From positions 1-47,658 of the forward strand of contig JABXHV010000039.1 in assembly GCA_013373445.1 (NCBI GenBank): a stretch of DNA of 47,658 bases, written 5' to 3'. Positions 1 through 47,658 of the stretch are shown piece after piece. Position 1 is the first letter of the stretch; each line of letters starts with the position of its first letter. The stretch is from Paracoccaceae bacterium (GTDB lineage Bacteria > Pseudomonadota > Alphaproteobacteria > Rhizobiales > Stappiaceae). The notes beneath the pieces are model-generated. The model saw only the letters and a list, made by a program, of their open reading frames with translations. It did not search any database and had not been told where the DNA came from. Position numbers and translations under genes: made by a program.

Positions 1-404
1 ATGACGTGATCAACGTATCCGGTCACCGTATGGGTACAGCTGAAGTCGAAAGCGCGCTGGTATCACATCCGAAAGTCTCGGAGTCAGCCATCGTCGGCTA
101 TCCGCACGACATCAAGGGGCAGGGCATCTACGCCTATGTCACACTGATGTCGGGAGAAGAGCCGTCCGACGACCTGCGCAAGGAACTTGTGAAGCACGTT
201 CGACATGAAATTGGTCCGATTGCCTCACCTGACCTGATTCAGTTCGCGCCAGGCCTTCCAAAGACCCGTTCCGGCAAGATCATGCGCCGTATTTTGCGCA
301 AGATTGCTGAAGATGCATTTGATAACCTCGGTGACACCTCAACACTTGCCGATCCGGGCGTCGTCGATGATCTGATCGAGAACAGGCAAAACCGGTCCAG
401 TTAA
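1..404 (+). CDS. acs: Acetyl-CoA synthetase, C-terminal end (5' truncated)
   Basis: This is the last 130 or so residues of an AMP-forming acetyl-CoA synthetase, which turns acetate, ATP and CoA into acetyl-CoA in the cytosol. The reading frame is already open at the window edge, so the GTG at position 6 is an internal valine and not a start. The family hallmarks of the C-terminal domain are present: [11 protein letters not shown] near the beginning (the hinge and A8 region) and [11 protein letters not shown] about 40 residues from the end, which contains the catalytic lysine that protein acetyltransferases modify in this family. The gene ends with TAA and is followed directly by a strong terminator. 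The missing N-terminal 500 or so residues lie outside the window. Confidence 0.95.
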
Positions 405-434
405 CATGCGTTGATGTGACCTGATACAAACGAG

Positions 435-464
435 AAGGGCCCACCAAATTGGCGGGCCCTTTTT
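435..464. terminator. Rho-independent terminator between acs and the TadG-like gene
   Basis: An 11-base stem with one mismatch (435-445 pairing with 451-461) encloses a 5-base loop and runs into a T stretch on the plus strand. It ends acs transcription. The flanking genes converge, so it may also help stop transcripts arriving on the minus strand, although the A stretch on that side is short. Confidence 0.85.
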
Positions 465-487
465 GATTTAATTAATAATCGACGATC

Positions 488-1858
488 CTATTTGGACACA
501 TAGATTGCCTGAATTTTCCGGGCGATATTTCCAAATGCGCTGACAAGGTTAGCTTGTGAGCTTGCATAATAAAAATTCTGTTTTGTGCTCGCGCAATATT
601 CCATCAGATCCTCACCGAAGTTCTGATCTCCGGTATTAAAGAAGATAGAGTAGATCTGGATACCCTTGTCCTTCATGGCATCGCAAATCTTCTTGGCACG
701 TTTTGCAGGATCATCGTGTATCGATGCGGGACTATACCAAGACTGCACCCATTTATACTCTTTGTCACAAACAGTCCTATGCTTCGAGTTAGAATAGTAG
801 CAGTTCGTCACGAACTCTTCTATGTCGTAGTCCATATTGAATCCGCCATCAGTCAGTAGAACGGCGAACTTCAGTACATCTTCGTCTGTATAAACAACCG
901 GGTCGCTACCGCTCGGCCATAGGTTCGACCATTTCGGCGAAATCGTATACCAGCCCCACGCGATACCGACCTGCCCTGCAGTACCGCCGGTGGCACTCAA
1001 GCTGTTGATCGCATCGTTAAGTGTTCTTCGCTTCGATGTTAGAGGCACGATGGAGGTAGAAGGGCACCTCTCGTTTGCGCCGTAATACCGGGAACCTTGC
1101 CGCTCCAATTGTGCTTTGCCACCAAAGAACTCCGAATTGGGTCCATTGTAGTTATATGTGGCATCCTTGTATCGCTTTGGACCCATGCGCTCCGTAACGC
1201 AATTCTGGTGGCTGCTGAGGCCAGCCGTAACTTTTGATGCATCAGATCCCAGATTCACTCCTTGTGAATAGGGAACGATGGAAATGCGAACCTTGCTGTC
1301 GCGCTCTTTCTGACCTTTGGGAATGAGAACGTCGACAAGATCCTTGGAAGCTTTCTTCAGCGAATACATATCCGACCCCATCGAGCCGGTGACATCCAGA
1401 ACGAGCGCAAGTTCAACATCAACATTTGAGTATTTTGACGCAGATTCAACTCCGACCGTAATATGATCCGGTCCGATTCCGCCAACACCTAGAAAATAGG
1501 TATGCACCCTGATATCCGCGTTCGCGGTGATTGTACCTGTGGCAGGCTCAAGCTCATATCTGAGGTTTTCGACCTGATCGATCGAGTAGCCGGCGGTCGT
1601 CAGATTTGCGGCGAGAACATCTGACAATTGCTTCTTGATCTGTTCATCGTTCAACGCGGTTGTCGACAGCTTGATCGCTACGGACAGTGTTGCTGCGTCC
1701 AATGCAGTGCTCAAACGGCTCCTCTGCATGATGGCTGCTGTATAATCCACCGCAGCGCCCGACGCACCAAAGACCACCGCTCCCATTATCGCGAACAATG
1801 GGAGGATCGAACCACGGACATCCGAAAGGAAAGGAGTTTTAAGAAAACGCTTCAACAT
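488..1858 (-). CDS. TadG-like exported protein with von Willebrand factor A domain
   Basis: This 456-residue protein matches the Tad pilus-assembly TadG family as found in alphaproteobacteria. A basic start (MLKRFLK) leads into one hydrophobic segment at about residues 17-40 and the DAATL region typical of TadE/TadG-type pseudopilin-like N-termini. A von Willebrand A domain begins near residue 147 with the metal-site motif D155-x-T-x-S159, and LLTDGG at 334-339 supplies the second metal loop. Between these is an insertion, and the protein has six cysteines (220, 265, 353, 364, 392, 422) that could form disulfides outside the membrane. The ATG at 1858 is chosen over an in-frame TTG at 1897 because it puts the basic residues directly before the membrane segment; neither has a strong ribosome site. 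No other tad genes lie nearby, so its partners are unknown. A surface or envelope role is inference. Confidence 0.75.
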   Translation of the reverse strand: MLKRFLKTPFLSDVRGSILPLFAIMGAVVFGASGAAVDYTAAIMQRSRLSTALDAATLSVAIKLSTTALNDEQIKKQLSDVLAANLTTAGYSIDQVENLRYELEPATGTITANADIRVHTYFLGVGGIGPDHITVGVESASKYSNVDVELALVLDVTGSMGSDMYSLKKASKDLVDVLIPKGQKERDSKVRISIVPYSQGVNLGSDASKVTAGLSSHQNCVTERMGPKRYKDATYNYNGPNSEFFGGKAQLERQGSRYYGANERCPSTSIVPLTSKRRTLNDAINSLSATGGTAGQVGIAWGWYTISPKWSNLWPSGSDPVVYTDEDVLKFAVLLTDGGFNMDYDIEEFVTNCYYSNSKHRTVCDKEYKWVQSWYSPASIHDDPAKRAKKICDAMKDKGIQIYSIFFNTGDQNFGEDLMEYCASTKQNFYYASSQANLVSAFGNIARKIQAIYVSK

Positions 1859-1978
1859 TTTACCAACTACCAAAAAGTTTCGGTAATATAGGTACAAAAG
1901 TATGGAAAGGCCGTTAAGGTAACAAAGAATATCTGGTTAATATTAGGTAACTATATCTACTAAATTGACTTCCAAAAC

Positions 1979-2536
1979 CTATGGTTCCAGTTCCGTATCC
2001 CAATATAGGAAGTCGAGCCAGCTCTCATGCAGGTAATTCGGCGGAAAGCCACGTCCATTGTTATGCAGATCCTGAATTGTCGGCTGAAAGGGCATATGCA
2101 TCGGCCACATATTCAGCTGTTCGCAGGACTTGTTCGCCTTCTTCAAGTTGCACGGCGAACAGGCGGTAATCACGTTCTCCCACGTCGTCAGGCCACCCTT
2201 GGAACGAGGGATCAAGTGATCAAAGGTTAATTCGTGGGGTGTTCCGCAATATTGGCACTGAAAGCGATCGCGAAGAAAAACATTAAAACGAGTAAAGGCG
2301 GGAAAGCGGCTGGGTTTAACAAAGGTTTTTAAGGAAACAACGCTCGGGAGCTGGAATTCGAAGCTCGGACTTCGAACACACGCATCATACTGCGAGACAA
2401 TATTTACACGCTCCAGGAAAACGGCTTTGATCGTATCCTGCCAGGACCAAAGGGACAAAGGGTAATAACTCAGCGGCCGGTAATCTGCATTCAACACCAA
2501 AGCCGGATGAGCACCCCTTGAAGCTGCTATCGTCAA
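1979..2536 (-). CDS. HNH endonuclease family protein
   Basis: This 185-residue protein carries a classic zinc-associated HNH module: Cys94-x2-Cys97, then the Asp106-His107 pair in the sequence DHLIPRSKGG, Asn121, and Cys126-x2-Cys129 followed by Asn130. The fold cuts or nicks nucleic acid using one metal ion. The N-terminal 80 residues, including VLNADYRPLSYYPLSLWSW, are typical of a short conserved chromosomal HNH family found across alphaproteobacteria, not of an intron or restriction enzyme. The start is TTG at 2536, supported by a GAGGAG ribosome site six bases upstream; the ATG at 2550 is out of frame. It stands alone between the terminator of leuC and the TadG-like gene. Its cellular substrate is unknown. 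Confidence 0.85.
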   Translation of the reverse strand: MTIAASRGAHPALVLNADYRPLSYYPLSLWSWQDTIKAVFLERVNIVSQYDACVRSPSFEFQLPSVVSLKTFVKPSRFPAFTRFNVFLRDRFQCQYCGTPHELTFDHLIPRSKGGLTTWENVITACSPCNLKKANKSCEQLNMWPMHMPFQPTIQDLHNNGRGFPPNYLHESWLDFLYWDTELEP

Positions 2537-2595
2537 CTCCCGCTCCTCATGCCTTTCAAAATGAATGTTTCCTCAAACTACGGAAACAAAAACAA

Positions 2596-2640
2596 GTCTC
2601 ATGAGACAAGAGTATTGTAGTGCTCAAGTGACACTCTTGT
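2596..2640. repeat. Palindrome and inverted repeat upstream of the HNH gene
   Basis: A perfect 12-base palindrome, GTCTCATGAGAC, lies at 2596-2607. It overlaps the left arm of an 8-base inverted repeat, ACAAGAGT at 2606-2613 and ACTCTTGT at 2633-2640. The pair sits about 60-100 bases upstream of the HNH start in an AT-rich 240-base gap. They could be operator sites for that gene. No known regulator motif was recognised. Confidence 0.35.
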
Positions 2641-2772
2641 GAAGCCTGTTAATACCTCTTCGATTTTATCAATAAATGCTGGAAAATTCACTCAAACAAT
2701 TGAAGTAAAACTTTGATAGATTTGACAAAAAAGCTTTACTAACAAATCCAACCTCTTGAAATGTTCCCAAAT

Positions 2773-2797
2773 AAAAAAGGGCGCTCGATGAGCGCCC
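2773..2797 (-). terminator. Rho-independent terminator after leuC
   Basis: An 8-base perfect stem (2779-2786 with 2790-2797) has a 3-base loop and, read on the minus strand, is followed by a run of six T. It lies 33 bases past the leuC stop codon and separates leuC from the HNH gene. Confidence 0.85.
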
Positions 2798-2829
2798 CTT
2801 TCAAAAACTGTAACACGACCCGAATCGTT

Positions 2830-4236
2830 TTAGCTCCACTCACGCACATCAACAAAATGACCTGCGATAGCAGCAGCAGCGGCCATGGCCGGAGAAACCA
2901 GATGTGTGCGTCCCTTGAAGCCCTGACGACCTTCAAAGTTCCGGTTGGAAGTTGATGCACAACGCTCACCCGGCTTCAACTTGTCAGCATTCATCGCCAG
3001 GCACATGGAGCATCCAGGCTCACGCCATTCAAATCCCGCATCCTTGAAGATCTTGTCCAGACCCTCTGCTTCCGCCTGCGCTTTCACAAGGCCAGATCCC
3101 GGAACAATCATCGCGCTGACGTTCGGATGAACGGTCTTGCCCTTGATCGCCGCAGCAGCAGCGCGGAAATCCTCAATGCGGCCATTGGTGCAAGATCCGA
3201 TAAACACACGATCAATCGCGATGTCAGTGATCTTTGTGCCAGGCTTCAGATCCATATATTCCAGCGCACGCCATTTTGACTTGCGGGTGTTTTCTTCCTT
3301 GATGTCATCCGGGTTCGGAACGACACCGGTCACTGCAATCACATCCTCAGGGGAGGAGCCCCAGGTCACGATTGGCGGCAGGTTGGCAGCATCCAGCTTG
3401 ACGACCTTATCATAATGAGCGCCTTCATCGGTATGAAGCGACTTCCAGTACTCGACGGCCCGATCCCAGGCTTCGCCGGTCGGTGCTTTCGGGCGACCCT
3501 TGATGTATTCAAAGGTTTTTTCGTCTGGCGCAATCAGGCCAGCACGAGCACCGCCTTCGATCGACATGTTGCAAACAGTCATCCGGCCTTCCATCGAAAG
3601 CGCACGAATAGCCTCACCGGCATACTCCATGACGTAACCGGTACCACCAGCAGTTCCGATTTCACCGATGATCGCCAAAATGATGTCTTTTGCGGTCACG
3701 CCTTCAGGCAATTCGCCGTCAACCTGAACCAGCATGTTCTTGGCCTTGGACTGAATCAGCGTCTGCGTTGCCAGAACGTGCTCAACTTCAGAAGTACCGA
3801 TACCATGCGCCAAGGCGCCAAAGGCACCATGTGTCGATGTATGGCTATCGCCACACACAATGGTCATGCCAGGCAGGGTAAAGCCTTGTTCCGGACCGAC
3901 GATATGCACAACACCCTGACGCGTATCAAAAGCATCGTAGTATTCGATACCGAACTCTTTGGTGTTGGTTTCAAGCGCCGCGATCTGGGTCACACTCTGT
4001 GGATCCGGATTGGGCAAGCTGCGGTCAGTGGTTGGAACGTTGTGATCGACAACAGCCAGCGTCTTGCCTGGCTGACGCACGGTACGACCTGTCATCCGCA
4101 GACCCTCGAAGGCCTGTGGGCTGGTCACTTCATGAACGAGGTGGCGATCAATATAAAGAAGACCTGTGCCATCTTCCTGGACATCAACCAAATGGTCGTC
4201 CCAGATCTTGTCATAAAGTGTGCGCGCCTTCGTCAT
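2830..4236 (-). CDS. leuC: 3-isopropylmalate dehydratase, large subunit
   Basis: LeuC (468 residues, full length) joins LeuD to isomerise 2-isopropylmalate to 3-isopropylmalate in leucine synthesis. It belongs to the aconitase family. The three [4Fe-4S] ligands are visible as Cys349 in IGSCTNGR and Cys409 and Cys412 in CSMCLAMN, and the substrate loops [13 protein letters not shown] (128-140) are intact. The start ATG has an AGGAGA ribosome site. It is preceded by its own leader of about 240 bases after the rplS terminator, so it is transcribed separately from the ribosomal genes even though it lies on the same strand. leuD is not in the window, which is common in alphaproteobacteria, where leuC and leuD are often apart. 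Confidence 0.97.
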
Positions 4237-4244
4237 TGGGTTCT

Positions 4245-4327
4245 CTCCTGAAACCTGGAGGAGCGTCTTCGTCTAGCGAAACCGATACGGCTTCGTGCGG
4301 ACCTTATCTCCTGCATATCAACGCAGG
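4245..4327 (-). promoter_or_regulatory. Structured leader of leuC with possible ribosome-site sequestration
   Basis: Read on the minus strand, the leader holds three hairpins. The first, 4310-4314 with 4323-4327, is CCTGC pairing with GCAGG. The second, 4277-4284 with 4288-4295, is eight pairs with a 3-base loop and one G-U pair. In the third, CTCCT at 4259-4263 can pair with the AGGAG ribosome site at 4245-4249 just before the leuC start. Such a structure could switch access to the start codon. It matches no riboswitch class I know, and folding was judged by eye. Confidence 0.35.
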
Positions 4328-4388
4328 TAGGTCTCGCGCTCCTCTCCTCATCTTATGACAAATTCAATGACGCATGGGCTCGCCCCGG

Positions 4389-4427
4389 TCAAGTCATCTG
4401 ACTTGAGCTTTTGTCAAGTTTGCTTGA
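4389..4427. promoter_or_regulatory. Two adjacent dyads with TCAAG/CTTGA arms upstream of leuC (putative operator)
   Basis: TCAAGTCA-TC-TGACTTGA at 4389-4406 is an 18-base near-perfect dyad. Eight bases on, TCAAG-TTTG-CTTGA at 4414-4427 repeats the same outer arms. A minus-strand TTGACA, a possible -35 box, overlaps the second dyad at 4412-4417; no convincing -10 was seen at the matching distance. The position before leuC suggests binding by a dimeric or tetrameric regulator, perhaps of branched-chain amino acid genes. Confidence 0.4.
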
Positions 4428-4466
4428 ATCGCTGCGAAGTCTTGGCCTTTTCGATCTTCAGCCAAT

Positions 4467-4497
4467 AAAAAAGGCAGGCTCAAAGGCCTGCCTTTTT
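4467..4497. terminator. Rho-independent terminator after rplS
   Basis: GGCAGGC at 4473-4479 pairs with GCCTGCC at 4486-4492, and flanking A and T runs extend the stem. On the minus strand the stem is followed by a run of T, ending the ribosomal operon 20 bases after the rplS stop. Confidence 0.88.
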
Positions 4498-4518
4498 GAA
4501 ACTCTGATTTCGAAAATC

Positions 4519-4995
4519 TTATTCTGCAGCGCTCTCTGCGGCAGCAGCTTCCTGATCAGCCTTCTTGGCTGCAGCCTTTGCGGCCTTTTCAGCAGAAGCG
4601 ATTTCACGTGTCGCGTCGTTGAGACGCTTTGCACGTGCGTTGGTTGCTTCAACGATACGTGCAGACTTACCGCGACGATCACGCAGGTAGTAGAGTTTCG
4701 CGCGACGAACTTTACCGCGGCGAACAACTTCAACACCTTCAAGCATTGGGGAATAGACTGGGAACACACGTTCCACGCCTTCACCGTAAGAAATCTTACG
4801 AACTGTGAAGCTCTCGTTGATGCCGCCGCCGGAACGGGCAATGCAAACACCTTCGTAAGCCTGTGTACGTGTACGTGTACCTTCAGTGACCTTCACGTTT
4901 ACGCGAACGGTGTCACCTGGAGAAAATTCAGGAAGCTTACGCTGACCTTCAATTCGCTCCATTTCTTCAGCATTGATCTGCTCAATAATGTTCAT
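4519..4995 (-). CDS. rplS: 50S ribosomal protein L19
   Basis: L19 sits at the interface of the ribosomal subunits. The conserved core is complete: the [10 protein letters not shown] strand at about 27-36, the R[11 protein letters not shown] segment near 44-54 and [17 protein letters not shown] at about 94-110. At 158 residues it is longer than the usual 115-130, because residues after about 120 form a low-complexity tail rich in alanine, lysine and glutamate. An AAGGAAAT ribosome site precedes the ATG. It lies downstream of trmD, with 240 bases between them, and is followed by a strong terminator. Confidence 0.97.
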
Positions 4996-5235
4996 GGCAT
5001 ATTTCCTTTTTCAATTACAAAAACATCAGCGCGGCCTGCCTGAAAAGACAGGTCGATAAATGTCTTTGGGCCATGTGGACATCTCATTTGGTCGAGTTGC
5101 ATCAAACAACGCACCCGATCTCTGCGGGCTAATACAGCAAAAAACCGCGGTTGTCATGTGAATTCTCACACCGAAACGCCGTCTTTTTTGCCTGAGATCG
5201 ATGGCCTGTCGATTACGCCGCCGAAGACCTGAATG

Positions 5236-5943
5236 TCAGCTCTCGTCCTCAGAAGACAAATACGCCTCCCATAGATCAGGGCGCCTTTGCCGTGTGAGCT
5301 TTTCTGCCTGTTCCATCTGCCATTCTGCAATCTTCTTGTGATTGCCGGATGTCAGGACCTCCGGAATGGTCAATCCCTCAAAATCCGCTGGCCGCGTGTA
5401 TTGGGGGTGCTCGAGCAATCCCGTCTCGAAGCTTTCCGTATCTGCGCTTTCCATATTGCCCATGACACCCGGAATGAGCCGAACGATCGCATCGAGCATT
5501 GTGATTGCGCCAATTTCCCCGCCGGATAAAATATAGTCTCCAATCGAGACCTCTTCGAGATCACGGCTGTCGATCACGCGCTGGTCAACGCCCTCGAAGC
5601 GACCGCAGACGATGATGACCCCAGGACCTTCCGCCAATTCATGCGCACGTTGCTGGGTGAATGGCTTGCCGCGTGGGCTCATCAATATGCGGGGGCGTAG
5701 ATCATCAGCCGGCGCGGCGGCGTCAATTGCCTTGGCGAGGATGTCGGCGCGCAGCACCATTCCGGCACCGCCGCCCGCCGGCGTGTCATCAACCGAACGA
5801 TGTTTATCTGTCGCAAATTCACGGATTTGCGATGTTTCCAAATCCCACAAACCTCGCGACAAAGCACGCCCGGACAGGCTTTGTCCAAGCGGACCTGGAA
5901 ACATATCTGGATAGAGCGTCAGGATGGTTGAACGAAACGACAT
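5236..5943 (-). CDS. trmD: tRNA (guanine-37-N1)-methyltransferase
   Basis: TrmD methylates G37 next to the anticodon using S-adenosylmethionine, which prevents frameshifting. The trefoil-knot motifs are present: [21 protein letters not shown] and [11 protein letters not shown], followed by the [14 protein letters not shown] helix. The start at 5943 ([17 protein letters not shown]) matches the family N-terminus and has an AAGGAACA ribosome site. An in-frame extension to 6069 exists, but its 42 residues have no counterpart in the family. The protein is 235 residues, normal length. It normally follows rimM directly; here the VanZ-like gene on the opposite strand lies between them, so trmD-rplS probably has its own promoter in 5944-6200. 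Confidence 0.96.
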
Positions 5944-6200
5944 ATTGTTCCTTGAAGACAATGACTTGGGTAGCTCATTCCGATCAGGAAAACCTACGCA
6001 TTGAGATGATGAAATAGCATAGATCCATCCAATCGCAACTTGGTCAAATGGAGTCGACGCAAACACCAAGGCGCCGGCCCAATAAACACTAAATTAACCC
6101 TACGAGAGGTTACGCCGAATTCGATAACATCATCGGAACTTAAGTAGTCACTCATTAATAAATTTAACGAAGAGTGGTTTCATTGTCCGGAGCTTTTGTC

Positions 6201-6695
6201 GTGTCTAACAAGAAATTCAGCCTTCATACCACCATTCAATCCAAGATCGACCAACACTACTTGGATTTTTCGATCAGCCGAGTGCTTCCACTTGTTCTCC
6301 TGATGATCTTTGGAGTTCTGATCGGCCTCGTTTTTCAGACTGGCGTCGGGCATCCATACGACAAGATCATCCACGTCGCTTTCTATGCATTGCTGACGCT
6401 ATCCATCCATACGTTCTTTTGCTGTCGACTTCGAATTTCAGCCGTCGCTGCATTTACACTTGGAATTTTTGGAGAAGCCATCCAGGCCTTCTTGCCGCAT
6501 CACCATGCATCAATGGCAGACGCGGTTGCCAATGCCATCGGCGTTTCGCTTGTTATTGCAGCGATTGCACTTCTGAGATCTGAAAAGCGACAGGCAGTGC
6601 GCTCCGAGCCTATTGATCTCGACTTCGAAGCGATGGGACTGGAACCGGTTCAGTCGGAAGTGGCAGCACGCGCTTCAGCGTCATCCGAGAAATAA
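6201..6695 (+). CDS. VanZ-like membrane protein
   Basis: This 164-residue protein has three to four predicted membrane segments and the VanZ-family signatures DKIIHVAFYALLTL (about 54-67) and GEAIQAFLPHHHASMADAVANAIG (about 91-114), with the conserved Asp-Lys-His, Glu-Gln and Asp-x3-Asn positions. VanZ-like proteins are poorly understood. VanZ itself gives low teicoplanin resistance, but most chromosomal relatives have no known role. GTG at 6201 is preferred because GGAG lies eight bases upstream; in-frame GTG 6174 and TTG 6183 are alternatives. The gene lies head-on inside the rpsP-rimM-trmD-rplS block, and its last 46 bases overlap the 3' end of rimM on the other strand. The last 30 residues are polar and acidic. 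Confidence 0.75.
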   Translation: MSNKKFSLHTTIQSKIDQHYLDFSISRVLPLVLLMIFGVLIGLVFQTGVGHPYDKIIHVAFYALLTLSIHTFFCCRLRISAVAAFTLGIFGEAIQAFLPHHHASMADAVANAIGVSLVIAAIALLRSEKRQAVRSEPIDLDFEAMGLEPVQSEVAARASASSEK

Positions 6696-7204
6696 TCCTC
6701 CGGAAGATCAACTGTCACAACACCTTTTTCCAGATCGACTGCAGGCACGAATTCCTTCGTGAAGGGCATGTAGAACGTTTTTCCGCGTTGCGGGCGAACT
6801 TCCAAAAGGTCTCCTGCGCCAAAGTCCTGAACTGCAGCGACCCTGCCAAGCAAATCACCCGAGACACTGACGACATCAAGATCCGTTAGATCAGAGTAGT
6901 AAAACTCGTCATCTTCTGGCTCAGGAAGTTCATCACGGGAAATATAAAGCTCAACACCATTGAGCTCTTCAGCCTGGTTGCGGTTCGTAAGACCCTTGAA
7001 CTGGGTCACGACAACCGTTTTTTGAACACGGGCGCGCACAACTTCAAACGTCCTGCTGCCATCTTTGGTGCTCAACGGACCATAGTCCGTGAAGGAGAGC
7101 GGGTCATCACCAAAAGCTTTGACCCGCACCTCTCCGCGAATGCCATGGGCTGCGCCAATCCGCGCCATCAGGACCTGTTTCTTGCCGCCACTGGTATCAG
7201 TCAT
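6650..7204 (-). CDS. rimM: 16S rRNA processing/ribosome maturation factor RimM
   Basis: RimM binds ribosomal protein S19 and helps mature the 3' head domain of the 30S subunit. The N-terminal beta-barrel motif ARIGAAHGIRGEVRVKAF (14-31) and the PRC-barrel half with YYSDLTDLDVV and GAGDLLEVRP (about 101-140) are both present, at 184 residues. The ATG has an AAGGACA ribosome site. It follows rpsP by 45 bases. The end of the gene is overlapped by the oppositely directed VanZ-like gene, and the C-terminal tail after VDLPEDYF is probably dispensable. Confidence 0.95.
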   Translation of the reverse strand: MTDTSGGKKQVLMARIGAAHGIRGEVRVKAFGDDPLSFTDYGPLSTKDGSRTFEVVRARVQKTVVVTQFKGLTNRNQAEELNGVELYISRDELPEPEDDEFYYSDLTDLDVVSVSGDLLGRVAAVQDFGAGDLLEVRPQRGKTFYMPFTKEFVPAVDLEKGVVTVDLPEDYFSDDAEARAATSD

Positions 7205-7249
7205 CGGCTGTCCTTGAGCTGGAAAAGCGCAAACCCGAATGCATCATGA

Positions 7250-7660
7250 TTATTCTGCAGCAGCTTCTTCAGTAGCTTCTTCAGCCGGTGCAGCAGCAGC
7301 TTCAGCAGCAGCGGCAGCTGCTTCTTCTTCAGCAAGACGCTTGGCTTCAATGCGTTCCTGAGCCTTCTGACCTGGAAGCGCCTTCTTTGGGTTGTTGCGA
7401 GCTTCGCGCTTTGCCAAGCCAGCTGCATCAAGGAAACGCAGTACGCGGTCGGTTGGCTGTGCGCCATTGTCGAGCCAGTACTGAACGCGCTCAACATTCA
7501 ACTGAATGCGGTCTTCGGAATCCTTAGGAAGAAGCGGGTTGTAAGAACCTACTTTTTCGATGAAGCGGCCGTCGCGTGGTGAGCGAACGTCAGCGATAAC
7601 GATGCGGTAATATGGGCGCTTCTTGGAACCGCCACGTGCAAGGCGAATTTTGGTAGCCAT
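7250..7660 (-). CDS. rpsP: 30S ribosomal protein S16
   Basis: S16 is an early-binding 30S protein. Its conserved core [21 protein letters not shown] and [13 protein letters not shown] is intact, followed by the helix with [12 protein letters not shown]. Typical S16 is 80-100 residues; this one is 136, because from about residue 100 it continues into an acidic alanine/glutamate tail. The ATG has a GGAGA ribosome site. It lies 20 bases after the chorismate mutase gene in one operon with ffh. Confidence 0.97.
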
Positions 7661-7680
7661 TGTTTAGTTCTCCAGTTTGA

Positions 7681-8004
7681 TTACTTGCCGACTTCTGCGG
7701 CGATAGCTTCATGGTGCCGAATGACTTCCTTGACGATGAAGGACAGGAATTTTTCAGCGAAATCAGGATCGAGATTGGCGTCAGCTGCAAGTTGCCTCAG
7801 ACGCTCGATCTGAATTTTTTCCCGGGCCGGATCAGCGGCCGGTAAATCGTGTGTTGCCTTCAAGATGCCGACGCGCTGTGTGCAGGCGAAACGCTCTGCC
7901 AGCATATGCACAAGTGCAGCATCAATATTGTCGATCGAAGAACGCAGTGCTTTCAATTCGACAACGGCGGTGTTCTGGCCAAGTTTGGTCTCTGCGTCGG
8001 TCAT
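7681..8004 (-). CDS. Chorismate mutase (AroQ class)
   Basis: This 107-residue all-helical enzyme converts chorismate to prephenate for phenylalanine and tyrosine synthesis. The AroQ pattern is visible: LRSSIDNIDAALVHMLAERF in helix 1, VGILKATHDLPAADPAREK with the active-site lysine and arginine, and ERLRQLA followed by KFLSFIVKEVIRHHEAI in the last helix. The ATG overlaps the ffh stop codon (ATGA, 8001-8004), so it is translationally coupled to ffh. A single-domain mutase in the ffh-rpsP operon is the usual arrangement in Rhizobiales. Confidence 0.93.
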   Translation of the reverse strand: MTDAETKLGQNTAVVELKALRSSIDNIDAALVHMLAERFACTQRVGILKATHDLPAADPAREKIQIERLRQLAADANLDPDFAEKFLSFIVKEVIRHHEAIAAEVGK

Positions 8005-9551
8005 TTCTTTTTACCCTTGCCAAGACCAGGCAATCCGCCAAGACCGCCCGGCTTTGGTCCACCAAGACCAGGCAGGCCTGGCATCCCACCAGGCAATCCG
8101 CCGGGCAGGCCACCTGGAAGTCCTTTTGGCAATTCCATGCCACCAGGCAATTGTCCGGATTTGGCCATTTCTTCAAGCTGTTTCGGATCAACGTTGGGAA
8201 TGCCGCCCATTCCGCCGCCGAGACCGCCCATCATTTTGCCAAGCATGCCCTTTTTCTTGCCCATCATCTTCATCATGTCCGCCATCTGGCGGTGCATTTT
8301 CAGAAGCTTGTTGACGTCGGCAACTTGAACGCCCGAACCCGCCGCAATGCGTTTCTTGCGGCTAGCCTTCAACAGGTCAGGCTTGCGGCGCTCGGTCTTG
8401 GTCATTGACTGAATAATTGCGACCTGACGCTTGAACATGTTGTCATCGATGTTCGCAGCGTCGATCTGCTTTTTCATCTTTCCAACGCCTGGAAGCATGC
8501 CCATCATGCTGGACATTCCGCCCATTTTTTCCATTTGCTGAAGTTGATCAGCCAGATCTTCCAGGTCAAAGTGACCCTTTTGAAGTTTCTGAGCCATCTT
8601 TGCGGCTTTTTCCGCATCAATGGCTTCTGCAGCCTTTTCAACGAGCGAAACAATATCGCCCATGCCCAGGATACGATCAGCGATCCGCTTGGGATGAAAG
8701 TCTTCCAGCGCGTCTGACTTTTCGCCGGTACCGATCAATTTGACCGGTTTGCCGGTAACGGCCTGCATGGAAAGCGCAGCACCACCACGACCGTCACCGT
8801 CCATACGCGTCAGCGCAATACCGGTGATACCGACACGCTCATCAAAGTTCTGCGCCAGATTGACCGCATCCTGACCCGTCAGGGAATCGGCAACCAGAAG
8901 AATTTCGTGAGGATTGGCGGCTGCCTTGACCTCGGCCATTTCAACCATCAACGGCTCGTCGATGTGTGTACGGCCGGCGGTATCAAGCAAAACAACGTCA
9001 TACCCACCGAGACGCGCAGCAGTCATCGCACGATTGGCGATTTCAACCGGGCCCTGGCCTTCAATGATTGGAAGCGTATCAACGTCGTTCTGTTCGCCCA
9101 GAACCTTAAGCTGCTCTTGCGCGGCCGGACGGCGCGTATCAAGCGATGCCATCAGGACCTTGCGCTTGTCGCGCTGTGTCAAACGACGTGCAATTTTGCC
9201 GGTTGTCGTCGTCTTACCCGAGCCTTGAAGTCCGACCATCATGATCGCAACAGGCGCTGCAGCGTTCAGATCAACACCCTGACTTTCAGAGCCGAGCATC
9301 TCGATCAGCTGGTCATGAACGATCTTGACGACCATTTGCCCAGGTGTGACAGAACGAACGACTTCAGCACCGACAGCCCTGTTTCGTACCTTGTCTGTAA
9401 AGGAGCGAACAACCGGCAGGGCAACGTCGGCTTCAATCAGCGCGCGGCGGATTTCGCGCAGCGCTTCATTGACGTCATTCTCGGACAAGGCACCGCGGCC
9501 GGTTAACTTGTCAAATATGCCACTCAGTCGGTCTGACAGGCTTTCGAACAT
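8001..9551 (-). CDS. ffh: Signal recognition particle GTPase Ffh
   Basis: Ffh binds 4.5S RNA and signal sequences of nascent inner-membrane proteins and delivers ribosomes to FtsY. The NG domain shows the P-loop GLQGSGKTTTTGK (107-119), DTRRPAA and DTAGR motifs, and TRMDGDGRGGAAL. The methionine-rich M domain carries many KMAQKLQKG, MEKMGGMSSMMGM and MMKMMGKKKGM segments. The last 60 residues are a repetitive Gly-Leu-Pro tail. The start at 9551 (MFESLSDRLS) is the family start with an AGGAC ribosome site; a 19-residue upstream extension is unlikely. It is the first gene of the ffh-chorismate mutase-rpsP-rimM operon. Confidence 0.96.
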   Translation of the reverse strand: MFESLSDRLSGIFDKLTGRGALSENDVNEALREIRRALIEADVALPVVRSFTDKVRNRAVGAEVVRSVTPGQMVVKIVHDQLIEMLGSESQGVDLNAAAPVAIMMVGLQGSGKTTTTGKIARRLTQRDKRKVLMASLDTRRPAAQEQLKVLGEQNDVDTLPIIEGQGPVEIANRAMTAARLGGYDVVLLDTAGRTHIDEPLMVEMAEVKAAANPHEILLVADSLTGQDAVNLAQNFDERVGITGIALTRMDGDGRGGAALSMQAVTGKPVKLIGTGEKSDALEDFHPKRIADRILGMGDIVSLVEKAAEAIDAEKAAKMAQKLQKGHFDLEDLADQLQQMEKMGGMSSMMGMLPGVGKMKKQIDAANIDDNMFKRQVAIIQSMTKTERRKPDLLKASRKKRIAAGSGVQVADVNKLLKMHRQMADMMKMMGKKKGMLGKMMGGLGGGMGGIPNVDPKQLEEMAKSGQLPGGMELPKGLPGGLPGGLPGGMPGLPGLGGPKPGGLGGLPGLGKGKKK

Positions 9552-9961
9552 AAACAGTCCTAACTTCTTACGTTTCGGGAGAACTCTCCCATCCAATTGA
9601 GAGTCCACAAACGGTTTTCAAGAGTGCAATCGGATCTGGATCCCATTGCACAAAGCAAAAACGCACCCGAGGGCGCATCGCGCTGTCGGGTGTTGACCTC
9701 CGGGATCTCTTTATACCTTTTCGGGTCCTGGTCGGCGTATCGATTTGTAGTCACTCAAAAGGAGTTGGCGCTTAATGACTCAAGACGGACGAAGAGTCAA
9801 GGAATACGGCGCGATCTGGGGGCGTTCATGCTTTTTTTGCTCTTAATCCGAAAAAACCTGCAGCCTTTACTCTGATCATAACAAGAGCTAGCTATTCTGT
9901 AATGGCACCAAGGTCGCCCTGCGGAAGTCGCCGGGATTGGGTCGCCCAGGACAAAGACAAG
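9552..9961. other. 410-base intergenic region between divergent ffh and trkH
   Basis: No gene is apparent. It must hold promoters for both directions, but I could not assign -35/-10 pairs with confidence. A perfect dyad GGGAGA-AC-TCTCCC at 9577-9590 lies 26 bases upstream of the ffh start, probably in its 5' untranslated region. An in-frame ATG at 9902 would extend TrkH by 20 residues, but it lacks a ribosome site. Confidence 0.5.
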
Positions 9962-11404
9962 ATGGACTTTCGCGCAGTCGCACTGCCAATCGGACGACTT
10001 CTGATCTTGATTGCTGGATTTCTGATCATTCCGGCAGCCGCAGATGTATTCGCCGGCAATCCCGACTGGCGCGTGTTTTTGCTGTCGTCTTTGATTGTCG
10101 CGATCATCGGGCTTTTGACAAACGCCGCCTTTTCCAGACACGACCTGACCATGAAGCGCCGCGAAGCCTTTGTTTTTGTCAATGTTGCCTGGCTGGTCTT
10201 TTGTCTTGCGAGCGCCATCCCACTCTACGCCAGCGGCCTTAATATCAGTGCAGCCGACGCTTTTTTTGAATCCGCATCCGGCCTCACAACCACCGGCGCC
10301 ACTATATTGACCGGTCTCGACCACATGCCGCCAGGCATTCTGCTTTGGCGATCACTGCTTCAGTGGATCGGCGGAATCGGGATTGTTGTCATTGGTATTT
10401 GGTTCCTGCCGGACCTCAAGGTCGGTGGCAGCCAACTGTTCTCGATGGAGTCTTCAGAAAAGTCAGTGAAGCCCTACGGCCGCATTGAACCGTTTATCGG
10501 TCGGTTACTTTCCCTCTATGGGCTGCTGACCGTCATGTGCCTGCTGCTTTACATGCTGTGCGGCATGACGTTCTTCCAGGCCATCAATCATGCTCTGACC
10601 ACCGTATCAACGGGCGGTTTCTCAACTTCGGACAGCTCCTTTGGTCAGTTCGACGGAACCCTGGTCTATTGGGTGGCCATTATCTTCATGCTGACGTCAA
10701 GCATTCCCTTTCTGTTTTTGCTTCGATTGGCTGAGAACAAAAAGTCTGACGACACACAGCAGATCGTCATGTTGCTGGCGATCGTCGCGGCGGCCAGCAT
10801 GATCATCTTTGTATCCCAGCGCTGGGAACAACATGACACGCCGTTTCACCTCTTCACGCTCAGCATCTTCCATGTTGTGTCAGTCATCACGACAACCGGT
10901 TACGCGACCAGCGACTATCTGCAATGGGGTCACTTTGTTGTCGCGATATTTTTCGTACTGACCTTTTTTGGGGCCTGCAGCGGATCGACGTCCGGCGGCT
11001 TCAAAATGTTTCGGATTTCAATCCTGCTGAGCTACTGCCTTTCCATCCTGCGAAAGCTGGTCAGTCCGCGCCGGGTCGAACCGGCTCGATACAATGGTCA
11101 CCGCGTCAACAATTCGGTTATCGAAGGTGTTCTGGTTTTCGCGGTCCTGTATTCGGGGACCTTCGCGCTCTTCGGGCTTGCCTATACAATGATGGGACTT
11201 GATATCCTGACAGCCTTTAGCGCATCGATCACAGCATTGGCGAACGTAGGTCCCGGTGTTGGCGACATCATCGGTCCATCAGGCACATTTCAGTCACTGC
11301 CAGATCTCGCAAAATGGTTGCTCGCGGCCGAAATGATCCTTGGTAGGCTTGAGATTATTGCAGGTCTTATCATCCTGACGCCAGACTTCTGGCGCGAGAC
11401 TTAA
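9962..11404 (+). CDS. trkH: Trk potassium uptake protein, TrkH/TrkG family
   Basis: TrkH is the channel-like subunit of the Trk potassium uptake system in the inner membrane, normally gated by TrkA. This 480-residue protein has about ten hydrophobic segments and four P-loops carrying the selectivity-filter glycines: SGLTTTGATI, TTVSTGGFST, ITTTGYATSD and ALANVGPGVG. The conserved GSTSGGFKMFR follows the third loop. ATG 9962 is preferred because AGGAC lies about nine bases upstream and the hydrophobic N-terminus begins right after it. No trkA gene lies in the window. The gene ends two bases before the 3' end of the convergent yggS-type gene. Confidence 0.93.
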   Translation: MDFRAVALPIGRLLILIAGFLIIPAAADVFAGNPDWRVFLLSSLIVAIIGLLTNAAFSRHDLTMKRREAFVFVNVAWLVFCLASAIPLYASGLNISAADAFFESASGLTTTGATILTGLDHMPPGILLWRSLLQWIGGIGIVVIGIWFLPDLKVGGSQLFSMESSEKSVKPYGRIEPFIGRLLSLYGLLTVMCLLLYMLCGMTFFQAINHALTTVSTGGFSTSDSSFGQFDGTLVYWVAIIFMLTSSIPFLFLLRLAENKKSDDTQQIVMLLAIVAAASMIIFVSQRWEQHDTPFHLFTLSIFHVVSVITTTGYATSDYLQWGHFVVAIFFVLTFFGACSGSTSGGFKMFRISILLSYCLSILRKLVSPRRVEPARYNGHRVNNSVIEGVLVFAVLYSGTFALFGLAYTMMGLDILTAFSASITALANVGPGVGDIIGPSGTFQSLPDLAKWLLAAEMILGRLEIIAGLIILTPDFWRET

Positions 11405-11406
11405 AC

Positions 11407-12084
11407 TTACGCCGGATAGTCGCGATGCCCGAAAATGGCTGAGCCGACACGTACATGCGTCGCGCCGAAACTGATCGCCGTTTCGTAATCAGACGACATG
11501 CCCATCGAAAGTTTTTCCAAACCGTTTCGCTTTGCGATCTTTTCCAGAAGCGCAAAATGCGGGCCCGGTGCCTCATCAACTGGCGGGATGCACATCAGGC
11601 CAATGATATCGAGGCCGACGTCCTCACGGCAGAAGGAAAGAAAAGCGTCAACTTCAGTTGCTGCGATACCCGCCTTTTGAGGCTCATCGCCCGTATTGAC
11701 CTGAATGAAACACGGAAGCTGACGGTCCTGCTTGTCCATTTCGCTCTTAAGCGCCTTGGCAATCTTCTCCCGATCAATCGTGTGAATGACATCGAAGGTC
11801 GCAACGGCTTCCTTGCTCTTGTTGGACTGCAGCGGTCCGATCAGATGCAATTCGATATCCTGATAGTCTTCGCGCAGAAGCGGCCATTTTGCCATGGCTT
11901 CCTGAACGCGATTTTCGCCAAAAATGCGCTGCCCGGCATCCAGCACCGGACGAATGTCTTCAACCGGAAAGGTCTTTGAAACGGCAACAAGGTCAGCGTC
12001 TGTCTGACCGCGCCCATGTTCCCTCAAGGCTGCAGAGATATCGTCCCGAACCTGGTTCAGTCTGTCGGTCGCCGTTTCGCTCAT
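11407..12084 (-). CDS. YggS family pyridoxal 5'-phosphate homeostasis protein
   Basis: YggS/PLPBP proteins bind pyridoxal phosphate on a single TIM-barrel domain and buffer its level; they have no proven enzymatic activity. The PLP lysine is in LVAVSKTFP (Lys37), followed by FGENRVQEA, HLIGPLQSNK, QVNTGDEPQKAGI, the LSMGMSSDYETAI phosphate-binding segment and VRVGSAIFG near the C-terminus. The 225-residue length is normal. The ATG has a GAGGG ribosome site. It faces leuS across a 213-base divergent gap and converges with trkH. Confidence 0.95.
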   Translation of the reverse strand: MSETATDRLNQVRDDISAALREHGRGQTDADLVAVSKTFPVEDIRPVLDAGQRIFGENRVQEAMAKWPLLREDYQDIELHLIGPLQSNKSKEAVATFDVIHTIDREKIAKALKSEMDKQDRQLPCFIQVNTGDEPQKAGIAATEVDAFLSFCREDVGLDIIGLMCIPPVDEAPGPHFALLEKIAKRNGLEKLSMGMSSDYETAISFGATHVRVGSAIFGHRDYPA

Positions 12085-12260
12085 TTTTAACCCTCAAAGC
12101 CGTATTTAATTCATTGAGATGCCTACCTGATAAGGTCCATTGAGGTTGAATTGCAAGTCAAAGCAAGAACTGACCGAAAATACGGACATTTTGGTCGGAC
12201 TCATGTTGACCCGGCAGGCAATTTCTGGTGACTGTCCGCCTAACCTCTTAAAACAAAGAA

Positions 12261-12277
12261 ACGCCGCTGAGCGGCGT
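12261..12277. repeat. GC-rich hairpin in the leuS leader
   Basis: ACGCCGC-TGA-GCGGCGT forms a perfect 7-base stem with a 3-base loop, 20 bases before the leuS start. On the plus strand it is not followed by a T run. On the minus strand the bases after it (TTCTTTGTTTT) are T-rich, so it could terminate antisense transcription moving from leuS toward the yggS-type gene, or it could shape the leuS messenger leader. Confidence 0.45.
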
Positions 12278-12297
12278 CGGATAAAACGGCAATATTC

Positions 12298-14916
12298 ATG
12301 GCAACGGAACGCTATAACGCTCGAGATGTTGAAGCTCGCTGGCAAAAGGTTTGGAACGAAAAAGACGTCTTTGTCACGGACAATGATGATCCACGCGACA
12401 AGTACTACGTGCTGGAAATGTTTCCATACCCGTCGGGCCGCATCCACATGGGCCATGTTCGCAACTACGCCATGGGCGACGTTGTAGCGCGTTTCAAAAG
12501 AGCCAAGGGTTTCAACGTTCTCCATCCAATGGGTTGGGATGCCTTCGGCATGCCGGCCGAGAACGCGGCCATGCAGAACAATGTCCACCCTAAGGATTGG
12601 ACCTACGAAAACATCGCGTTCATGCGCGATCAGCTGAAAATCATGGGCTTGTCCCTTGATTGGAGCCGAGAATTCGCCACCTGCGATGTTGAGTATTACA
12701 CCCAGCAACAGCGCCTCTTTCTGAAGTTTTTGGAAGCCGGTCTCGTTTACCGCAAAAACGCCAAGGTCAACTGGGATCCGGTCGATATGACCGTTCTGGC
12801 AAATGAGCAGGTGATTGATGGTCGCGGCTGGCGTTCGGGCGCTTTGGTAGAACAGCGCGAACTGACTCAATGGTTCTTCAAAATCACCGATTTTTCCGAA
12901 GACTTGCTGGAATCCCTCGAAACGCTCGATCGCTGGCCTGAGAAGGTCCGCTTGATGCAGAAAAACTGGATCGGCAAATCCGAGGGTCTTCGGGTTCGTT
13001 TCGAATTCAAGCAGGCTGCGCCGACCGGCGACACGGAACTGGAAATTTTCACCACCCGACCGGACACGCTGTTCGGCGCATCCTTCATGGGCCTGTCACC
13101 GGATCACCCGATTTCTGCCAAACTGGCCGAGACAAATCCAGCCATCAAGGCCTTCATTGAAGACTGTCACAAAGTTGGAACATCTGCCGAAGCGATTGAA
13201 ACGGCAGAGAAAAAGGGCGTGGACACCGGCCTTCGTGTTAAGCATCCGCTAGACGAAACCATCGAGCTGCCGGTCTATGTCGCAAACTTTATCCTGATGG
13301 ACTACGGCACCGGCGCAATCTTTGCCTGCCCGGCCCATGACCAGCGCGATCTGGATTTCGCCCGCAAATACGATTTGCCGGTCAAACCAGTGGTCCTGCC
13401 AACAGATGCAGACCCGGCAGCATTTGAAATCGAAAACGAAGCCTTCACCGACGACGGCACAATCTTCAACTCTGGTTTCCTCGATGGCCTGTCAATCAAC
13501 GAGGCAAAGAAAACCGTCAGCGACAAGCTGGAAAACGTTCAGGTCTCCGGCAAGCCGCAGGCCGAGCGCCAGGTAAACTTCCGTCTGCGTGACTGGGGCA
13601 TTTCCCGTCAGCGCTACTGGGGTTGCCCAATTCCGGTTATTCATTGTGACAATTGCGGCGTTGTTCCTGAAAAAGACGAAAACCTGCCTGTTGAGCTGCC
13701 AAACGACATCACATTCGACAAACCGGGCAATCCGCTTGATCGCCACGACAGCTGGCGCAACACCACATGTCCGAAGTGTGGTCAGGCCGCCCGTCGTGAA
13801 ACGGATACGATGGATACCTTCGTAGACAGCTCATGGTATTTCGCACGCTTTACCGAGCCACGGTGCGATCAGCCTACCAACCCGGACGCTGCCAACGGCT
13901 GGCTTCCGGTGGACCAGTATATTGGTGGTATCGAACACGCGATCCTTCACCTGCTCTATTCGCGCTTCTTCACTCGTGCCTTGAAAAAGGTCGGCGCTCT
14001 TGACCTGGAAGAGCCTTTCAAGGGCCTCTTCACCCAGGGCATGGTCACGCATGAGACCTACCGCCTTGGCGAAGGCTCAAACGGCCGTTGGGTTGCCCCA
14101 TCCGAGATCAAGATCGAAGAAATCGATGGAACGCGCCAGGCCAAAATGCTCGACAGCGGCGAACCAGTCACCATTGGTTCCATCGAGAAGATGTCAAAGT
14201 CGAAGAAAAACACTGTCGACCCAACAGACATCATCGAGACATATGGCGCAGATACGGCCCGTTGGTTCGTGCTGTCCGATTCACCGCCCGAGCGGGATGT
14301 TATATGGACCGAGGAAGGTGTTCAGGGTTCCTGGAGATTTGTTCAGCGCGTCTGGCGCCTGATCCAGGAAATCGCCGATCAAACGTCTGCGAATGGCAAT
14401 GTTACCGACTTTGGTGATGAGGCCCTGGAGCTCCGCCGTTCGACCCACAAGACGCTGGCTGCAGTCACCAAGGACCTAGAAACACTTGGATTCAACCGCT
14501 CGGTCGCTCGCATCTATGAATATGTCAATCAGATCAGCAAAGCCCTGAACAAGGGAACCGACGCCGCTGATATGGCATTCGCAATTCGCGAAGCAGCCGA
14601 GTATCTGGTCAAGATGATGGCGCCAATGACCCCGCACCTCGCTGAAGAATGCTGGACACGCCTGGGCCTGACCGGTTTGATTTCAGACGCTGACTGGCCA
14701 GAACTCGATGAAAGCCTGCTGGTTGAAGACACAGTCACCATGCCGGTTCAAATCAACGGCAAACGCCGCGGAGAAATCACTGTTGCACGGGATGCAACAA
14801 AAGAGTCCGTTGAAGCTGCCACATTGGAGCTTGATTTCGTTCAACGAGCGCTGGAAGGTAAGACTCCACGCAAATTGATCGTGGTGCCGCAGAGGATTGT
14901 CAATGTCGTTGCTTGA
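12298..14916 (+). CDS. leuS: Leucyl-tRNA synthetase
   Basis: LeuRS (872 residues, normal length) charges tRNA-Leu. Class I signatures are present: the HIGH-type motif in [10 protein letters not shown] near residue 45 and KMSKSKKN near residue 632. The CP1 editing domain is seen in TTRPDTLFG and [10 protein letters not shown], with the conserved aspartate of the editing site. A zinc-binding insertion with CDNCG and CPKCG pairs is visible near residues 446-500. The gene heads the operon leuS-lptE-holA; lptE begins inside its last codons. Confidence 0.97.
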
Positions 14917-15460
14917 TCTCGTTAAAACCGCTCGCAAAAGCGTTGCTGTCACAGGTCTTACCATTCTTGTCGCTGGCATGGTTGCAGGCTGTCAGGTTCG
15001 GCCGCTCTATGGTCCGACGGCAGGGTCTGCAGCGCTTGGAAACAGCTCGGTTCAAGCCGAGCTTGCGGCGATCGAAGTGGAACCGATTTCAGACAGCGTT
15101 CAGGGCCGCGAGCTTCTCAACGAACTGATCTTCAAGTTCGAACGTGGAACAACATCACCTGAAAAACGCTATTCTCTCAAGGTCTTGATGGATACCAACA
15201 CCACATCTGTTGGTGTTGTTCAGCTCTCTGATGTCCCATCTGCCTATTCCCTGACAATGAATGCAACCTTCGTTCTGACCGATCTGAACACTGAGAAGAC
15301 TGTAACGACCGGTCGCTCTTTTGCGACAGCGTCCTACAATCACTCTGTTCAGCGCTTCTCCAACCTTCGTGCTTCACGCGAAGCCGGAGAGCGCGTTGCC
15401 CGCGCCGTCGCCGAGGACATTCACGTAAGGCTGGCAGGTTTCTTCGCCTCCCATAACTAG
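14903..15460 (+). CDS. lptE: LPS-assembly lipoprotein LptE
   Basis: LptE is the outer-membrane lipoprotein that plugs the LptD translocon for lipopolysaccharide. The protein has a type II signal peptide ending in the lipobox VAGC, with the lipidated Cys30, followed by RPLYGP, a common start of alphaproteobacterial LptE. The remaining 155 residues are an alpha/beta domain. ATG 14903 has an AGAGGA ribosome site six bases upstream and overlaps the end of leuS by 14 bases; an in-frame TTG at 14897 is less likely. The position between leuS and holA is the conserved place for lptE in proteobacteria, which supports the call beyond its weak sequence signature. Confidence 0.88.
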
Positions 15461-15470
15461 GAGCGATGCT

Positions 15471-16514
15471 TTGACCGCGCTCAAAGCCGGCGACATTGAA
15501 CGATTCATTTCAAACCCGCCTGCAAACGGGGCCGCTATTCTCATATACGGCCCGGATACCGGATTGGTATCCGAACGAGCCGCTGAACTTGTCAACAAAG
15601 CATCAGAGGGCAATGAAGATCCGTTCAGCCTGGCGAAGATTGACGCCAGCGAGATAGCCTCTGATCACGACCGGCTTATCGACGAGGCGCTGACAATTCC
15701 TTTGTTTGGTGGCCGCCGCATCATCTGGGTCAAGGATGCTGGCGGAAAAAACCTTACAGCACCGGTTACCGCCCTTCTGAAGGTCAGTGACAACCCGTCC
15801 CTCGTTGTGATTGAAGCAGGTGACCTGAAAAAAGGTACCGGCCTTCGAAAACTCTTCGAACAGGATAAAAAGGCATATGCCGTCCCTTGCTACTCAGACA
15901 CCGGACGTGACATTGACCACTTGATTGATCAGGAAACTCGCGCCGCCAACCTCAGCATCAGCCGCGAGGCACGCGCAGCCCTACATGCCCTTTTGGGTGC
16001 CGATCGAATGGCCAGCCGCGGTGAGCTCAAGAAGCTCTGTCTGTATGCTATGCAGAAAGAACGTATCGATAGTGATGACGTCGAAGCCATTATTGGCGAC
16101 GCCTCAGCGTTCGAGATGTCAGAACTCATTGATTCTGCAGCAGTTGGCGATCTCCAGACGCTGGATCACGGACTTGAAAGGCTCGCAGCCCAGGGCTCGA
16201 ACGCCTCTATTATCGCGGGACAGGCACTGAAGCATTTCCAATGGCTTCACCGGATGCGCGCGGAACTTGACCGCGGAAAAAATGCGCAACAAATCATCGA
16301 TTCACAGCGCCCACCGGTGTTCTTCAAACGCAAGACCACGATAACCCGTCAGCTGATGATCTGGTCCTCAGAGGACCTTGGAAAGGCACTGGACCGCCTG
16401 CAAACCACAACCAAGGTCTCACGACTGAATGCAGGTCTCGGAACACCGGTTCTTTCAGAAACGCTGCTAACCTTGGGCCGTGTTGCAAAAGCACGTGGAA
16501 ATTCGCGTCGCTAA
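15471..16514 (+). CDS. holA: DNA polymerase III subunit delta
   Basis: The delta subunit opens the beta sliding clamp as part of the clamp loader. The protein has 347 residues, as expected, with the N-terminal YGPDTGLVSERA segment (a degenerate P-loop region), FGGRRIIWVKDAG, and a C-terminal collar domain with LLGADRMASRGELKKL and KRKTTITRQL. The start is TTG at 15471, with AGGAG seven bases upstream; the nearby ATG at 15466 hits a stop at once. It is the last gene of leuS-lptE-holA and is followed by a terminator shared with parB. Confidence 0.93.
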   Translation: MTALKAGDIERFISNPPANGAAILIYGPDTGLVSERAAELVNKASEGNEDPFSLAKIDASEIASDHDRLIDEALTIPLFGGRRIIWVKDAGGKNLTAPVTALLKVSDNPSLVVIEAGDLKKGTGLRKLFEQDKKAYAVPCYSDTGRDIDHLIDQETRAANLSISREARAALHALLGADRMASRGELKKLCLYAMQKERIDSDDVEAIIGDASAFEMSELIDSAAVGDLQTLDHGLERLAAQGSNASIIAGQALKHFQWLHRMRAELDRGKNAQQIIDSQRPPVFFKRKTTITRQLMIWSSEDLGKALDRLQTTTKVSRLNAGLGTPVLSETLLTLGRVAKARGNSRR

Positions 16515-16538
16515 CCCACGCTCGCACGGGACAACAAA

Positions 16539-16560
16539 AAAGGGCGATTGCTCGCCCTTT
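16539..16560. terminator. Bidirectional terminator between holA and parB
   Basis: A 9-base stem, 16539-16547 with 16552-16560, encloses a 4-base loop; A and T runs on both flanks give each strand a T-rich 3' side. It lies between two convergent genes. Confidence 0.85.
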
Positions 16561-16587
16561 CAAAAATTATAATTATATTTCAGTATG

Positions 16588-17502
16588 TTAGCCTGTTTCG
16601 ATACCGAGCTTGCGGCAAATTTCGTCGAGCTGCTCCAAAGAGGTGTATTTGATTTTCAAATCACCACTCTCTTTGCCTGGCTTATGACCAACACTAACCT
16701 TGAGACCCAGAAAATCGCTTAGACGCTTTTCAAGCGCCTTTGTATCTGCGTCTTTTTCCTTCTTGACGGTCTCTGGCTTGGCGCCAGACAAAAGGCGCTC
16801 AAGAGCTTCGGGATCTTGCGCCAGTTTTTCCGTCTCGCGCACCGTCAGGTTTTTCTCAACAATGAAATCAGCAAACGCTGCAGGATCTTCAATCGTGATC
16901 AATGCACGTGCATGACCGGCGGTCAAAAGCCCTTCAGAGAGGTAATCTTTCACCGAATTGGGAAGCTTGAGGAGCCGCATGGTATTCGCAACATGACTAC
17001 GGCTTTTGCCAATCACCTTTGCGAGCTCACCCTGACTATAGCTGAATTCAGCCGTCAGCTGTCCATAACCCATTGCTTCTTCGATAGGATTCAGATCCGC
17101 GCGTTGGACGTTTTCAATAATCGCGAGCTCAAGAGCTTCCTGATCAGTGACATCACGAATAACAACCGGGGCCTCATGAAGCCCTGCACGTTGAGCAGCA
17201 CGCCAACGACGCTCACCGGCGATGATTTCAAACCTGTTTGGATTTGATGCCGATGGACGGACCAGGATAGGCTGAACGATGCCTTTGGCCTTCAAGGATT
17301 CAGAAAGGTCCGCCAGATCTTTTTCTGCAAATGTTTTGCGCGGGTTGCGCGGATTAGGCACCAGATGCTCGATCGGAACCTTGCGACTATCACGCTGTAT
17401 GGCAGCGCGCTCAGTTGTTGCCGGCTCCTGAATGGCTGAATCACCAATCAAAGCAGCCAATCCACGTCCCAAGCGTTTGTTTTTATTTGAATCTTCAGCC
17501 AT
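16588..17502 (-). CDS. parB: Chromosome partitioning protein ParB
   Basis: ParB binds parS sites near the origin, spreads as a CTP-dependent clamp and works with ParA in origin segregation. In order: KRLGRGLAALIG at the N-terminus (the ParA-contact region), GIVQPILVRP (74-83), the CTP-binding GERRWRA (97-103), ENVQRADLNPIEEA (130-143), the helix-turn-helix region YSQGELAKVIGKSRSHVANTMRL (155-177) and a C-terminal dimerisation domain. It has 304 residues, typical of Rhizobiales. Five parS sites that it should recognise lie 1.5-6 kb away. It follows parA by 109 bases in one transcription direction. Confidence 0.97.
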   Translation of the reverse strand: MAEDSNKNKRLGRGLAALIGDSAIQEPATTERAAIQRDSRKVPIEHLVPNPRNPRKTFAEKDLADLSESLKAKGIVQPILVRPSASNPNRFEIIAGERRWRAAQRAGLHEAPVVIRDVTDQEALELAIIENVQRADLNPIEEAMGYGQLTAEFSYSQGELAKVIGKSRSHVANTMRLLKLPNSVKDYLSEGLLTAGHARALITIEDPAAFADFIVEKNLTVRETEKLAQDPEALERLLSGAKPETVKKEKDADTKALEKRLSDFLGLKVSVGHKPGKESGDLKIKYTSLEQLDEICRKLGIETG

Positions 17503-17611
17503 ACCCGCACCTAACTAAACTTACCGCCGCTCAATCCACAACAGGACCGATACGATCAGATGCCGGGACAAAGTCCCGGAATCACTTTTTCATTTTGAAA
17601 ACTGTATTGCC

Positions 17612-18436
17612 TCAGGCGGCAACGCTGCGCAAGTCTCGCTCACGCTGAATAATTTCCGAAGCAAGCCGCAAATAGGCCTGGCTACCTGAACACTTCAGAT
17701 CATAAAGAAGTGCAGGCTTTCCGTATGAAGGTGCTTCTGAAATCCGCACATTCCGAGGAATGATCGTCTCATAAACCGCATCGCCCATCGTTTCACGTAC
17801 ATCGGCAACGACTTGGGCCGACAGATTGTTACGGCTGTCGTACATGGTCAGAACAATACCGTGAATTGTCAGTTCCGGGTTCAACGCGCCACGCACCTGC
17901 TCAACCGTACTCAACAGCTGGCTCAGACCTTCCAGCGCGAAAAACTCACATTGCAAGGGCACGAGAATTGAATGGGACGCCGACAAGGCATTAATTGTCA
18001 AAAGGTTCAACGAAGGCGGGCAATCGATCAAGACGTATGTAAACCCAAGTTCCTGATAAAGCCTGGAGTGAGACAAACGTTTGATGGAGTCACGCAAACG
18101 GAATGCTCGATCCGAAGTTGAAGCAATTTCCAGCTCAAGACCAAGAAGATCCATCGTGGACGGTGCCACATAAAGACCGCTGATGCCGGTGTCCTTGACA
18201 GCTTCCTCCAACGCGCAATCACCGCTGAGGACATCGTAGGTGGAAAGCTCACGATCTCGGCGCTCAATACCCAAACCCGTGGAGGCGTTACCTTGTGGGT
18301 CAAGGTCAATCACCAGGACCTTTTCGCCAATCGCCGCCAAAGCGGTTCCCAAATTAATTGCTGTCGTGGTTTTACCCACTCCACCCTTTTGGTTGGCAAG
18401 GGCTAGAACGCGGGGACTTTCTGGAAGCATGCTCAT
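17612..18436 (-). CDS. parA: Chromosome partitioning ATPase ParA
   Basis: ParA is a deviant-Walker ATPase that dimerises on nucleoid DNA and moves ParB-parS complexes. Motifs are KGGVGKTTTAINLG with the signature lysine (about 17-30), VIDLDPQGNASTG and LIDCPPSLNLLT. The start is ATG 18436 (MSMLPESPRVLALANQ), with AAGGTG seven bases upstream and 20 bases after the rsmG stop. A longer in-frame ORF to 18511 would overlap rsmG and adds residues foreign to the family. It is 274 residues and lies in the order mnmG-rsmG-parA-parB. Confidence 0.96.
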   Translation of the reverse strand: MSMLPESPRVLALANQKGGVGKTTTAINLGTALAAIGEKVLVIDLDPQGNASTGLGIERRDRELSTYDVLSGDCALEEAVKDTGISGLYVAPSTMDLLGLELEIASTSDRAFRLRDSIKRLSHSRLYQELGFTYVLIDCPPSLNLLTINALSASHSILVPLQCEFFALEGLSQLLSTVEQVRGALNPELTIHGIVLTMYDSRNNLSAQVVADVRETMGDAVYETIIPRNVRISEAPSYGKPALLYDLKCSGSQAYLRLASEIIQRERDLRSVAA

Positions 18437-18455
18437 ACAGCGACACCTTTCCGGG

Positions 18456-19115
18456 CTACGGCCGGTAGGAAATGTTTGAAAGAAGAAGCATTCGGCTTGT
18501 TGGTTCAACAAGACTTTCTCTTTCTAACATGTCGAAGGTCCAAACGTGAGACGCTTCGTTAACTTCTCGTTGAAAATCTTGACCTTTGTGGAAAACACAC
18601 GCAGTTCCTGCCTGCGTGAAGGGCTCCGACAGTTTCAAAAGCAAATCAAGCGATGCCAGAGCACGTGCCGAAACCGCATCAACCCTGCCGTTTTTCCAAT
18701 CTTTCGCAACCGATTCGATACGTCCGGCGAAAACTGTGCCTTTGGAACCTGTCTCACGCAGAGCTGTGCGTAAAAAGGCCGCCTTCCGTTGATTGCTTTC
18801 AATCATGTAGACATGGGCATCAGGATCATCTGCCTGCAAAATTGCGGTCACAACGCCGGGAAATCCTGCTCCGCTGCCGATGTCGACCCATGTCTTCGCG
18901 TCAGGCAAAGTCCATTTCGTTTGAAGACTGTCAACGACATGCCGCACCCATATATCAGCAATTGTCGAGGGTGCGATTAAATTTTGAGCGGGTTGCCACT
19001 TGAGAACGAGATCGACGTAAATTTGTAATCTCTCGATTGTTTCACGTGAAACATCCCCATAGTTATTCACAATCGATGAAGAGTTATTCAAGATGACATT
19101 CTTCACCATCGTCAC
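18456..19115 (-). CDS. rsmG: 16S rRNA (guanine-527-N7)-methyltransferase
   Basis: RsmG methylates G527 of 16S rRNA, and its loss gives low streptomycin resistance. Motifs are [14 protein letters not shown] (SAM binding, about 76-89), [14 protein letters not shown] and [13 protein letters not shown]. The GTG start at 19115 overlaps the mnmG stop (GTGA), with AAGGG six bases upstream; ATG 19109 is an alternative. The N-terminal residues DVSRET are encoded by a perfect parS site, a known coincidence of rsmG genes in several phyla. It is 219 residues. Confidence 0.95.
19038..19053. promoter_or_regulatory. parS site 1 (inside rsmG)
   Basis: The 16-base perfect palindrome TGTTTCACGTGAAACA is the consensus ParB-binding site. 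It lies within the coding sequence of rsmG, in codons for Val-Ser-Arg-Glu-Thr. Confidence 0.95.
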
Positions 19116-20980
19116 GCAGCACCCTTACGTTTCAAACGCTTAACATGCGACAAAATCAATGTCAGCGCTGCTGGAGTAACGCCATCCATCCGGGAGGCCT
19201 GTCCAAGCGTTGCCGGGCGGACCACTTCCAGTTTTTGTTTGACTTCGTTTGAGAGACCGGAAAGAGCGTTGAAATCGAACTCAGGCGGAATACGCAATGC
19301 CTCATCCCGCTTCAGCGCCTCGATATCTGCTGCCTGCCGTTCAAGATAAACCGCATAGACAGCGTCCGTCGAAACCTGTTCAACAATAGCTGCATCGACC
19401 TCAGTAAACTCAGGCCATACCTCAGCGAGGCGTTCAAATGTCATTTCCGGATAGGACAACAGATCAAAGGCCGTTCTGCGAATACCGTCCTGATTGATCG
19501 GCAAACCCTTCTTTTGAGCTTCTGACGGCGTGATAGACCTGCTCTTCAAAAGGTCCCCCGCCTTCTCGATGAGACCCATCTTAGTCTCGTAGGACAGTCG
19601 ACGCTCATCGGACACACACCCAAGCGAGATACCCAACGGAGTAAGACGCTGATCCGCATTGTCTGCGCGCAGCGACAAACGATACTCGGCGCGCGATGTG
19701 AACATACGATAAGGCTCAGTGATGCCGCGGGTGATCAAATCATCCACCATCACGCCAATGTAACCCTGGCTCCGATCGATAACGAAACTATCCCGACCTT
19801 GGGACTTCAAAGCAGCATTCAAGCCCGCCAGGAGCCCTTGAGCGCCTGCTTCCTCGTACCCTGTTGTGCCATTGATCTGACCTGCTAGATAAAGCCCGCC
19901 GCACCGTTTCGCTTCCAGAGTCGATGAGAGTTCTCTTGGGTCCACATGATCATATTCAATGGCGTAGCCCGGTTGAATGACTGTAACGTTCTCCAAACCC
20001 GGGATGGTTTTGAGAAATGCCAACTGTGCATCTTCGGGCAGCGACGTAGAGATCCCGTTCGGATAGACCGTATGATCATCCAGGCCTTCCGGTTCGAGGA
20101 AGATCTGATGTCCATCCCGATCACCAAAGCGAACAATCTTGTCTTCAATCGATGGACAGTAGCGCGGGCCACGACCCTTGATCTCACCCGAATACATGGC
20201 TGAACGCGAAAGATTGTCACGAATGATCTTGTGCGTTTCCGGTGTGGTGCGGGTGATATGACAAGGCACCTGAGGCGCTTCAATCTTGTCAGTCATAGTC
20301 GAGAAAGGAATAGGCTCCTCATCGCCAGGCTGGACTTCAAGCTTATCCCAATCAATGGTTCGACCATCGAGGCGTGCAGGCGTGCCTGTTTTCAGGCGAC
20401 CAAGATCGAAACCGATCTGCTCCAGAGACAAGGACAACCCCATCGCAGGACCTTCGCCATGACGACCAGCAGGGATCTTCTTGTCTCCGATATGGATCAA
20501 GCCACGAAGAAACGTTCCGCTCGTGAGCACAACTGCATCACAAACGATCTCTGTTCCGTCGAGCAACTTAAGCCCCGAAACAGCGTCATCTGAAAAGACC
20601 AGGCTGTCTGCCTCGCCTTCAATAACGTCCAGGTTTGCAATAACAGCAATCTCTGCCTGCATCGCTTCGCGGTAGAGCTTACGATCCGCCTGGGCGCGTG
20701 GACCACGAACGGCTGGTCCCTTCCGACGATTGAGCATTCTAAACTGGATACCGGCTTGATCGGCAACCCGGCCCATCAAGCCATCCAGCGCATCGATCTC
20801 ACGCACGAGATGGCCTTTTCCCAATCCACCAATAGCGGGATTGCAGGACATCACCCCAATGGTCTCGAACTTATGCGTCACGAGAGCAGTAGATACACCC
20901 AGGCGCGCAGCCGCAGCTGCAGCTTCACAGCCTGCGTGACCGCCGCCAATCACAACGACATCATAGGTCAATTTAGTCAT
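19112..20980 (-). CDS. mnmG: tRNA uridine-5-carboxymethylaminomethyl modification enzyme MnmG
   Basis: MnmG, an FAD protein, pairs with MnmE to build the cmnm5 group on U34 of certain tRNAs. The FAD motif [13 protein letters not shown] lies at the N-terminus, followed by [43 protein letters not shown] and the C-terminal helical domain. It is about 622 residues. Three in-frame ATG codons (20995, 20983, 20980) compete; 20980 is chosen for its spacing to GGA and fit to family N-termini, with modest certainty. A promoter lies about 150 bases upstream. It is the first gene of the run mnmG-rsmG-parA-parB. Confidence 0.96.
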
Positions 20981-21123
20981 CATACGTCCGGACATTAAAG
21001 ATCAGCTTCAACGACACATGGCACAACGAGATCGGAAACTGAAAGGTTTATCGGCGTATCAGCCATATCAAGCTGACACGCTCAAGGCACAATGGAAACA
21101 ACCTTTGTGCTGCTGTTGCGCGC

Positions 21124-21152
21124 TTTATAAAATGTTCGCCGCAAACCGTCAA
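21124..21152 (-). promoter_or_regulatory. Putative sigma-70 promoter for mnmG-rsmG-parA-parB
   Basis: On the minus strand, TTGACG (plus positions 21147-21152) and TATAAA (21124-21129) are separated by exactly 17 bases. It lies about 145 bases upstream of mnmG, on the strand of that operon. Confidence 0.6.
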
Positions 21153-21267
21153 AAGAAAAGGCCGCAGTTTACTGATGCGGACAGCATCGGTCGGGTTGAA
21201 ATTCCAAGAGATTAACGAAACCCTAATGAGCCACCAACCCAATAAGGTCTAAACCAAACAAGTGAGA

Positions 21268-21283
21268 TGATTCACGTGAAACA
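21268..21283. promoter_or_regulatory. parS site 2
   Basis: TGATTCACGTGAAACA matches the parS consensus with one arm substitution. It lies between mnmE and mnmG. Confidence 0.9.
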
Positions 21284-21295
21284 TGTTTCGAAACT
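21284..21295. repeat. Core-less parS-like palindrome
   Basis: TGTTTCGAAACT reads as the two parS arms joined without the central ACGT. It directly follows parS site 2 and lies 9 bases before parS site 3. Confidence 0.5.
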
Positions 21296-21304
21296 GAATC
21301 GACC

Positions 21305-21320
21305 TGATTCACGTGAAACA
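21305..21320. promoter_or_regulatory. parS site 3
   Basis: TGATTCACGTGAAACA, identical to site 2 and 37 bases from it, ends four bases before the mnmE stop codon. Confidence 0.9.
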
Positions 21321-21324
21321 ATGA

Positions 21325-22674
21325 TCATTTCCCAATACAGAAATCTCTGAAGATAACGTCGAGAAGATCCTCAACATCAATCCGCCCGGTAATACGACCG
21401 AGCATATCAGCTGCCCGACGAAGATCTTCTGCTCGCAATTCATCTGGTAGATGGCTTTGCTGGATTCCCTGCCGAAGGAAAGAGACACATTGATCCAGGT
21501 GGTGACGGTGTCTCTGGCGGGTAGCCAAGGGAGCTTCACCAATTGAGATTGTTTCCTTCACGAAATCAGAAAGCTTGGAAAGCAACCCGTCCATACCGGT
21601 CGATGTTACCGTAGAACTAGGAATTACAACGGTTGTTCCGGAAGAGTCTCGTTCCGGAAGAGTCTCAAGATCTGCCTTGGTTTCGACGGTCCAGACAGGG
21701 ATTTTTAGCTCTGTGTCGGACTTCAAACCTGCCACCGGGTCGTATGGGCCTGGTCCATCTTGCTCACGAGCCCATAGAATGAGATCGGCTTCCGCACCGC
21801 GTGCCCGTGCCCGCCTGATGCCCTCCTGTTCAACAACACCGCTTGTCTCGCGAAGGCCGGCAGTATCAACCAAAGTGACGGGATAGCCTTGTAGATCCAG
21901 ATGAACCTCCAGTGCATCTCTGGTGGTCCCTGCCTCATCAGTCACAATCGCCACATCCCGACCGGCGATGGCATTCATCAAGCTGGACTTGCCGGCATTG
22001 GGAGCCCCCATCAAAACCACCTGAAGACCGCTACGAAGTCTCTCCCCGCTCTTGGAGCGAATGAGATGGTCCTCTATCTCAGAAACCAGATCTGAAGCTT
22101 CTCCCCATACCTGATCAGCGACACTGCCTGGAACGTCTTCTTCATCGGCAAAATCAAAGTCTGCTTCGATCATCGCGCGCATATGAATCAGCTTTCCACG
22201 CCAGGCATCATAAAGCTGTCCAAGTCCGCCACCCATTTGCCGTACGGCCTGCTGTCGCTGAACTTCCGTCTCCGAGGCAATCAGATCCGCTAGACCCTCA
22301 ACCTCCGTGAGGTCCATACGTCCATTGTGGAAAGCCCTTCGTGTAAACTCACCTGGATCGGCGGGACGAAGGTTACGCATGTCAGACAACACAGACAGGA
22401 TGCGCGCAACAACAGCACGCCCACCATGGCATTGAAGCTCGGCAACATCCTCACCGGTGAAACTGGCTGGTCCTTCAAAAAACAGAACCAAAGCTTCATC
22501 AATCAAATCACCGCTGAGAGGATCCTTTAGTTTCCTTACACAAGCCTGGCGAGCTGGCGGAACAGACCCACACAGAGATTCAACAGCCTTGCGAACGTCA
22601 GGACCAGAAAGTCTGATGACCGCGACACCTGATGGAACCGCTCCACTGGAAAGCGCGAAAATCGTATCTCTCAT
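21325..22674 (-). CDS. mnmE: tRNA modification GTPase MnmE
   Basis: MnmE is the GTPase partner of MnmG in U34 modification of tRNA. The N-terminal tetrahydrofolate-binding domain begins MRDTIFALSSG. The embedded Ras-like G domain shows GAPNAGKSSLMNAI, DEAGTTRD and DTAGLRET. The C-terminus ends CIGK, with the conserved cysteine (Cys446). At 449 residues it is full length. No clear ribosome site precedes the ATG. parS sites lie on both sides of the gene. Confidence 0.96.
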   Translation of the reverse strand: MRDTIFALSSGAVPSGVAVIRLSGPDVRKAVESLCGSVPPARQACVRKLKDPLSGDLIDEALVLFFEGPASFTGEDVAELQCHGGRAVVARILSVLSDMRNLRPADPGEFTRRAFHNGRMDLTEVEGLADLIASETEVQRQQAVRQMGGGLGQLYDAWRGKLIHMRAMIEADFDFADEEDVPGSVADQVWGEASDLVSEIEDHLIRSKSGERLRSGLQVVLMGAPNAGKSSLMNAIAGRDVAIVTDEAGTTRDALEVHLDLQGYPVTLVDTAGLRETSGVVEQEGIRRARARGAEADLILWAREQDGPGPYDPVAGLKSDTELKIPVWTVETKADLETLPERDSSGTTVVIPSSTVTSTGMDGLLSKLSDFVKETISIGEAPLATRQRHRHHLDQCVSFLRQGIQQSHLPDELRAEDLRRAADMLGRITGRIDVEDLLDVIFRDFCIGK

Positions 22675-22858
22675 GGTTTTGAAATCCGTTTGGTCCGATG
22701 TGAGTTATATCAGCCTCGATAGGTTTATGGCCTATAGGGCGAAATCGATCGCAGGGCAAATCGGAAACTGGCAATAAACCTATCACCTATCCGATTTGGT
22801 CGTCTGTGTTTCGATACCGATTCAATAAAATAGAAACTGCTGAAGGAACGCTGATGTC

Positions 22859-22874
22859 TGTTTCACGTGAATCA
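22859..22874. promoter_or_regulatory. parS site 4
   Basis: TGTTTCACGTGAATCA, which reads TGATTCACGTGAAACA on the minus strand, lies in the 220-base gap between the acetyltransferase gene and mnmE. Confidence 0.9.
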
Positions 22875-22894
22875 TTCAACGCTCAGCGCGAACG

Positions 22895-23443
22895 CTATGG
22901 CCTGGAAAGACGGTATAGAACGTGTCTTTGAAGAGGGTGCTGATCCGGGAGAGCGGGATGAAGAAAATCATCATCTACGGTTCGGCGCATTCCAATACGC
23001 TCCATCACGCGCTGCGATCTTCTGTTCTGTTCAGCAGTGAAAGATACAATCTCGGAAAGACCGAGAGTTTCGAAACCGAATCCAAGCCAGCATAAAGCAG
23101 CTTCACTAGCATAACCCCTCCCCCAAAATTTCTTATCGAGACGCCAACCAATCTCAACGCATGGCTGAAATGGGACTGGTGATGGAAAGCTTGGAACAGA
23201 TAGGCCGACAAAGCCTATGAATGATCCGGTATCCTTTTCCTCTGCCGGTTGAAAACAAAAACCATCATTGAGAAATTTCGTCTGCGCACGTGAGACGAGA
23301 TCGTCACTTTGGGTACGTGTCAGTGTCGATGGAAAGTACTCCATGACCATCGGATCTGCATTCATCTCAGCGAAGGGCGCTAGATCCTCATCACGCCAAG
23401 GTCTTAGAATAAGCCGATCAGTTTCGAGATAGATATCAGACAT
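22895..23443 (-). CDS. GNAT family N-acetyltransferase (RimJ/RimL-like)
   Basis: This 182-residue protein begins MSDIYLETDRLILRPWRDEDL, the usual opening of RimJ/RimL-type GNAT enzymes, and has the acetyl-CoA pyrophosphate loop as KFWGRGYASEA, followed by a C-terminal strand with SQRVMERIGM. It should transfer an acetyl group from acetyl-CoA to an amine. The substrate cannot be told from sequence; N-terminal amines of proteins and small molecules are both possible. ATG 23443 is preferred over an in-frame TTG at 23467. It sits between mnmE and rho, flanked on both sides by parS sites, a position where many relatives have no gene. Confidence 0.85.
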   Translation of the reverse strand: MSDIYLETDRLILRPWRDEDLAPFAEMNADPMVMEYFPSTLTRTQSDDLVSRAQTKFLNDGFCFQPAEEKDTGSFIGFVGLSVPSFPSPVPFQPCVEIGWRLDKKFWGRGYASEAALCWLGFGFETLGLSEIVSFTAEQNRRSQRVMERIGMRRTVDDDFLHPALPDQHPLQRHVLYRLSRP

Positions 23444-23481
23444 CTGGTTGGTTCGTTTCCGATTCAAAAAGACGGTGAAGA

Positions 23482-23497
23482 TGATTCACGTGAAACA
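23482..23497. promoter_or_regulatory. parS site 5
   Basis: TGATTCACGTGAAACA lies between the acetyltransferase start and the rho terminator, in the opposite relative orientation to site 4. Confidence 0.9.
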
Positions 23498-23505
23498 TCA
23501 TACAA

Positions 23506-23534
23506 AAATGGCGCAGATCAGATCCGCGCCATTT
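23506..23534 (-). terminator. Rho-independent terminator after rho
   Basis: AAATGGCGC at 23506-23514 pairs with GCGCCATTT at 23526-23534. On the minus strand the stem ends in a T run. It lies 33 bases past the rho stop codon. Confidence 0.8.
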
Positions 23535-23567
23535 AAATTATCAAACTCAAATCGAAACCGATTCAAA

Positions 23568-24851
23568 TCATGTATTCATGCTATCGAAGAAATCATCGTT
23601 GGTTTTCGTCTGCTTGATCTTATCGAGCAGGAATTCAATCGCATCAACGTTGTTCATAGGATTGAGAATTCTACGCAGCACGAATGTCTTCTTGAGACGT
23701 TCTGGTGCCACGAGAAGTTCTTCCTTACGTGTCCCTGAACGCTGAATGTCAATCGCAGGATAAACACGCTTATCAGAGATCTTGCGATCCAGGATAATTT
23801 CAGAGTTACCTGTACCCTTGAATTCTTCGAAGATAACTTCATCCATACGGCTACCGGTATCAATCAACGCGGTTGCAATAATAGTGAGAGAGCCACCCTC
23901 TTCGATGTTACGAGCTGCACCGAAGAAACGTTTCGGCCGTTGGAGAGCATTCGCGTCAACACCACCGGTCAGAACTTTACCCGAAGATGGTACGACCGTG
24001 TTGTAGGCGCGGCCAAGACGCGTGATTGAATCCAGCAGGATCACAACATCACGTCCGTGTTCGACAAGACGCTTTGCCTTCTCGATGACCATTTCAGCAA
24101 CCTGAACATGGCGCGATGCCGGCTCATCAAATGTCGATGAAACAACTTCACCATCAACTGTCCGCTGCATGTCCGTCACTTCTTCCGGACGTTCATCAAT
24201 CAGAAGAACGATGAGGTAGCACTCTGGATGGTTGGCAGTGATCGAACGGGCAACGTTCTGCAGGAACATTGTTTTACCGGTACGCGGTGGCGCGGTGATC
24301 AGGGCACGTTGTCCCTTTCCGAGCGGCGCAACCAGATCAATGATCCGGGAAGAAAGATCTTTCTTGCCCGATTCATCCATCTCCATCTTGAAGCGTTCAT
24401 CAGGGTAAAGCGGCGTCAGGTTATCAAAGTGAACCTTGTGACGCGCCTTGTCTGGATCTTCAAAATTAATGGTGTTGACTTTGAGAAGTGCAAAATAACG
24501 CTCGCCGTCTTTCGGGCTGCGTATCTGTCCTTCGACAGTGTCACCGGTTCTCAGTGAAAAACGTCTGATTTGCGATGGTGACACATAAATATCGTCAGGG
24601 CCCGGCAGGTAGTTTGCGTCTGGTGACCGCAGGAAGCCAAAGCCATCCTGCAACACTTCAACAACACCTTCGCCGACAATGTCGACATCCTGGGCTGCAA
24701 GATTTTTGAGGATTGCAAACATCAGCTCCTGCTTACGCATGGTGCTGGCGTTTTCTACCTCAAGCTCCTCCGCGAACTGAAGAAGCTCAGTTGGCGTCTT
24801 AATCTTAAGATCTTTAAGTTTCATTTCCCGCATGGAATTGGGGTCAGTCAT
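23568..24851 (-). CDS. rho: Transcription termination factor Rho
   Basis: Rho is the hexameric RNA helicase that ends transcription. The N-terminal helical bundle ([19 protein letters not shown]) and the RNA-binding cold-shock-like fold with [21 protein letters not shown] (70-90) precede the ATPase core with Walker A APPRTGKT (187-194), [12 protein letters not shown] and the Q/R loops near LGRAYNT and GSLTI. It is 427 residues, the normal size. ATG 24851 is the first of three close in-frame ATG codons (24851, 24833, 24824), and none has a clear ribosome site. The 237-base region upstream may hold an autoregulated leader, but no specific element was recognised beyond the hemJ terminator at its far end. 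Confidence 0.96.
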
Positions 24852-25037
24852 GATGATTTGGATACACGTTTGGAATTGCCTTCATAATTTCAAAATGAAA
24901 TCTGAAGCTAAATGGGAAGGATGTCAGAGAGGGTTCCAGGTTGACCCTGGTTAGACATGGTGCAAATCGAACGAAATCAGTTTTTCATTCAGACCGCTAA
25001 TTTCGCAAAACCTAATCCAACAAAAAAATTTCTGCAA

Positions 25038-25077
25038 GAAAAAAATGATGGTCGTGAATAATATTCACAGACCACCA
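25038..25077 (-). terminator. Rho-independent terminator after hemE-hemJ
   Basis: The arms 25046-25059 and 25063-25077 form a stem of about 14 pairs with one bulge and one mismatch around a 3-base loop. On the minus strand it runs into a T-rich tract at 25045-25038. It lies 12 bases past the hemJ stop. Confidence 0.85.
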
Positions 25078-25088
25078 AATTATCAATA

Positions 25089-25517
25089 TTAGAAAGGCTT
25101 GCCGACAACAAGAATAACAATACCGATCATCAAGATCGTCGGAACCTCATTTAAAAACCGATAGTATTTTGTCGATTTCTTGTTTTCATCTTTCGCGAAG
25201 TTCTTAACACAACGCGAAAGGTATCCATGAATACCTGATAATATGATTACCAATGTAAACTTTGCGTGAAACCAGGGATCCGAAAACGCTGAAATCTCAT
25301 AGGCAACCCACAGACCAAATATCCAGGATGCAACCATCGCAGGATTAATGATCGCCTTGAGCAACCGACGCTCCATCACTTTCAAAAGTTCAGAGGCTTC
25401 AGATCCGATTTCTGTCTGGGTGTGATAGACGAACAAGCGCGGCAGATACAGCATTCCCGCCATCCAGGAAATAACTGAAATGACATGCAGCGATTTCACC
25501 CACTCGTAAGTTCCCAT
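25089..25517 (-). CDS. hemJ: Protoporphyrinogen oxidase HemJ
   Basis: HemJ oxidises protoporphyrinogen IX to protoporphyrin IX in the inner membrane, the penultimate step of haem synthesis. The 142-residue protein has four hydrophobic segments and the family pattern with His11 in KSLHVISVISWMAGMLYLPRLFVYH, Arg and Lys at LLKAIINPAM, and a conserved C-terminal PTILMIGIVILVV. The ATG overlaps the hemE stop by one base (TAATG), with GGAG seven bases upstream inside hemE. The pairing with hemE supports a haem role. Confidence 0.93.
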   Translation of the reverse strand: MGTYEWVKSLHVISVISWMAGMLYLPRLFVYHTQTEIGSEASELLKVMERRLLKAIINPAMVASWIFGLWVAYEISAFSDPWFHAKFTLVIILSGIHGYLSRCVKNFAKDENKKSTKYYRFLNEVPTILMIGIVILVVGKPF

Positions 25518-26548
25518 TATTTCGCTCCCCTTACACGTTCGACCATCCTGGCAACATTGTCCGGATCCGCATCTGGCGTCACACCGTGTCCAAGATTGAA
25601 AATCAGTGGTCCGTTGCCAAGTGTCTCAAGGATGTGATCAACTCCTTCATCGAGAGCCGGGCCTCCGGCCACCAGACGCATCGGATCAAGGTTGCCCTGA
25701 ATTGGCACCCGCTTTTGAATGTCGAGCGCTATGGAATCCGGAGCTGTCCAATCCAGGCCTATCGCATCAACACCCGTTTCCTCGATGAAAAGTTTCAAAC
25801 GTGCGGATGACGCCTTGGGAAAACCAATGATCTTGGCATTTGGGCGTTGCGCCTTCACGCCAGAGACAATCGCCTTCGTCGGTTCAATCGACCAACGCCT
25901 GAAACCCGCATCATCCAGAACACCTGCCCAGGTATCAAAAATCTGAACCGCGTCAGCACCGGCATCGAGCTGTCGAACAAGATAGGCGATCGATGCTGTG
26001 ATCAGATGATCGATAAAACGACCAAGCAGTTCAGGATCACGATAGGATCCAATTCTCGCTGCAGTTTGATCCGGTGTTGTATGACCGGCAACAGAATAGC
26101 ACGCTACGGTCCAGGGAGCGCCACAGAAGCCCAACAACGTGGTTTCTACTGGCAGGTCCCTTCTGAGACGAGAAACAGTCTCTATGACCGGTTTAAGATG
26201 ATCTTCAGCCTTAGCCTGATCCAGCTGATCTATGAGATGGGAAGACAGAGGTTCGAGTACAGGACCACGTCCTTCCTCAAAGCGAACGGGATAACCGATT
26301 GCATCCGGAACGACGAAGATGTCTGAGAACAGGATGCTTGCATCAAAGCCATATCTGCGGATCGGTTGAAGTGTGACTTCGGTTGCCAGATCAGGATTGT
26401 AACAAAACTCGAGGAAGTTTTTCGCCTGCTTCCTGACTTCCCGATATTCCGGCAGATAACGTCCTGCTTGTCGCATCATCCAGATGGGAGGTGGCCATAG
26501 CTTTTCGCCTGCCAGAACTCTCATCACTGATCTGTCTTCCGACTTCAT
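25517..26548 (-). CDS. hemE: Uroporphyrinogen decarboxylase
   Basis: HemE removes four carboxyl groups from uroporphyrinogen III to give coproporphyrinogen III. The N-terminal signature PPIWMMRQAGRYLPEYR (about 18-34) and the second signature GFCGAPWTVACY are intact, as is the catalytic aspartate in ILFSDIFVVPDA. It is 343 residues. It is the first gene leftward of the putative replication origin, exactly as in Caulobacter crescentus, and forms an operon with hemJ. Confidence 0.97.
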   Translation of the reverse strand: MKSEDRSVMRVLAGEKLWPPPIWMMRQAGRYLPEYREVRKQAKNFLEFCYNPDLATEVTLQPIRRYGFDASILFSDIFVVPDAIGYPVRFEEGRGPVLEPLSSHLIDQLDQAKAEDHLKPVIETVSRLRRDLPVETTLLGFCGAPWTVACYSVAGHTTPDQTAARIGSYRDPELLGRFIDHLITASIAYLVRQLDAGADAVQIFDTWAGVLDDAGFRRWSIEPTKAIVSGVKAQRPNAKIIGFPKASSARLKLFIEETGVDAIGLDWTAPDSIALDIQKRVPIQGNLDPMRLVAGGPALDEGVDHILETLGNGPLIFNLGHGVTPDADPDNVARMVERVRGAK

Positions 26549-26764
26549 TGAACGTCTGCCTTTTCCCTGAATCTAAATAAATAAGATTCTTAAGTTTGAA
26601 TCTGTTTTTTATTATTGAGCGTGGATTACAGGGATCATTAATTGTCCACAACACATCAGAAGGCAAATCGGTCTTGGACAATTCGTCTCAGCTTATGGAC
26701 AAGTTAGCCTCCACAGGAGTCGATAACTCTAAAAGCCTTTCATAAAAAGATACTTAGAGAAAAA

Positions 26765-26779
26765 TTAACCATTCGTTAG
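26765..26779. promoter_or_regulatory. CtrA-type box in the origin region (one mismatch)
   Basis: TTAA, seven bases, TTAG. The consensus for the alphaproteobacterial cell-cycle regulator CtrA is TTAA-N7-TTAA. It lies about 90 bases from the better copy. Confidence 0.5.
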
Positions 26780-26855
26780 CGAATTGGGCGACTGCGGAAA
26801 ACATGGTGATGAATTCAGACAACCTGTTAATCCACAGACAGCCGAATTCGTTTCG

Positions 26856-26870
26856 TTAAGATTCCATTAA
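26856..26870. promoter_or_regulatory. CtrA-type box in the origin region (perfect)
   Basis: TTAA-GATTCCA-TTAA matches the CtrA consensus exactly. The spacer contains a GATTC site, a target of the CcrM methyltransferase. Confidence 0.65.
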
Positions 26871-27068
26871 GAATTGAGGCGTGTTCACAAAACCGTCGCA
26901 GTGGGCATAAGTTTCGCCGGATTATCTGCAGGACCGGATAATCCCCTTTTCATCAACAGCACTGGGGATGAACCTGTGCGAAAACCTCATTTCGGTAGAT
27001 GGGTTTTCAATTTCATCAAGGCGAACAACCAGATATGCTCTCGGAAATAGAGATGTTGGGAGAAAAAC

Positions 27069-27662
27069 ATGAAAATTGTTCTGGCCAGCGGAAGCCGTAT
27101 CCGCGCCGAGCTCTTGCAAAATGCCGGGCTTAAAATTGACATTGATCCTGCTTCTGTCGACGAGCGTGCAATTGAGGCACCATTGATCGAAGCCGGTGTT
27201 TCTCCTGAGGATCATGCAAGCGTTTTGGCGGAGGCAAAAGCCTTAAATGTTGCTGCGCGTCGCCCTGATGATTTGGTCATTGGTGCCGACCAGGTCCTGG
27301 CCTTTGACGGCAGACGCTACACAAAGCCGGAAGATATGACAGCCGCCCGAAGACAGCTTCTTGAATTTTCTGGCAAAACTCATGAGCTTCTGTCTGCCGT
27401 CGTCATTACTCAAAAGGATCAAACAATCTGGCGTCATGTATCGACGGCTCGGCTGACAATGCGCGATCTGACGCCGGAATTCATTGGTCGTTATTTGTCA
27501 GCTGCTGGCGAGTCTGCACTGTCGAGCGTGGGCGCCTATCAACTCGAAGGACTCGGCGTTCAGTTGTTCGAAAAAATTGAAGGTGACTATTTCACCATCC
27601 TCGGACTTCCGTTGCTTCCGTTGCTTGCTCAGCTTCGGTCAATGGAGATTTTGGAAAAATGA
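27069..27662 (+). CDS. maf: Maf-like nucleotide pyrophosphatase
   Basis: Maf proteins hydrolyse non-canonical or methylated nucleoside triphosphates. This 197-residue protein has the N-terminal SGSRIRAELLQNAGL phosphate-binding region (the family motif is S-x-S-x-R-x-x-L-L), the Glu-Arg pair in VDERAIEA, LVIGADQVLAFDG with the catalytic aspartate, and the C-terminal GAYQLEGLGVQLFEKIEGDYFTILGLPL. I cannot tell from sequence whether it is specific for m7GTP (YceF type) or dTTP/UTP (Maf type). A GGGAG ribosome site precedes the ATG. It overlaps aroE by four bases and is the first gene on the right side of the putative origin. Confidence 0.92.
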   Translation: MKIVLASGSRIRAELLQNAGLKIDIDPASVDERAIEAPLIEAGVSPEDHASVLAEAKALNVAARRPDDLVIGADQVLAFDGRRYTKPEDMTAARRQLLEFSGKTHELLSAVVITQKDQTIWRHVSTARLTMRDLTPEFIGRYLSAAGESALSSVGAYQLEGLGVQLFEKIEGDYFTILGLPLLPLLAQLRSMEILEK

Positions 27663-28504
27663 AGCCGGTACCAAAAATTGCAATCACTGGCTGGCCAGTC
27701 ACTCATTCGCGTTCGCCGCTCGTGCAAGGCTACTGGCTTGAAAAATATGGCATCGAAGGAAGCTATGTAAAACATGCCGTGGAACCCGAGGATGCAGAGA
27801 CCTTCTATCAAGATCTCGCAAAAAGCGGATTGTCAGGTTGCAATGTGACTGTGCCTTACAAGGAACTCGCTGCCCGATCTTGCAAGGTGCTTGACGATGC
27901 GGCGCAAAAAATAGGTGCGGCAAACACGCTATGGCTGGATGAAAACGGCGACCTGAACGGTGCGAATACCGACGGGCTCGGATTTTTGGGAAATCTCGAT
28001 CAGCAAATTCCGGATTGGGATAAAAAGGCTGATGTCGGTGTGGTTCTGGGCGCGGGCGGTGGTGCTCGGGCAGTTGTCTGGGCGTTGCTGTCAAGAAATG
28101 TAAAAAAAGTGCATATCTTCAACCGAACCGTTTCAAAAGCTCAAAAAATTGCCGATGAATTCGGATCGGAAACAATAGCTCACTCTTGGGATAAGATTGG
28201 GGATTTCCTGGGGGCAGCTGACATTCTCGTCAACACCACGTCGCTCGGTATGACGGGCAAGGATCCGCTGAACATCGCCCTCAAAAATCTTTCTCAGACA
28301 GCCGTTGTGACAGATATCGTGTATTCCCCGCTTGAAACGGATCTTTTGAAATCCGCCAGAGAGCGTGGAAATAAAACCGTTGATGGGTTGGGTATGTTGC
28401 TCCACCAGGCAGTGCCAGGATTTGAAAAATGGTTCGGGCTGAAACCCGAAGTGGACGAAGATCTTAGAAAACTGATTTTGAAAGATCTTGGGGTAGACAT
28501 TTGA
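27659..28504 (+). CDS. aroE: Shikimate dehydrogenase (NADP+)
   Basis: AroE reduces 3-dehydroshikimate to shikimate in aromatic amino acid synthesis. The substrate site shows THSRSPLVQG and NVTVPYKELA with the catalytic lysine, followed by ANTLW and NTDGLGF. The dinucleotide fold has VVLGAGGGARAV and the FNRTVSKA loop that selects NADP. The 281-residue length is normal. It overlaps maf (ATGA) and coaE (TTGA), giving a tightly coupled cluster. Confidence 0.95.
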   Translation: MKPVPKIAITGWPVTHSRSPLVQGYWLEKYGIEGSYVKHAVEPEDAETFYQDLAKSGLSGCNVTVPYKELAARSCKVLDDAAQKIGAANTLWLDENGDLNGANTDGLGFLGNLDQQIPDWDKKADVGVVLGAGGGARAVVWALLSRNVKKVHIFNRTVSKAQKIADEFGSETIAHSWDKIGDFLGAADILVNTTSLGMTGKDPLNIALKNLSQTAVVTDIVYSPLETDLLKSARERGNKTVDGLGMLLHQAVPGFEKWFGLKPEVDEDLRKLILKDLGVDI

Positions 28505-29088
28505 TCATTATTGGCATGACCGGATCGATCGGTATGGGAAAGTCGACGACAGCACAAATGTTCGCTGACGCCGGTGTTCCCGTGCATGATGCCGATGCGA
28601 CCGTTCATGCTCTCTATCGGGCAGAAGCAGTTGATCCCGTCGGAGAACTGTTTCCAAACGTTGTCGTTGATGGCGCAATTGACCGCCAGGCTCTGGCGAA
28701 GGAAATTCTGGGCGATCCGGAGGCTATGAAACGCCTTACCGACATCGTTCATCCGCTTGTTCGCAAAAAAGAACAGGAATTTCTGGCAAAGGCCCGGGAA
28801 ACTGGTCAGCGTATCGTTGTGCTCGATATCCCGCTTCTCTTTGAAACGGACGGTGAAAAGCGCGTTGATGTCCGGGTGGTTGTGACCGCACGTGCCGAAA
28901 TACAAAAACAAAGGGTTCTGTCGCGTCCAAATATGAGCGTAAGTCGCTTCAACGAGATCTTGCAAAAGCAGATGCCGGACCGTGACAAAAGACTGAGAGC
29001 TCATTTTTTGATCGACACCGGTTATGGTCTGGACTTTGCCCGGCGCAGCGTTGCCTCAATCTTGAAGGCATTGTCAGGCTCTGCCTGA
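28501..29088 (+). CDS. coaE: Dephospho-CoA kinase
   Basis: CoaE adds the 3'-phosphate in the last step of CoA synthesis. The P-loop GSIGMGKSTTAQMF lies at the N-terminus, followed by VHDADATVHALY and the lid region with QKQMPDRDKRLRAHFLIDTG. It has 195 residues. The TTG start overlaps the aroE stop codon (TTGA), with GGGG nearby as ribosome site. The cluster maf-aroE-coaE-dnaQ is conserved beside alphaproteobacterial origins. Confidence 0.94.
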   Translation: MIIIGMTGSIGMGKSTTAQMFADAGVPVHDADATVHALYRAEAVDPVGELFPNVVVDGAIDRQALAKEILGDPEAMKRLTDIVHPLVRKKEQEFLAKARETGQRIVVLDIPLLFETDGEKRVDVRVVVTARAEIQKQRVLSRPNMSVSRFNEILQKQMPDRDKRLRAHFLIDTGYGLDFARRSVASILKALSGSA

Positions 29089-29200
29089 ACCTCGACTCTG
29101 AGCCGCCGTCTGTGACCTTTACCGGGGAAAACCAAAGCAGATCCTTGGCTAAATGCCACGTTCCACGCAAGACTGCACCAGCAACAAATCGGAATATAGA

Positions 29201-29917
29201 ATGCGTGAAATTTCCTTCGATACGGAAACAACCGGGCTGAATCCGCGAACTGGAGATCGTCTGGTAGAAATTGGCGGCGTTGAGCTGATCAATCATGTTC
29301 CGACGGGCAAATCCTATCACGTCTATATCAATCCCGAACGGGATATGCCGGAAGAAGCCTTCAGGGTACACGGGCTTTCTGCGGAATTTCTGGCAGACAA
29401 GCCGAAGTTTGTTGATGTTGCGGATGAGTTTTTGGAGTTCGTTGGTGATGCCACATTGGTCATTCACAATGCGGCGTTCGATATGGGCTTTATTAACTTT
29501 GAACTGGAACGCGTTGGACGCGCAAAAATTTCAAATGACCAGGTGCTCGATACGCTGGAAATTGCCCGCAGAAAGCACCCCTCTGGTCCGAACTCTTTGG
29601 ACGCTCTTTGCTCCCGCTATGGAATCGACAACTCGCGCCGCATTAAACACGGAGCGTTGCTCGATGCGGAAATTCTTGCGGAAGTCTACCTGGAACTGAT
29701 TGGCGGGAAACAACGTGCACTCAGTCTGACGCCTGAAGAAGACCAGGAAAGTGTCGAGAGTTCATCGAACACACAACGGCAAACTGGACTTGGAACTTTT
29801 TCCGCGCGTCAGCGCCCTGGTCCTCGCCCTGCCTATTTGCCAGAAGCGGAGCTGGCAGCCCATAAGGCCTTCATAGAAGGTATGGGTGAGAGCTCAGTCT
29901 GGAAAAAGTACGAGTAA
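29201..29917 (+). CDS. dnaQ: DNA polymerase III subunit epsilon (proofreading exonuclease)
   Basis: Epsilon is the 3'-5' exonuclease of the replicative polymerase. The DEDDh residues are visible: FDTETTG (Exo I), HNAAFDMGF (Exo II) and HGALLDAEILAEVY (Exo III with the histidine). The C-terminal 55 residues form a polar linker and an end segment for polymerase alpha contact. ATG 29201 is chosen because it begins MREISFDTETTG, as in the family, and has GGAA seven bases upstream; the ORF extends upstream in frame to 29153. It is 238 residues. It lies 112 bases after coaE and converges with the next gene. Confidence 0.95.
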   Translation: MREISFDTETTGLNPRTGDRLVEIGGVELINHVPTGKSYHVYINPERDMPEEAFRVHGLSAEFLADKPKFVDVADEFLEFVGDATLVIHNAAFDMGFINFELERVGRAKISNDQVLDTLEIARRKHPSGPNSLDALCSRYGIDNSRRIKHGALLDAEILAEVYLELIGGKQRALSLTPEEDQESVESSSNTQRQTGLGTFSARQRPGPRPAYLPEAELAAHKAFIEGMGESSVWKKYE

Positions 29918-29943
29918 TTATAATCTCTTGAACGGAATTATCG

Positions 29944-30930
29944 TTACATCATTGATGTAAGAACACGATCGGGTGGACGGTGACCATCCATCCATGTGCG
30001 GATGTTGATGATGACTTTTTCACCCATCTCTATACGTCCTTCGATCGTTGCAGATCCCAGATGAGGCACAACAAGGACGTTTTCCATCGCCATTAGTTTT
30101 GGATTTACCGCCGGCTCATTCTCAAAAACATCCAGCGCGGCGCCGGCGAGATGGCCTTCTTCCAATAAGGCGACGAGCGCCTGTTCATTGATGACTTCAC
30201 CGCGAGCGGTGTTGACGACATAAGCGCCCTTTTTGAGAAGCTTTAAACGTCTGGCCGAAAGCAGGTGAAACGTACCCGGTGTATGTGGGCAATGAATGGA
30301 AATGACGTCCATTCTGGCCAACATCTGATCGAGACTTTCCCAATAGGTTGCTTCCAGTTCGGCTTCGATGGCTGGCGCTGCCGGTCTGCGATTGTGGTAG
30401 TGGATCGACATACCAAAGGCTTTTGCTCGGCGCGCGACCGCCTGGCCAATACGTCCCATCCCGATGATGCCCAGGCGCTTGCCCCAAATCCGATGGCCCA
30501 GCATCCAGGTTGGCGACCATCCCGTAAATTCGCCATTTTCGAGTGCCTTAATGCCCGCAGACAGGCGCCGGGGAACGGCAAGGATCAACGCCATTGTCAT
30601 GTCCGCGGTGTCTTCGGTCAAAACATTCGGTGTGTTGGTGACAGTTATGCCGAGATCGTTGGCGGCTGTGACGTCAATGTTATCCGTTCCATTGCCGAAG
30701 TTTGAAATCAGTTTGATGCGATCGCCCGCTTGGGAAAGAATTGTACTATCAATACGATCAGTGACGGTTGGAACCAGTACGTCGGCCGTCTGCAAAGCTT
30801 CGATCATGTCAGATTGGGTGAAAGGCCGGTCAGTCTCATTCAACCGTGTGTCGAAAAGCTCACACATCCGCGATTCAACAACTTCGGGAAGCTTTCTGGT
30901 AACGACAACAACGGGTCTCTTTTTGAGCAT
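29944..30930 (-). CDS. D-isomer-specific 2-hydroxyacid dehydrogenase (D-glycerate/glyoxylate reductase-like)
   Basis: The protein (328 residues) belongs to the D-2-hydroxyacid dehydrogenases. The NAD(P) fold motif IIGMGRIGQAVARRAKAFG is followed by the arginine-type loop NRRPAAP, suggesting NADPH preference. The catalytic triad is seen as Arg in VNTARGEV, Glu in DVFENEPAV and His in VPHLGSAT. It most resembles enzymes called D-glycerate dehydrogenase or glyoxylate/hydroxypyruvate reductase in Rhizobiales. The exact substrate is inference. It converges with dnaQ with 26 bases between and diverges from the SH3 protein gene. Confidence 0.85.
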   Translation of the reverse strand: MLKKRPVVVVTRKLPEVVESRMCELFDTRLNETDRPFTQSDMIEALQTADVLVPTVTDRIDSTILSQAGDRIKLISNFGNGTDNIDVTAANDLGITVTNTPNVLTEDTADMTMALILAVPRRLSAGIKALENGEFTGWSPTWMLGHRIWGKRLGIIGMGRIGQAVARRAKAFGMSIHYHNRRPAAPAIEAELEATYWESLDQMLARMDVISIHCPHTPGTFHLLSARRLKLLKKGAYVVNTARGEVINEQALVALLEEGHLAGAALDVFENEPAVNPKLMAMENVLVVPHLGSATIEGRIEMGEKVIINIRTWMDGHRPPDRVLTSMM

Positions 30931-31043
30931 GTTCTGTGCTTTCGCCTCTTGTTGAGATTACCTTAACCACAACAGCCACACCATGGCACACCGAAAAAAG
31001 GATGCGCAAACCTTTAGTCCTTTCAATACCGTTCCGTCGATAC

Positions 31044-31058
31044 GGAAACAAGGTTTCC
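31044..31058. repeat. Dyad in the divergent region before the SH3 gene
   Basis: GGAAAC-AAG-GTTTCC is a perfect 6-base inverted repeat with a 3-base centre, in the 277-base gap between two divergent genes. It could be an operator. No regulator family was recognised. Confidence 0.3.
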
Positions 31059-31207
31059 AGATAGGCGTCGATCTGAACTGGTAATCTTATGTTGAACGGA
31101 CGATCGGATTGGCGTCTTTGCTAAAATTTGAATTTGCTGGCCAATATCACCAGCTTTGGTTACACGTTCACTGACTGAAAATCTGACCCGTTTGGAAACA
31201 ACTGAAT

Positions 31208-31744
31208 ATGCTTTGCATCAAAAATCGAGTCGTATTGGCGCTGGTCTTCTCCCTGATTTGCGGGTTCGCCACCTATTTCCCCAGTGATGCTTATGCTCAG
31301 GCAACCAAGACTGGACCGAGTGGCCTGCCAATTCCCAGATTTGTAAGTCTGAAGTCTGACCGAGTGAATGTTCGTATTGGCCCATCGCGCGAGCACAAAA
31401 TTGCCTGGACATTTGTACACGCCGGACTGCCGGTTGAAATCGTGCAGGAATACGACAATTGGCGTCGTGTTCGAGACTGGGAAGGCAAGGAGGGTTGGGT
31501 CTTTCATACGCTTTTGTCTGGACGGCGCACAGCTCTTGTCACGCCTTGGGAGGATGATGCCAAAACACCGTTGCGAGCGCGTGCTCAATCGGATGGACCG
31601 ATTGTTGCCGAGTTGAAATCCAATGTCCTTTTGAACGTGACTGAATGTTCAGACGGCTGGTGCAGCGCGACAATTGATGACCACGAAGGTTGGATTGATC
31701 AAAAACGTCTGTTCGGTGTCTATCCAGACGAAACCTTTGATTAA
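31208..31744 (+). CDS. Exported SH3-domain protein
   Basis: A signal peptide of about 30 residues ends at SDAYA, so the mature protein is periplasmic. Two bacterial SH3 repeats follow: RFVSLKSDRVNVRIGPSREH with WRRVRDWEGKEGWVF (about 44-99), and a second with LRARAQSDGPIVAELKSN, CSDGWCSATIDDHEGWI (about 120-166). Such domains often bind peptidoglycan or other cell-wall ligands. It has 178 residues. Its role is unknown. Position next to the hydroxyacid dehydrogenase is common in Rhizobiales. Confidence 0.85.
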   Translation: MLCIKNRVVLALVFSLICGFATYFPSDAYAQATKTGPSGLPIPRFVSLKSDRVNVRIGPSREHKIAWTFVHAGLPVEIVQEYDNWRRVRDWEGKEGWVFHTLLSGRRTALVTPWEDDAKTPLRARAQSDGPIVAELKSNVLLNVTECSDGWCSATIDDHEGWIDQKRLFGVYPDETFD

Positions 31745-31770
31745 AATGGATTTGTTGGAAATTCCAAACA

Positions 31771-31799
31771 AAAAAGGCGGCCAATAGAGCCGCCTTTTT
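31771..31799. terminator. Bidirectional terminator between the SH3 gene and fabI
   Basis: An 11-base perfect stem (31771-31781 with 31789-31799) with a 7-base loop and A/T runs on both sides separates convergent genes. Confidence 0.9.
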
Positions 31800-31821
31800 A
31801 ATTCAAAGATCATCAAGACAT

Positions 31822-32637
31822 TCAGTCAGGTTTTTCGCCTTCTTGAACCTTCAGTTCATTAAGGCGAGGCATCGACATGATATTGTATCCGCTGTCGACA
31901 AAGTGAATTTCACCCGTAACACCGCCGGACAGATCAGAAAGCAGATACAGGCTGGTACCACCAATTTCTTCCAGAGAAACGGTGCGGCAAAGCGGAGCAT
32001 TGCGCTTCTGGTAGTTATACATCAAACGGGCATCGGAAACGCCGGACCCTGCGAGAGTACGAACAGGACCAGCCGAAACGGCGTTTACCCGAATGTTCTG
32101 CTCGCCGTAATCTACAGCCAGATAGCGCACGGAAGACTCCAGCGCTGCCTTTGCAACACCCATGACATTGTAGTTCGGCATCACCTTCGTGGAGCCACCA
32201 TAAGTCAAGGTGATCATGGATCCACCGTCGGTCATGAGTTCCGCGGCCCGCTTGGCAATCTCCGTAAATGAGAAGCAGGAAATCACCATGGTGCGGGAGA
32301 AGTTCTCACGAGACGTGTCGGCATATTTGCCGCGCAGTTCTGTCTTGTCGGAAAAGCCGATTGCATGAACGAGAAAGTCGATTGAACCCCACTCGTTTTT
32401 CAGCGTTTCGAAAACAGAATCCACCGATTCAATGTCTTCGACATCGCACGGCAGGACCAATGATGAATTGACAGATTCAGCCAAAGGCTTGATCCGCTTG
32501 CCAAAAGCTTCACCCTGGTAGGTAAAGGCCAACTCCGCCCCATGGTCAGCCAAAGTCTTGGCGATACCCCATGCGATGGAGTGGTTGTTCGCAACACCCA
32601 TGATGAGTCCGCGTTTGCCCTTCATAAGATCAGACAT
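31822..32637 (-). CDS. fabI: Enoyl-[acyl-carrier-protein] reductase (NADH)
   Basis: FabI reduces the trans-2 double bond in each cycle of fatty acid elongation. This short-chain dehydrogenase has GVANNHSIAWGIAK at the nucleotide site and the catalytic Tyr156-x6-Lys163 spacing that marks FabI. The 271-residue length is normal. It lies 11 bases after fabB in the same direction; the order fabA-fabB-fabI is an operon typical of Rhizobiales for the anaerobic-type unsaturated fatty acid pathway. FabI enzymes with this motif are generally triclosan targets. Confidence 0.96.
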   Translation of the reverse strand: MSDLMKGKRGLIMGVANNHSIAWGIAKTLADHGAELAFTYQGEAFGKRIKPLAESVNSSLVLPCDVEDIESVDSVFETLKNEWGSIDFLVHAIGFSDKTELRGKYADTSRENFSRTMVISCFSFTEIAKRAAELMTDGGSMITLTYGGSTKVMPNYNVMGVAKAALESSVRYLAVDYGEQNIRVNAVSAGPVRTLAGSGVSDARLMYNYQKRNAPLCRTVSLEEIGGTSLYLLSDLSGGVTGEIHFVDSGYNIMSMPRLNELKVQEGEKPD

Positions 32638-32648
32638 TTCGCGTCCCC

Positions 32649-33872
32649 TTATCCGTGGTAGCGAGATAGGGCAAGGGAGGCATTGGTGCCGCCGAAGCCA
32701 AAGCTGTTGGACATAACTGTATCAAGCCCGGCATTGTCGCGGCGCGTTGTAACGATCTCGCCTTCTTTCAATTCCGGATCAAGTTCAGTGATGTTTGCAG
32801 ATGCTGTGATGAAGTCGTTCTGCAGCATCAGCAGACAGTAGATGGCTTCCTGAACGCCCGTGGCACCAAGGCTGTGCCCGGTGAGGGATTTCGTGGAAGA
32901 CACTGGCGGCTGGTTTTCACCAAAGACACTGCGGATGGCTTTGATTTCACCGATATCACCGACAGGTGTCGATGTGCCGTGTGAGTTGATGTAGTCGACC
33001 TTGCGGTCACCAAGAGTCGAAGTGGCAAGACGCATACAGCGCTCACCGCCCTCGCCGGAAGGCGCAACCATGTCATAGCCATCAGAGTTGGCTGCGTAGC
33101 CGGTCACTTCAGCATAGATCGTCGCACCGCGTGCCTTGGCATGTTCCAGTTCTTCAAGAACCACAACGCCGCCGCCGCCGGCAATAATGAAGCCGTCGCG
33201 TGTCGCATCATAGGCGCGCGAAGCGGTTTCTGGTGTGTCATTGTACTTGGAAGACATGGCACCCATGGCATCGAAAAGACAGGACAGTGTCCAGTCAAGT
33301 TCTTCACCTCCACCGGCAAACATTACGTCCTGTTTGCCAAACTGAATCTGTTCGGTCGCCGCACCAATACAATGAGCAGATGTCGAACAAGCCGAGGTGA
33401 TTGAATAGTTGATACCCTTGATCTTGAACGGAGTTGCAAGACAGGCCGAATTGGTCGAGCTCATGCCGCGCGTGACCATGAATGGTCCCATGCGCTTCGG
33501 TGAACCTTTTTCGATGACAATCTTGTGGGCCTGAAACAGGTTTTTGGTAGATGGACCACCAGATCCCATGATCAAACCGGTCCGCTCATTGGAGATGTCT
33601 TTTTCTTCAAGACCGCTTTGAGCAATCGCCTGCTGCATGGCTATGTAGTTATACGCCGCGCCATCACCCATGAACCGAAGCTGACGCTTGTCAATGTGTT
33701 CAGTGGGATCAATGTTCGGCATCCCATGAACCTGACTTCTAAAGCCGTGTTCAGCGTAATCCGGAGCAAAGCTCAGGCCGGATTTTCCTTCACGAAGGCT
33801 GGAAAGCACTTCATCGACGTTTGAACCAATTGAGGAAACAATCCCCATTCCGGTTACAACCACCCGCCTCAT
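32649..33872 (-). CDS. fabB: 3-oxoacyl-[acyl-carrier-protein] synthase I
   Basis: FabB elongates the cis-3-decenoyl intermediate made by FabA, so it is needed for unsaturated fatty acids. The active-site triad is Cys162 in [10 protein letters not shown], His298 in [11 protein letters not shown] and His333 in [10 protein letters not shown], with Lys328. It has 407 residues. The start and pairing with fabA distinguish it from FabF. It lies 120 bases after fabA. Confidence 0.95.
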
Positions 33873-33992
33873 CGCGGTCTCCTATTTCTTTTGGGAACCC
33901 TTCGCCCTTGAATCACCAGGATGGTTCCAACATCAACTCATCCGGTATCACCAAAGTGGTACCGGCAATCCCGTTACAAAGACATTCAAGTC

Positions 33993-34499
33993 TTAAGCTT
34001 TGGCCAATCCGACGCGCAGGTCTGTGGCCTTGTAGATCATTTCACCGTCGGCCTTTAGCCATCCATCGGCAATGCCGAGAACCAGCCGGCCCTTCATGAC
34101 GCGCTTGAAATCAATGCCGTATTCCACGAGCTTGACGTCTGGCGTAACCATGCCCTTGAACTTTACTTCTCCGGTAGAAAGAGCCATGCCCTTACCTTCC
34201 AGACCAAGCCATCCGAGATAAAATCCGGTCAACTGCCACATGGCATCCAGGCCAAGACATCCTGGCATGACCGGGTTGCCTTCGAAGTGGCACGGGAAGA
34301 ACCAGAGGTCCGGATTGATGTCGAATTCTGCACGAGCATAACCCTTGTCGAATTCGCCTCCGGTTTCCGAAATATCCGTGATTCGATCAAACATGAGCAT
34401 TGGCGGCAGCGGCAATTGGGCATTGCCCTCACCAAAAAGTTCGCCTTTTGCGCAGGAAATGAGATCGTCATACGTGAAGCTGGAGCGGCGCTCGGTCAT
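33993..34499 (-). CDS. fabA: 3-hydroxydecanoyl-[acyl-carrier-protein] dehydratase/isomerase
   Basis: FabA dehydrates 3-hydroxydecanoyl-ACP and isomerises the product to the cis-3 form, the branch point to unsaturated fatty acids. The hot-dog fold has the active-site pair His71 in [12 protein letters not shown] and Asp85 in LGLDAMWQL. It has 168 residues, full length. It is the first gene of fabA-fabB-fabI, and the irr gene diverges from it across about 425 bases. Confidence 0.96.
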
Positions 34500-34924
34500 T
34501 CAAAGTCCGTTATCAACTGGGCATCGATGCAGCCCATGTGGCTACAAAGATGAGGGTTGGTGTTAAATTGTTTATGGCGCTTCCTAACACACGAAGAAGG
34601 CAATCGAAAGATCAAGAAATAAGGAAGTTTTGCGTCAAGACGAAACGACGCATTTTGCTAGTTAACGTTCAGGAGGATTATTAATCCAATTGAATAAACG
34701 CTTGCTGCCAAGAGTAAACACTTCAGCGCGCTGTTGGCTGAAGTTAACCAGCGTGTCTGTAAGATTGGTTCAACAAGGCCAATTACAAGATAATTCTTGA
34801 TTGTTGGCCTCAATAAATGCGAAATAGATTATCAAGGACGCGATTTTTAGGCAGCAGTTCATTGAAATTTTGAACCTAAACTGCCTTGTGATAGATTTGG
34901 AATATGAGGGACGTAGGGAACAAC
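34500..34924. other. 425-base divergent region between fabA and irr
   Basis: No gene is visible. The most obvious structure is a nested dyad at 34776-34810: AGGCCAA with TTGGCCT outside and CAAGA with TCTTG around TAAT inside. A smaller dyad, CGCTG/CAGCG, lies at 34729-34753. Promoters for both genes must be here, but I could not assign them. No clear iron-control element was recognised. Confidence 0.5.
34776..34810. promoter_or_regulatory. Nested dyad between fabA and irr (putative operator or RNA hairpin)
   Basis: Outer arms of 7 bases (34776-34782 with 34804-34810) and inner arms of 5 (34786-34790 with 34795-34799) surround a TAAT loop, with small internal loops. No T run follows on either strand, so it is not a simple terminator. 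Confidence 0.4.
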
Positions 34925-35356
34925 ATGTACTCTGACATGTCGATCCATCAGGAAGAACTGAACGTACACCACCTGCTGAGGAACGCTGGTTTGCGTCCGA
35001 CGCGGCAGCGGGTATCTTTGGCTGAGATGCTCTATTCCAAGGGCGACCGGCATATTTCTGCCGAGCTATTGCACGAAGAAGCGGTGGCTGCCGACGTTCC
35101 GGTTTCTCTCGCGACTGTCTACAACACCCTTCACCAATTCACCGAAGCTGGATTGCTGCGTGAAGTCGCTATCGACGGCAACAAGACCTATTTCGATACC
35201 AACGTTTCCGACCACCATCACTTCTTTATCGAGGGTGAGAACAAGGTGATCGATATTCCTGGTGACGTGGTCGGCATCGGATCTATTCCCGAAGCCCCTG
35301 AGGGCATGGAAATCGTTCGCGTCGATGTGGTGGTTCGGGTTCGCCCTAAAACCTGA
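34925..35356 (+). CDS. irr: Iron response regulator Irr (Fur family)
   Basis: Irr is the haem-responsive Fur-family repressor that in Rhizobiales controls haem synthesis and iron storage genes, replacing Fur. The protein has the winged-helix segment AGLRPTRQRVSLAEML followed by HISAELLHEEA and the recognition helix SLATVYNTLHQF, then the histidine cluster DHHHFF (His97-99) where haem binds in the family. The N-terminal Cys-Pro haem motif of Bradyrhizobium Irr is absent, as in Rhizobium and Brucella. ATG 34925 is chosen for AGGGA five bases before it; ATG 34904 is an alternative. It has 143 residues. Confidence 0.92.
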   Translation: MYSDMSIHQEELNVHHLLRNAGLRPTRQRVSLAEMLYSKGDRHISAELLHEEAVAADVPVSLATVYNTLHQFTEAGLLREVAIDGNKTYFDTNVSDHHHFFIEGENKVIDIPGDVVGIGSIPEAPEGMEIVRVDVVVRVRPKT

Positions 35357-35363
35357 CGGTTTT

Positions 35364-35897
35364 CTATTTCTCAGCTTGTATCTGACTTGATCGCTTGTAG
35401 ATCTCGACGGTTTCGTCTGTTCCCGGGAAGCTGCGGTTGTGTGACCATGTGAACCCGATAGCGTCAAGCAGATGACTTGAGCGCGCATTGCCGGGCAAGA
35501 CAATCGCGCAAATCTCATTCAGACCAAGATGTGTTTCTGCGTGCTTCAGAACGCCAAGCGCTGCTTCGCGCGCATAGCCCTGTCCATGGTGTTCACTTAA
35601 GAGCGCGTATCCCAGATCCGGAACATCAAAGCCGTCACGCTGGTAAAGACCACAAAAGCCTAGTGGCTTACCGTCTTCCTTACGGACAAGGATATAGGAT
35701 CCAAACCCGTTAATCCGGTAACTGGGCTTCTGATTTGTATCAATATAGGTTTCTGCGTCGTCGAGATTCTGGATATTCTTGTCGCCAATGAAACGGATGT
35801 AGTCTTCCTGGTTCAGAAGCTGGAAATACAGCAGGCAATCGTCGAGCGTTACCTCGCGAAAACGCAGTCTTTCGGTGTCATTCGGTAATTTGATCAA
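35364..35897 (-). CDS. GNAT family N-acetyltransferase
   Basis: This 177-residue protein is a RimJ/RimL-type GNAT: TERLRFREVTLDD opens it, and SEHHGQGYAREAALGVL is the acetyl-CoA loop, followed by PGNARSSHLLDAIGF. The TTG start at 35897 overlaps the nth stop codon (TTGA), with GAGG eight bases upstream; an ORF extension to 35993 would run through nth. The substrate is unknown. It converges with irr, leaving only 7 bases between. Confidence 0.85.
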   Translation of the reverse strand: MIKLPNDTERLRFREVTLDDCLLYFQLLNQEDYIRFIGDKNIQNLDDAETYIDTNQKPSYRINGFGSYILVRKEDGKPLGFCGLYQRDGFDVPDLGYALLSEHHGQGYAREAALGVLKHAETHLGLNEICAIVLPGNARSSHLLDAIGFTWSHNRSFPGTDETVEIYKRSSQIQAEK

Positions 35898-36700
35898 CCG
35901 TCCAGCCTCGTCTTCCCGTTCGCAACCATCTGCGCGGTTCTCACGGCAATATCCGGCACAGCGTCGAATGGTTCGCGCTCCGGGCTGCGACACAAATCAT
36001 AGATCACGCAGTTTCGGCATTCGGGTTTGCGGGCCTTGCAGATGTAGCGGCCATGCAAGATCAACCAATGATGAGCGTGCAGACTGAACTCCGGCGGTAT
36101 AGCCTTTTCCATGGCAAGCTCAACATCCAACGGTGTTTTGCCCGGGGCAATTCCGATCCGGTTGCCGAGCCGAAACAGGTGCGTATCGACTGCAATCGTT
36201 GGCTGACCGAAGTAAATATTCAGCACGACATTGGCGGTTTTTCGCCCTACGCCGGGCAGTTTCTCCAAGGCCTCACGGTCATCGGGAACAGTGCCTGCGT
36301 GATCGCGCACCAATTGTTCAGATAAGAGAATGACGTTTTTCGCTTTTGTCTTGAACAGACCGATTGTCCGGATCTCCTCTCGAACACGGTCTTCGCCCAG
36401 TGCAATCATCTTTTCAGGCGTGTCTGCAATCTGAAAGAGAGTCTTTGTCGCACGGTTGACGCCAACATCCGTTGCCTGCGCCGAGAGGACCACAGCGACC
36501 AGCAGCGTGTAGGCGTTGACGTAGTCAAGCTCCCCTTTTGGTTCTGGGTTATCTGCGTGAAAACGTTGAAAAATCTCGTTGGTTTCGGCCTTCGAATAGC
36601 GAGATCTCTTGAGCACCCGGCCCGGATTATCAACGGAGGGCGCTTTGCGTTTCTTAACCGTTAGTTTCTTTGCTGGCTTTTGTGTCTTTGAAATCGCCAT
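35894..36700 (-). CDS. nth: Endonuclease III
   Basis: Nth is a bifunctional DNA glycosylase/AP lyase for oxidised pyrimidines. The helix-hairpin-helix LPGVGRKTANVVL contains the catalytic Lys154; VDTHLFRLGNRIG contains Asp172. The [4Fe-4S] cluster is Cys221-x6-Cys228-x2-Cys231-x5-Cys237. The protein is 268 residues because of a basic lysine-rich N-terminal extension of about 35 residues, which is common in alphaproteobacteria. ATG 36700 is chosen; ATG 36715 is in frame. It is coupled to the acetyltransferase downstream. Confidence 0.95.
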   Translation of the reverse strand: MAISKTQKPAKKLTVKKRKAPSVDNPGRVLKRSRYSKAETNEIFQRFHADNPEPKGELDYVNAYTLLVAVVLSAQATDVGVNRATKTLFQIADTPEKMIALGEDRVREEIRTIGLFKTKAKNVILLSEQLVRDHAGTVPDDREALEKLPGVGRKTANVVLNIYFGQPTIAVDTHLFRLGNRIGIAPGKTPLDVELAMEKAIPPEFSLHAHHWLILHGRYICKARKPECRNCVIYDLCRSPEREPFDAVPDIAVRTAQMVANGKTRLDG

Positions 36701-36721
36701 TGGCTCTCTTATCATTCGGGC

Positions 36722-37252
36722 ATGACCACAGATCATTCGATACCAGATACGATGAGCGGACGAAACAATTCAGGCGAATTGATCTTCTCTGCAATCCTGA
36801 CCCCTTACCGCTCGTTGGGACCGAAAGGATTTCTTGTCCTGATGTTATGTATCGGCTCGGTGAGTTTTGTGGCCGGTCTGTTTTTCCTGATGCTTGGGGC
36901 CTGGCCCGTATTCGGTTTTTTCGGACTGGATGTCTTACTGATCTGGCTCGCGTTTCATTTGAACTATCGCTCCGCCAACCGGCATGAGGAAGTCAATGTT
37001 TCGCTGCACGAAGTTGTTGTGCGCAAGGTGGGTCCGCGCGACCAATATATTGAAATGCGCTATAATCCCTTCTGGTTAAAGCTTGAAACCACTCAGACCG
37101 TCGATGAAGGGGTGACTCACATTCGGCTGCGCTCCCATGGTGAAGAGATGGAGATCGGTTCCTTTCTCAACCCGGTCGACAGGACGACATTTGCGCAAGC
37201 GCTTAAAAATGCCCTCATGAGCGCTAAGAGTGGCGGACTGCCTGTGCAGTAA
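36722..37252 (+). CDS. DUF2244 integral membrane protein
   Basis: This 176-residue protein matches the DUF2244 family: an N-terminal polar stretch with FSAILTPYRSLGPKGF, a two-helix membrane hairpin at about residues 37-82, then a soluble domain with EMRYNPFWLKLE and GSFLNPVDRTTFAQALKNAL. The family is widespread in alphaproteobacteria, often near cytochrome oxidase genes elsewhere; its function is unknown. The start codon lies only 21 bases from that of the divergent nth, so promoters must overlap coding sequence, unless translation begins at ATG 36752. Confidence 0.85.
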   Translation: MTTDHSIPDTMSGRNNSGELIFSAILTPYRSLGPKGFLVLMLCIGSVSFVAGLFFLMLGAWPVFGFFGLDVLLIWLAFHLNYRSANRHEEVNVSLHEVVVRKVGPRDQYIEMRYNPFWLKLETTQTVDEGVTHIRLRSHGEEMEIGSFLNPVDRTTFAQALKNALMSAKSGGLPVQ

Positions 37253-37265
37253 TTTTCACAGGCGA

Positions 37266-38447
37266 TCAGGCGGTGGCTTCTCGAGGTTTCATCTTTCGGG
37301 TGACGAGCAGCGTTATGAAGGCACATGCACTTGAAAATGCAGCGAATATAACAACCGTTCCAAATGAAAAGGCGCTGGCGATGAAGCCCATGGAAACGCT
37401 TCCGATCATGCTGCCCAGAAACAAGCTGTTCATGTAGATCGCGGTGGCTCTACCTGGCGTGGTCGGCGTGAAATTTTGAATAAACGTAATACTGATGCCT
37501 GCGAACAGGCCGTAGTACAGTCCCTCCAATGCGGCGAGGAAAACCACCTCGATCATGCTGTCCGCCTGAGCGAACAAATTGAACACCACAATTGCCAGTG
37601 CGGCCGATGCGAGCATCACGTTTCGGGCGCCAAAACGTTCGGCGAGGCGCGCCGCAGAAAAAATCGCAAACACTTCAACAAAGCATTTTGCAGTTAGAGA
37701 AACGCCTGGCGCGTATCCGGGAAGCTGCGCATCCTTGATCAGGAAAAGCGGCAACACGGATGTAAAAATGACATTGCTCAGAGCAAAGCAGGTACACGCA
37801 ACAGCGGCAAACCACAGCGCCCAGTCAATGCCGGCGATCGACACTGCGCTCTTGGGACTTTGTGTTCCGTGGAAGTCTTTTGGCACCGTCACCGCCCATA
37901 GCCCAAGCCAGACCAGACCGGCTGACGCTGAAAGCAGATATGACTTTTGAAAGCCGAACTGGTCGATGAGCAGGAAGGCAGAAGCTGGCCCGATCATCCA
38001 GGCGATGGAGATTGCCGTTCGCAAAAAAGCATTGTAGCGGCCAGCATCAAGGTTGTTTTGATTGGCGTACTGACGCCCGAAAGTGAAGGTGGTTCCCGAA
38101 GCGGAATTGGACATTGCCATCAGGGGTGCACCGACAACTGCGAAAATCCAGAAATCCGGCATGCTGGCGGCCAAGCCCGCAAAGCACATGAAGCAAACGA
38201 TGGACCCGCCTATTAGCAGCCGAGGTTTGAATCCGGCGTCAAGTTTTTGGCCAAAAAGTCGATTGAGACCCATCGTGATCAGCGCCATGAAACCGGTAAA
38301 AAAGCCGATTTTCCAGGCAGGCTGCCCAAGACCTTCGACGATGAAGTAACCCATCGTCGGAATAAGGGATGAGGTGCAGGTTGTTGCAGCTAAAATCAGA
38401 AAAAAGATAAGCACTGCCTGCCGGGGCAGCTGAAAAATGAACGTCAT
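37266..38447 (-). CDS. MFS transporter (sugar-efflux-like)
   Basis: This 393-residue protein has about twelve hydrophobic segments in two halves, with the short basic loops typical of the major facilitator superfamily (GLNRLFGQKLDAGFKPRLL between helices 2 and 3). The overall length and segments such as FTFGRQYANQNN and YMNSLFLGSMIGS resemble the Set-type sugar efflux group, but this assignment is weak; the substrate is unknown. ATG 38447 follows GAG at a spacing of eight. It lies 101 bases downstream of mutS on the same strand and converges with the DUF2244 gene. Confidence 0.75.
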   Translation of the reverse strand: MTFIFQLPRQAVLIFFLILAATTCTSSLIPTMGYFIVEGLGQPAWKIGFFTGFMALITMGLNRLFGQKLDAGFKPRLLIGGSIVCFMCFAGLAASMPDFWIFAVVGAPLMAMSNSASGTTFTFGRQYANQNNLDAGRYNAFLRTAISIAWMIGPASAFLLIDQFGFQKSYLLSASAGLVWLGLWAVTVPKDFHGTQSPKSAVSIAGIDWALWFAAVACTCFALSNVIFTSVLPLFLIKDAQLPGYAPGVSLTAKCFVEVFAIFSAARLAERFGARNVMLASAALAIVVFNLFAQADSMIEVVFLAALEGLYYGLFAGISITFIQNFTPTTPGRATAIYMNSLFLGSMIGSVSMGFIASAFSFGTVVIFAAFSSACAFITLLVTRKMKPREATA

Positions 38448-38548
38448 CAAATGAACTCAAAAAGCCGGAAGAACTTCCGATCGGACGGGAAATGCACGGC
38501 CAAGCTAGCTCTATTTGTTCGATTTGTCACTTGAAGGCAAAGAAGCGC

Positions 38549-41281
38549 TCAGGTTTTGTTTGCCTGTCTCCCGGCCTTGAGTTTGTAAAGCGCTTCCAAT
38601 GCTTCACGCGGTGTCAGATCATCAGGATCAATGTCATCCAAAGTGTCGAGCACTGGATCGTTCGCATTCTGATGGGTGGAGGTTGAAGCATGCGGCGTGG
38701 TGGCGGCAAACAAAGGCAATTCGTCGATCAGGGCTTCTGATGGTGCACGCCGATCTTGTTCTTCCAGTTGGCTCAACACCTGCTTTGATCGCTCGACAAC
38801 GGCATTCGGCAAGCCGGCCAGTTTGGCGACCTGGATACCGTAGGATCTATCGGCGGCGCCTGGCACGATTTCATGCAGGAAAACGACATCACCGTTCCAT
38901 TCTTTCACCAGAACGGTTGCATTCATAAGCCTGTCGAGCTTTTGCGAAAGGGCTGTTAGCTCGTGATAGTGGGTGGCAAACAGAGCCCGCGACTTGTTCA
39001 CTTCATGTAAATGCTCAATCGTCGCCCAGGCAATGGATAATCCATCAAATGTCGCTGTACCGCGGCCGATTTCATCCAGAATGACCAGTGAGCGCTCGCC
39101 CGCCTGGTTGAGGATCGCTGCGGTTTCGACCATTTCGACCATGAAGGTAGAACGCCCTCGCGCCAGATCGTCAGCTGCACCTACGCGCGAAAAGAGGCGG
39201 TCGACGATGCCGATATGTGCCTTTTCAGCCGGAACAAAAGCACCCATTTGCGCCATGACCGCAATCAATGCGTTCTGACGCAGGAATGTCGATTTACCGG
39301 CCATGTTTGGACCGGTGATCAGCCATATCCGACCCGCTGCATCCTTGCTTGTTGCAGTGTCAGGTCCAAGATTGGCATTGTTGGCGACAAAGCTTTCACC
39401 GCCAGATGCTTTCAAGGCTTGTTCGACGACCGGATGGCGACCACCGACAATGTCGAACGCCAAACTGTTATCGACAATCGGACGGGTGTGGTTTTCCTGT
39501 TGTGCGAGCTTCGCCAATGTTGATGAAACATCAAGAATGCTGAGCCCATGCGCTGCCGCTTTGATCGCATCGCCTGCGGCAATGATGTCGGCTGTGAGCT
39601 TTTCGAAAATTTCGAGCTCGATTGACATAGAGCGTTCGCCGGCGCTGGCGATCTTGCTTTCCAAGTCCGCCAGTTCCGTCGTTGTGAAACGCATGGCGCC
39701 TGCCATCGACTGGCGATGTATGAAGCGGCCAGGGTCAGCCGTCAGTTTTTCGGATTGGGCCGTTGGAGCTTCGATGAACCAGCCAAGCACGTTGTTGTGC
39801 TTGATTTTCAAACTGCGAACGCCGAGTTCCTCGGAATATTGCGCCTGCAGCTTTGCAATCACTTTACGAGATTCATCGCGCAAGGCCCGCAACTCGTCGA
39901 GGTTTGCGTCATAGTCGCTGGCAACAAAGTTTCCGTCGCGCTTTAGAAGCGGTGGGTCCTGTTTGATGGCGCGTTGCAGCCGGTCGCCCAGGTCATGTGG
40001 AGCAGAGTTCAGGCTGGATTGAGCAGCAGCCACTTCAGTCGGGAGTGTTCCATTCGCACGGTCCACCCGCTCTGAGATGGACTTTGCTGCGGACAGGCCC
40101 TGGGCAATGGCCAGAATGTCCCGTGGACCCCCGCGTTGCAGGGCAAGTCGTGACAAGGCGCGGGCCATATCAGGCGCGCCTTTCAGACTCTCCCGCAAAG
40201 CTTCGCGGATCATTTCGTTTTCCAAGAAGAAATCAACAGCATCATGACGCCGCGCGATTTCATCCGGATTGACGAGCGGTCCCGCAAGTCTCGATGTTAA
40301 AAGCCGTGACCCACCGCCGGTGACTGTCCTGTCGATCGTGGACAGCAGGCTTCCCTGCTTTTCACCGCCAAGCGTTCGGGTCAGTTCCAGATTTGCACGC
40401 GTGGCCGGATCGATGAGCATACGCCCCGCGCCAGCTTCGCGTGTTGGTGGATCGAGCGGTGGTCGCTCGCCCAGTTGGGTTTTTTCAATGTAGGACAGAA
40501 CACCTGCTGCGGCCGAGAGCTCGGCCCGGGTGAACAATCCGAAACCATCGAGGGTCTTGACCCCGAAATAATGGGTGAGACGATCAGCGGCTGTTGATCC
40601 ATCAAAAAACGCCCTTGGCACAGGTGAAACAGCAGCTCCTGCGCCTTCAACGGTATGGCGGAGGTCCATTTCCTGAAGCAATGTGTCAGGCAGGATGAGT
40701 TCGCTGGGGGCGATCTGGGCCAGATCGGCAGCCAGCCGTTGATCATCGGTCTCACACACCTGAAACGATCCGGTCGACATATCGATCCAGGCAAGGCCAT
40801 AGACTGAATCGCCGGCAAGTGAGCCACCGCGCAATCGCGTGAGTGCACAAAGGAAATTGTTGGCGCTGGAATCCAGCAAACGGTCTTCGGTCAGGGTTCC
40901 CGGTGTGACCAGCCGAACGACATCGCGGCGTACAACGGATTTCGAGCCGCGTTTTTTGGCCTCAGCCGGATTTTCGGTCTGTTCGCAGACAGCCACCCGA
41001 TGGCCCAGTCCGATGAGCTTCTGCAGATAGTCATCGGCGGCATGAACCGGCACACCGCACATCGGGATGTCTTCACCCAAGTGCTTTCCGCGTTTGGTCA
41101 GCGTGATTCCGAGGGCACGTGCTGCTATTTCCGCGTCTTCGAAAAACAGCTCGTAAAAGTCACCCATCCGGTAAAACAGCAGGCTGTCCGGGTTTGCGGT
41201 CTTGATCTCGATAAATTGCGCCATCATCGGAGTAACGCGAGCGTCAGCCGGCGGCGTGGAAATGGACTGTTTTTCAGACAT
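38549..41281 (-). CDS. mutS: DNA mismatch repair protein MutS
   Basis: MutS recognises mismatches and small loops and starts strand-directed repair. The N-terminal mismatch-reading motif is present as [11 protein letters not shown], and the ATPase domain has Walker [14 protein letters not shown] (about 657-669), [23 protein letters not shown] and the [11 protein letters not shown] switch region. It is 910 residues, slightly longer than E. coli MutS, as usual for Rhizobiales. The start at 41281 is followed by [10 protein letters not shown], typical of the family. It diverges from maeB across about 145 bases. Confidence 0.97.
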
Positions 41282-41427
41282 CTGGTGAAACTAGCAAACC
41301 CTTTTGGTTGTTTCATTGGACCATAGAGCAATCACGCCTTGAAGCGCGAATTTTCAGGGGATAAGGTCGGCGACCTTGCGCAGTTCTGGGAAAAGCAAAA
41401 AGAGTGATGGAAAGGGAAGAAAAATCC

Positions 41428-43710
41428 ATGCCAGCAACGGATAAATCCGCAAAGTCGTCGGTGAGTTTCACCGATCAGGAAGCTCTGAACTTTCACCAGG
41501 AAGGTCGCCCGGGAAAATTGGAGATCACTCCAACCAAGCCTATGGCAACGCAGCGTGATTTATCACTTGCCTATTCCCCCGGTGTTGCGGTTCCAGTTCG
41601 TGCAATCGCTGAAGATCCAAGTCTCGCGTTCGACTATACGACGCGCGGTAACATGGTTGCGGTTATTTCGAATGGCTCAGCAATTCTCGGACTTGGAAAT
41701 CTCGGCGCGCTTGCCTCCAAACCGGTGATGGAAGGCAAGGCAGTCCTTTTCAAACGCTTCGCAGACGTCGATTCCATTGATTTGGAAGTTGATACACAGG
41801 ATGTCGAAGAGTTTATCAACTCTGTACGTTATCTCGGTCCGTCATTTGGCGGCATCAATCTGGAAGACATCAAGGCGCCTGACTGTTTCATCATCGAACA
41901 GCGGTTGCGCGAACTGATGGATATTCCGGTCTTCCATGACGATCAGCACGGAACCGCTATCATCGCGGCGGCCGGTTTGATCAATGCGCTGCATATGACC
42001 GGCCGTGAGATGAAAGACACACGTGTTGTCTGCAACGGTGCCGGTGCCGCAGGTATTGCCTGTATCGAATTGATCAAGGCGCTGGGTATTCCCCACGAAA
42101 ACGTCATTCTGTGCGACACCAAGGGTGTAATTTTCAAGGGTCGCGAAGAAGGCATGAACCAGTGGAAGTCTGCACACGCTGTGCCGACCGACCGCCGGAC
42201 TCTTGCGCAGGCGCTTGATGGAGCCGATGTCTTTCTTGGCGTGTCTGCCAAGGGCGCACTGACCAATGAGATGCTCGCCAGCATGGCGCCAAATCCGATC
42301 ATTTTCGCAATGGCCAACCCTGATCCGGAAATCACTCCAGAAGAGGCCCACGAGGTTCGCGGCGATGCCATCGTTGCCACTGGGCGTTCGGATTATCCAA
42401 ACCAGGTCAACAATGTACTTGGCTTTCCATATATCTTCCGCGGTGCGCTGGATGTTCAGGCAACCACGATCAACGATGAGATGAAGGTGGCTTGCGCCAA
42501 GGCGCTTGCGGCATTGGCTCGCGAGGAAGTGCCGGACGAAGTGGCGGCTGCCTATCGCGGCAACCGGCCAAAATTCGGTCCTGAATATATCATTCCAGTA
42601 CCATTTGATCCGCGTCTTTTGACGGCCATCCCGCCAGCGGTTGCGCAGGCTGCGATGGATTCAGGTGTCGCACGTCGTCCAATCGTCGATATGGAAGCCT
42701 ATGTCGATCATCTGTCTGCGCGTCGTGATCCTGTTGCAGGTACGTTGCAACGCATCTTCTCTAAGGTGCGCTCGATGCCGAAACGGGTCGTTTTTGCTGA
42801 AGGCGAAGAAGAGCCAGTTATTCGCGCGGCTGTCAGCTTTGTTGCACAAGGGTTGGGTGAAGCAACGCTTATCGGACGAGAAGACGAGATTCGCGCAAAT
42901 GCCGAAAAGGCTGGTGTTGATCTGACACGCGGCGGCATCACGCTGGAAAATGCGCGCCATTCAGACCGAAATGATGACTACGCCCAGTTCCTTTACGGCC
43001 GATTGCAGCGCCGTGGCTACTTGCTGCGCGATTGTCAGCGCATGGTCAACAACGACCGCAACTACTGGGGCGCCATTATGGTCGCTCGCGGTGATGCTGA
43101 TGCAATGGTCACCGGCCTGACACGGAATTATTCAGTGGCACTGGATACGGTGCGGGCCTGTATTGATCCGAAACCTGGTCACCGCGTGATCGGCCTGTCC
43201 ATGGCGCTGGGACGCGGTCACACCGTTCTGATTGCCGACACGGCGGTTCATGATATGCCAAACTCCGAGGAATTGGCGGATATCGCTGAAGAAGCCGCAA
43301 CCATTGCAAAGAAGTTCGGTTACGAGCCACGTGTTGCCATGTTGGCCTATTCGACCTTTGGGCATCCGCGCGGCGAACGCTCCGAACGTATTCAGGAAGC
43401 CGTCAAGATTCTCGACAGTCGCCGCGTGCATTTTGAATATGACGGAGAAATGGCCGCAGATGTTGCCTTGAACCCTGACAAGATGGCAGCCTATCCATTC
43501 TGTAGACTGTCGGGTCCGGCAAATGTTCTCGTTATGCCGGCCTTCCACTCGGCCTCAATCGCCACCAAGCTTCTCCAGGAATTTGGCGGCACCACGGTAA
43601 TTGGGCCTTTGCTGGTCGGGCTCGATAAGTCTGTCCAGATTGTTCCTATCGGGGCGAAAGATTCCGACATCGTGAATATGGCGGCAATTGCGGCGTTCAA
43701 CGCGGGCTGA
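41428..43710 (+). CDS. maeB: NADP-dependent malic enzyme with phosphotransacetylase-like domain
   Basis: MaeB decarboxylates malate to pyruvate with NADP. The first 430 residues are the malic enzyme: AYSPGVAVP, DDQHGTAI with metal ligands, and the NADP fold VCNGAGAAGIAC. The rest resembles phosphate acetyltransferase (PTA), starting near KVRSMPKRVVFAEGEEEPVIRA. In this fused form the PTA part is thought to regulate by binding acetyl-CoA and is usually without PTA activity. ATG 41428 has GGAAG eight bases upstream; GTG 41404 and ATG 41407 are less likely. It has 760 residues. Confidence 0.96.
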   Translation: MPATDKSAKSSVSFTDQEALNFHQEGRPGKLEITPTKPMATQRDLSLAYSPGVAVPVRAIAEDPSLAFDYTTRGNMVAVISNGSAILGLGNLGALASKPVMEGKAVLFKRFADVDSIDLEVDTQDVEEFINSVRYLGPSFGGINLEDIKAPDCFIIEQRLRELMDIPVFHDDQHGTAIIAAAGLINALHMTGREMKDTRVVCNGAGAAGIACIELIKALGIPHENVILCDTKGVIFKGREEGMNQWKSAHAVPTDRRTLAQALDGADVFLGVSAKGALTNEMLASMAPNPIIFAMANPDPEITPEEAHEVRGDAIVATGRSDYPNQVNNVLGFPYIFRGALDVQATTINDEMKVACAKALAALAREEVPDEVAAAYRGNRPKFGPEYIIPVPFDPRLLTAIPPAVAQAAMDSGVARRPIVDMEAYVDHLSARRDPVAGTLQRIFSKVRSMPKRVVFAEGEEEPVIRAAVSFVAQGLGEATLIGREDEIRANAEKAGVDLTRGGITLENARHSDRNDDYAQFLYGRLQRRGYLLRDCQRMVNNDRNYWGAIMVARGDADAMVTGLTRNYSVALDTVRACIDPKPGHRVIGLSMALGRGHTVLIADTAVHDMPNSEELADIAEEAATIAKKFGYEPRVAMLAYSTFGHPRGERSERIQEAVKILDSRRVHFEYDGEMAADVALNPDKMAAYPFCRLSGPANVLVMPAFHSASIATKLLQEFGGTTVIGPLLVGLDKSVQIVPIGAKDSDIVNMAAIAAFNAG

Positions 43711-43722
43711 TCAGGAAGCACC

Positions 43723-44385
43723 ATGACAAAACAGCTCATCAAGATTTGTGGCCTGTCGACCGAAGACACAATGGAAGCGGCATTGGATGCTGGGGCCGAT
43801 ATGGTCGGGCTGATGTTTTTTCCGAAGAGCCCACGTCATGTGACCTTGTCCGAGGCTTGCAAACTGGCGGATATGGCGCGCGGCAAAGCGGAAATCGTTG
43901 CTGTTACCGTTGATATGGACATGGACGGCCTGGCACGGATCAGGGAACTTGTTGGTCCCGATACCTTTCAGTTCCATGGCACGGAAACGCCAGAAGGCTG
44001 TGCCATGGCCAAGGTCATGCAAAAGATCAAGATTATGAAAGCGCTGGGCGTTTCCACTCGCGAGGATCTGGCGGTTGCGGAAAGCTACTTTCCGGCTGTC
44101 GAACGTATCCTGTTTGATGCGAAGCCCCCTCATGACGCTGAAATTCCGGGCGGCAATGGCGTTTCCTATGATTGGTCACTGTTGAAAGACCTTGACCTGT
44201 CTAGGCCCTTCATGCTTTCCGGTGGTCTAACGGTTTCCAACGTCGCAGAAGCGATCCGCCAATCCGGGGCCAAAGAGATCGATGTATCTTCCGGCGTCGA
44301 GCGGGAGAGAGGCGTCAAGGATTGCGACCTCATTCGGGCCTTTATTGCAGAGGCGCGCAAAGCATTTGAAGTATCAGGGGAGTAA
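43723..44385 (+). CDS. trpF: Phosphoribosylanthranilate isomerase
   Basis: TrpF performs the Amadori rearrangement, third step of tryptophan synthesis. This TIM barrel has the catalytic cysteine in IKICGLST (Cys9), [12 protein letters not shown] near 29-40, the aspartate in FDAKPP, and [11 protein letters not shown] for phosphate binding. It has 220 residues. AGGAAG precedes the ATG by six bases. It lies 12 bases after maeB and four bases before trpB, so these may form one transcript. Confidence 0.95.
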
Positions 44386-44389
44386 ACAC

Positions 44390-45604
44390 GTGGTACAGAC
44401 ACCAAACACGATCCGTTCCGGACCAGATGATCGCGGTCATTTCGGTATCTATGGTGGTCGCTATGTGGCCGAAACCCTCATGCCGCTGATCCTGGAGTTG
44501 GAAAAGGCTTACAACGAGGCGAAGGCAGATCCGGAATTTCACGGTGAACTGGAATCCCTGAACACTCATTATACCGGTCGGCCATCTCCGATGTATTTTG
44601 CCGAGCGTCTGACCGAGGAACTCGGCGGCGCAAAGATCTATTTCAAGCGCGATGAGCTGAACCACACCGGTTCGCACAAGATCAACAACTGCCTTGGCCA
44701 AATTCTTTTGGCGATGCGCATGGGCAAGACCCGCATCATTGCTGAGACCGGCGCTGGGCAGCACGGTGTGGCAACGGCAACAGTCTGCGCACGCTTCGGC
44801 CTGCCCTGCGTTGTTTACATGGGTGCCACCGACGTGGAGCGCCAAAAGCCGAACGTGTTCCGCATGAAGCTTCTGGGTGCTGAAATTGTTCCGGTGACTG
44901 CCGGAGCTGGCACCTTGAAGGATGCAATGAACGAAGCTTTGCGTGACTGGGTGACCAATGTGGACGACACATATTACCTGATCGGCACGGCTGCCGGCCC
45001 GCATCCGTACCCAGAGCTAGTGCGTGATTTCCAGTCGGTCATCGGTAAGGAAGCACGTGAGCAGATCCTGGAACTGGAAGGTCGCCTGCCGGACGCCGTC
45101 GTTGCAGCCGTTGGTGGCGGTTCAAATGCGATTGGCTTGTTCCATCCGTTCCTCGACGATGAGAGCGTTGAAATCGTTGGCGTCGAAGCTGGCGGCCGTG
45201 GCCTGACCGGTGAAGAGCATTGCGCCTCTTTGACTGCTGGTAAGCCTGGTGTTTTGCATGGCAACCGCACCTATCTGCTTCAGGATGAAGACGGTCAGAT
45301 CCTGGAAGGGCATTCCATTTCAGCTGGATTGGATTATCCGGGTATTGGTCCGGAACATTCATGGCTGAATGACATCGGCAGGGCGAAATATGTTCCGATC
45401 ATGGACCATGAAGCATTGGAAGCTTTCCAGATGCTGACCAAGGTTGAAGGCATTATTCCAGCACTGGAACCGGCCCATGCGTTGGCGCATGTGGTGAAGA
45501 TGGCACCAAAGATGCGCAAGGATCAGATTATCGTCATGAACCTTTGTGGTCGTGGTGATAAAGACGTTTTTGCAGTTGGCGAAATGCTCGGTTTCGATCT
45601 TTAA
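44390..45604 (+). CDS. trpB: Tryptophan synthase beta chain
   Basis: TrpB condenses indole and serine using pyridoxal phosphate. The PLP lysine is Lys97 in [11 protein letters not shown], the phosphate loop is GGGSNAIG, and the conserved GRGDKD lies near the C-terminus. GTG at 44390 has GGGGAG eight bases upstream and fits the family N-terminus ([19 protein letters not shown]); a longer frame upstream overlaps trpF and is not real. It has 404 residues. A terminator follows, so trpA is not directly cotranscribed as usual. Confidence 0.96.
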
Positions 45605-45635
45605 GCAATATCGGCCGCTCAAAGCCTTGAATGAC

Positions 45636-45670
45636 AAAACCGTCGGAACCTTAGGGTTTCGGCGGTTTTT
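45636..45670 (+). terminator. Rho-independent terminator after trpB
   Basis: A 15-base stem (45636-45650 with 45655-45669), including two G-U pairs, has a 4-base loop and is followed by T residues. It lies 32 bases past the trpB stop and separates trpB from trpA. Confidence 0.85.
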
Positions 45671-45860
45671 CTTTGATCATTTGTTTGTATGAGGAGAGTG
45701 AAAACGCGGCGGTCCAAGATATGCAAAAACTGCAATGCTGCTTCGCAACATGAACAGTTGCGCCGCACAAGAAACGTTCTATTTTCAAATCATGGCTTGC
45801 AGAGGAACGACCACTTACTGGCCATTCGGCAAGTTCACCAAGTCATGAAAGGAAATACCA

Positions 45861-46085
45861 ATGACAACTCTTGCAACATCGCTCCACTTCGAAGGTGTAT
45901 CTGAAGCGATTTCTTCTTTCTTCAGCCGTTTTATTGCGGTCTGTGAAGAAGTTGGCCGTGCACGTGCTTCCCGCGCAATGTATGCTGAACTTTCTGCAAT
46001 GAGTGATGCAGAACTTGATCAGTATGGTCTGAAGCGTGACGACGTCACCCGCACCATTTACTCCAAGGTCTCCGACGTCCGCTAA
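45861..46085 (+). CDS. DUF1127 (YjiS-like) small protein
   Basis: This 74-residue protein ends in the DUF1127 pattern: ARASRAMYAELSAMSDAELDQYGLKRDDVTRTIYSK, in which the family has a short arginine-rich helix followed by L-x-D-I-G-L-x-R-x-D-I. Members are often stress or phosphate responsive in alphaproteobacteria, and some bind RNA; the role here is unknown. The ATG has AAAGGAAA seven bases upstream. It is isolated by the trpB terminator upstream and a hairpin at its stop codon downstream, and it lies between trpB and trpA, which are usually adjacent. Confidence 0.85.
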   Translation: MTTLATSLHFEGVSEAISSFFSRFIAVCEEVGRARASRAMYAELSAMSDAELDQYGLKRDDVTRTIYSKVSDVR

Positions 46086-46094
46086 TAGCGGACG
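46076..46094 (+). terminator. Hairpin across the DUF1127 stop codon (weak terminator)
   Basis: CGTCCGC at 46076-46082 pairs with GCGGACG at 46088-46094 around TAATA. The T tract that follows (ACTTTTC) is short and distant, so termination efficiency is doubtful. Confidence 0.4.
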
Positions 46095-46152
46095 CCGTGA
46101 ACTTTTCTGCGGCGAATAAAGACTATTTCTGCCCTGATATCCTCGAGGCGGA

Positions 46153-46181
46153 TTGACATGGGGTTACCCTGCCCCCTACAT
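46153..46181 (+). promoter_or_regulatory. Putative sigma-70 promoter of trpA
   Basis: TTGACA at 46153-46158 and CTACAT at 46176-46181 are 17 bases apart. The -35 is perfect and the -10 poor. It sits about 60 bases before the trpA start, consistent with separate expression of trpA-accD. Confidence 0.55.
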
Positions 46182-46240
46182 CCAATCGGATAATTGAGTG
46201 TGCTGAAATCAAAGCGCCTGACAAATGCAGGGAATGATAG

Positions 46241-47074
46241 ATGACGGATACGCGTATCGATCGCCGTTTCAAAGCTTGTGCTGATGCCAATCGCCCGGCT
46301 TTGGTCACTTTTATCACCGCAGGTGATCCTGACCTGGAAACATCCAAGTCCATCTTGAAGTCTCTTCCAGCTGCCGGTGCCGACGTGATTGAATTGGGAA
46401 TGCCCTTTTCTGATCCGATGGCCGAAGGTATTCCTATTCAGCTTGCCTCTCAGCGTGCCCTAAAGGGCGGCCAGAAGATGGACAAGACCCTCCAGATGGT
46501 TCGCGGATTTCGCGAAGACGATCAGGACACACCCATTATTCTGATGGGCTACTACAATCCGATTTATATCCGTGACCCGAAGCTTTTTGTAAAAGAAGCC
46601 AAGGATGCAGGCGTGGATGGGCTTATTTTGGTCGATATTCCACCCGAAGCTGACGATGAGCTTTGCATCCCCGCGTTGGAAGCCGGATTGAATTTTATCC
46701 GTTTGGCAACACCTACCACCGATGATGAGCGCCTTCCGGCAGTTCTCGCGAACACCTCCGGGTTTGTGTATTATGTCTCTGTGACCGGCGTCACCGGTTC
46801 AGGCGCGATGAATGCCGGAAACGTGGTTGATGCCGTTCAGCGCATCAAGGGACATACGGATTTGCCGGTTGCCGTTGGTTTCGGTGTTAAGACGGCAGAA
46901 GACGCGGCCCGTATCGGCAAGGCTGCCGATGGTGTGGTTGTTGGTTCGGTGATTGTGGAAGCAATTCGCAATTCATTGGACGACGCTGGTGTCGCGACTG
47001 AAAAGACGGTTAAGGCCGTCACGGATCTTGTTTCGTCGCTTGCTGAAGGTGCAGCTCGCGCGAGAAAAGCTTGA
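46241..47074 (+). CDS. trpA: Tryptophan synthase alpha chain
   Basis: TrpA cleaves indole-3-glycerol phosphate and channels indole to TrpB. The TIM barrel shows the catalytic Glu51 (equivalent to E. coli Glu49) in [12 protein letters not shown]. At the position of the other catalytic acid (Asp60 in E. coli) there is Glu62, in MAEGIPIQ. Phosphate-binding segments SVTGVTGSG and GFGVKT are present. It has 277 residues, full length. A weak ribosome site precedes the ATG. It is separated from trpB by a terminator and the DUF1127 gene and is followed by accD. Confidence 0.95.
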
Positions 47075-47140
47075 TCTTATACCCAAGGGGGCTTTATAGC
47101 CCGCTGAGAGTAACTTGTAATAAAAGACGGACGCACGCTC

Positions 47141-47658
47141 GTGAACTGGATTAATTCCCTCGTTCGGCCAAAAATTCAGAACCTGCTTAAAAAGCGCGAG
47201 GTTCCTGAAAACCTATGGATCAAGTGCCCGGAAACCGGTGAAATGGTTTTTCATCGGGATCTGGAAGCCAATCTTTGGGTGGTTCCAAGTTCCGGTCACC
47301 ATATGCGTCTGCCCGCCCGCAAGCGGCTGGAAACCTTCTTTGACGAAGGTGACTACGAGTCGATCGACACACCCGGTGTGCATCTTGATCCGCTCAAATT
47401 CCGTGATACCAAGAAGTACGTCGACCGTCTTAAGGAGTATCGCTCCAAGACAGGCGAGACAGATGCTGTTTACGTCGGCAAGGGTCGCGTGAATGGATCT
47501 TACATCACTGCCGCCGTTCAGGACTTTGCCTTTATGGGTGGCTCCCTGGGCATGGCTGCTGGTGAAGCGATCGTGACGGGCATGCAGACAGCTGTCAGTC
47601 ACAAGACGCCTTTCGTTCTTTTTGCCGCTTCTGGCGGCGCGCGTATGCAGGAAGGCAT
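47141..47658 (+). CDS. accD: Acetyl-CoA carboxylase carboxyltransferase beta subunit (3' truncated)
   Basis: AccD is the beta half of the carboxyltransferase that makes malonyl-CoA, the first step of fatty acid synthesis. The frame opens with a GTG coding for [12 protein letters not shown], continues with [36 protein letters not shown], and later has [18 protein letters not shown] and [14 protein letters not shown], all typical of the family. The window ends after 172 complete codons. Only one cysteine of the four-cysteine zinc finger of E. coli AccD is present in the N-terminal part, a known feature of alphaproteobacterial AccD. trpA-accD adjacency is conserved in Rhizobiales. Confidence 0.94.

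Follow-up and report, generated by a model that had tools for sequence, protein, structure and literature searches.

The 520-base gap between the divergent hemE and maf-like genes (26549-27068, 41% GC) is very probably the chromosomal replication origin, oriC, of a Roseibium-like alphaproteobacterium. It lies in a stretch of 47,658 bases, hereafter the window, on contig C28 of a 3.64 Mb draft genome in 201 contigs; among named relatives the closest hemE is that of Roseibium (83%). The origin was placed through GC skew and comparison with related genomes, and we are highly confident that the main chromosome starts replication here, from a DnaA-dependent origin of the hemE type known from alphaproteobacteria. 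That it is an ordinary alphaproteobacterial origin is well supported, with two points added to or corrected in the original prediction, made from the letters of this DNA: the CtrA-like box of interest and the derived nature of the right flank. More unusual than the origin itself, and deserving specialist attention, are the presence of GANTC inside the parS sites next to it and a second DnaA protein.

Position of the origin

GC skew within the window is -0.062 to the left of the gap and +0.029 to its right, and its cumulative minimum falls at 26774, inside the gap; the best split lies at the block edge 26000, and none of 5000 block permutations was equally strong. Because the 201 contigs of the source draft cannot be ordered, chromosome skew was sampled in stretches on chromosome-size contigs of two congeners, G035 (a single 5.98 Mb contig) and G005 (a 5.87 Mb contig with the origin locus at 432,080). 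Skew has the sign that a hemE-locus origin would produce in 17 of 19 stretches of G035 and 18 of 20 of G005, two stretches in each showing the opposite sign. In G005 the best skew switch is bracketed between 410 and 460 kb, with the orthologous gap at 432 kb, while in G035 the optimum (4.24-4.49 Mb, fit 0.627) is adjacent to the gap at 4.21 Mb (0.613) without covering it and falls within a sampling gap from 3.96 to 4.55 Mb.

DNA of the gap is matched in all 36 same-genus genomes compared and in 38 of 61 genomes overall, the source genome included, and its alignment with the hemE-ppsR gaps of relatives stops near 26972 (Table 1). Conservation is counted over 32 relatives, of which 30 are distinct (L002 equals L101 and L003 equals L104, the gap of R. 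aestuarii, L003, being identical to that of congener G016, which assigns the window to Roseibium), and these rows are related to one another. The original prediction had read the gap as a chromosomal origin and had proposed GC skew and alignment with the hemE flanks of related genomes as checks. Both speak in its favor, the skew within the window and, by sampling, on two congener contigs, and the alignment through a core conserved in 32 relatives; the coordinates it gave and all the motifs it placed in the gap are also present.

One could instead regard the gap as a mere divergent promoter region of hemE and maf, rich in regulator sites, with the origin located elsewhere, for example at dnaA. 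The two genes are indeed divergent, a GANTC pair and a CtrA-like box could act on hemE and on the genes to the right, and dnaA lies away from hemE on contig C133. However, skew switches at the gap in the window, and at or next to the orthologous gap in the two congeners, whereas dnaA as the origin fits worse in both (0.469 versus 0.613 in G035 and 0.595 versus 0.642 in G005). The 14 kb dnaA contig of the source genome likewise has no lasting skew switch, 12 of its 14 one-kb bins being negative, and on these grounds an origin at dnaA is rejected. Moreover, the conserved DNA stays beside hemE in 32 relatives even though the gene to the right is ppsR in these. We hold the promoter-only reading to be extremely improbable and read the gap as the origin itself; an origin by hemE has also been reported by Ori-Finder for Sphingopyxis (PMC4741004).

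Two features of the surroundings may be recorded here. A fabI-fabB-fabA cluster (minus strand) with a divergent irrA-like regulator occupies 31822-35356 of the window, about 5-8 kb to the right of the origin, and the source genome, at 3.64 Mb, is smaller than all 44 congeners searched (4.4-7.6 Mb).

Table 1. Features of the hemE-maf gap and its surroundings, in window coordinates except for the last row; relatives are the 32 close relatives
Feature	Position	Strand	Basis or conservation
oriC core	26549-26972		part aligning with hemE-ppsR gap of relatives; contains skew minimum
candidate DNA unwinding element	26574-26613		least stable 40-mer of window, nearest-neighbour stability
inverted GANTC pair GATTC-N8-GAATC in unwinding element	26585-26602		GANTC within a few bases of each site in 32/32 relatives
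DnaA box 1 TAATCCACG	26620-26628	-	faces unwinding element; GTGGATT kept in 31/32 relatives
GGGATC block between boxes 1 and 2	26631-26636		mean identity 0.98, 32 relatives
DnaA box 2 TTGTCCACA	26642-26650	+	TCCACA core kept in 31/32 relatives
weak DnaA-like box TTATGGACA	26693-26702	+	26693-26701 one mismatch to TTATNCACA; poorly conserved, mean identity 0.51
conserved block CCTCCACAGGAGTCGATAA	26708-26726		mean identity 0.88; GANTC at 26717-26721 kept in 29/32
conserved CtrA-like box TTAACCATTCGTTAG	26765-26779	+	TTAAN7TTAA matched within one mismatch in 32/32 relatives, perfect in 5
DnaA box TAATCCACA	26828-26836	+	TCCAC kept in 30/32 relatives
perfect TTAAN7TTAA CtrA-type match with GATTC	26856-26870	+	absent from all 32 relatives, one mismatch allowed
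weak conserved DnaA-like box TTATGCCCA	26902-26910	-	one mismatch to TTATNCACA
conserved block TCAACA...TGGGGATGA, far end of origin	26953-26971		mean identity 0.91
stretch beyond relatives' hemE-ppsR gap, where ppsR is missing	26973-27068		alignment end, ppsR search
hemE, uroporphyrinogen decarboxylase, origin-flanking	25517-26548	-	NCBIfam TIGR01464 379 bits, above cut-off; Pfam URO-D
maf-like gene	27069-27662	+	NCBIfam NF002690 above cut-off; Pfam Maf
parB	16588-17502	-	TIGR00180; ParB_N, HTH_ParB, ParB_C
parA	17612-18511	-	ParA-type ATPase models
parS, perfect palindrome, inside rsmG frame (18456-19115)	19038-19053		consensus match
parS with GANTC TGATTCACGTGAAACA, mnmG-mnmE gap	21268-21283	+	consensus match
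parS with GANTC, mnmG-mnmE gap	21305-21320	+	consensus match
parS with GANTC, mirrored half changed, between mnmE and 22895-23467 frame	22859-22874	-	consensus match
parS with GANTC, between 22895-23467 frame and rho	23482-23497	+	consensus match
second dnaA	G000 contig C172, locus L135 955-2577 (also L218)	-	full-length DnaA domains

DnaA boxes, GANTC and CtrA-like boxes

The region of the candidate unwinding element is also the least stable of the window at 60 bases and the third least stable at 100 bases by the same nearest-neighbour measure, and 26574-26616 is 86% A+T. Read on the minus strand, box 1 is followed by a two-base spacer, CT, and then by CAA-TAA-TAA-AAA, a run resembling DnaA-trios. 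Scored against TTATNCACA, which we take to be the DnaA box consensus, the gap contains four DnaA-like boxes at one mismatch, against a mean of 0.50 in dinucleotide shuffles, of which one in 500 reached this number. Across the whole window such boxes are at chance (27 versus 26.3), so that only the local cluster counts. It bears out the predicted boxes at 26642-26650 and 26828-26836 and the weaker one at 26620-26628, and the segment GGGCATAA of a further weak box (26903-26910) has a mean identity of 0.92 among relatives. A perfect TTATNCACA was looked for in the gap and not found, as was a match with up to one mismatch to WATCAANNNNTTR, presumably the IHF consensus, which was not treated as obligatory.

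This arrangement suggests how initiation might proceed. DnaA would bind boxes 1 and 2 and the weaker boxes spread as far as 26971, and would be directed from box 1 onto the A+T-rich element, which would melt and take the helicase. Forks would then exit both ways, to the left through hemE, rho, mnmE, mnmG and parAB and to the right through maf, aroE, coaE and dnaQ.

The five GANTC sites of the original prediction are present in the gap, at a density of 9.6/kb as against 1.9/kb in the window, where GANTC is depleted 2.7-fold (91 versus 248 expected). They are unexceptional for the composition of the gap, 67 of 500 dinucleotide shuffles reaching five (mean 2.79); an enrichment relative to that composition is thus rejected as not significant, and it holds only against the depleted window. 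The density over 73 more distant origins is 9.64/kb versus 2.65/kb over loci L005-L081, and part of this is to be expected because GANTC is reported to be commoner between genes than within them, about 2-fold in Ensifer (PMC8725594). The right-hand member of the inverted pair belongs to a block, GANTC-KGK, at the edge of the unwinding element, which occurs at most 260 bases from hemE in 96 of 106 loci (window included) and in 119 of 2120 mononucleotide-shuffled controls. In the 76 loci having both this block and GGATT, the spacing between them is 17 in 32 loci (including the window), 8 in 42 and 9 in two.

The source genome encodes CtrA (NF045991, 424.7 bits, above the cut-off of 350) and has one match to the N6_N4 methyltransferase family, with N6_N4_Mtase and RAMA domains. 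The latter spans the full CcrM model NF050803 at 617.9 bits and, because this is below the cut-off of 830, is named here only CcrM-like. As both proteins are encoded, regulation of the origin by CtrA and methylation is possible. With TTAAN7TTAA assumed as the CtrA consensus, the gap shows one perfect match (mean 0.02 in dinucleotide shuffles, 9 of 500 reaching it); this box at 26856-26870 and the one-mismatch box at 26765-26779 were both foreseen, and a further one-mismatch box (26754-26768) overlaps the second.

The prediction had gone on to propose that methylation of the GATTC within the perfect box could affect CtrA binding, and on this proposal the origin would be repressed by CtrA at that box and gated by methylation. 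The rarity of a perfect match in shuffled sequence and the presence of ctrA and a gene for a CcrM-like enzyme in the genome are in its favor. However, the box is absent from all 32 relatives even at one mismatch, a GANTC being found at its position in 10 of them, which rules it out as a conserved functional CtrA box. Among 73 more distant origins, a perfect CtrA match is present in 10 and a match within one mismatch in 25, and the S. meliloti origin is reported to have no CtrA motif and not to be bound by CtrA (PMC4433202). CtrA at the origin is thus not general in the order Hyphomicrobiales, and we judge methylation-gated repression through the perfect box to be highly unlikely. The comparison corrects which CtrA-like box merits testing, namely 26765-26779 and not 26856-26870. 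That this imperfect box is a functional CtrA site in the genus, CtrA touching the origin here unlike in S. meliloti, is a serious possibility toward which we nonetheless do not lean. It is retained within one mismatch in all relatives (30 of 30 distinct ones), it contains TTAACCAT, which we take to be a CtrA half-site, and the Pleomorphomonas locus L032 has two perfect boxes; on the other hand it is perfect in only five of 32 relatives, its commonest form being TTTACCTTTCGTTAA (15 rows), and as the rows are related another factor may be what is conserved there. Our preferred reading of the gap, a DnaA-dependent origin of the hemE type, leaves room for CtrA at this box.

GANTC within parS and a second DnaA

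The parABS locus noted close to the origin is there: parA and parB, together with five parS sites within three mismatches of what we take to be the parS consensus, lie 3-10 kb from the gap. ParB loaded on these sites would move the replicated origins apart. Four of the five are TGATTCACGTGAAACA in either orientation, with GATTC in one half of the palindrome. Sites differing from the consensus at no more than two positions were counted in 80 named loci (L002-L081), giving 221 sites against none in the reversed control. GANTC is contained in 134 of the 221, in exactly one half each time, and no site has both halves changed. Half-site position 3 is T 308 times, A 134 times and never C or G, and the 15 occurrences of C at position 4 are always beside A3, so that GANTC is kept; the Fisher p for this coupling, which ignores the relatedness of the loci, is about 1e-8. 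At least one GANTC-bearing parS is found in 70 of 72 loci having any parS.

Wider samples, which overlap one another and probably the named loci too, delimit this pattern; the counts, like those over the loci, take each entry separately irrespective of kinship. An order-wide sample of 297 genomes, itself partly overlapping, yielded 19 C4 sites in 15 genomes, 18 of these having A3 and the remaining one, in G605, T3. Of 27 same-order genomes, counting the source genome, 15 have A3 sites, as against none of 24 belonging to other orders within the class and two of 149 from other classes. In a second class sample of 190 genomes such sites occur in five, three of these being among 187 other-order genomes with one site each. 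A C or G at position 3 of parS is rare, being found once each in G131, G179, G296, G384 and G393, of which G384, from the same order, has a C3 site. Because A3 is nearly confined to same-order genomes, the overlap of parS and GANTC does not follow CcrM in general and is mainly a trait of Hyphomicrobiales. In open-licence full texts we found no description of GANTC inside the parS motif, and the string GATTCACGTGAAAC had no match; GANTC methylation at the Caulobacter parS locus has been reported (PMC5172544).

After initiation, the new copies of the origin and of parS would stay hemimethylated at their GANTC sites until modified by the CcrM-like enzyme. This raises the prospect of an origin-centromere methylation clock in Hyphomicrobiales, in which CcrM sites in parS and at the edge of the unwinding element would be hemimethylated together by firing, methylation or shielding by ParB would tune ParB loading or the segregation of sister origins, and the second DnaA of Roseibium may add a regulator. 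The restriction of the change to A3 (134 of 134), the coupling of C4 to A3 (15 of 15), the lack of sites with both halves altered and the window-wide avoidance of GANTC count for such a clock, whereas the C3 site of G384, the T3-C4 site of G605 and the limitation of A3 to one order count against it. Tolerance of A3 by ParB together with shared ancestry could also explain the pattern, and we offer the clock as a speculative and rather unlikely scheme. If functional, the overlap would connect chromosome segregation with methylation of the CcrM type, a link open to direct testing, in an order that includes widely used symbionts.

The source genome encodes two full-length DnaA proteins, each with DnaA_N, AAA+ and DnaA_C domains. 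In Methylocystis SC2, three DnaA-encoding CDS have been reported (PMC3794950). Of 45 genomes in the genus, 41 have two or more long DnaA matches, with an internal stop in the second copy of G006. When 121 genomes of the order were sampled, at least two such matches were found, among the strong ones listed, only in the source genome and G334. Sixteen of the 41 genomes with a second copy entered the tree and residue comparison, together with a divergent third copy of G017. These 16 second copies form a single clade beside the first copies with a support of 1.0, and the third long match of G017 (C1:4909979-4911370, L192) falls outside it. The second DnaA is fast evolving, median pairwise identity being 56% for the divergent copies versus 90% among first copies. 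The box VII arginine, which from the alignment we presume to be the arginine finger, is retained by 13 of these 16 copies and replaced by leucine in the source genome, tyrosine in L191 and lysine in L194. Because arginine-finger mutants of three DnaA proteins are reported to have failed to unwind origin substrates (PMC8287927), the second DnaA of the source genome is predicted to be incapable of unwinding on its own.

The right flank and comparison with known origins

In 100 of 105 relatives, including all 32 close ones, ppsR (Kinase-PPPase, COG1806) lies inside the hemE-maf gap, the exceptions being L014, L030, L050, L058 and L059; 110 loci had been fetched, and L036, L062, L072 and L075 were dropped as they had no maf match. 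One locus, L070 (JAHREI010000001.1), is titled Bacillus subtilis SK6B4, carries a hemE-ppsR-maf locus of the Hyphomicrobiales type and is probably mislabelled or contaminated. A search of the source draft genome with PF03618 (ppsR) gave no match, although it recovered the family in E. coli, B. subtilis and Caulobacter vibrioides, used as controls, and a tblastn search of the window for a ppsR remnant returned only matches with E of at least 1.5, none within the gap. Since ppsR is kept so widely in relatives, its absence is read as a secondary loss, and it is because of this absence that the maf-like gene adjoins the origin. The comparison thus shows the hemE-maf adjacency to be derived, probably a classical hemE-COG1806 origin after loss of its second flank.

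The origins of Caulobacter and Rickettsia are described as sitting between hemE and COG1806, which bears out the predicted likeness in having hemE beside the origin, and the COG1806 flank is usual rather than obligatory, origins without it being reported in the same work (PMC1914354). The origin described here resembles Cori of Caulobacter crescentus in its hemE flank, its DnaA boxes and an A+T-rich element of some 40 bp, and it has candidate CtrA-like boxes, a kind of site also described for Cori (PMC1914354). It differs in that the other flank is maf, with COG1806/ppsR absent, in having one conserved CtrA-like box as against the five reported for Cori, and in that no IHF consensus was found in the gap of the window.

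A second comparison is with the basal unwinding system, for which we searched for a DnaA box, a spacer of at most 16 bases and at least three NAN repeats (PMC8287927), a permissive rule applied here with our own box pattern. Such a combination is present in 32 of 33 rows, and the likeness consists in box 1, its short spacer and the NAN repeats leading into the unwinding element. What is matched is the published permissive pattern, so that unwinding is here a prediction from sequence.

The closest parallels are the hemE-ppsR origins of other Hyphomicrobiales (Sinorhizobium, Rhizobium, Brucella, Mesorhizobium and others). These differ in that 48 of the 73 more distant origins lack a CtrA match even when one mismatch is allowed. 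They resemble the origin of the window in having hemE beside the gap, in the GANTC-KGK block near hemE, which is found in 63 of these 73 loci outside the close relatives, and in at least one DnaA-like box at one mismatch, which is present in 69 of the 73.
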